Shown: in pieces, positions 1 to 34,376 of the stretch
How the letters are laid out: every line of letters begins with the position of its first letter
Numbering within the stretch: position 1 is the first letter of the stretch
From: Bradyrhizobium sp.
Lineage (GTDB): Bacteria > Pseudomonadota > Alphaproteobacteria > Rhizobiales > Xanthobacteraceae
DNA: 34,376 bases
Assembly (NCBI RefSeq): GCF_019244115.1
Contig: NZ_JAFATE010000741.1
Location: 1 to 34,376, forward strand
Reading direction: 5' to 3'
Translations under genes and position numbers: made by a program
The notes under the pieces: model-generated
Seen by the model: only the letters and a program-made list of their open reading frames with translations
What the model was told of the DNA's origin: nothing
Databases searched by the model: none

Positions 1-116
1 CCAAATCCTCGAAACAGTCGCCAGAGCGAAACAAGCGTTAGAGTCACAACACTAGTGGGAAAGCGAATAGCGGGTCCCCGATGGCTCCGAAGTAGCCAAT
101 CCGGCAGCTTCGAGCC

Positions 117-146
117 GAGCTATCGCTGAAAGTTGGTGACGGCGGG
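117..146 (+). repeat. IS256-family element, left terminal inverted repeat
   Basis: The 30 bases starting with GAGCTATCGC match the reverse complement of 1503-1532 at 25 of 30 positions, counted by eye. Both arms share GAGCTATCGC at the outer end and TTGGTGACGGC further in. They bracket the transposase remnant, so they are read as its terminal repeats. No 8-9 base target duplication is evident outside them. Confidence 0.8.
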
Positions 147-214
147 AATCGGGAAGGCGGCATATCGTGGGGGTGCTTGACGCCTCCACTTCTCCACCGA
201 AGGAGCGATATGCC

Positions 215-1497
215 GTGTCCAAGGATAACATCATCAAGCTGATTCAGCCAGGAAACGTCGACGACCAACTCACGGAAATCTTGCGCAATGGGGCGCGTGC
301 TCTGCTGGCCCAGGCGGTCGAGGCCGAGGTCGCAGACTTTTTCGGCAAGCATGCCGATTTGAAGACCGCGGACGGCCACGAGCGCGTCGTCCGCCACGGT
401 CACCTGCCGGAGCGCGAGGTGATGACCGGCATCGGTCTGGTCGCCGTCCGCCAGCCGCGTGTTCGCGATCGCGAGGCGGACGCCGCCGATCCCGAGCGCA
501 TCCGGTTCTCTCGTCGATCCTGCCGCCCTACATGCGCCGCTCGAAATCGATCGAGACGTTGCTTCCGATCCTTTACCTGAAGGGGATCTCCACCGGCGAC
601 TTCTCCGAGGCTCTGGCGGCGCTGCTCGGCAAGGATGCCGCCGGGTTGTCGGCATCCGCCATCGGCCGCCTGACGGACGGTTGGCTCGACGAACACACCG
701 CGTGGCAGAAGCGCGATCTGTCGGCCACGCGTTACGTCTACATCTGGGCCGATGGCATCCATCTCCAGGCGCGCCTCGAAGACGAGAAGCAGTGCATCCT
801 GGTGCTGATCGGCGCGACGCCGGAGGGCCGCAAGGAACTGGTCGGCTTCACCGATCGGCGCCCGTGAGAGCGCGCACGACTGGCGCGATCTGCTGCTCGA
901 TCTGAAGCGGCGCGGGCTCGAGGCGTCGCCGCGGCTTACCATCGCTGACGGCGCGCTCGGGTTCTGGAAGGCCGCCGGCGAGGTCTGGCCGAAAACGCGC
1001 GAGCAGCGTTGCTGGGTGCACAAGAGCGCGAACGTGCTCGCCAAATTGCCGAAGAGCCAGCAGCCCAAAGCCAAACGCGCGTTGCAGGAGATCTGGATGG
1101 CTGAAACCAAGGCCGCCGCCGAACTGGCGTTCGACGCGTTCGTGGAGAGCTACGCGCTGAAATACGCGAAGGCGGCGGACTGCCTGAGCCAGGATCGAGA
1201 CGCGCTACTGGCGTTCTACGACTGTCCGGCCGAGCATTGGAAACACCTGGGACGACCAATCCCATTGAAAGCACCTTCGCCACCGTGCGCCACCGCACGA
1301 TCCGATCGAAGGGCTGCCTGTCCAACAGGACCGCGCTCGCAATGGTCTTCAAACTGCTCGAGGGCGCACAGAAAAGCTGGCGACGGCTCGACGGACACAA
1401 CCAGTTGCCAAAACTCGTTCTCGGTGTGACATTCAACGACGGGATCGAGGTCATCGCCAAGCCGACTGACCGTCAGCCCATAACCGCCGCCGCCTGA
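215..1497 (+). pseudogene. IS256 (mutator) family transposase, frameshifted
   Basis: This is a DDE transposase of the IS256/mutator type, about 400 residues if the frames are joined. The likely start is the GTG at 215, preceded by AAGGAG at a good distance; it begins MSKDNIIKLIQPGN. The coding frame then moves: frame 2 to about 515, frame 1 through 'LLPILYLKGISTGDF' and 'YVYIWADGIHLQARLED' (first DDE Asp region) to a stop near 867, frame 2 through 'LTIADGALGFWKAAGE' and 'CWVHKSANVLAKLPK' to about 1235, and frame 1 through 'TNPIESTFATVRHRT' to the stop at 1497. Three or more frame changes mean it cannot make active transposase. The order of blocks is that of the family and the terminal repeats remain, so the element is almost full length but dead. 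Confidence 0.9.
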
Positions 1498-1502
1498 CCG
1501 GC

Positions 1503-1532
1503 CCGGCCGTCACCAAAATTTGGCGATAGCTC
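1503..1532 (-). repeat. IS256-family element, right terminal inverted repeat
   Basis: Read on the minus strand this begins GAGCTATCGCC and pairs with the left repeat at 117-146 (25 of 30 positions). It lies 6 bases after the transposase stop, as expected for this family. Confidence 0.8.
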
Positions 1533-1546
1533 TTGCCCCATTATTG

Positions 1547-1708
1547 CTAGTGCTTGGAGGAGTCGCTGAAATAGCGAATGTAGGAGGCTCTAGTCACGAG
1601 CAGTCCCACTTTGCGGGCAGCCTTCGCGAATCGTTTGAACTCTTTCTTTTCGGCCTTTTTCAGCTTCAGTTTTTGCCACTTGGCCAGCTTTCCCGTTCGG
1701 TCCCCCAA
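1547..1708 (-). CDS. Small lysine-rich protein or fragment, unrecognised
   Basis: A minus-strand reading of 53 residues from a possible TTG start at 1708. It is very basic in the middle (KLAKWQKLKLKKAEKKEF) and ends with 'ASYIRYFSDSSKH'. I do not recognise it. Unlike its surroundings it shows an ordered amphipathic, Lys-rich pattern rather than the Arg/Ala/Pro mix of random GC-rich frames, so it may be the C-terminal end of a real gene cut by the IS256 insertion next door (the stop is 15 bases from the IS end). No good ribosome binding site is visible. Confidence 0.3.
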   Translation of the reverse strand: MGDRTGKLAKWQKLKLKKAEKKEFKRFAKAARKVGLLVTRASYIRYFSDSSKH

Positions 1709-1937
1709 CGCCCGACATGACTATTTTTCAAGCGTGACCGATATTCGCCGGCGTGGACCGCTTGTGAGACAGCACCATCACTTAGTGCACGACGCGGCAA
1801 ATGTCGCTCCCGTAAACTGTAGTTGCACCCTGAAATATTTTATCAACCGGAGCGTCCGGACATTTTGTGTGAGTAACGCCCGCCCGGTCAAGAGGTCATC
1901 GCTTTCGGTTCTCGTTGCAGAGTGACGCTGTGTCCGC

Positions 1938-2495
1938 ATGAGCGGAGGTCGCGGAAGGGGCACAGCCCAAATTGGTCGTCTTGGCGGTGGCTGGCGCTCC
2001 TCTCGGAATGGTCGGCGCTCTCTCCTTCTCGCGTGCTGCGGCCAAATTCGATTGGACCTCTTGTTTACCTTGAATGGTACCGTTGCTGCCCCAACCGAGA
2101 TCGGTACTACGCCGTGGGGGATGCGGCGGATTTTTCCAATCCTCGGAGGCCGATTCGAGGGACCGAAGCTCCGCGGCCGCCTGTTGGCCGGAGGAACGGA
2201 CTATATGCTGGGCCGAGGTGACTCGGTGCTGATTCCCGACGTCCGTGCGACTCTCGAAACGGTCGATGGTCATTTGATATTGATGAACTACAGCGGCTAT
2301 CGCCACGGCCCTGCTGAGGTGATGGATCGGCTGGCCCGCGGCGACGCTGTCGACCCATCGGAGTACTATTTCCGCATCGCGCCCCGGTTTGAGACCGGCT
2401 CGCAGAAATATGCTTGGCTGAATCGAACGTTGGCTGTCGGCACGGGTCACCGGCTACCTGCAGGTCCAACGTATGACATCTACGAGGTTCTGTGA
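1938..2495 (+). CDS. DUF3237 (UPF0311) family protein
   Basis: A member of the DUF3237 family of small proteins of unknown biochemical role, normally about 150 residues. The family match covers 'LFTLNGTVAAPTEIGTTPWG', the conserved 'GGRFEGPKLRGRLLAGG' with 'D' and 'GDSVLIPDVRATLET' following, 'DPSEYYFRIAPRFETG' and 'YAWLNRTLAVGTGHR' near the end. The match begins only around 2052, so the first ~38 residues (rich in Gly and Arg) are probably not native; the true start may be the TTG at 2052 or have been lost. It stands alone, with degraded sequence on the left and SDR genes on the right. The domain itself looks intact. Confidence 0.8.
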   Translation: MSGGRGRGTAQIGRLGGGWRSSRNGRRSLLLACCGQIRLDLLFTLNGTVAAPTEIGTTPWGMRRIFPILGGRFEGPKLRGRLLAGGTDYMLGRGDSVLIPDVRATLETVDGHLILMNYSGYRHGPAEVMDRLARGDAVDPSEYYFRIAPRFETGSQKYAWLNRTLAVGTGHRLPAGPTYDIYEVL

Positions 2496-2600
2496 GTAAC
2501 CATGCCAGACCTCGCCCCTCCTACCAGTCATCGCGATCTCAGCTCGCTTCGTGTCCATGAGTCCGATCAGCGGGGTCTCCTTTTGATTCTTGTAATGCGA

Positions 2601-2634
2601 CACCGATGAATTTCCGATGCCCGGCCGGTTTCAC
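2601..2634 (+). promoter_or_regulatory. Upstream element shared by the two SDR genes, copy 1
   Basis: CACCGATGAATTTCCGA, seven variable bases, then CCGGTTTCAC. The same layout with the same spacing occurs at 3522-3555. It ends 51 bases before the ATG at 2685, while copy 2 ends 46 bases before its ATG. The last part also forms a hairpin here (GCCGGTTTC at 2624-2632 with GAGACCGGC at 2640-2648, one mismatch). It is probably a promoter or operator common to both genes. Confidence 0.5.
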
Positions 2635-2684
2635 GGGATGAGACCGGCATTTCGCCGGGCGACGAAAACTCAGAGGAGACCGCT

Positions 2685-3404
2685 ATGAATATCGCAAATA
2701 AGAGTGTTTTGATCACTGGCGCTAACCACCGCATCGGGAGGGCGCTCGTTGATGACGCGGTTCGGCGTGGAGCAAGCCAGGTTTAAGCGGCTGCGCGCGG
2801 CCAGTTCCAGCATCCCGACAAGCGTGTGACGCCGCTGGTGCTTGATGTCACCGATGCGCGACAGATTGCGCGCGCAGCCGGCGCGATCCGAAGCCTCGAC
2901 GTCCTCATCAACAATGCCGGCATCGCGATCTACGACGATCTCGGCGATCCCGAAATTATCGAGCAGCATCTGGCTGTGAACCTGTTCGGAACGCTCAAGG
3001 TGACGCGTGCGTTCCTGCCGCAGCTTGCCCGCGCCGAAGGCGCCATCGTCAACAACCTCTCACTGGCCGCGATTGCTTCGCTGCCCATGATCCCCGCTTA
3101 CTCGATTTCGAAAGCGGCCTCCTCCAATATGACGCAATCGATGCGAGCGCTCCTTAAAGGCCAGGGCGTGACGGTCCACGGCGTTTTCTTAGGCCCCATC
3201 GACACCGACATGAACCGCGGCCTTGAAATTCCAAAGGCCCCGGTGGCAGTCGCCGCGCAAGGCATCTTCGACGGGTTGGAGAAAGGCGAGGAGGACATCT
3301 TCCCCGATCCCGCTTCGCTTTCTGCTGCCGAAGGCTGGCGCGCCGGCATCACCAAGGGGTTGGAGAAGGAATTCGCCGCCTTCGTGCCGCCGGTCGCGAG
3401 CTGA
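2685..3404 (+). pseudogene. Short-chain dehydrogenase/reductase with in-frame stop
   Basis: An SDR oxidoreductase of about 239 residues. The ATG at 2685 follows GAGGAGAC and gives 'MNIANKSVLITGANHRIGRA', with a TGxxxxIG-type nucleotide-binding turn (Asn-His in place of the usual Gly between). Codon 34 is TAA (2784-2786), where relatives read Tyr in a 'V-Y-AAAR' context; one base change from TAC or TAT would explain it. The frame then stays open: 'LVLDVTD', 'LDVLINNAGIAI' (NNAG motif), Ser in 'NNLSLAAIAS', and catalytic 'YSISKAA' (YxxxK). A GTG at 2826 could restart translation but would lack the cofactor-binding turn. Read as a pseudogene unless the stop is a sequencing error or is read through. 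Confidence 0.8.
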
Positions 3405-3521
3405 CAGCGTCAGTCTCACAGCACCACCCTCCGCCAAGAAGCCGCAAGGGGGAGGGAGCGCAAATTAGTTGGTATCATTTCCACGAAGAAACTCCGCTCA
3501 CCGACAAAAATCGCGCCTATG

Positions 3522-3555
3522 CACCGGTGAATTGCCGACCTCTCCCCGGTTTCAC
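3522..3555 (+). promoter_or_regulatory. Upstream element shared by the two SDR genes, copy 2
   Basis: CACCGGTGAATTGCCGA, seven variable bases, then CCGGTTTCAC, aligned without gaps to 2601-2634. The first half holds the perfect palindrome CACCGGTG. It ends 46 bases before the ATG at 3601. Confidence 0.5.
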
Positions 3556-3600
3556 TCATGAGGGCTGGATCCTTGGCTCACACCAACACAGGAGGACAAC

Positions 3601-4350
3601 ATGCATTCTTTGACAGGCAAGACTATGGCCGTGGTCGGCGGCAGCCGCGGCGTCGGGCGAAAAATTGTGGAGGCCGGCATCCTCAATGGTGCACGCGTGC
3701 TTGCGGTCGCGCGCGATCAGGCAGGGCTGACGCAATTGGCCGAGAATATTCCGGGCATCGAAATCAAGGCACTTGATGCGACTGACGAAGCCGCTCCCGC
3801 AAGCGTGTTCAGCGTGTTCAAGCCCGACGTCCTTGTGATCGCCGCTGGCGCGTTTCCCCCCGCCGCGCGGCTTCATGAGCAGAGCTGGCAACAGTTCGCG
3901 GTCAATTGGGAGAGCGGCGTCAAGATCGCGTTTCACTTTCTCAGGGCCGCGCTGTCGACGCCGCTGGCCCCAGGCAGTACGGTGGTGCTGATCTCATCCG
4001 GCGCGGCACTGGCGGGCTCGCCGAACTCCGGCGGCTATGCCGGAGCGAAACGCACCCAGCTCTTCATGGCCAATTACAGCCAGAAGGAATCCGACCGCCT
4101 GGGGCTGGACCTGCGCTTCCTCGCGCTCGCGCCGCGCATGATGCCGGACACTGATCTCGGCCAGCACGCAATAGCCGGCTATTCCCGCTATCTCGGCATT
4201 TCCACCTCCGACTTCATCAAGAGCATAGCGGCGCCGCCGACCTCGTCTGATGTGGCAGCGGCTGTCATTGACCTCGCAACCAGGCCAAACCGGCCGAAGG
4301 AAAGCGTGTTCGTGGTCACGGGAACGGATCTTCAGGCGGTAGCGGCCTAA
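3601..4350 (+). CDS. SDR family oxidoreductase
   Basis: A 249-residue short-chain dehydrogenase, intact. The start follows a strong AGGAGG seven bases upstream. The N-terminal Rossmann turn is '[16 protein letters not shown]' (GxxxGxG). An acidic residue in 'LDATDEAA' marks the adenine-side pocket, '[10 protein letters not shown]' replaces the usual NNAG, and '[12 protein letters not shown]' carries the catalytic Ser. The tail '[17 protein letters not shown]' carries YxxxK. These are expected for an NAD(P)-dependent reductase; the substrate is unknown. It lies between a broken SDR and an ECF41-like sigma gene. Oxidoreductases of this sort are common neighbours of ECF41 sigma factors, so it may once have been under that sigma's control. 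Confidence 0.88.
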
Positions 4351-4394
4351 TTGGCCTTGAACAAGACGATTGGAAGTCCAAAATACGGGTTGTC

Positions 4395-5182
4395 ATGACA
4401 GCGGCGGAGCCACCTCGCGAAGGCAAATCGTTGGACCGTTCAAGCCAGGCGTTTGAACGGCTCGCCGAACCGCTCCGCCGCGAGATCAAGGTGCATTGCT
4501 ACCGCATTCTCGGCTCGCTGCACGACGCGGAAGATCTTGTGCAGGAAACCTTTTTGCGGGCGTGGCGCAGCTTTGAGAGCTTTGACGGCGGAAATTTTCG
4601 GGCTTGGCTCTATAAGATCGCCACCAATTCCTGCCTCAATGCGCTCGAGAGTCGCAAGCTCGCCGCGGCTGCTGCCCGACCAGCAATTCCCCGCGTCCGC
4701 GGAGTTGCCGAACGGCCGGCCTGCCGCAGACGTGGTGTGGCTAGAGCCTTACCCGGACTCTCATCTCGAAGGCATTGTCGACGACGCGCCGACGCCGGAG
4801 GCGCGGTATAGCTCGCGCGAGGCGGTAAAGCTTGCCTTTGTTGCAACCATTCAGGGACTGCCGCCGCGTCAGCGCGCGGTGCTGCTGCTGTGCGATGTGC
4901 TTGGCTGGACATCGAATGAAGCGGCAACCCTGCTTGGTGGCTCGACGGCCTCGATCAACAGCGCGTTGCAGCGGGCGCGCGAGACGTTGAGTAAACGTTA
5001 TCCCGACGGCCGGCCGCAGGTCGCGCCGAAGCCGGATGCGTCAGGACGCGACCTCACCGTGGGTGGCACATTCGATCCAGGTGCTCACGTTGGAACACGA
5101 TGTAATCTCCAGGCTCACTTTGTTTTACCGGCCTGACGGGCCGCGCCTCTTCAGTGCGTTCGGGTTTCCGCTGATCCTTTGA
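4395..5182 (+). pseudogene. ECF41-like sigma factor, frameshifted and internally deleted
   Basis: An extracytoplasmic-function sigma-70 factor. Region 2 is clear from the ATG at 4395: '[20 protein letters not shown]', '[20 protein letters not shown]', '[13 protein letters not shown]'. Near 4661-4670 the frame changes, and the continuation '[20 protein letters not shown]', 'LPPRQRAVLLLCDVLGW' and 'INSALQRARETL' (region 4 helix-turn-helix) is in frame 1. Around 5045-5065 there is a second break: most of the SnoaL-like C-terminal domain of this group is missing, and its last strand 'HSIQVLTLEHDVISRLTLFY' followed by 'LFSAFGFPLIL' resumes in frame 2 and stops at 5182. In ECF41 proteins that C-terminal domain modulates activity. 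With a frameshift and a deletion of roughly 90 residues the gene is dead as written. Confidence 0.85.
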
Positions 5183-5438
5183 GCGACGTAATCTTATCGT
5201 TGTTGGGCACGTATTCATTGTTATTGGGATATCTCTTCGTCTTCTTGATTGGGAAGCTTTGTAGGTGGTCCTCGTAGGTGGTCTTGATCATCGCATCGCT
5301 GACGGAGTGTCTGGCGTAGACCGACCCTCGGCCGCCGCGATAACGGTGATTTCGATCGGGAATGCCCATACATCCGGCCGTCGCGAGCCCGCTTGTGCTC
5401 GGTGCCGCCGTTGGGGTCGGCATCTCATCGGCAGTCAT
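5151..5438 (-). CDS. Hypothetical 95-residue protein, unrecognised
   Basis: A minus-strand frame from an ATG at 5438 whose C-terminal half ('YARHSVSDAMIKTTYEDHLQ' and then 'KRYPNNNEYVPNNDKITSLK') is rich in Asn, Lys, Thr and Tyr, unlike the shadow frames of this GC-rich DNA. That composition is the only reason to list it. It overlaps the last codons of the ECF41-like remnant on the other strand. No family recognised; it could be a fragment of a transferred gene. Confidence 0.25.
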   Translation of the reverse strand: MTADEMPTPTAAPSTSGLATAGCMGIPDRNHRYRGGRGSVYARHSVSDAMIKTTYEDHLQSFPIKKTKRYPNNNEYVPNNDKITSLKGSAETRTH

Positions 5439-5513
5439 GTGCGCGCCAGTGCGATTTGATGCGATCGATGCTCGGCAGCTCTTGTGTCGGCTCTTTCCAA
5501 TGTCAATCGTCGC

Positions 5514-6290
5514 GTAACGGAGGGGGAAAATTTCCAGGTCAGACCTTGCCGGTCCCGCAAGGGGGGCACGCATCAATCCGCGGATGCAGCCGTTCCTCAA
5601 GCAAGCCCAGATGCCGGTCCGCAAGGCGGGTGCGATCCCCGGCGGATAGGCGCGGGAGCGCGATTGGGCGGCGGCCCGGAAGGAGGCAGGACGGGCCGGT
5701 TCAATGCGCGCCGCCGGGCGAAGGTCGTCACCTCGCTTTCGCGGCAGGGCGGTGGGTGGCAGAGAGATTCCGTAGGTCTTTCAGCGCGCGGCGCGTGGTG
5801 GTCAAGGCGAATGTCGTTCGGCTTAATCCGCAGCAGCGGGGCGGGCGAGCTCGGAAGATGCGCGGGACGATGAAGCAGGGCCTCGGATGCCCGCTCTTTC
5901 GAACGGGACGGGGTCGCCCGGTACGGTGGACGGGGCAAGGCCTATTCGGCTCTCGAGACCCAGGCCGACGGCAAGGCCTTGATGGAGCGCGGCCGAGAAG
6001 ATCGCCATCAGTTTCGCTTCATCGTCGCGCCCGTGGATGCAGCCGAAATGGCAGATCTCCGCGGCTTCCGAGACCTCATGCGCCAAATGAAGTTGTATCC
6101 TCAACATCGCCGGCGACTATATCGCCCTTGGCATCCGCCACCGTGCGAGCGAGCTGGTTACCCGGGAACTGGGCCACCAGAGCGAGATCGCGCTCAACTA
6201 AGCTGCAGAACGAGGTCGAGGCCGAGCGCCTGACCCGGCTCGACAAATGCTCCTGAGCGAACAGCAGGAGCAGGGGTGATCGACCTGCGA
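5514..6290 (+). pseudogene. DUF3363-type relaxase (mobilisation nuclease), degraded
   Basis: Remnant of a VirD2-like relaxase with a DUF3363 region, the enzyme that nicks the transfer origin of conjugative elements. In successive frames one reads 'EGENFQVRP', 'RIGAGARLGGGPEGGRTGRF' and 'NARRRAKVV', 'RRVVVKANVVRLNPQQ', 'RARKMRGTM', 'AYSALETQADGKALMERG' then 'REDRHQFRFIVAPVDAAEMA', 'DLRGF', 'RDLMRQM', 'ILNIAGDYIALGIRHRASEL', 'VTRELGHQSEI' and 'RNEVEAERLTRLDK'. The order is that of the family, but the block with the catalytic His residues between 'RDLMRQM' and 'ILNIAGDY' is deleted, and there are several frameshifts and stops. Full-length relatives exceed 600 residues. A former integrative conjugative element is implied. 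Confidence 0.85.
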
Positions 6291-6645
6291 CCAGGGGAAG
6301 ACCGATGAAGAGCACCCTGGCGCGGCCTTTGGTCGGGCCAAGGCTGGAGGCCAGCTCGGACGCGGTGACCACGCCGCGCTGGATCCTTTTAGTGATGCTG
6401 ACTTTGTCGCCAGCGCGCGTTGAACTCTGCATGCGGCGCTGAACCTCCTGCTACCTGATCAGACGGCTGATATCGTCGGCCTCGGGCGCAACGCTGGTGT
6501 TGATGCGGTAATGATCTTGGTACCGGTCGTTCCGAACCAGGACTTTGCCTGGTCCTGGCCGCGGTAGTCCGCCCGGATTTGGGCTGCATCCTGCCCTCCG
6601 ATCACGACGGCGATACTGTTGGAGCGGCTCAGCTCGATGAATGAC
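6288..6645 (-). pseudogene. TraD/VirD4-type conjugative coupling protein, C-terminal remnant
   Basis: On the minus strand one can read 'FIELSRSNSIAVVIGGQDAA', 'QIRADYRGQDQAKSWFGTTG' then 'TKIITASTPA', and after a frame change 'APEADDISRLIR', a stop, 'MQSSTRAGDKVSITKR' and 'GVVTASELASSLGPTKGRAR' ending in 'VLFIGLPLV'. This is the C-terminal ATPase part of a type IV coupling protein, which links the relaxase complex to the secretion channel. The Walker A half is missing. It lies tail to tail with the relaxase remnant, consistent with one conjugation module that has decayed. Confidence 0.75.
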
Positions 6646-6904
6646 TGCTGGATCGGCCGCAGCTGTGGGAATCATCAACTACATCCGCCTGCTCGAACAG
6701 AAAGCGACCGTTACATCACACTGGAAACCAACGCCCCGCGCAATCATCCCCGCGGGCAGGCTGACCAATCCACCCATGCTGGCAAAATGCGGTGAACTCC
6801 GCTCAGCTTGTGCAATACGAGAGGACACGAGCCCGACGTTCCCGACATCAGCGGGCGATCGTGCAAACATCTACGTGTTAGCTGGGCTCTACTCGTCCGG
6901 CTGA

Positions 6905-7051
6905 ATCCTTCTCTGCTGGGGCGCTTCGTCTGGCTCGAGCAGCATATCGATGCCTACGTCGAAGCATATAACCTCCGAGCTGAGCCCTTCGTCTGGCCAA
7001 GAAAAAAGTCCGTCAACGCCGCTTCAAAGACCAGCGTATCACTCGGCTATG
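6905..7051 (+). pseudogene. IS630-family transposase, C-terminal fragment
   Basis: The last ~48 residues of an IS630/Tc1-type transposase: 'LEQHIDAYVEAYNLRAEPFV', 'WPRKK', then after a one-base shift 'VRQRRFKDQRITRL' and stop. The domain with the catalytic acids is absent. Confidence 0.65.
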
Positions 7052-7196
7052 ATTCCGGGTACTAGTTGGCGTCCAACGAAAATTCTTGAGCGAAATCTCG
7101 CTTAGCAATGACTCAATGGCGGATTCATTCGATCATAGAGACAGTGTGCTCGCGAGCCGAGTGTTTGATGGACGACTTCCTTTTGTCAAACTTCTG

Positions 7197-7349
7197 CTAC
7201 CACCCCGGGAGAGAAGGGTCCTCCGGTGCCGTGTTAATGGAGCGAACCTCTTCAAACACTGCTCGACGCTCGGGCGATACCGTCACCGCAATCGCAGCCA
7301 GAAGTCGCATAACAGCCTCGCGTTCCAGCACAAGAATCGTCATCCACAT
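7197..7349 (-). CDS. Possible 50-residue protein, unrecognised
   Basis: A minus-strand frame 'MWMTILVLEREAVMRLLAAI' continuing 'AVTVSPERRAVFEEV' to a TAG at 7197. The composition is protein-like (a hydrophobic stretch followed by an acidic helix), but the reading is short and has no clear ribosome binding site. No family recognised. The rest of 7052-7403 holds nothing I can name. Confidence 0.2.
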   Translation of the reverse strand: MWMTILVLEREAVMRLLAAIAVTVSPERRAVFEEVRSINTAPEDPSLPGW

Positions 7350-7403
7350 CACGTCCGATTCGACTTTTAAATCCTGCGCCAGGAGCCAAAGTCAATACTT
7401 CCG

Positions 7404-8324
7404 CTAGAATCCGTGGCTTATTGCGATCTTCGCCGCGATACCGCGGGATGCCGCCGTCAGTCCGTAGCCGAGCCCGAGATTGACAACCGAATCGGCGACC
7501 TTGAAGTCAGTGATGGCATAGACGATGTGTGATTGCTGATTGAGCGGCCCGAAGTTTCCGATCTGCCCGGGGACGCCGGAGTATTCGACGCCGACGTCGA
7601 ATCCCCCGCCGAAGCTGCGCGTCAAGCGCGCCGCTGCCGCCAGGCTGGTGATGGTGTTTGCGCCTATCCCGGTTACGACCGTCGGACTCAGAATCAACTG
7701 ATAGGCCTGGTAGTTGAAGCCCACGATCGGCGCGAGGCCGACTGCAAATCTCGTATTGGTCATGGCAAGGGGTGGAAACTCGGCTCCGGGCGCCGTGTAG
7801 GCCAGGTGAGCCGTCAGTCCGAAAAATACGGTGCGCGCGCCTGCGTCCGGCATCAGGACAGTGTTGCTCAACCGAATGCCGTTCCAAGCAGGCGAACCAT
7901 CCGCGCCTCCCGACAACGACGCCGAAGCCGCGAGTGCGAGCTGATACCAGTCGGTTACTCGGTAGTCGATTTCCGTTTCCGAGAGATTGGCGCGGCTCGC
8001 CGCCGCCGCGCCAGTGACGACGGGCGCTGCGGGCAGGGAGTTCACGGTCTCGCGGATCGTGAATCGACTGAGGTCTGCTTGTGATTGCTCGTCCGCTCCG
8101 GCCGGCAGCGCCGTTGCGGCCGACTCCGCCATCAGAGCGAGCGCGAAGCAAGCGGCTTGCGCAATGTGGCGGAAGCTGGCCGAAGCCGGCAAACGCGGAT
8201 CCGACGTGTTCCGCGGGTGCTGCGGGGTGCCGTGCCCGCGAGCCTCGCCGATCATGCCTCCAGAGCGGGCGCAGACCGCGTGGCGGGAATCGCCAGCAGC
8301 GCGCTCACCAAGACAGCATCTCAT
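7404..8324 (-). CDS. Putative outer-membrane beta-barrel protein
   Basis: A 306-residue protein, intact. The ATG at 8324 follows AGGGGGG by seven bases. The first ~50 residues are polar and odd. A hydrophobic stretch 'HIAQAACFALALMAESAATA' ending near 'LPAGADEQ' looks like a signal peptide, so the native start may be further in, or the 5' end was changed. The mature part alternates polar and apolar residues in short strands ('EIDYRVTDWYQLALAASASL', 'ARTVFFGLTAHLAYTAPG', 'FNYQAYQLILSPTVVTGIG', 'SVVNLGLGYGLTAASRG') and ends 'IAAKIAISHGF'. A C-terminal Phe preceded by alternating residues is the usual signal of BAM-inserted outer-membrane barrels. No enzyme motif is seen. The next gene on the same strand also encodes an exported protein. 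Confidence 0.7.
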   Translation of the reverse strand: MRCCLGERAAGDSRHAVCARSGGMIGEARGHGTPQHPRNTSDPRLPASASFRHIAQAACFALALMAESAATALPAGADEQSQADLSRFTIRETVNSLPAAPVVTGAAAASRANLSETEIDYRVTDWYQLALAASASLSGGADGSPAWNGIRLSNTVLMPDAGARTVFFGLTAHLAYTAPGAEFPPLAMTNTRFAVGLAPIVGFNYQAYQLILSPTVVTGIGANTITSLAAAARLTRSFGGGFDVGVEYSGVPGQIGNFGPLNQQSHIVYAITDFKVADSVVNLGLGYGLTAASRGIAAKIAISHGF

Positions 8325-8465
8325 TCGTGTCCCCCCTGAGGTTACGGCCAGCCCTGCGCCATATTTTCAGTCGCGTCAGACTAGAGATCGACGCCGAGCC
8401 GACGGAGAAACGGCGTGGGCTTTTACAGGCAGTCGAAAACTTGCAGGGAAGACCAACGCAGCCAG

Positions 8466-8494
8466 CGGTCGGCTCTGCCCGTAAGAGCCGACCG
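8466..8494. terminator. Perfect 10-bp hairpin downstream of the repeat protein
   Basis: CGGTCGGCTC, a 9-base loop and GAGCCGACCG form a perfect stem, followed by only three T on the plus strand. It lies 32 bases beyond the stop of the minus-strand repeat protein, so it is probably a transcript end or processing hairpin between that gene and the barrel gene downstream. Confidence 0.5.
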
Positions 8495-8526
8495 TTTGGC
8501 GACGATGACGCTAAATCGCTGGTACC

Positions 8527-9596
8527 CTATTGCGCGGCCTTGGCGGCCTCCTGTGCCATCGCGAGTTCGTTGTCCGCCGTGCCGTCGGCCGCCCGTGCCG
8601 CCCTCACGTTGGCGTCGGCGGTCTTGTCAGCGGCCAGCGCCGCCTTCAGCGTGGCATCCGTGGCCTTGTCGGCGGCAGTGGTCGCAGCCTTCACCGCCGC
8701 CATGTTCGCCGCAGTCGGGTTCTTCTTTTCGGCAGCCAGCGCAGCCTTCAGGTTGGCTGCGGCCTTTATCTCCGCGGCCAGCGCGGCCTTCACGGCGGCG
8801 TCATCGGTCTTGTCGACGGCTTGCGCAGCCTTCAGCTTGACGTCGTCAGTCTTGTCGGCGGCTTGCGCCGCTTTCAGCTTGGCTTCCGCGGCCTGTCCGG
8901 TATCAGAGGTCTTTGCTGCCGTGTTCGTCGCGTTAGGGTTCTTGGCCACCGCCGCCGCAACATCGGCTTTGCCGTCAGTCATCTGCGCCGCCCTCACCGC
9001 GGCGTCCGCTTTCCTATCGGCCGCCTGTGCCGCCTTCACGTTGGCGTCGGCGGTCTTGTCGGCAGCCAGCGCCGCCTTCAACTTGGCCTCCGCGGCGTTG
9101 TCGGCAGCGGTCGCGGCCTTCACTGCGGCCATGTTCGCCGCACTCGGGGTCTTCTTTTCGGCGGCCTGCGCAGCCTTCAGGTTGGCTGCGGCCTTTATCT
9201 CCGCGGCCAGCGCGGCCTTCACGGCGGCGTCATCGGTCTTGTCGACGCTTGCGCAGCCTTCAGCTTGACGTCGTCAGTCTTGTCGACGGCTTGCGCCGCC
9301 TTCAAATTGGCGCCGGCCGTTCTGTCGATAACCCGTGCCGCTGCGAGCCCGCTCGGTGCGTGGCTGGACGCCGCGGGTGCCGGGGCGCCGGCGTTGTTGA
9401 CCACTGCCGGCATCGCCACCGGCCTTGCTGCGATCGCAACCGGTGCTTGCGGCATCATTGCCACATGAGGCGCGATCATCGGCAGCGCCGGCATCGCCCC
9501 CAAGTGTGCGGCAGATGCTGGTGTGCTCAACGTTGCAACGCCGAACAGTGTAGGTGCTAGGGCCAGCACTGTGCCGCTGGTGATGAGGCGACTCAT
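8527..9596 (-). pseudogene. Secreted Ala/Lys-rich repeat protein, one-base frameshift
   Basis: The ATG at 9596 follows AAGGAGAG. It begins 'MSRLITSGTVLALAPTLFGV' and a signal peptide ends at 'TPASA'. After a Pro/Ala/Met-rich linker come many degenerate copies of an Ala-Lys-Asp unit of about 11 residues ('LKAALAADKTADANVKAAQA', 'ADRKADAAVRAAQ', 'EIKAAANLKAA'), predicted helical, to the stop at 8527. Near 9247 one G is missing compared with the parallel repeat at 8812-8830 (GACGCT against GACGGCT), which shifts the frame; without it the protein would be about 356 residues. Sequence-wise it resembles surface or LEA/histone-H1-like Ala-Lys repeat proteins, but no function can be assigned. The frame downstream of the shift is open and clean, so the change is recent or an error. 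Confidence 0.75.
8583..9309. repeat. Two long in-frame direct repeats, period 429 bases
   Basis: The segments from about 8583-8880 and 9012-9309 are near copies at an offset of 429 bases (143 codons), with long identical runs around 8750-8820 and 9179-9249. They encode the two halves of the Ala/Lys-rich protein. The offset is a multiple of three, so the duplication itself kept the frame. Confidence 0.75.
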
Positions 9597-9939
9597 CCGA
9601 CTCTCCTTCGCGTTCCCAGGTCATGCGCCGACCATCAGCTCGGCGTCGGCGGAGATATTCAGAAATAGTCTTGTCATCCACATGGCCCAACCGCGTGCTG
9701 GATCGTAAAAAAACTTGACGCGCGTGCCCTACCTTGAGTCACATTGTGAAAGTGTCCCAGATCGAAACGACAATCAGGCTTTTGCCCGGCGCGGTGGAAC
9801 TGCTGCAGCACTCGTCCGCATCGGTTCGTCGCGCCCCAGCCCTCCGATGTCGTTTCTATTTCAACATGCAGGGCTGGCGCTCAAAACGAGAGATCGTAGT
9901 AGTTCTGCCGGAGACGAGTGCTCCTATAGCGCTTCCCAG
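9597..9939. other. No gene recognised
   Basis: Upstream region of the minus-strand repeat protein. Beyond its ribosome binding site next to 9596 I see no convincing coding frame. Confidence 0.4.
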
Positions 9940-10650
9940 TTGTGTGCTTTTTCGAGCAGCTTGTGCCGACGCCCGTAAGGCAGCGCGTGTTCGGGATTGC
10001 GCTCGGTTACGAGGACATCAACGATTACGACGAAACTGCGGTACGATCCGGTGATGGCCGTGCTGGCGGGCAGCTGCAACCAAGGCGAGCGAATTGCGAT
10101 TCGATGACGGGCACCTCTAACCCGTCTCGAGCTAACTAAATCGGGATGTCACAAGATCGCGCACCATCCAGCAGCCATCGGGAACGCCGTTCGTCACGTT
10201 GTTCCTGGAGGCGCACCGGACGGAGCCAAGGGGAGAGCATCCTCGATCTCGACACGACCGACGATCTGCGACATGGGCAGCAGCAAAGGCGGTTATTTCA
10301 CGCTTATCTGCTACCACACATTTTTCTGTGGCCATCATCTGCTGGCGGCGAAGCCGCGGCCTATCGACATCGATGCCGGAGAGGATCCAATCGAGGAGAT
10401 TGCCCGGATTGTGGCACAGATCCGACAGCGCGGCCGCACACGCGTCTCCTTCTGTGCGCCGACTGGGCGTTTTGCACGCGATGCGCTGATGAGTTGGTGT
10501 AAGGCCAATGAGGTCGGCTTCATCTTCGGATCTGTCAAGAACGTCCTCTTGTGCGCGCGAGCTAGGCCGAGTTCGTCGAAGCCCGCGAATGCGGAGCCTG
10601 CAGTGGCTGAGCATCCTCATTCCCAGTCTTCTGGATATGCGAACTTCCAG
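9940..10650 (+). pseudogene. IS1380-family transposase remnant
   Basis: Pieces in different frames follow the order of an IS1380-type transposase: 'VRQRVFGIALGYEDINDYDE' (conserved GYED block), 'RYDPVMAVLAG', 'RLELT', 'FVTLFLEAHR', 'ILDLDTTDD' (catalytic Asp block), 'GQQQRRLFHAY', 'FCGHHLLAAKPRPIDIDAGE', 'DPIEEIARIVAQIRQRGRTR', 'FARDALMSWCKANEVGFIFG'. Multiple frameshifts are present, and both the N-terminus and the final third are missing. No terminal repeats found. It ends just upstream of the chemotaxis receptor gene. Confidence 0.8.
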
Positions 10651-10798
10651 GCCGCGGAGACGGCAATCGCTTTGCACGTGATCGCCGTAGTTCTACGGGC
10701 GGTAACGTTAGTAGTGCGTAGAGTGATTCGAAGCAAATCTCAGTAGCATGACGCGGATCGTTGCTCTCGTTTTCAAACCGTCATCTTCGGAGTTGGCA

Positions 10799-12505
10799 AT
10801 GCGATTCCTTGGTCGCTTTCGTATTCTGACCAAAATTCTCGCGATCGTCTTTCTGTTGAGCTGCGTCGCTGGGATCATGGCCTATCTCGGCATTTCGGCG
10901 CTCGGCGATCTGAGCGCGAAGGCCGACGCCATGGCTGCGGCAGCCGACCGCGCACTTTTGGCAGCGCGCGCCAATCAGAACGTCCTTGCTTTGAACCGCG
11001 CAGAGTTTCGCAGCGCCCTCGATCCACGCGACGAGAATCGCCTGGCCGCACGCGAGGTGATCGAGATCCAGCTCAAGCAGTATCAGGAGCGCTTCGAAGA
11101 GGTCAGCAAGACACCGGACGAGATGGCCCAAGCTCTGCTTCCCCATGCGAGCGAGGCGTTTGCCGCCTACAAGGCTCAGATGGGCGCGACCCTTGCGGCG
11201 ATCGATGCAGAGAAATCTTCAAAGTTGACCGAGAGCGCCGAGAAGTTGCGCGAGATTGTCATGAAGAGCCGTGCGGCGGCGGAGAATCTGCAGGCTACGA
11301 TCCGCGCCGTGGCTGATCGCCTGGATGCCAGGGTCGAGGAAAAGAGCAAGGAAGCTCGCGAGCAGTACGAAGCGACCTCACGATTGTTGCTGATCGTGGC
11401 CATATCCGGGGTCATTTTCGGCGGCGTGCTTGGCTTCATCATCGGGCAGTTCGGGGTGGCCAAGCCGATCCGGTCGATCGTCGACCTGCTGCAGCGGCTG
11501 GCCATGGGCAACTACGATGTCGAGGTTCACAGTGCCGACCGCGCAGACGAGGTGGGAGACGTTGCCCAGGCGGCGGTCGTCTTCAAGGAAAACGGCTTGG
11601 CCAAGATCCGCATGGAGGCCGAGCAGAAGGAGACGGAGAAGCGCGCCGCCGCGCAGCGCCGAGCCGACATGCTGCAGCTTGCCGACCGCTTTGAGCGCGC
11701 TGTGGGCGAGATCATCGACACCGTCTCGTCCGCCTCTACCGAGCTCGAAGCCTCCGCGAGCACGCTGACGTCGACCGCGGCGCACGGCCAGACGCTTGCA
11801 ACTACCGTCGCAGTCGCATCGGAGGAGGCCTCCACCAACGTGCAGTCGGTGGCCTCTGCGACGGAACAACTGTCCTCGTCAGTCAACGAGATCAGCCGGC
11901 AAGTGCAGGAATCCGCGCGCATGGCAAACGAAGCGGTCGATCAGGCGCGCCGCACCAACGATCGCGTCAGCGAACTGTCCAAAGCCGCAAGCCGTATTGG
12001 CGATGTGGTCGAGCTGATCAACACGATCGCCGGCCAGACCAACCTGCTGGCACTGAATGCGACCATCGAAGCGGCGCGCGCTGGCGAAGCGGGTCGCGGC
12101 TTTGCCGTAGTCGCCTCCGAGGTCAAGGCGCTTGCCGAGCAGACGGCGAAAGCTACCGGCGAGATCGGCCAGCAGATCGCTGGCATCCAGGCGGCGACCC
12201 AGGAATCGGTCGGAGCAATCAGGGAAATTTCTGGCACCATCGAAAAGCTGTCGGAAATCTCCTCGACCATTGCGGCCGCGGTGGAAGAGCAGGGAGCAGC
12301 GACACAGGAAATCTCCCGCAACGTGCAGCAGGCCGCGCAAGGCACGCAACAGGTCTCGGCCAACATCACCGATGTGCAGCGGGGCGCGACCGAAACCGGT
12401 TCGGCCTCCTCGCAGGTGCTCTCGGCGGCGCAGTCACTCTCCGGCGACAGCAACCGGCTGAAACTCGAGGTCGACAAGTTCCTTAATACGGTCCGCGCGG
12501 CGTAG
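10799..12505 (+). CDS. Methyl-accepting chemotaxis protein
   Basis: A 568-residue chemoreceptor. The ATG at 10799 ([14 protein letters not shown]) is preferred to the in-frame ATG at 10748, because GGAG lies just upstream and the membrane helix then sits at the N-terminus. Layout: transmembrane helix 1 about residues 10-30, a helical periplasmic sensor region of about 165 residues of the four-helix-bundle type, transmembrane helix 2 about 195-218 ('[20 protein letters not shown]'), a HAMP linker, then a long coiled-coil signalling domain. Its hairpin tip, around residues 411-445, reads '[20 protein letters not shown]' then '[19 protein letters not shown]', which is where CheA and CheW bind. 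No CheR-binding pentapeptide is seen at the C-terminus. It appears intact and lies alone among remnants. Confidence 0.95.
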
Positions 12506-12892
12506 TTGGGCGTCACGGCGCCGCCGATGCGAAGGAAACGTCCGAGGGCACGCAGATTTGAGATAGCTGAGATGACGAGGTGGGTCGGTTTCGTTCCAAT
12601 GTTCGCGGGGGTAGTAGCCTTTGCCACCCCCCGACTGAATTTCGGTCTGTCTGAAAGCGTCAGCATTCCAACTCTGCCATCCGACATACTTGGCTGCATG
12701 CTGATCTTGGCGGGGCTGGCGAAGGGAATGTACTGGATTTCCACGGAACCGAATCCACTTCACATGACGCCCGCTCGATTTAATATTTTGGCCTTTTTCG
12801 CCGTGCAGCGTTATGCAAATGGCCCGAACGTTGTTACAAGCCACCACGGCCTAAGATTAACTCAGTGCAGAAAACCGCCAGCTGAAACTGCC
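12506..12892. other. No gene recognised
   Basis: A frame on the plus strand (12506-12979) is open and has a hydrophobic middle ('WVGFVPMFAGVVAFATP'), but its second half overlaps the conserved small protein on the other strand and I recognise nothing in it. Treated as probably non-coding. Confidence 0.35.
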
Positions 12893-13105
12893 TTAGCCTC
12901 TCACTCTCCTCTCTTTTTCGAGAGCCTCCAAAAAGCGCTCCAGCGCTATCTTCCCAGCGTGATCTGCCTCGGTTTTTGACTCGTAGCCGCGTTCGCTCAC
13001 CTTGACGCCCATCGGCTCGCGGGTTCGCCGAAGTTCCCAGGCCCAAGGGAGGGGACTATCATCAGCTTTGAAACAGGCTATGTAATACGTTGGCCTCTTT
13101 GCCAT
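12893..13105 (-). CDS. Conserved small hypothetical protein (70 aa)
   Basis: Begins 'MAKRPTYYIACFKADDSPLP', continues with 'WAWELRRTREPMGVKV' and a charged helix ending 'ALERFLEALEKERRVRG'. I recall similar 65-75 residue proteins of unknown role in Bradyrhizobium, which start the same way and have the same W-W-E-L-R-R core; this is memory, not a search. The start at 13105 is chosen on that basis. The frame continues upstream to 13240, but that part is not protein-like. It appears complete. Confidence 0.6.
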   Translation of the reverse strand: MAKRPTYYIACFKADDSPLPWAWELRRTREPMGVKVSERGYESKTEADHAGKIALERFLEALEKERRVRG

Positions 13106-13175
13106 TCGCCAGTTTAAGCCCGCACCAAGATTTAAGCCACTACGAAACGGTTCATCCGGCGTCTGGATTCGCCAG

Positions 13176-13259
13176 TCAGGCATAGGCAATGAGGAGCAGC
13201 ACGACGAGTAGGGCGAGAGGCCAAACAAGCGAGAGAGCAAACCAGGAGTTGTCGCGCAT
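13176..13259 (-). CDS. Possible 27-residue membrane peptide
   Basis: 'MRDNSWFALSLVWPLALLVV' followed by 'LLLIAYA' and a stop gives a single hydrophobic helix with a short charged N-terminus, the layout of a small membrane protein. There is no clear ribosome binding site and no known family, so it is only a candidate. Confidence 0.25.
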   Translation of the reverse strand: MRDNSWFALSLVWPLALLVVLLLIAYA

Positions 13260-13790
13260 CAGGGGTTCAGAGACTCGAACGAAATGACACAAAGATCGAC
13301 GCCACAGCCGGGCATAGCGGCAACCGACAGCGGCGCGACACGCCTTCGTGGCTTGGAATGACATGCATATTGCGGGCCAGATCAAACCTCCGTCGGCCCG
13401 TCGCAAACCGACGGATGCCGAACGCGCGTGAATGGCATAGGCTGCACGAGAATTCGCAAGCGAAGACTGAGGCCGCCCCGGCCTCTTCCTCTTATGGTGA
13501 CAAACGCGCCGCCAAAGTCCGCGGGGGGTGGAGGGGCCGCCTCACCTCGATCGGCCACCCGACATAACGTCTAGTGCGAATTTCTAGGCACAGCCTCAAA
13601 CCCTAGCGGCTTGCCGACCCTTACCTTGGCGGCGCATTCTTCCCCCATGATCACGAAATCGCGAGACCGGATTTACGTCAGCTCGATCGGGGATCTCCGA
13701 GCAACGCGCGGCGGGGCACGGAAAGAAGCCGACAGGCGCTTGCGACGCCTAGAATAAGCGTAACCGGCATGAGCTTCCACGTCTGCAGCA
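13260..13790. other. No gene recognised
   Basis: Several short overlapping frames on both strands, none with family motifs or a supported start. It lies between the small membrane-peptide candidate and the YecA-like remnant. Confidence 0.4.
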
Positions 13791-14423
<633 letters not shown>

Positions 14424-14427
<4 letters not shown>

Positions 14428-14855
14428 CTGCCGGCGAATTTTTCGAAGCAGTCAGGCGCATGCCATTCGTGCCTTGGCAGCAGGTGACGCGCGGGGCGCC
14501 CTTTGTCGTTTTTATGGCGCATCCCGATCACGAAAGCCTTGGCATGGGTGGTTTGATCGCACTGGCAACCAAGGCTCGCCAAGCAGTGACCATGGTCTTG
14601 TTGACTGATGGCGCAGGGTCGCCCCGTCGTTCACGGTCTCACCCGCACGAGCGCCTGATCGCGGTGCGAGGCAGCTGCCCGGCTCGGTCTCTCGCCCTGC
14701 CCTCTACATGCGCTTGGATCGATAAGCCGCTCGGCCTATTGATTGACCTCGCTCAGACCGACGATTCCCTGACCAAGCTCGCTGCGCAATATGGTCTCAA
14801 AGAACTTGAACCCATCGGCCCATCACCAGAGACTCAATCGTTTGGGTCGTTCTAA
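14424..14855 (+). pseudogene. PIG-L/LmbE deacetylase, N-terminal fragment
   Basis: The GTG at 14424 overlaps the preceding stop. 'FVVFMAHPDHESLGMGGLIA' is the zinc-binding opening of PIG-L/LmbE N-acetylglucosaminyl deacetylases, usually AHPDDE; here the second Asp, the general base/metal residue, is His. 'VTMVLLTDGAGS' and 'HERLIAVR' follow the family, after which the match is lost at about 14670 and the frame runs on into unrelated sequence to 14855. The second metal-binding His block is missing. Truncated and inactive as written. Confidence 0.65.
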
Positions 14856-15208
14856 ATGGCCGGGTCCGTTTTGTCGCTCATGGTCAGTATTCCTTGAAAC
14901 CAAACATTGAATTCACGGATTGTTCCTCGAGAGGGCTTCGATGATCGCGTTTAGAACCGTTCGCGTCTCGACTCTTGGCAGGTGACTTTGATCTGGCCTG
15001 CCGGACCGTTCCTAGCCGCCGATCGACTCGCAATAAGAGAGTACGATTTGCCTCCGGCCTCGGCGCTGGTTGGGTACAAGCGCTCGCTGCCCGCAGCGGC
15101 AAGCATGCGAAGGTGCTTATGAGACAAAATAGAATGGCCAATAGCAACTTGTGCGACCGAAGCGGGTTTTTGTCGTCAAAGGGCGGACTCTGTTCCAGGA
15201 GCTGTCAG
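14856..15208. other. Leader region of the thiamine-diphosphate enzyme
   Basis: No gene recognised. The frame of the next gene is open upstream to 14975, but that part has no family similarity; the Tat leader and a good AGGAG show that translation starts at 15209. Confidence 0.45.
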
Positions 15209-17017
15209 ATGGCAAAGTCCAGAGGTCTTGATCGGCGAAACTTCATTTCGGCTGCGGCTGCTGGGCTGGCAGTTGCGGGGACACCCACGCGGACCAGCGC
15301 GGCCACACAGCCCGCGGAAACCGCCTCCGCGATAACGCCGCAGCCCATGCCAGACTTCGAGGACGACCAAAACACCGCCGACATCTTAGTTGAGATCCTG
15401 ATCGCCTGGGGGGCGACGCACGCCTTCGGTATCGTTGGCGACGGCATCAATTCCATCATTGAAGCGCTGCGGAAGCGCGCTGACCGCATCAAATATATCG
15501 GCGTGCGCCACGAGGAGGCAGCAGCCTTCATGGCTTCCGGTTTCGCCAAGCATACGGGGCGGCTTGGCGTCTGTGTCGGAACGACCGGGCCCGGTGCGAT
15601 CCATCTGCTCAATGGCCTCTATGACGCCGCATTCGACGGCGCGCCGGTGGTCGCGTTGACCGGCTTGACTTTTCACGATCTCAAAGGGGTGCGCTATCAG
15701 CAGAGCGTCGACACCGTGCGGCTGATGCAGACTGTTGCGCTCTATAACGAGGAAGTGACCGGGCCGGAGCATGCGGTAATTGTCGGCAATCGCGCCTGCC
15801 GTGCTGCGCTTGGCGATCGCGGCGTCGCCCATCTGACCATCTCGAAAGATGTTCAGATGATGAAGCGGTCCGCCGACAAAAAGTCGATGCGCAATCCCGG
15901 CGTCCGTACTTCGTCGTCATGGACAACGCCCCTTTCGGCGGGACCGGTTGATCAGATACGCGCCGCCGCGGACATCCTCAACTCAGGCCAGAAGGTTGCG
16001 ATTCTGGCTGGACAGGGCGCCCTTCACGCGCGCCAAGAAGTCACTCAACTTGCAGATGCCCTCGGTGCGCCAGTTGCCAAGTCACTGCTCGGCAAGGCCG
16101 TGCTGGCCGACGATTCGCCTTTCACAACTGGCGGCATCGGGGACCTCGGCACAGCGCCGTCGTCTTGGGCGATGAAGAATTGCGACACCGTGCTGATCCT
16201 GGGCTCGACCATGCCTTGGGAGGAGTATTATCCGCACCCGGGACAGGCGCGAGGTATCCAGATCGACCTCAAGGCCGATCGCATCGGCCTGCGATATCCG
16301 GTTGAAGTAGGGCTGGTCTCGGACGTTAAGGCGACTCTTGCTGCCATGCTTCCCCTTATCCAGCGCAAGAGCGACCGAGCCTTCTTGAATGAGGCGCAGC
16401 AGCGCATGTTCGACTGGAACGGAATGCTTGACCGAATCGAGAGGACATCGCGCGCACCATTGCGTCCTCAAATGGTCATTCGAACGCTCAGCGACCTAGT
16501 TGCTGACGACGCCGTGATCTCGCTGGACTGCGGCGCCAACACGCATTTTGCGGCACGCTGCCTGAAACTCCGCGAGAACCAGCGGCTGACCGGGACCGGT
16601 ATGCTCGCAACCATGGCACCTGGGCTGCCCTTCGCGATCGCGGCCCAATTGGCCTATCCGGGTAAGCAGTCGGTCGCCGTGGTCGGTGATGGAGGCTTCG
16701 CCATGCTGATGGCCGAGCTCTCCACCGCCGTCTCACAGCAGCTTCCTGTCAAAATCGTCCTGCTCAAGAACAACAGCCTTGCTGAGGTGATGTTCGAGCA
16801 AAGGGAGATCGGTAATCCGGACTTTGGCTGTAATCTGCCTCCGATCGATTTCGTGAGCTTCGCCAAGGCGTGCGGAGCCGACGCGTTCCGCTGTGAGAAG
16901 CCTGATGAGATCAAGGATGCCATCAACGCCGCGCTGAACTCCTCAAAGCCCGCTTTGGTTGAGGCCATCGTCGACGCCGAGGAGAAGCCGGCCAAGCCGG
17001 AAGAGTTAAAGGCCTGA
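15209..17017 (+). CDS. Thiamine-diphosphate-dependent enzyme with Tat leader (pyruvate oxidase/acetolactate synthase family)
   Basis: A 602-residue ThDP enzyme. The ATG at 15209 follows AGGAG by eight bases. The N-terminus 'MAKSRGLDRRNFISAAAAGL' has the twin-arginine motif RRNFI, a hydrophobic core and a cleavage-like 'TSA', so Tat export is predicted. The Pyr domain follows: 'ADILVEILIAWGATHAFGIV' and 'GDGINSIIEALRK', with catalytic Glu in 'VRHEEAAAFMASGFAK', then 'GTTGPGAIHLLNGLYDA'. The middle domain reads 'AILAGQGALHA'. The PP domain has the ThDP/Mg motif from 'GDGGFAMLMAELSTAV' to 'VLLKNNS'. Overall it resembles pyruvate oxidase and acetolactate-synthase-like proteins, which act on pyruvate or other 2-oxo acids. 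It is intact, and no regulatory small subunit is nearby. The substrate cannot be read from sequence. Confidence 0.9.
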   Translation: MAKSRGLDRRNFISAAAAGLAVAGTPTRTSAATQPAETASAITPQPMPDFEDDQNTADILVEILIAWGATHAFGIVGDGINSIIEALRKRADRIKYIGVRHEEAAAFMASGFAKHTGRLGVCVGTTGPGAIHLLNGLYDAAFDGAPVVALTGLTFHDLKGVRYQQSVDTVRLMQTVALYNEEVTGPEHAVIVGNRACRAALGDRGVAHLTISKDVQMMKRSADKKSMRNPGVRTSSSWTTPLSAGPVDQIRAAADILNSGQKVAILAGQGALHARQEVTQLADALGAPVAKSLLGKAVLADDSPFTTGGIGDLGTAPSSWAMKNCDTVLILGSTMPWEEYYPHPGQARGIQIDLKADRIGLRYPVEVGLVSDVKATLAAMLPLIQRKSDRAFLNEAQQRMFDWNGMLDRIERTSRAPLRPQMVIRTLSDLVADDAVISLDCGANTHFAARCLKLRENQRLTGTGMLATMAPGLPFAIAAQLAYPGKQSVAVVGDGGFAMLMAELSTAVSQQLPVKIVLLKNNSLAEVMFEQREIGNPDFGCNLPPIDFVSFAKACGADAFRCEKPDEIKDAINAALNSSKPALVEAIVDAEEKPAKPEELKA

Positions 17018-17316
17018 CGGTGTTTGCATAGGAACCGAGCCTGAACGCGACAAGGAAGGTGGAAAGAAATGGCGGATGGCCAGGAAGGTTTCCGAAAGGA
17101 GCGCCCCGACGCCGGCGAGCGTCCAGTTGCTGGTCCTCCTCGACAGGTACGCTTCTCGCCGGCGAGAGATCGACGGCAGGTTCGGACACACGCCAAGAAG
17201 GCGCCGGGAAAAGGCTCGAGGCAGCTTCTTTGCGAGGTTTCAGTGTCCGACAGCGCTTGTCCAGCAAAATGCCGGTCACGCTCACGATCAATCTAACCCG
17301 GGGCGTAATAGAACCA
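17018..17316. other. No gene recognised
   Basis: Convergent interval between the ThDP enzyme and the lipoprotein gene. Short Arg-rich frames on the plus strand (for example from 17069) have no family features. Confidence 0.35.
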
Positions 17317-17721
17317 TCAAAACTTAAACGGCATGACCGAAACAGATAACTTGCCGTCCGAAGATCGTTGGACGGTAAAATTCACCTCTTTGGACGCTTT
17401 CGTGTCGCCGACCGTCACGGATATCGCGCTGCTACATGTGACCGTTCGCTTGTCTTTACTAGTTGAAGTCGTGACTATCTTTTCGCCGAGAAGATATTCC
17501 GGTTTTATGCTTTCCAAATTCGTTGGCTTTTCGGTTTGCGAGACCGTCGAGTTTTTGGCGGCGTAGTTGACCAGAGCATTGTTGTGGTCGTCAGAAATTG
17601 TTTGGAGCACGGCGTTTCGAGTCTCGACGGAATCGCAATCAGTCGTGGCGCCGCAGCCGCCGAGAAAAAATAGACAAGGAACGCCCCAAAGAACTAGCCA
17701 CCGGTTGCGACAGTACGGCAT
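17317..17721 (-). CDS. Small lipoprotein, function unknown
   Basis: A 134-residue protein. 'MPYCRNRWLVLWGVPCLFFL' followed by 'GGCGATTDC' is a lipoprotein signal with lipobox LGGC, so Cys23 should be lipidated. The mature part is about 110 residues, Ser/Thr/Lys-rich with predicted strands ('RTVTCSSAISVTVGDTKAS', 'EVNFTVQRSSDGKLSVSVMP') and reads as a compact beta domain with two further Cys. The composition (Asn, Thr, Lys) differs from its GC-rich neighbours. A weak GACGAGA lies upstream. No family recognised. Confidence 0.7.
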   Translation of the reverse strand: MPYCRNRWLVLWGVPCLFFLGGCGATTDCDSVETRNAVLQTISDDHNNALVNYAAKNSTVSQTEKPTNLESIKPEYLLGEKIVTTSTSKDKRTVTCSSAISVTVGDTKASKEVNFTVQRSSDGKLSVSVMPFKF

Positions 17722-18028
17722 CCAGATCTCGTCATGCTTCTTAGTGGTTGAACCTCAGCAAGCAACCGATTCGAAGGAGCATTGTTCCACGCAACTGATT
17801 TGCCTCCCGGCTCACTGGATATCCCGAAGAGGTGCTGGCGACATTCGACTTGGTCGTCGCAAGTATCCCTAGCCGCTTCAAACGTGATCGAAAGGCCCAG
17901 AGCGCGGGCCATGTCCCTTCGCCGGCCGAATCTTCGTGAACATATGAGAGCAACAACAGCGCTCGCGCGCGAGATGCGGTGCAAGGCGTATGAAGCTCAG
18001 CTTGCCGTGAAAGACAAGCGCATCGCTT
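17722..18028. other. No gene recognised
   Basis: Upstream of the lipoprotein gene and before the aldo/keto reductase fragment. Frames on both strands are short and show no family motif. Confidence 0.35.
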
Positions 18029-18169
18029 GCCGAGAACTTCGAAGTTTTCGACTTCACGCTGAGTGCGGAGGACGTCGCTGCAATCGACGCGCTGGATACG
18101 GGCGTGCGTAGCGGCCCTGATCCAGACGCCGTGCACGCGACGACTTTCCCGATCACGGTCGAGGATTGA
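18029..18169 (+). pseudogene. Aldo/keto reductase, C-terminal fragment
   Basis: About 46 residues: '[20 protein letters not shown]', '[15 protein letters not shown]' and a stop at 18169. This is the typical C-terminal end of aldo/keto reductases (ENFxVFDFxLSxEDxxxIxxLD). The catalytic Tyr/Lys/His part is missing. Confidence 0.75.
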
Positions 18170-18176
18170 GGTTGTC

Positions 18177-18384
18177 ATGAATGCTTGCCTCGAGGGAAAG
18201 GTCGCTCTCGTCAAGGGCGCGGACACCGCCATCGGCTTGGCGACCGCGCAGGCTCTTGCCGAACCAGGGGCGGCCGTCGGACGTTAACGAGGTCCATTCA
18301 GCCGCGGAGAGAGTCCTCGTGCAGCAGTCCGGCGCGAGCTTCATGGTTGGACATGCCCTCGATGGAGGCGTGTTGGCTCAGTAG
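18177..18384 (+). pseudogene. SDR oxidoreductase with the middle deleted
   Basis: The ATG at 18177 gives 'MNACLEGKVALVKGADTAIG' and 'LATAQALAEPGAAV', the first Rossmann strand and helix of a short-chain dehydrogenase with the TGxxxGIG turn worn to KGADTAIG. At about 18280 the frame switches directly to the last ~25 residues, 'SGASFMVGHALDGGVLAQ' (family: SSFxxGxxLxVDGG). About 180 residues, including the catalytic Ser-Tyr-Lys, are deleted. Confidence 0.7.
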
Positions 18385-18425
18385 CCGGTTGTGATCTGAT
18401 TCGATGGCCACGAGGATACTTCAAT

Positions 18426-18700
18426 ATGGCATGGTCCAATGACGAGCTTCGCAAAATCGCAGACACTGACGATCGCCACGTCTCACCGTTCCGCCCCGAT
18501 GGGAAGACCTATGGCACGCCGACCTGGATCTGGTCAGTCGTAGTCGACGGCGATCTTTATGTCCGAGCCTATAACGGCCGACAGTCGCGCTGGTATCAGC
18601 GGCCCTGGGCCAAAAGGCGGGGCGGATCACTGCCGCGGGCATGACAAAGGACATCGTCTTCGAGCCGGTCGATGGGGCCATCAATGACCGTGGACCGGTA
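18426..18700 (+). pseudogene. DUF2255-family protein, frameshifted and truncated
   Basis: 'MAWSNDELRKIADTDDRHVS', 'GTPTWIWSVVVDGDLYVRAY' and 'NGRQSRWYQ' match the start of DUF2255, a family related in fold to nitroreductase/FMN-binding barrels. Near 18600 the frame changes to 'ALGQKAGRITAAGMTKDIVF' and 'EPVDGAINDR', after which the expected final third (a conserved 'Y..KY' segment) is replaced by unrelated sequence. Not functional as written. Confidence 0.7.
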
Positions 18701-19164
18701 ACAAATAGGTTGGCGAGTGCTGAACTGGTGAGGCTGGCGCGCCACCTCCATGACCTGAACAAACCACGTGAGGCTTACATGATCCGAACGGACCCATCCA
18801 TAAAAAGGCAAGCATCCGTTCAGAAAATTGAATAACAGACACGTACGTGGCTTAACCTCGTACTTGCGTGCTGCGCAGAGCCTATACGCTGCACGGCGAC
18901 GCAATGACATTCTCCCAATTCCTAACGTCTGCGGGTCGGAAATGTGCGTATTTCCATGTGCCCAGTCGCGCAAATGTTCGGAGCGTTCTGGGACATCATC
19001 AGCACGTCGTCCCTCCGAATTCCTTCACAAGCTGTCAGACATAACGGGTCCGCACGATCAGTTCCACGGCGCGGTCGACGAGGCCTGCCCAAGCGCGTAG
19101 CCGGGCGCTCACTGGCAAGAGAGCAGTCTGCAGAGGCGAATGCTCGTCGCACGGTCACGCCGTC
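18701..19164. other. No gene recognised
   Basis: Short competing frames only. An open minus-strand frame over 18596-18973 shows no family motif and overlaps the DUF2255 remnant. Confidence 0.35.
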
Positions 19165-19555
19165 ATCGATGGAACGCCGGCGCAGCAGTGGGCCTCCGCC
19201 TGGGTGTTAATAGTAGCGGATGGCTCGACATTTGAGTCGATCGGATCATTCCACGGGAAGGTCGGCAAGACGGTTCTCTTGGAGGTCCATCGCGGCGGCT
19301 CGGATCGGCAAATGTCAGTCGTACCGGTCGACCTCGAGCCCAACAAAATGTTCCTTCGTGGGTTGGAGTCGAGTGCTCGCATCATTGAGTCCAAGAGACG
19401 GCGCGCCCGGCTCCATCTACCAGCGGCTCTTGAATATCTGCTCTCTCAAGGCGCGGTAAAGGACGCGGACGCGCTGATCTGGGATCTGCGGGATGGCTGG
19501 GGCGGCGCGCAGCCCGAATACCTCGACCGAGTTTTCAACCATTTTACAGGACAAA
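19165..19555 (+). pseudogene. PDZ / S41-type peptidase fragment
   Basis: Starts inside a PDZ domain ('VIDGTPAQ', then 'VADGSTFESIGSFHGKVGKT', 'VLLEVHRGG') and enters the peptidase region ('VVPVDLEPNKMFLRGLESSA', 'ALEYLLSQGAVKDADALIWD', 'LRDGWGGAQPEYLD'). This is the layout of S41/C-terminal-processing peptidases. The block with the catalytic Ser and Lys is missing, because the frame joins a histidine kinase end at about 19556. Confidence 0.65.
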
Positions 19556-19692
19556 GCCGAGCGGGACGGGACTCGGGCGGTCGATTTGCGAGTCGATCAT
19601 CGACGCCCCCATGGCGGCCGGCGTGGGCGGATGCTGATCGTGGCGGGGCCGTGTTTCAGCTCACGCTCCCGGCGGCTGACGAAAACTCATGA
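19556..19692 (+). pseudogene. Sensor histidine kinase, C-terminal fragment
   Basis: 'GTGLGRSICESIIDA' corresponds to the G2 box and following helix of the HATPase domain. After a frame change come 'WADADRGGAVFQLTLPAADE' and the stop, the usual last strand of bacterial histidine kinases. It is joined in frame to the S41 peptidase fragment. Confidence 0.65.
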
Positions 19693-19789
19693 ATATCGAC
19701 CGTCGTGCAGTGAAACCGGCCGCCTGTGCGAAGGCCTGAGCCGCTGCCTTACTGGGCCGGAGGCTTGGCGCTCTCCCCCGGCAGATCTT

Positions 19790-20095
19790 ATGCGTATGCC
19801 GGACCTGCCGACCGGCGCGCCGCGCCTCGATCAGCGCAATGATCTGGCCGCCCAGCCACTCGCGAGCTCGGTAAGGGACAGCCGGAACTGGGTCAGGGAC
19901 GGCCGCAGGAAATCGCCATTCGGACTCTGGTCGGAGCCGACGATGGACAGCTCGCGGCCCGGAAGGATGCCAGCGTCCGACAGCCCGTGATAGAGGCCGA
20001 CCGCATGGTGTTCTGGACCAAGGCCACCGCCGTCGGCCGATCCGGAGCGCCAGCAGCCGCCCGCCCAGGCTGTAGCCCCCGGCCTCCGTCAGGCG
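19790..20095 (-). pseudogene. LacI-family regulator, C-terminal remnant
   Basis: Minus-strand pieces in three frames: 'LTEAGGYSLGGRLLALRI', 'GLYHGLSDAGILPGRELSIV' then 'GSDQSPNGDFLRPSLTQFRL' and 'SLTEL', and finally 'EWLGGQIIALIEARRAGRQV'. This is the C-terminal ligand-binding lobe of LacI/GalR regulators (family pattern: DAGIxPGRDxxIxGxDxSP, FLxPxLTxFRxSL). The DNA-binding domain is absent. Confidence 0.65.
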
Positions 20096-20450
20096 GTTCG
20101 CGGGCGCTAGGAGCTGGCGTTCCAGTGGTTTGCCGTCGGGATCCTCCAGCACCTGCATGGGCCGGCCGCCCTGACTGAGAAGCTCGAGCGGCCGCAGCGC
20201 CCAGGCACTGTCGAGTTCGTCCCTCAATCCATGTTCATGTGCGAGACGACCGACAAGGGCCGGATGCGGGCGCTCCGCGAGGGCCGAACCGCCAATTCGA
20301 GCGCCAGTTCCCATCGGTCCCCGAACGCCGTATTCAGCAGAAGACTCGATCCTCGTCCTCCCAAGAACTTGGAGGCGGGCGTGCTCACCATTCTGAAACC
20401 CGGAAGTTTGGCTCAATGCAGGCTCCACTATTAACAATGGAAGGCCAATC
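20096..20450 (-). pseudogene. Multidomain kinase / AAA sensor protein, N-terminal remnant
   Basis: 'RLAHEHGLRDELDSAWALRP', 'LELLSQGG' and 'MQVLEDPDGKPLERQL' match the opening of the protein-kinase-like domain of the very large kinase/ATPase/histidine-kinase hybrids (family: LxHExxLxxELDxxWAxRPL, VLEDPGGEPLDRLL). Upstream pieces such as 'AFGDRWELALE' fit in another frame. The catalytic loop and everything after are missing; the frame runs into the LacI remnant. Confidence 0.55.
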
Positions 20451-20654
20451 AGGCCTGACAAGCGGCACTCCGCCCAGCCTGGCCGAGCTTAGGGGATGGG
20501 TTTGCCACACACGAGACAGTCTGGCGATGCCTCCGATGCGATTTTCCTTATCGCACTACCGCGGACTTGGCGTCCGGCGAGCGGCGAATGCGCCCCGATG
20601 TACGGTCCGGCCTCGCCTTGCAAGAGTTTTCGCCGTCTAGCTCCAACTGGACCG

Positions 20655-20835
20655 CGAGAATATATGATCGCGGAAGAGAGCCGCGCTCGATTGTGAAGCA
20701 CTCGTTGAAGGCTAAGGTATCGCGTGGGGCCGCAGCACGGTTTTCATAGTGGCAATCATAGACGAACTCGGTCTGCAGGGTATGGAAGAACTTCTCCATC
20801 GGTGCATTGTCGAAGCAGCTGACCTTGCGGCAGGC
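20655..20835 (-). pseudogene. IS3-family transposase (OrfB) fragment
   Basis: 'CRKVSCFDNAPMEKFFHTLQ', 'TEFVYDCHYENRAAA' and then a worn end. 'DNAPMExFFxTLKxE' holds the last catalytic Glu of the IS3-type integrase core. Earlier catalytic residues are missing or scrambled. Confidence 0.7.
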
Positions 20836-21085
20836 TCATACCTGCTTCATGCGAAGGATTGATGAGATATCGCAGGTTTGGTTGGTGTGGGGAAAGGCGG
20901 TAGCGCTCCCCCGCTACCACTGGCCACGATTTTGCACGCGCTTTCCGTAACACACGTTTAGCTGCCGCCTACTTAACTTCCAGGCTGCCGCGATGTGCGG
21001 CCACTGCACAAACATTGATCAAGAAAAGCAAATTAGTGCTGCTTGCTAACGAGATACCTCCGGCTATGCTGCGCCGCAGCGGGGC

Positions 21086-22057
21086 ATGCTGACAAGCGGT
21101 GTCGCGTGTAGACAGCGGAGGCACAATGACGTGTTCTGCCCTCTCTCCTGGTGCGGCGCAATCGCCGGCCTCATTGTCGGAGGGCTGATCGCTCCCACGA
21201 CATCGGCCAGGGCAGCCGGCGTTCTGACGGTGGCGATGACCGCGGGCGATTTGCCGACAACGACAGGCAATCCAGACCAGGGCTTTGAGGGCTTTCGATT
21301 TGTCGGCTGGAATCTGTACGACGCTTTGATCAACTGGGATCTGTCCCAGGGCGACAGGGCCTCCGACATCAAGCCTGGCCTCGCGACCGAGTGGCATATC
21401 GATCCGGCGAACCACAAGCGCTGGATCTTCACCCTCGACGTCGTCGTCCGAATGCTCGGGGGCCTGTGGGGGAAGGGGCGGGCGCCCATTCCGCTTGCGC
21501 TGGTCCCGCTGACGACCGGCCAGGTCCTCGACGTCGGCGACTTCACGATCGGCTGCTTCCCGGTCCGCCGCCGCGAGACCGACAGCTTCGGATTCTGCTT
21601 CGAAAGTCGTGCACCGCGTCATCTGAGACCAGACCGCTTGGCAGCCCTCGGAGTACCGGACGGCCCGGTGCGGAAGGATCTCGCGGAAGGAAAGCCCGTC
21701 ATGCTCGATGACGGCAGGACGGTCGATCCAGAACACGTGCTCGGGCCTGCCGAACGACGCAAGAAGCTCGTCGTGGTCGGCGATACCGAAACCACCCAGG
21801 GTCTGGCCGAATGGGTCCGCGACGCCGATCTGCTGGTGATAGAGGCCACGTTTCTCGATCGTGATTCGCTTATTGCGCGCGACTACGGACATCTCACCGC
21901 GGCCGAGGCCGCTACTCTTGCGGCGACCAACAATTTCCAATTGCTCATCCTGACCCACATTTCCGGACGCTACGGCGATGAGGAAATATTGGCGGTGGCG
22001 ACCAAGAGGTTTCCGAACAGCCGGGTTGCGAATGATTTCGATCACATCGTGATCTGA
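21086..22057 (+). pseudogene. Open chimera: family-5 ABC binding protein start fused to ribonuclease Z end
   Basis: A single 323-residue open frame made of two unrelated parts. Residues 1-117 are the start of an oligopeptide-type (SBP family 5) periplasmic binding protein: signal peptide 'GAIAGLIVGGLIAPTTSARA', 'VLTVAMTAGDLPTTTGNPDQ', 'VGWNLYDALINWDLSQGDRA', 'KPGLATEWHIDPANHKRWIF'. At about 21430-21450, exactly where 'TLR.GVKFHDG' is expected, it changes to the C-terminal two thirds of ribonuclease Z: 'VPLTTGQVLDVGDFTIGCFP', 'RETDSFGFCFESRA', 'RLAALGVPDGPVRKDLAEG', 'KLVVVGDTETT' (metal Asp), 'LVIEATFLDRD', 'DYGHLTAAEAA' (His), 'LILTHISGRY' (His). The N-terminal HxHxDH zinc motif of RNase Z is absent, so no tRNase activity is expected. 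Confidence 0.85.
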
Positions 22058-22355
22058 TTGGCGCAGGAGCGCGGCGCTCCGTGCAACGCGATGCCCGGCG
22101 GTTACACGTCATACTGTCGACGTCACCTTTCTTGACGCGACTTCGTCGAATTGTACGCAAGCCGGGCTCTGTGGCGCGTTCTTATGCTGGCTGCCGAAAT
22201 GACGTGCACGGCACAAGGACATTAGTCCGGCTTATGCAGCCGATTTTCCCTTCCAATTTTACTTCGAAAATGTCCGTCGATAACCTCCTTGCAAGTCGAG
22301 CAGCAATCGATCGGTCGGATCGTTGCGCAGTTCATCGTAACCAACGAGGGTTGCC
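22058..22355. promoter_or_regulatory. Leader region of the transport/hydroxylase operon
   Basis: No gene seen. It must hold the promoter of the operon that starts at 22356. A perfect inverted repeat CGATC-GGTCG-GATCG lies at 22308-22322, 34 bases before the ATG, and could be an operator; this is only a position-based guess. Confidence 0.3.
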
Positions 22356-23698
22356 ATGGTTGAGACAAAGGGGTCCAGCGACGATAGTGCCGGAACGAAA
22401 TCACGCCCGGGAAAGCTGAGCCGCCGTTCACTGCTGAAAGCGGGCGCCGCGCTCGCCGGCGCCGCGCGGCCGGATCGGACGCGATCCGTGGCTTCCCCAC
22501 CATCTGGGCGCAGGAAATCAAGGACATCGAGCTGCGCCATGTCGGCGTCTCCTATTCCGTCGTGAAGGCGATCGGCGACCAGGCTGCAAAGGATCTCGGC
22601 TTCAAGGTCACGATGCAGAACCTGGATACGTCGGCCGCGATCAACCGCTTCATCAGCCAGCCCAATACCGTCGATATCGCCGATCTCGAGGGCTGGCAGG
22701 CCAAGCTCGCGGCCAAGCGCGGCGTGATCCAGGGCATCGAGGTCAAGAAGATCAAGGAGTTCGAGAACATCCTGCCGATCTTCACCAAGGGCGAGATCGA
22801 CGGCCACAAGATCCCGCGCCAGGGCATCTCGCCCTATGAGGCGATGTATATCGAAAAACCCGACGCGACCGATCTGCATGAAGGCATCACCGAATGGGCC
22901 ACCTTCCTGCCGCAGGTCTATAACGCGGACTCGATCGGCTATCGGCCCGATCTCGTCGGCCACGAGGTCACCGAGTGGAAGGACCTGATCGATCCGAAAT
23001 TCAAGGGCAAGGCCGCAATCCTCGACGTGCCGGCGATCGGCATCATGGACGCGGCGCTGTGCTTTGAGAGCGCGGGCCTGATCAAGTACGGCAACAAGGG
23101 CAACATGACCAAGGAGGAGATCGACTTCACCTGCAACAAGCTGATCGAATTGAAGAAGGAAGGCCAGTTCCGCGCAACCTGGACCACCTTCGACCAGTCG
23201 GTGCAACTGATGGCGGCGGGCGAGGTCGTCATCCAGTCGATGTGGTCGCCGGCGGTCGCCGCCGTGCGGGTGAAGGAGATTCCCTGCGTCTACGCGCCGG
23301 TCAACGTCAAGAACGGCAAGGAAGGCTATCGCGGCTGGTGCAACGGCATGGGGCTGATGAAGCATCTCTCCGGCAAGAAGCTCGACGCGGCCTACGAATA
23401 TCTCAACTGGTATCTCTCGGGATGGCAAGGCGGGTTTGTCGCGCGCTACGGGTACTACAGCCCGGTGCCGTCGACCGCGAAGAAGTTCCTGACCCCTGCG
23501 GAATGGGACTTCTGGTACGAGGGCAAGCCGGCGCCGGAGGTGATCAACGATCCCTATGGCGTGGCGATGGAGAAGTCCGGCACCAAGCGCGACGGCGGCT
23601 CGTTCCTGGACCGCGTCACCAACATCTCCTGCTGGAACACGCTGATGGACGAAGCCGCCTACATGAACAAGCGCTGGAACGATTTCAAGGTGGCGTAG
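22356..23698 (+). pseudogene. Polyamine-type ABC transporter substrate-binding protein, frameshift after Tat leader
   Basis: A periplasmic binding protein of about 447 residues in the class used with PotABCD-like importers. The ATG at 22356 gives a twin-arginine leader 'KLSRRSLLKAGAALAGAA' (consensus SRRxLLK). Around 22465, in a run of GCGC, one base is missing, and the rest continues in another frame: 'SDAIRGFPTIWAQEIKDIEL', 'NRFISQPNTVDIADLEGWQA', 'YNADSIGYRPDLVGHEVTEW', 'MWSPAVAAVRVKEIPCVYAP', 'AAYEYLNWYLSGWQGGFVAR'. The long downstream frame (22562-23698) is clean and complete at its C-terminus. As written no exported protein can be made. It is first in an otherwise intact operon, so a recent mutation or a sequencing error in GC-rich DNA are both possible. 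Its ligand is unknown. Confidence 0.85.
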
Positions 23699-23719
23699 TC
23701 CTCGCGATCAACTTTCATT

Positions 23720-23741
23720 GCTGGCGGCGCGCGCCGCCAGC
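23720..23741. promoter_or_regulatory. Intercistronic palindrome after the binding-protein gene
   Basis: GCTGGCGGCGC followed directly by its exact complement makes a very stable 11-bp arm hairpin between the binding-protein stop (23698) and the first permease, followed by CTTTCTG. Hairpins here are common in ABC operons and usually give more binding protein than permease by protecting the upstream mRNA or partly ending transcription. Confidence 0.6.
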
Positions 23742-23766
23742 CTTTCTGAAGCTGGTCGTTAGCGGG

Positions 23767-24660
23767 ATGGCAACGCAAACCATGCAAACAGCCTTTCGCC
23801 CATTACGCGCCAATCTCGCCGGATGGTTTTTCGTCTCGCCCCTCGTGGTCGTGCTGGTGCCGTTCTTCGTGGCGCCGATCCTGGTGGTGCTGGCGGCGAG
23901 CTTTTTTTCGACCGACGGTTTTGGTGGCCTGACACCTACCTTCACGCTGGCGAACTATGCCGAGATCCTGCACTCGGCGCTGACGCTGAACCTCTATCTC
24001 GCCACGGTGAAGTTCACCGTCCTGACCTGGGTGTTCACGCTCGCGATCGGATTTCTCGTCGCCTATTTCCTGGTGTTCCACGTCCGCAGCCAGCTGCTTG
24101 CGATCGGCCTGTTCCTGGTCTGCACGGTGCCGTTCTGGACCTCGAACATCATAAGAATGATCTCGTGGATTCCGCTGCTCGGCAAGGAGGGCCTCATCAA
24201 TGACGCGCTGCTCGCGACCGGCGTCATCCATCAGCCTCTCGAAGTGCTTTTGTTCTCCGACCTAGCCGTCGTGATCGCCTATGTCCACCAGCTCACGATC
24301 TTCATGATCGTGCCGATCTTCAATTCGATGGCGCGCATCGACAAGAAGCTCATCGAGGCGGCAGTCGACGCCGCTGCGAGCCGGTTCGACATCATGCGGC
24401 TGATCGTCTTGCCGATGTCGAAGAACGGCATCGCGCTCGGAACCATCTTCGTGGTGTCGATCGTGATGGGCGACTTCTTCGTGGTCAAGGTGATGTCGGG
24501 CGGCGGTTCGGCCTCGGTGGTGGGCGCGTTCTACGAGGATGTCGGCGTGCTGCAGTACCCGACCGCGGCGGCAAGCGCGGTGTTGCTGACCTTGATCCTG
24601 ATCGCGATCGTGTCGCTGATCCTGCGCACCGTCGACATCCGCCGGGAGATCACGCAATGA
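23767..24660 (+). CDS. ABC transporter permease (polyamine-type, PotB-like)
   Basis: A 297-residue inner-membrane permease. The frame is open further upstream, but the ATG at 23767 fits the family; an ATG at 23782 is an alternative. About six transmembrane segments: residues 19-46, 78-103, 108-126, 162-184, 220-240 and 265-290. The cytoplasmic EAA loop is at about 197-216 ('EAAVDAAASRFDIMRLIVLP') and contacts the ATPase. It overlaps the next gene by ATGA (24657-24660), so the two permeases are translationally coupled. Confidence 0.92.
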   Translation: MATQTMQTAFRPLRANLAGWFFVSPLVVVLVPFFVAPILVVLAASFFSTDGFGGLTPTFTLANYAEILHSALTLNLYLATVKFTVLTWVFTLAIGFLVAYFLVFHVRSQLLAIGLFLVCTVPFWTSNIIRMISWIPLLGKEGLINDALLATGVIHQPLEVLLFSDLAVVIAYVHQLTIFMIVPIFNSMARIDKKLIEAAVDAAASRFDIMRLIVLPMSKNGIALGTIFVVSIVMGDFFVVKVMSGGGSASVVGAFYEDVGVLQYPTAAASAVLLTLILIAIVSLILRTVDIRREITQ

Positions 24661-25559
24661 GTGACGCGATCACCACGATCGACGGCGTCGCAATGCCGGC
24701 AGCACGTGGCGCGATCGCGCCGCGGAGCGGTGCGCGGCCCTGGACCTTCTATGCGCTGGCGACGCTGTTTGCGCTTTACGTGCTCGCACTCTACGGCCCG
24801 ATGATCTGCATCTACATCCTGTCGTTCCAGGATGTCCGCGGCGGTCTGGTGTTCCCGATGAAGGGGCATTCGCTGCACTGGTTCGTCGACCTGTTCACCC
24901 AGGTGCGCACCGGCGATGTCAAAGGCTCGTTCGACCGCTCGATCAAGCTCGCCATTCTCGTCACCATCCTCACCGTCGTGATCTCGTTCATGGCCGGCCT
25001 CGGTTTCCGCCGCCGCTTCAAAGGCGACGGTGTCGTGTTCTATGTGATGATCGGCAGCCTGGTGGCGCCCGGGCTGGTGCTCGGGCTCGGCACCGGATTG
25101 TTGTTTCAGGCGCTCGGCATCGCAACCAGCTGGTACGGCTCGGCGCTCGGCGCGCAGCTGTCATGGACCCTGCCATTCGGCGTGCTGGTGATGTTCGCGG
25201 TGATGTCGCGCTTCGACGACGCCTGGGAGGAGGCGGCGCGCGACCTCGGCGCCAGCCGTTGGCAGACCATCTGGCTCGTCATCATCCCGGTACTGGCGCC
25301 GGGCCTGGTCGCGGTCGCGCTGTTCGGCTTCACGCTGTCTTACGACGAGTTTGCCCGCAGCCTGCAGACCGCGGGCTCGCTCAACACCCTGCCGCTGGAA
25401 ATCTGGAGCATGACGCTGAACGTGACCTCGCCCTCGCTCTACGCGCTCGGCACGGTCACGACCATCGTCTCCTTCATCATCATCGGAGTCAGCCTCGGGA
25501 CGATCGTCCTGATCCAGAAGAAACGCGGTGGCCGCGCCATGCCGCCGGAGAGGTCGTAA
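24657..25559 (+). CDS. ABC transporter permease (polyamine-type, PotC-like)
   Basis: A 300-residue inner-membrane permease, partner of the preceding one. The N-terminal 25 residues are polar; transmembrane segments follow at about 31-57, 98-117, 126-150, 170-185, 215-240 and 265-288. The EAA loop is at about 191-211 ('EEAARDLGASRWQTIWLVII' then 'P'), the PotC consensus. Its stop TAA touches the ATG of the ATPase gene (TAAATG at 25557-25562), another coupling junction. Confidence 0.93.
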   Translation: MSDAITTIDGVAMPAARGAIAPRSGARPWTFYALATLFALYVLALYGPMICIYILSFQDVRGGLVFPMKGHSLHWFVDLFTQVRTGDVKGSFDRSIKLAILVTILTVVISFMAGLGFRRRFKGDGVVFYVMIGSLVAPGLVLGLGTGLLFQALGIATSWYGSALGAQLSWTLPFGVLVMFAVMSRFDDAWEEAARDLGASRWQTIWLVIIPVLAPGLVAVALFGFTLSYDEFARSLQTAGSLNTLPLEIWSMTLNVTSPSLYALGTVTTIVSFIIIGVSLGTIVLIQKKRGGRAMPPERS

Positions 25560-26666
25560 ATGAGAATCGAGCGTGGCGACATCGAGCTGGCCGGCGTATG
25601 CAAGAGTTTTGACGGCGCGACCAACGTCGTCGATGGCGTCAACCTGAGAATCGCGGACGGCGCCTATTGCTGCTTCCTCGGGCCCTCCGGCTGCGGCAAG
25701 ACCACGATTTTGCGGATGATCGCAGGCCACGAGGATCCGAGTGTGGGGGAGATCCTGATCGGCGGGCAGAACGTCGTCGGGCTGGTGCCGGCCGCGCGGC
25801 GCACCGCGATGATGTTCCAGTCCTATGCGCTGTTCCCGCATCTGTCGGTGCGCGACAACGTCACCTTTGCGCTGCGCGTCCGGGGCGTCTCGAAGGCGGA
25901 TCGGCTGCGCGCCGCCGACGCCATGTTGGAAAAGGTCAGGCTGACGCAGTTCGCCGACCGCCTGCCCGCGCAGCTCTCAGGTGGCCAGCAGCAGCGCGTC
26001 GCGCTGGCGCGGGCTGCGATCACCGAGCCCCGCGTCCTGCTGCTCGACGAACCCTTGTCGGCGCTGGACGAGCAGCTGCGCGTGCAGATGCGGCAGGAAT
26101 TGCGCCGGATGCAGCGCGAGCTCGGCATTACCTTCATTCATGTCACCCATACCCAGCTGGAGGCGATTGCGCTCGCCGATCTCGTCGTGGTGATGGAGCA
26201 GGGCAGGATCAAGCAGGCCGGCCCCCCGCGCGAGGTCTACGCCACGCCAAACGACCGCTATGTGGCCGAGTTTCTCGGCGGCCAGAACGTGCTGCATGGA
26301 CGCATCAAGAAGGTCAACGGCGCGAGCTTCGTCATCGTGCCCCCGATGCAGGGATCAATCGAGGTACCGCTCGGCGCGCGCGCACGCTTGAGCGTCGGCG
26401 ACCGCATCGACATCGCGGTCCGCCGCGACGACGTCGAATTGATCCGGCCGGGCCGTGAGCTGCCGCCGGGGTACGCGTCCGCGCTGCCGAGCCGGGTTCT
26501 GGCGATCGAATACCAGGGCAATTTCGTCAAGGTCATGCTCGACACCGTGCCCGATGACGAGTTCGTCGCCTATGTGCCCGAGCGCGTATTCTTTGCCGAT
26601 CCCCTCAATGTCGGCGACATGGTGCTGGCGACCTGGGTCGCTGACCGCGCGCGTGCCCTGGCCTAG
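25560..26666 (+). CDS. ABC transporter ATP-binding protein (PotA-like)
   Basis: A 368-residue ATPase that powers the importer. Walker A is 'GPSGCGKTT' (41-49), Q-loop Gln87 in 'MMFQSYALFPHL', signature 'LSGGQQQRV' (139-147), Walker B 'VLLLDEP' (159-165), and H-loop His197 in 'FIHVTHTQLEA'. From about residue 240 a TOBE-type regulatory domain follows ('GGQNVLHGRIKKVNG', 'IAVRRDDVELIRPG', 'AIEYQGNFVKVMLDT'), as in polyamine and sulfate importers. All catalytic residues are present, so the transporter core is intact even though its binding protein is frameshifted. The hydroxylase genes begin 31 bases downstream on the same strand. Confidence 0.94.
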   Translation: MRIERGDIELAGVCKSFDGATNVVDGVNLRIADGAYCCFLGPSGCGKTTILRMIAGHEDPSVGEILIGGQNVVGLVPAARRTAMMFQSYALFPHLSVRDNVTFALRVRGVSKADRLRAADAMLEKVRLTQFADRLPAQLSGGQQQRVALARAAITEPRVLLLDEPLSALDEQLRVQMRQELRRMQRELGITFIHVTHTQLEAIALADLVVVMEQGRIKQAGPPREVYATPNDRYVAEFLGGQNVLHGRIKKVNGASFVIVPPMQGSIEVPLGARARLSVGDRIDIAVRRDDVELIRPGRELPPGYASALPSRVLAIEYQGNFVKVMLDTVPDDEFVAYVPERVFFADPLNVGDMVLATWVADRARALA

Positions 26667-26697
26667 ATCCTGCTTGTTTAAGAAACGGAGCCTCACC

Positions 26698-27186
26698 GTG
26701 CAGATATCATTCACGCTCAATGCCAAGCCGGTCACGTTGGATGTCGAGCCGGCAACCCTGGTCACCGAGCTCCTGCGTGAGCATCTCAACCTCACCGGTA
26801 CCCATATCGGCTGCGACACGAGCCAGTGCGGCGCCTGTGTTGTGCATCTGGATGGACTGGCGGTGAAGAGCTGCACGCTTCTTGCGCCGGCGCTCCAGGG
26901 CAAATCACTGGTCACCATCGAGGGCTTGCAGGGCGCTCCGGGATCGAACCAGCTGCATCCGATGCAGGAGGCGTTTCGCCAGCATCACGGGCTGCAGTGC
27001 GGGTTCTGCACGCCCGGCATGGTGATGAGCGCGATCGCTCTCGCCCACGCCAAGGCTGCGCTCACGGAGGCCGAGGTCCGTCGCGGCCTCGAAGGCAATA
27101 TCTGCCGCTGCACGGGCTACCAGAACATCGTCTTGGCCGTGATGGCGGGCACGGCTGCCATGCACGGCGCCGGATCGGGAGAGTGA
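26698..27186 (+). CDS. [2Fe-2S] subunit of a molybdenum hydroxylase (CoxS-like)
   Basis: The 162-residue small subunit of a xanthine dehydrogenase-type enzyme. It passes electrons from the molybdenum centre to FAD. The GTG start at 26698 is supported by ACGGAG nine bases upstream; upstream in-frame codons overlap the ATPase gene and are not family-like. The N-terminal ferredoxin fold holds Cys39, Cys44, Cys47 and Cys59 ('GCDTSQCGACVVHLDG'), and the C-terminal helical domain holds Cys101, Cys104, Cys136 and Cys138 ('CGFCTPG', 'GNICRCTGYQNI'). All eight ligands of the two [2Fe-2S] clusters are present. It is followed after two bases by the large subunit gene. Confidence 0.95.
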   Translation: MQISFTLNAKPVTLDVEPATLVTELLREHLNLTGTHIGCDTSQCGACVVHLDGLAVKSCTLLAPALQGKSLVTIEGLQGAPGSNQLHPMQEAFRQHHGLQCGFCTPGMVMSAIALAHAKAALTEAEVRRGLEGNICRCTGYQNIVLAVMAGTAAMHGAGSGE

Positions 27187-27188
27187 CC

Positions 27189-29576
27189 ATGGGCAATGTC
27201 ATCGGGATTGGCGCATCACCGCGGCGCAAAGAAGACCAGCGTTTTCTCACCGGCCGCGGCAATTACGTATCCGACATCAAGCGGCCGGGAATGGCGGCCG
27301 GCGTCTTCCTGCGCTCGCCGCACGCGCATGCCCTCATCCGCGGCATCGACAAGCAGGCGGCGCTGGAGATGCCCGGCGTTATCGCGGTCCTGACTGGCGA
27401 GGACGTCGCAGCCGACGGGCTCGGCTCGTTGCCGTGCGGCTGGGGCATTACCGACGCGCGGGGCGTGCCGATGAAGGAGCCGCCGTTCCCGATGCTGGCA
27501 CAGGGCAAGGTCCGCTTCGTCGGTGACATGGTGGCGTTCGTGATCGCCGAGACGGTAGAGGATGCGAGCACGGCTGCGGAGCTCGTGAAGGTCGACTACG
27601 AGGTGCTGCCGTCCGTGGTCGGCGTGCTCGACGCGGTCAGGCCCGGGGCGCCAAAACTGTTCGACGACGTGCCGAACAATATCTGCTGCGACTGGGAACT
27701 CGGCGACAAGGCGGCGGTCGACACGGCGTTTCGCAAGGCGGCGCATGTCGCCCGGCTCAGCCTGGTCAACAACCGCCTGATCGGTAATCCGATGGAGCCG
27801 CGCGCGGCAATCGCCGAATATAATCCGGGCACCGGCCAGCACACGCTGTGGACCACCAGCCAGTTCCCCCATGTCGTGCGCTTCCTGATGAGCGCGCTGG
27901 TGTTGAAGCTGCCCGAACACAAGGTGCGGGTGGTGGCGCCCGATGTCGGCGGCGGCTTTGGCGTCAAGCAATTCCACTATGGCGAGGAGGCGGTCATCAC
28001 CTGGGCTGCGAAGCGGGTGATGCGGCCGGTCAAATGGGTCGCGAGCCGCTCGGAATGCTATGTTTCGGACCGCCACGGCCGCGACCATGTCACCGAGGCG
28101 GAGCTTGCGCTCGACGAGAAGGGAAAATTCCTCGCGTTGCGCGTGAAAACGCTCGCGAACATGGGCGGCTATCTCTCGACTTTCGGGCCGAACATACCGA
28201 CCAATCTCTACGGGCCGTTGCTGTCGGGCGTCTACACGACGCCCGCGATCTACTGCAACGTCAAGGTCGTCTTCACCAACACCGTACCGGTCGACGCCTA
28301 TCGCGGCGCTGGCCGCCCGGAGGCGACCTTCGTGCTGGAGCGCATCGTCGATGTCGCCGCGAGCGACATGGGCATCGACCGCGTCGAGCTGCGCCGCCGC
28401 AACATGATCCCGAAGGAGGCCTATCCGTACCAGACGCCGGTCCTGGTGCAGTACGATTCCGGCGATCCAATCGGCTGTCTCGATGGTGCGCTGGCCGCCG
28501 CCGACGTCAAGTGGTTTGGCACGCGCAAGGCCGCCTCAGCGCGTAGCGGAAAGTTCCGCGGGCTTGGGTTTTCGACCTATGTCGAGGCTTGCGGGCTTGC
28601 GCCCTCGCGCTTCGCCGGGCGTCTCGGTGCGCGCGGTGGCCTTTATGAGAGCGCGACCGTGCGTGTGCATCCGGCGGGACAAGTCACCGTGCTGATCGGG
28701 ACCCATAATCACGGTCAGGGCCATGAGACCACGTTCGCACAGATCGTGTCGGAAAAGCTCGGCGTGGCCTTCGAGAATGTCGACATCGTGTTTGGCGACA
28801 CCGATCGCGTGCAGTTCGGCATGGGCACCTATGGCTCGCGGTCGCTGGTGGTCGGCGGCGCGGCGCTGTCGAAAGCGGCGGACAAGGTGATCGTCAAGGG
28901 CAAGAAGATCGCGGCTCACCTGCTCGAAGCGAGCGAAGCCGATATCCATTTCGAAGCCGGCAAATTCTCGGTCGCCGGCACCGACCGCGCGAAAACGCTG
29001 GGTGAGATCGCGGTCGCCGCCTACGTGCCGCACAACTATCCACTCGAGGTGCTGGAGCCGGGGCTGGAGGAGCAGGCCTATTACGATCCGGTCAATTTCA
29101 CCTATCCCGGCGGCTGTCACATCGCCGAGGTCGAGATCGATCCGGAGACCGGCGCCGTAACGCTCGTCGACTACACGGCCGTCGACGACGTCGGCACGGT
29201 GATCAACCCGATGATCGTTGAGGGGCAGCTGCATGGCGGCATCGTGCAGGGCGTCGGCCAGGCGCTCTACGAGAACGCGGTCTATGACGAGTCCTCCGGG
29301 CAGCTGATGTCAGGCTCGCTGATGGACTACTGCATGCCGCGCGCCGATCATCTGCCGATGATGAAGGTCGCGACCCATTCGACGCTGTGCACGCACACGC
29401 CGATGGGCGTGAAGGGTTGCGGCGAGGTCGGCACGATCGGCTCGCCGGCCGCCGTCATCAATGCGGTGGTCGATGCGCTGGCGCATCTCGGCGTCACCCA
29501 TGTCGACATGCCGGCGACGCCGAACCGGATCTGGCGCCTGATCCAGAACGCGTCGTTGCCGATCGCCGCGGAATGA
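27189..29576 (+). CDS. Molybdopterin-binding subunit of a xanthine dehydrogenase-family hydroxylase
   Basis: A 795-residue catalytic subunit that binds the molybdopterin-cytosine-dinucleotide-type cofactor. The start is ATG 27189, two bases after the previous stop. It opens '[20 protein letters not shown]', as in CoxL/QorB-like proteins. Cofactor motifs: '[20 protein letters not shown]', '[10 protein letters not shown]' at about residue 370, '[15 protein letters not shown]', '[12 protein letters not shown]' and '[12 protein letters not shown]', with the catalytic Glu at about 746. AYRGAGR is the form II signature; true CO dehydrogenase has AYxCSFR. So CO oxidation is not expected; hydroxylation of an aromatic N-heterocycle or aldehyde with water is the usual chemistry. 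The gene is intact and in the order S-L-M. Confidence 0.95.
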
Positions 29577-29589
29577 AGGGAGGATTTTG

Positions 29590-30393
29590 ATGAGGTCTTT
29601 TGCATATCACCAGCCGAACGCAATTCCCGAAGCGGTCAGCCTGCTCGCCGAGCAGCCCGAGAGCCGGCCGCTGGCCGGCGGCATGACACTGATCCCGACC
29701 CTGAAGCAGCGGCTGGCGGCCCCGGCCGCGCTGGTCGATCTCGCCGGTCTTCCTGATATCAAGGGCTGCAGCAACGGCAATGCGGTCGTCACGATCGGCG
29801 CCATGACGACCCATGCCGAGGTCGCGTCGTCGCCGCTGGTGAAGAGCCAGATCCCCGCGCTCGCCGCGCTGGCCTCTGTCATCGGCGATCCGGCGGTACG
29901 CGACCGCGGCACCATCGGCGGCTCTGTCGCCAACAATGATCCGGCGGCGGACTATCCGGCCGGCGTGCTCGGCCTTGGCGCGACCATCGTTACCAGTGCG
30001 CGCGAAATCGCGGCCGAAAATTTCTTTTTCGGCCTGTTCGAGACCGCACTGAAGCCGAACGAGATCATCACGGCGATCCGCTTCCCCGTGCCGCTTTCCG
30101 CCGGCTATGCCAAGTTCAAGGCGCCGGCCTCCCGCTACGCGGTGGTCGGCGTATTCGTTGCGAAGACCGCCACAGGCGTCCGCGTCGCGGTGACAGGGGC
30201 GGGGTCGGGCGTGTTTCGTGTGCCGCAGATGGAGCGCGCGCTCGCCGAGGCGTTCGACCCCACGGCCATCGCGGCGATCAAGATCGACGCTGAGGGCCTG
30301 ACCAGCGACATCCATGCTGATGCCGGTTACCGGGCCCATCTGGTGACGGTGATGGCGAAACGCGCCGTTGCGACGGCGCTCGGTGCGGCCTGA
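29590..30393 (+). CDS. FAD-binding subunit of the molybdenum hydroxylase (CoxM-like)
   Basis: The 267-residue medium subunit. The ATG at 29590 follows AGGGAGG, one of the best ribosome binding sites in the window. FAD motifs: '[18 protein letters not shown]' (residues 27-44, AGG type) and '[20 protein letters not shown]' (about 107-126, TIGG type). It completes the three-subunit enzyme. '[20 protein letters not shown]' is the usual start of the C-terminal domain. It ends ten bases before the amidase gene. Confidence 0.94.
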
Positions 30394-30403
30394 AGGATTG
30401 GGA

Positions 30404-31891
30404 ATGACCGAAGTTTCAGGTCGGGCGGGCGCATCAGGCGGCCTTGCCGCGCTTACGGCGATCGAGATCATCGACGGCTATCGGCGCAAGGCATTCACGC
30501 CGCGTGACGTCGTCGACGAAACGATCGCTGCGCTGACGGATGTACATGCCGCGTGCAACATCGTGGTTACGCCGATGTACGACGAGGCGCGCGCCGAGGC
30601 TGATCGACTCAGCATCGCGATGCGCTCGGGCGACGCGCTGCCGCCTTTGGCAGGCGTTCCGGTGACCATCAAGGATCTGGTGTTCGTTGCCGGCGTGCCG
30701 GCCTATGGCGGCGCGCCGCTCAACCGGGGTTTTGTTCCCGATGTCGACGCGGCCGTCGTCGCGGCGCTCAAGACATCGGGCGCGATCGTCACCTGCAAGA
30801 CCACGACCTGCGAGGCAGGCTACAAGCTGACGGCGGACAGTCCGGTTTCGGGTCTGACGCGCAATCCCTGGAATCTGTGGTGCACCAGCGGCGGATCGAG
30901 CGGCGGCGCGGCGGCGGCGGTGGCGGCGGGCTGCGGTCCGATCGCGATCGGCACCGATGGTGTCGGCTCGATCCGCGTGCCGTCGTCGTTCTGCGGCGTG
31001 TTCGGCTTCAAGCCGACCTTCGGGCTGGTGCCGCGCGCCCCGGGCTTCATGCCGCCGTCCTGGGCGTCGCTCGCGCATACCGGCCCGATCGCGAGGACGG
31101 TCGCTGACGCCGCGCTGGTTCTCGAAATCATTGCGCGCCATGACCTGCGCGATCCGGCGAGTCTTCCGGTCGGGCCGCGCAGCTTCGATGCGAGGCCCCA
31201 TCCGCTGCGCGGCCTGCGGATCGGCGCCAGCGTCGATCTCGGTTATGCCGCCGTCAGTCCGCAGGTTCGTGCGAGCTTTGCGCGGGCGCTCGCTATCCTG
31301 GAAGATTGTGGCGCGTGGATCAGCGCAGATGGGCCTGATATCGATCCGGAGATCCTCGAACACACGCTGAAGCCGATCGCCTTTACTGAACAGGCGGCCG
31401 CGGTGGGCGGCAAGACCGGAGACGATCTCGCGGACTCCGAGCCGGAGTACCGCAGGGTGGTCAGCACCGGACGGCGCTACAGCGGCACCGATTACATCGC
31501 GGCCGGCTATCGCCGCGGCCAGGCGCGCGGTGCGTTCCAAAAACTGTTCGAGCGGGTCGATGCGCTGGTGACGCCGACGGTGGCCATCACCGCGTTCGCG
31601 GCCGGCGAGATTGGCGTCAGCAGCGTAGATGGACGCGCGGTCGATCCGCATCTCGGCTGGTCGCCGTTCTCCTGGCCGATCAATCTCGCCGGTCTTCCCG
31701 CCGCCACGGTGCCGTGCGGCTTCGACGAGGAGGGACTACCGATCGGTCTGCAGATCATAGCTCCCTGGCTCGACGAGCCGACGATCTTCCGGATCGCCGC
31801 CGCGTTCGAGCAGGCGCAGCCCTGGGCGCAGCATTGGCCGCCATTGACGGCGCAAGAGAGCAGGGAATCGAAGGCGCGCGCGAAGGTGTGA
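30404..31891 (+). CDS. Amidase (amidase-signature family)
   Basis: A 495-residue hydrolase. The ATG at 30404 follows AAGGATTGGG. The Ser-cisSer-Lys triad is visible: Lys90 in 'GVPVTIKDLVF', cis-Ser at 165/166 in 'TSGGSSGGAAAAVAAG', and the nucleophile Ser189 in 'GTDGVGSIRVPSSFCG' (the family usually has GTDGGGS; Val replaces one Gly). The C-terminal 'PFSWPINLAGLPAATVPCGF' and 'EEGLPIGLQIIAPWLDE' are typical. It cleaves a C-N amide bond; the substrate is unknown. As last gene of the importer/hydroxylase operon it probably acts on the same compound, before or after ring hydroxylation. Confidence 0.94.
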   Translation: MTEVSGRAGASGGLAALTAIEIIDGYRRKAFTPRDVVDETIAALTDVHAACNIVVTPMYDEARAEADRLSIAMRSGDALPPLAGVPVTIKDLVFVAGVPAYGGAPLNRGFVPDVDAAVVAALKTSGAIVTCKTTTCEAGYKLTADSPVSGLTRNPWNLWCTSGGSSGGAAAAVAAGCGPIAIGTDGVGSIRVPSSFCGVFGFKPTFGLVPRAPGFMPPSWASLAHTGPIARTVADAALVLEIIARHDLRDPASLPVGPRSFDARPHPLRGLRIGASVDLGYAAVSPQVRASFARALAILEDCGAWISADGPDIDPEILEHTLKPIAFTEQAAAVGGKTGDDLADSEPEYRRVVSTGRRYSGTDYIAAGYRRGQARGAFQKLFERVDALVTPTVAITAFAAGEIGVSSVDGRAVDPHLGWSPFSWPINLAGLPAATVPCGFDEEGLPIGLQIIAPWLDEPTIFRIAAAFEQAQPWAQHWPPLTAQESRESKARAKV

Positions 31892-31935
31892 GGGTGCTCG
31901 CAGCGGCTCGCGGGGAGCGAACAAGAGAGGGCACG

Positions 31936-32835
31936 CTACGCCACTTCGATCGGAATTCCACTCTTGCCGAGCTGCTCATCGAGGCGCAGATAGTGCGCCA
32001 GATAATCGTGCAACGCGGTCGCGGCCTTCGACGTGGCGCCACTCGACTTGTAGAGCAGCAATTCGACCTCCGGCAGCGGCGGCAATCCCTCCTTTGGACC
32101 AATCTCGCGCATCGCGGGAACCAGCGCGCTGCGGCCAAGTACCGTCACTGCCATCCCTGCAAAGGCTGCGGCCTGCAAACCGCCCACGCTTTCGCTGACG
32201 CAGGCAATGCGCCAGCGCAGGCCTGCCCGCTCCATGCTGTCGATGGCATAGTCGCGATAGATGTTTCCCGGCGGCAGCAATGCCAGTGGCACCGGCCGCT
32301 CCTGGTGCGCGCAGGACTGGTCGCCGGTCATCCAGACGAGCTGCTCGCGCCGCACCACTTGGCCGCCGGTGAAATCGTTCATGCGCGTGACGAGTGCGAT
32401 GTCGACCTCGCCGCGCTTGACGAGGCCGACCAAGGGCGTCGATAGCGCGCAATTCAGCTCGACCTGGATGCGCGGAAAGGATTTGCGGAATACGGAGAGG
32501 ATCGATGGCAGCATGAACGCCGCATAGAGGTCCGGCGTGCCGAGCACGACCTGGCCTTCGATCTCCTGGGAAGCGAGCTGTGAGATCAATTCGTCGTGCA
32601 GCCGCAGGATGGATTTGGCATACGTCAATACCGTGCCGCCGTCCTCCGTCAGCGCAAGGCGGCGCCCCCCGTGCAGGAACAGCTGCTTGCCCGTGAGCTC
32701 TTCGAGACGCTGCAATTGCAAGGTAATGGCGGGTTGGGTGCGGCCAAGCCGTCGTGCCGTCTCTGTGATGCTCCCGGTCTCGACAACCGATATCAGCGAC
32801 CGGAGCATACGGATGTCGAGACTGATCAGGTTCAT
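31936..32835 (-). CDS. LysR-type transcriptional regulator
   Basis: A 299-residue regulator. The ATG at 32835 ('MNLISLDIRMLRSLISVVET') places the helix-turn-helix ('GSITETARRLGRTQPAITLQ', 'LQRLEELTGKQLF') at the usual distance; an ATG at 32877 would add 14 residues. The effector domain starts about residue 90 ('GQVVLGTPDLYAAFMLPSIL') and runs to the C-terminus. It faces the amidase gene tail to tail with 44 bases between stops. LysR regulators commonly control a neighbouring catabolic operon; here that would be the 22.4-31.9 kb operon, although it is not in the usual divergent arrangement. Confidence 0.93.
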   Translation of the reverse strand: MNLISLDIRMLRSLISVVETGSITETARRLGRTQPAITLQLQRLEELTGKQLFLHGGRRLALTEDGGTVLTYAKSILRLHDELISQLASQEIEGQVVLGTPDLYAAFMLPSILSVFRKSFPRIQVELNCALSTPLVGLVKRGEVDIALVTRMNDFTGGQVVRREQLVWMTGDQSCAHQERPVPLALLPPGNIYRDYAIDSMERAGLRWRIACVSESVGGLQAAAFAGMAVTVLGRSALVPAMREIGPKEGLPPLPEVELLLYKSSGATSKAATALHDYLAHYLRLDEQLGKSGIPIEVA

Positions 32836-32877
32836 GTCAGGTTTAGGGAGGTCCGTTTCAGCACAGAAAATATGCAA

Positions 32878-33309
32878 TCTTCGTGCTAGCCAAGCCGAGC
32901 CGTAACCCGTGACGTCTCACGGTTTGAGGCATCATTCGCGGAATTGCGGTCTTGGTCTATCTGTTTTCTCGTCTCGAACGAGGATCGAGGGCGCGGCATC
33001 CGCTGCTTGCCGGCGGTGAAGAAATTGCGGTCGTCGCCCCACTTGAGCAGCCAACGGTCCTTTGCAGGGCCGAGTCCGCGTTTGGGTCATTGTTCCGCGG
33101 TCCGCGCGATATGGATCAGCGCGGGACCAATGGACGCCCGATCGAGGAAAAAGAGCTGATCGGCGGCTGCGAGAGCGGACGGCCTGGAAATTTGACGCGC
33201 GATCATGTGGGCCAGGGGCCGGCGATGCCGTCACCTGCGTGCCGGCTGGCGCGGCAGGGGGTGACTTCCCGTCGGAAAACCACCGGCGCATGGCTGTCAT
33301 TGCTTACAG
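32878..33309. other. No gene recognised
   Basis: Between the regulator and the tRNA fragments. Frames on both strands are open for up to 200 codons but show no family motifs, and one runs straight through the tRNA-Tyr remnant. Treated as non-coding. Confidence 0.4.
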
Positions 33310-33393
33310 ACCCGAGCAATTTCAAAGGGAAGGAGGGGACTGTAAATCAGCCGCCTCATGGCTTCGTAGGTTCGAGTCCTACCTCCCCCACCA
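33310..33393 (+). tRNA. tRNA-Tyr (GTA) 3' portion, remnant
   Basis: The 3' part of a tyrosine tRNA is clear from 33338: anticodon loop CTGTAAA (anticodon GTA), a long variable arm (CCGCCTCATGGCTTCG), T-arm GTAGG-TTCGAGT-CCTAC with a perfect stem, acceptor 3' strand CTCCCCC, A and encoded CCA ending at 33393. Upstream, CCCGAGC and CAAAGGG at 33310-33330 look like a worn D-arm, but no GGGGGAG acceptor partner is present and the 5' anticodon stem does not pair. Not a functional gene; it fits the 3' tRNA half carried at an integrated element's attachment site. Confidence 0.75.
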
Positions 33394-33435
33394 TTCTGAA
33401 ATCGTTGAGCAATCTCTATTTCGCCTCGTTTGGCA

Positions 33436-33467
33436 GTAAGCAATCCGTAAGCAATGTTGTAAGCAAT
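33436..33467 (+). repeat. Three direct repeats GTAAGCAAT
   Basis: Exact 9-base copies at 33436-33444, 33447-33455 and 33459-33467, spaced 11 and 12 bases, about one helical turn. They lie 43 bases after the tRNA-Tyr fragment. Regular short repeats beside an attachment core can be arm-type integrase or excisionase binding sites; that role is inferred. Confidence 0.6.
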
Positions 33468-33705
33468 TCCTGTTTCCCGTTTTGTTCGCTTGGTAGGGAG
33501 CGCGCTCGCCGTGCCCACATTTCTGCTGGCGTCGATTGGGGCCCTGCTACGCTGAACGCGTGGGGGGTGCCGTCGGAGTGAGCGACCGAGCGCTTCCGGG
33601 TGCATCGCGCCTGTTGACTCGTTTCTGGATGAAGCAGCTCGTTGATCGCGAAAAGGATGAGGGCAGAGCAAGGCACGGGAGGTCTTTTTTTGCGATAAAC
33701 CCGAC

Positions 33706-33757
33706 CCGCTAACTCTTAATCAGCGGGTCCCAGGTTCGAGCCCTGGTGCGCCCACCA
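33706..33757 (+). tRNA. tRNA-Lys (CTT) 3' half, remnant
   Basis: From the anticodon loop on: CTCTTAA (anticodon CTT), 3' stem TCAGC, GGGTC variable loop, T-arm CCAGG-TTCGAGC-CCTGG, acceptor TGCGCCC, A, and CCA ending at 33757. The 5' anticodon strand is GCTAA, giving one A-C mismatch with TCAGC, and no D-arm or GGGCGCA acceptor strand is found upstream. It is a 3' half only, like its two neighbours. Confidence 0.8.
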
Positions 33758-33783
33758 AGCAAATCAATAGTTTAGCGATGTTC

Positions 33784-33816
33784 ACCGTTTGAGAACGCCA
33801 AACTCAAACGGTTTTT
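33784..33816 (+). terminator. Intrinsic terminator following the tRNA-Lys fragment
   Basis: ACCGTTTGAG, a 9-base loop and CTCAAACGGT form a perfect 10-bp stem followed by TTTTT. It is 26 bases after the encoded CCA, where the terminator of a real tRNA-Lys gene would be. The downstream flank of the original tRNA gene therefore seems to be kept along with its 3' half. Confidence 0.75.
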
Positions 33817-33922
33817 CAAACGGTGTTTTCGCGAACCGTTCTAGCGGGCTGCTCTCCACAATGTGTTAGGCATCGGCGCACACGGGCTGCCGCCAACTCG
33901 TTTGCGATGAGCACTACGGATC

Positions 33923-33970
33923 GGCCCTCTCAATGCTGGAACAGGGGTTCGATTCCCCTAGGGAGCGCCA
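33923..33970 (+). tRNA. tRNA-Glu 3' half, remnant
   Basis: GGCC then loop CTCTCAA (anticodon CTC), AAC before a perfect T-arm AGGGG-TTCGATT-CCCCT, acceptor AGGGAGC, discriminator G and CCA ending at 33970. The 'AACAGGGGTTCGATTCCCCT' block with discriminator G is typical of bacterial tRNA-Glu. The D-arm and 5' acceptor strand are missing and the anticodon stem pairs only partly. It ends nine bases before the integrase stop codon, so it is probably the attachment site of that integrase's element. Confidence 0.7.
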
Positions 33971-33979
33971 CCCGCCTAA

Positions 33980-34376
33980 TCACGACGTTGTTTTCCCTTC
34001 GCTTTTAGCGATTTTCCCCAAACGCTTGGGAGTGGTTTGGGGAGATTTGTTCGCCCGATGTTCGTTGAGCGCCACCACGGCGCGCTTGCCGCCGCGCTTG
34101 CGATCGGCCTCGCGCGTGTAGCGCTCGGCCTCGGCCAGGGTCTTGTGGCCGAGCGCTGCCATGATGTCGTGCGCGCTGCATCCAGCATCGGCGAGGAGCC
34201 GCCCCAGCGTCTTGCGGAGCCCGTGCGGCCGGCACGTCAGGTCGGTGATTCCAGCGGCCTTGATGGAATCGCGCATGAAGCCGGAGAAGCCGTCCACGCT
34301 GAAGGGCTTCCCCCACTCGGTGACGAGGACGCAGACGTGCTTGCGCGGCGTTGCCGCCAGTGCCTGCTCCAGATCC
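33980..34376 (-). CDS. Tyrosine recombinase / integrase, C-terminal part (runs off the window)
   Basis: The C-terminal catalytic domain of a phage-type integrase; the 5' part lies beyond 34376. In the visible 132 residues: 'HVCVLVTEWGKPFSVDGFSG', then the HxxR motif in 'CRPHGLRKTLGRLLADAGCS' and 'IMAALGHKTLAEAERYTREA' with the LGH box and the Tyr nucleophile. The first catalytic Arg is outside the window. The tail is Lys/Arg-rich. It reads toward the tRNA-Glu fragment, whose CCA end is nine bases from its stop, the usual tight link between integrase gene and tRNA attachment site. The visible frame is clean, so this integrase may be functional, unlike the remnants to its left. Confidence 0.9.
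   Translation of the reverse strand, partial: DLEQALAATPRKHVCVLVTEWGKPFSVDGFSGFMRDSIKAAGITDLTCRPHGLRKTLGRLLADAGCSAHDIMAALGHKTLAEAERYTREADRKRGGKRAVVALNEHRANKSPQTTPKRLGKIAKSEGKTTS

Follow-up and report, generated by a model that had tools for sequence, protein, structure and literature searches.

Introduction

Genomic islands accrete at att sites and can be mobilised from them. Little is understood of how integrative elements come to use a new insertion site. One element may have several sites, as in the tripartite ICEs of Mesorhizobium, for which the excerpted account gives the integrases IntS, IntM and IntG, three segments of ~5 to 767 kb and three att pairs (PMC8627217). In Bradyrhizobium, the excerpts of Weisberg et al. 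(PMC9239051, PMC9174649) describe bipartite symICEs at tRNA-Val and ybgC, one tripartite variant, and monopartite types at other tRNA genes, and propose that losses around integrase genes precede a change of type. The symICE sites named there are tRNA-Val, ybgC, tRNA-His, tRNA-Arg, tRNA-Ile, tRNA-Glu, tRNA-Gln and tRNA-Pro, and one Sym plasmid is reported with a single att scar (PMC9239051, PMC9174649). A search of titles and abstract openings returned no paper on rows of different tRNA halves, which is no proof of absence. Here we describe such a row on a contig of Bradyrhizobium sp. and weigh how it may have arisen.

Results

Three tRNA 3' halves of different identity lie in one row

The window, i.e. 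the whole stretch of DNA analysed, was the complete contig C149 (34376 bp) of an assembly of 915 contigs and 7.65 Mb. The genome is labelled G000, other genomes of the genus carry further G numbers, and C numbers denote contigs. An earlier note on this DNA had described three tRNA fragments of different identity on one strand within ~660 bases, each reaching the encoded CCA and missing its 5' half. Base-by-base comparison agreed: 3' halves of tRNA-Tyr(GTA), tRNA-Lys(CTT) and tRNA-Glu(CTC) formed one row within 660 bp, all on the + strand (Table 1). Each run of identity went from the anticodon arm through CCA, with all breaks in the anticodon arm, and no tRNA 5' half within 32901-34376 scored above shuffled sequence. 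All three halves thus matched a tRNA 3' part through CCA with the 5' part absent, as expected of an att core, and we read them, as the note had, as attachment cores of tyrosine recombinases. The note had also proposed a search for complete cloverleafs and for the intact genes. The window contained none of the former (0 tRNA genes with ARAGORN, 0 families in an Rfam gathering search). Intact tRNA-Tyr (contig C377) and tRNA-Lys(CTT) (contig C394) genes were present in the same assembly; an intact tRNA-Glu(CTC) gene was not among the 37 of 41 tRNA loci read, and relatives have one.

Table 1. Features of the row and its surroundings (window coordinates)
Feature	Position	Strand	Evidence
Arm-type repeat GTAAGCAAT (on + reads ATTGCTTAC), P arm of Tyr site	33299..33307	-	Inverted copy starting at 33299; same text ATTGCTTACAGAC upstream of Tyr half in PARB1
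tRNA-Tyr(GTA) 3' half, att core	33338..33393	+	Comparison with the genome's own tRNA-Tyr, 2 mismatches
Three arm-type repeats GTAAGCAAT, P' arm of Tyr site	33436..33467	+	Copies start at 33436, 33447 and 33459; similar arm after G083 tRNA-Tyr and PARB1 Tyr half
tRNA-Lys(CTT) 3' half, att core	33712..33757	+	46/46 identical
Lys-Glu unit, 259 bp	33712..33970	+	98% copy on C586; homologues in G103, G142, G110, G087, G015
Presumed P' region of Lys site, three CAAACGGT repeats (one inverted)	33784..33824	.	~115-bp block conserved behind Lys halves/genes
Presumed P arm of Glu site	33903..33921	+	Similar GATGATC...GGATC text before several other Glu halves, by eye
tRNA-Glu(CTC) 3' half, att core	33922..33970	+	2 mismatches vs intact relatives' tRNA-Glu
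Tyrosine recombinase, tRNA-Glu class, C-terminal 131 residues, cut by contig end	33980..34376 (open frame to 34375)	-	PF00589 (Phage_integrase)

The two mismatches of the Tyr half were a compensatory pair in the T stem. This change suggests the tRNA of another species rather than decay, and because of it the Tyr half is probably a functional donor variant. One of the two changes of the Glu half lay in a strand of the anticodon stem. The cores were separated by spacers of 318 bp (Tyr-Lys) and 164 bp (Lys-Glu). When the own assembly was searched with the row, 14 matching places were obtained, the intact genes and the row itself counted among them; we therefore estimate, rather than compute from a control, that three different halves within 660 bp are very unlikely to have come together by chance.

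To the left of the row, window 23242-32877 held a catabolic-looking block of ABC transporter genes, a molybdopterin-binding dehydrogenase, an amidase and a LysR regulator. A scan of 10 window proteins revealed no transfer or conjugation genes.

Arm-type repeats flank the Tyr core on both sides

The 9-mer GTAAGCAAT occurred four times in the window, once upstream and three times downstream of the Tyr core (0.05 expected), and 0 of 100 shuffles reached four. Arm repeats on both sides of a core were found for the Tyr site; the Lys site had them downstream only, and the Glu site upstream only, by resemblance. Among 257 genus genomes, the pattern of Tyr core plus arm was present in two, the window's own and G083. 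In the latter, a similar downstream arm came after an intact tRNA-Tyr gene, with no upstream arm repeat in the 100 bp examined ahead of the gene.

The same search in species genomes gave eight stretches; by half scan, those of Bradyrhizobiaceae bacterium PARB1 and Bradyrhizobium sp. Tv2a-2 had tRNA-Tyr ends. Two Tyr halves, separated by 3.9 kb, were present in PARB1; the downstream repeats GTAAGCAAT came after the first, and ATTGCTTAC came before the second. The ~4 kb that they enclose, with arms divided between the two ends and a frame next to it that looks by eye like an integrase gene, could represent a very small integrated element. The arms are divided between two ends in PARB1 and joined across one core in the window, so that the Tyr site has the architecture of an attP, or else that of the junction inside a pair of tandem elements. 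Here a first competing explanation of the row comes in, namely that serial insertions, with loss of the DNA between their ends, left a row of attR scars. We consider it unlikely on the whole, and a site with both arms would be expected inside a tandem as well.

The Lys core and the tRNA-Lys(CTT) hot spot

CAAACGGT was found four times in the window, three times downstream of the Lys half, against 0.72 expected; one of 100 shuffles reached four. The repeats were part of a ~115-bp block that was conserved after Lys halves and Lys genes in many genus genomes. No P arm was identified upstream of the Lys core, and the text before Lys halves with an adjoining int_Lys was unlike that of the window. 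An int_Lys-type integrase lay within 700 bp in only 4 of 35 distinct Lys-half contexts.

The tRNA-Lys(CTT) gene was a hot spot, with several one-strand matches to the Lys 3' part in G123 and G002, and this speaks for serial insertion with deletion. In these two genomes (G123:C1, 3.12-3.33 Mb; G002:C1, 7.40-7.66 Mb), the 3'-part matches extended on one strand for 200-260 kb behind tRNA-Lys(CTT) and probably mark a long tandem of islands. A tandem in one tRNA gene, however, leaves halves of one identity, whereas the row in the window has three.

The Glu core adjoins the only integrase of the window

The stop codon of the integrase was located 10 bp beyond the Glu half, and the contig end at 34376 fell inside the gene. 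Its nearest relatives in the genus adjoin tRNA-Glu (TTC or CTC) genes, with the stop codon facing the tRNA 3' end. Of 24 intact and 22 half tRNA-Glu contexts, a set partly chosen by integrase search, 14 and 11, respectively, had a relative ≤200 bp downstream. It was the one integrase in the window, so that an adjacent cognate tyrosine recombinase was seen there for the Glu core and for neither the Tyr nor the Lys core; the two spacers would not have room for one. The Glu core, together with its integrase, may have been added last, but it already has two changes and need not be the core in present use.

Contig C286 ended inside 138 bp (7418-7555) that were identical to window 33833-33970, with a different tRNA-Glu-class integrase thereafter. 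The shared 138 bp followed by two different integrases may reflect two related elements or one assembly branching point. This observation, together with the 915 contigs of the assembly, bears on whether the contig joins unrelated places via repeated tRNA-like DNA. Such an artefact is very improbable as the origin of the row: the Lys-Glu join recurred at 98% on C586 and was homologous in complete genomes, the Tyr-Lys spacer had no second match in the own assembly, and the Tyr arms agreed across the core. We regard it as a small risk, the doubtful step being mainly which integrase comes after the Glu half.

The Lys-Glu unit recurs in other genomes

The unit was found in at least 6 of 265 genus genomes, a lower bound given that three candidates were scored per genome, and one that includes the own genome, with its second copy on C586, and G015. 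In G015 the Glu half was interrupted by an insertion sequence and did not continue behind it. The Lys part of the unit was a rebuilt tRNA-Lys gene in G110, G087 and G015, and a half only in G000 (twice), G103 and G142. The unit thus appears to be mobile. ARAGORN calls of 'tRNA-Glu' at C586, G103 and G142 were rejected, the tRNA-Glu 5' half being missing. The half counts exclude matches that fell short of the CCA end or under the score limit, as well as library members derived from doubtful ARAGORN genes.

The left piece of the unit resembled the left ends of Lys elements that lack a Glu half (e.g. in G129 and G105), and its right piece resembled the sequence preceding other Glu halves. By the short way round, tRNA-Lys and tRNA-Glu were separated by 2.9 Mb in G110 and by 1.4 Mb in G142; therefore, loss of DNA between two adjacent genes does not account for the unit. 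Both these distances and the recurrence of the unit with a homologous spacer in several species count against serial insertion with deletion.

In G110, another Lys half was located 76.6 kb on from the unit, and the two Lys ends bound one stretch. This second half was preceded by an integrase, split in two frames, that was similar to a G015 protein with Arm-DNA-bind_3. In G015, tRNA-Lys lay at 3.46 Mb on the - strand and a Lys half with int_Lys at 7.36 Mb on the + strand, so that the ends of a Lys-type element were 3.9 Mb apart and inverted. In none of the other 17 genomes searched was the ftsZ-like gene beside this Lys half close to tRNA-Lys; the neighbour of tRNA-Glu in G009 was matched in 9 of 10 genomes and had no match in G015. 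An integrase-driven inversion (a bipartite state) in G015 found no support in these flank tests.

The row might instead belong to a polypartite ICE, that is, one element with several integrases and with parts at tRNA-Tyr, tRNA-Lys and tRNA-Glu, in which the stretches between the cores were reduced to a few hundred bases. Segments that end in arms of two different sites are a polypartite trait, the inverted Lys ends of G015 would suit this account, and the excerpted reports give bipartite symICEs and a tripartite one for Bradyrhizobium (PMC9239051, PMC9174649). Nevertheless, we judge it quite improbable, though the shortness of the contig leaves it some probability, as the row has no cognate Tyr or Lys integrase beside it, the Lys ends of G110 bound a single 76.6-kb stretch and the flank tests in G015 did not favour it. 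The link to tripartite ICEs drawn in the earlier note found no support in G015, the one genome tested for it.

In most unit pairs, Glu cores are more similar than spacers

Six units gave 15 pairs, which are not independent of each other. In 13 of the 15, the spacers differed by 22-32% and the Glu cores at 0-4 of 46 sites (P 3e-7 to 4e-4 under the spacer rate). The two close pairs differed by 2% in the spacer and at 2 of 46 core sites (C149-C586), and by 4% and at 3 of 46 (G110-G087). This pattern fits cores that are refreshed from the tRNA gene while in use and drift when out of use; selection on the cores for another reason might also produce it. The Lys core of G103 differed at 5 of 46 sites and its Glu core was perfect, and in G110 and G087 the Glu core was the changed one. 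As the changed core differs by genome, the core that has fallen out of use appears to vary between genomes.

Mixed rows occur on chromosomes and plasmids

Several other loci had halves of different identity side by side. They were fetched for a matching Lys tail or integrase and therefore give no frequency. G103 carried Lys, Glu, Met and weaker Thr (87%) halves within 1.7 kb, beside tRNA-Gln; the reference for the Met half, a doubtful ARAGORN gene, was later dropped, and this half is absent from the filtered list. Glu and His halves were 150 bp apart in G142; there, 193 bp also separated an inverted Met half from Glu plus integrase, a distance that was 185 bp in G106. In G064, Lys and Met halves were 321 bp apart. 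A Lys-Gln pair in G123, G002 and G058 was weak (83% Gln match) and was not counted. Contig C806 of the own genome contained a Tyr half, part of a Glu half and a broken integrase, and degenerate copies of this kind favour serial insertion with deletion.

Matches to the row or the integrase were obtained in 29 plasmid records, 22 of them from Bradyrhizobium. In 9 of 15 plasmid stretches, which were chosen from these matches, a half (Met, Glu or Lys) stood directly behind a relaxase or LPD7 gene. Plasmid p186_1 had the order virB genes, LPD7 gene, Met half, IS3 transposase, Glu half and integrase, and pS11L-1 the order LPD7 gene, Met half and Glu half. Conjugation genes were thus next to mixed rows on these two plasmids. 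Neither half was assigned to a tRNA gene by ARAGORN on either plasmid, and two different halves in a row under these circumstances again argue against serial insertion with deletion.

On pNK6c and pCC829_1, a Met half started ~12 bp behind the relaxase gene, and the latter also had a weak 35-base Ser match. On pBs162S2a and pBs1S1a, the relaxase gene was followed by a Met-like remnant and then a Glu half; the match of the remnant (24 of 46) did not exceed those of shuffled sequence (maxima of 24 and 25), and it is placed by its position alone. A Lys half was located behind the relaxase gene on pCB82 and behind the LPD7 gene on p1S06B and pBb323S2a. ARAGORN flagged the halves of pCB82 and p172_1 as parts of tRNA genes; by eye, no tRNA-Lys 5' part preceded the half of pCB82. 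On the plasmids with a half behind a relaxase or LPD7 gene, the end of the transfer gene and the att core look like one module; several of these plasmids were typed rep_cluster_506. We dropped the idea that every outer half is younger, since the plasmids suggest that the half adjoining the relaxase is the older one.

Discussion

We favour, with a confidence slightly above even, the reading that the row (33299-34376) is a stack of attP cores on a family of mobile elements that switched its tRNA target several times. It is supported because it accounts for the different identities, the arms, the recurrence, the mobility and the position on plasmids. Strand exchange by a tyrosine recombinase would take place within the anticodon arm of a tRNA gene, which the 3' half supplied by the element would rebuild. 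The element could then acquire another integrase, along with an attP for it next to the existing one, or fuse with an element that has one, and the older core would stay in the row. With each integration cycle, the core in use would be refreshed from the host tRNA gene, while a core out of use would decay.

Several observations weigh against this reading. The window has no integrase for Tyr or Lys, the Lys P arm was not identified, and the Glu core already has two changes although it is next to its integrase. An attP-like join also arises within a tandem of two elements. Finally, the PARB1 ends are not textbook attL and attR, because neither of the Tyr halves there is a whole gene.

Serial insertion with deletion is a weaker explanation than a stack of attP cores, and for single loci it is possible. 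The earlier note had offered it beside a compound attachment region. The latter description fits well; the former has become less likely in view of the piecewise resemblance of the unit, the tRNA genes that lie megabases apart and the rows on plasmids.

A further variant, on the available sequences rather doubtful, is that the row is a working multi-specific docking array in which attP cores for several tRNA genes are kept side by side. The element would use whichever core finds both an integrase, its own or that of another element, and a free tRNA gene. Cores on conjugative plasmids would then act as landing pads, and chromosomal islands could ride along.

If the row is a stack of attP cores whose order can be read together with arms and integrases, changes of target could be followed in sequence and put to the test. 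Such a row might also shed light on the interconversion of plasmids and ICEs in Bradyrhizobium, where such elements carry symbiosis genes.

The locus shares with the usual tRNA 3'-end att sites of tyrosine recombinases, as found in islands and ICEs, the 3' half ending in CCA, the break in the anticodon arm, the integrase at the end of a core and, for Tyr, arms on both sides. It differs from them in having three cores of different identity within 660 bp and one integrase in view. In the tripartite ICEs of Mesorhizobium, as far as the excerpted account goes (PMC8627217), segments are bounded at a quite different scale, whereas the cores of the window are 164 and 318 bp apart and have no partner integrases in it; what both share is a single family of elements with att sites of more than one specificity. 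Rows of different tRNA halves are not described in the excerpted accounts of Bradyrhizobium symICEs (PMC9239051, PMC9174649). The tRNA-Val symICEs of these accounts come from the same genus, and a loss of integrase and att regions is proposed there for a change of type.
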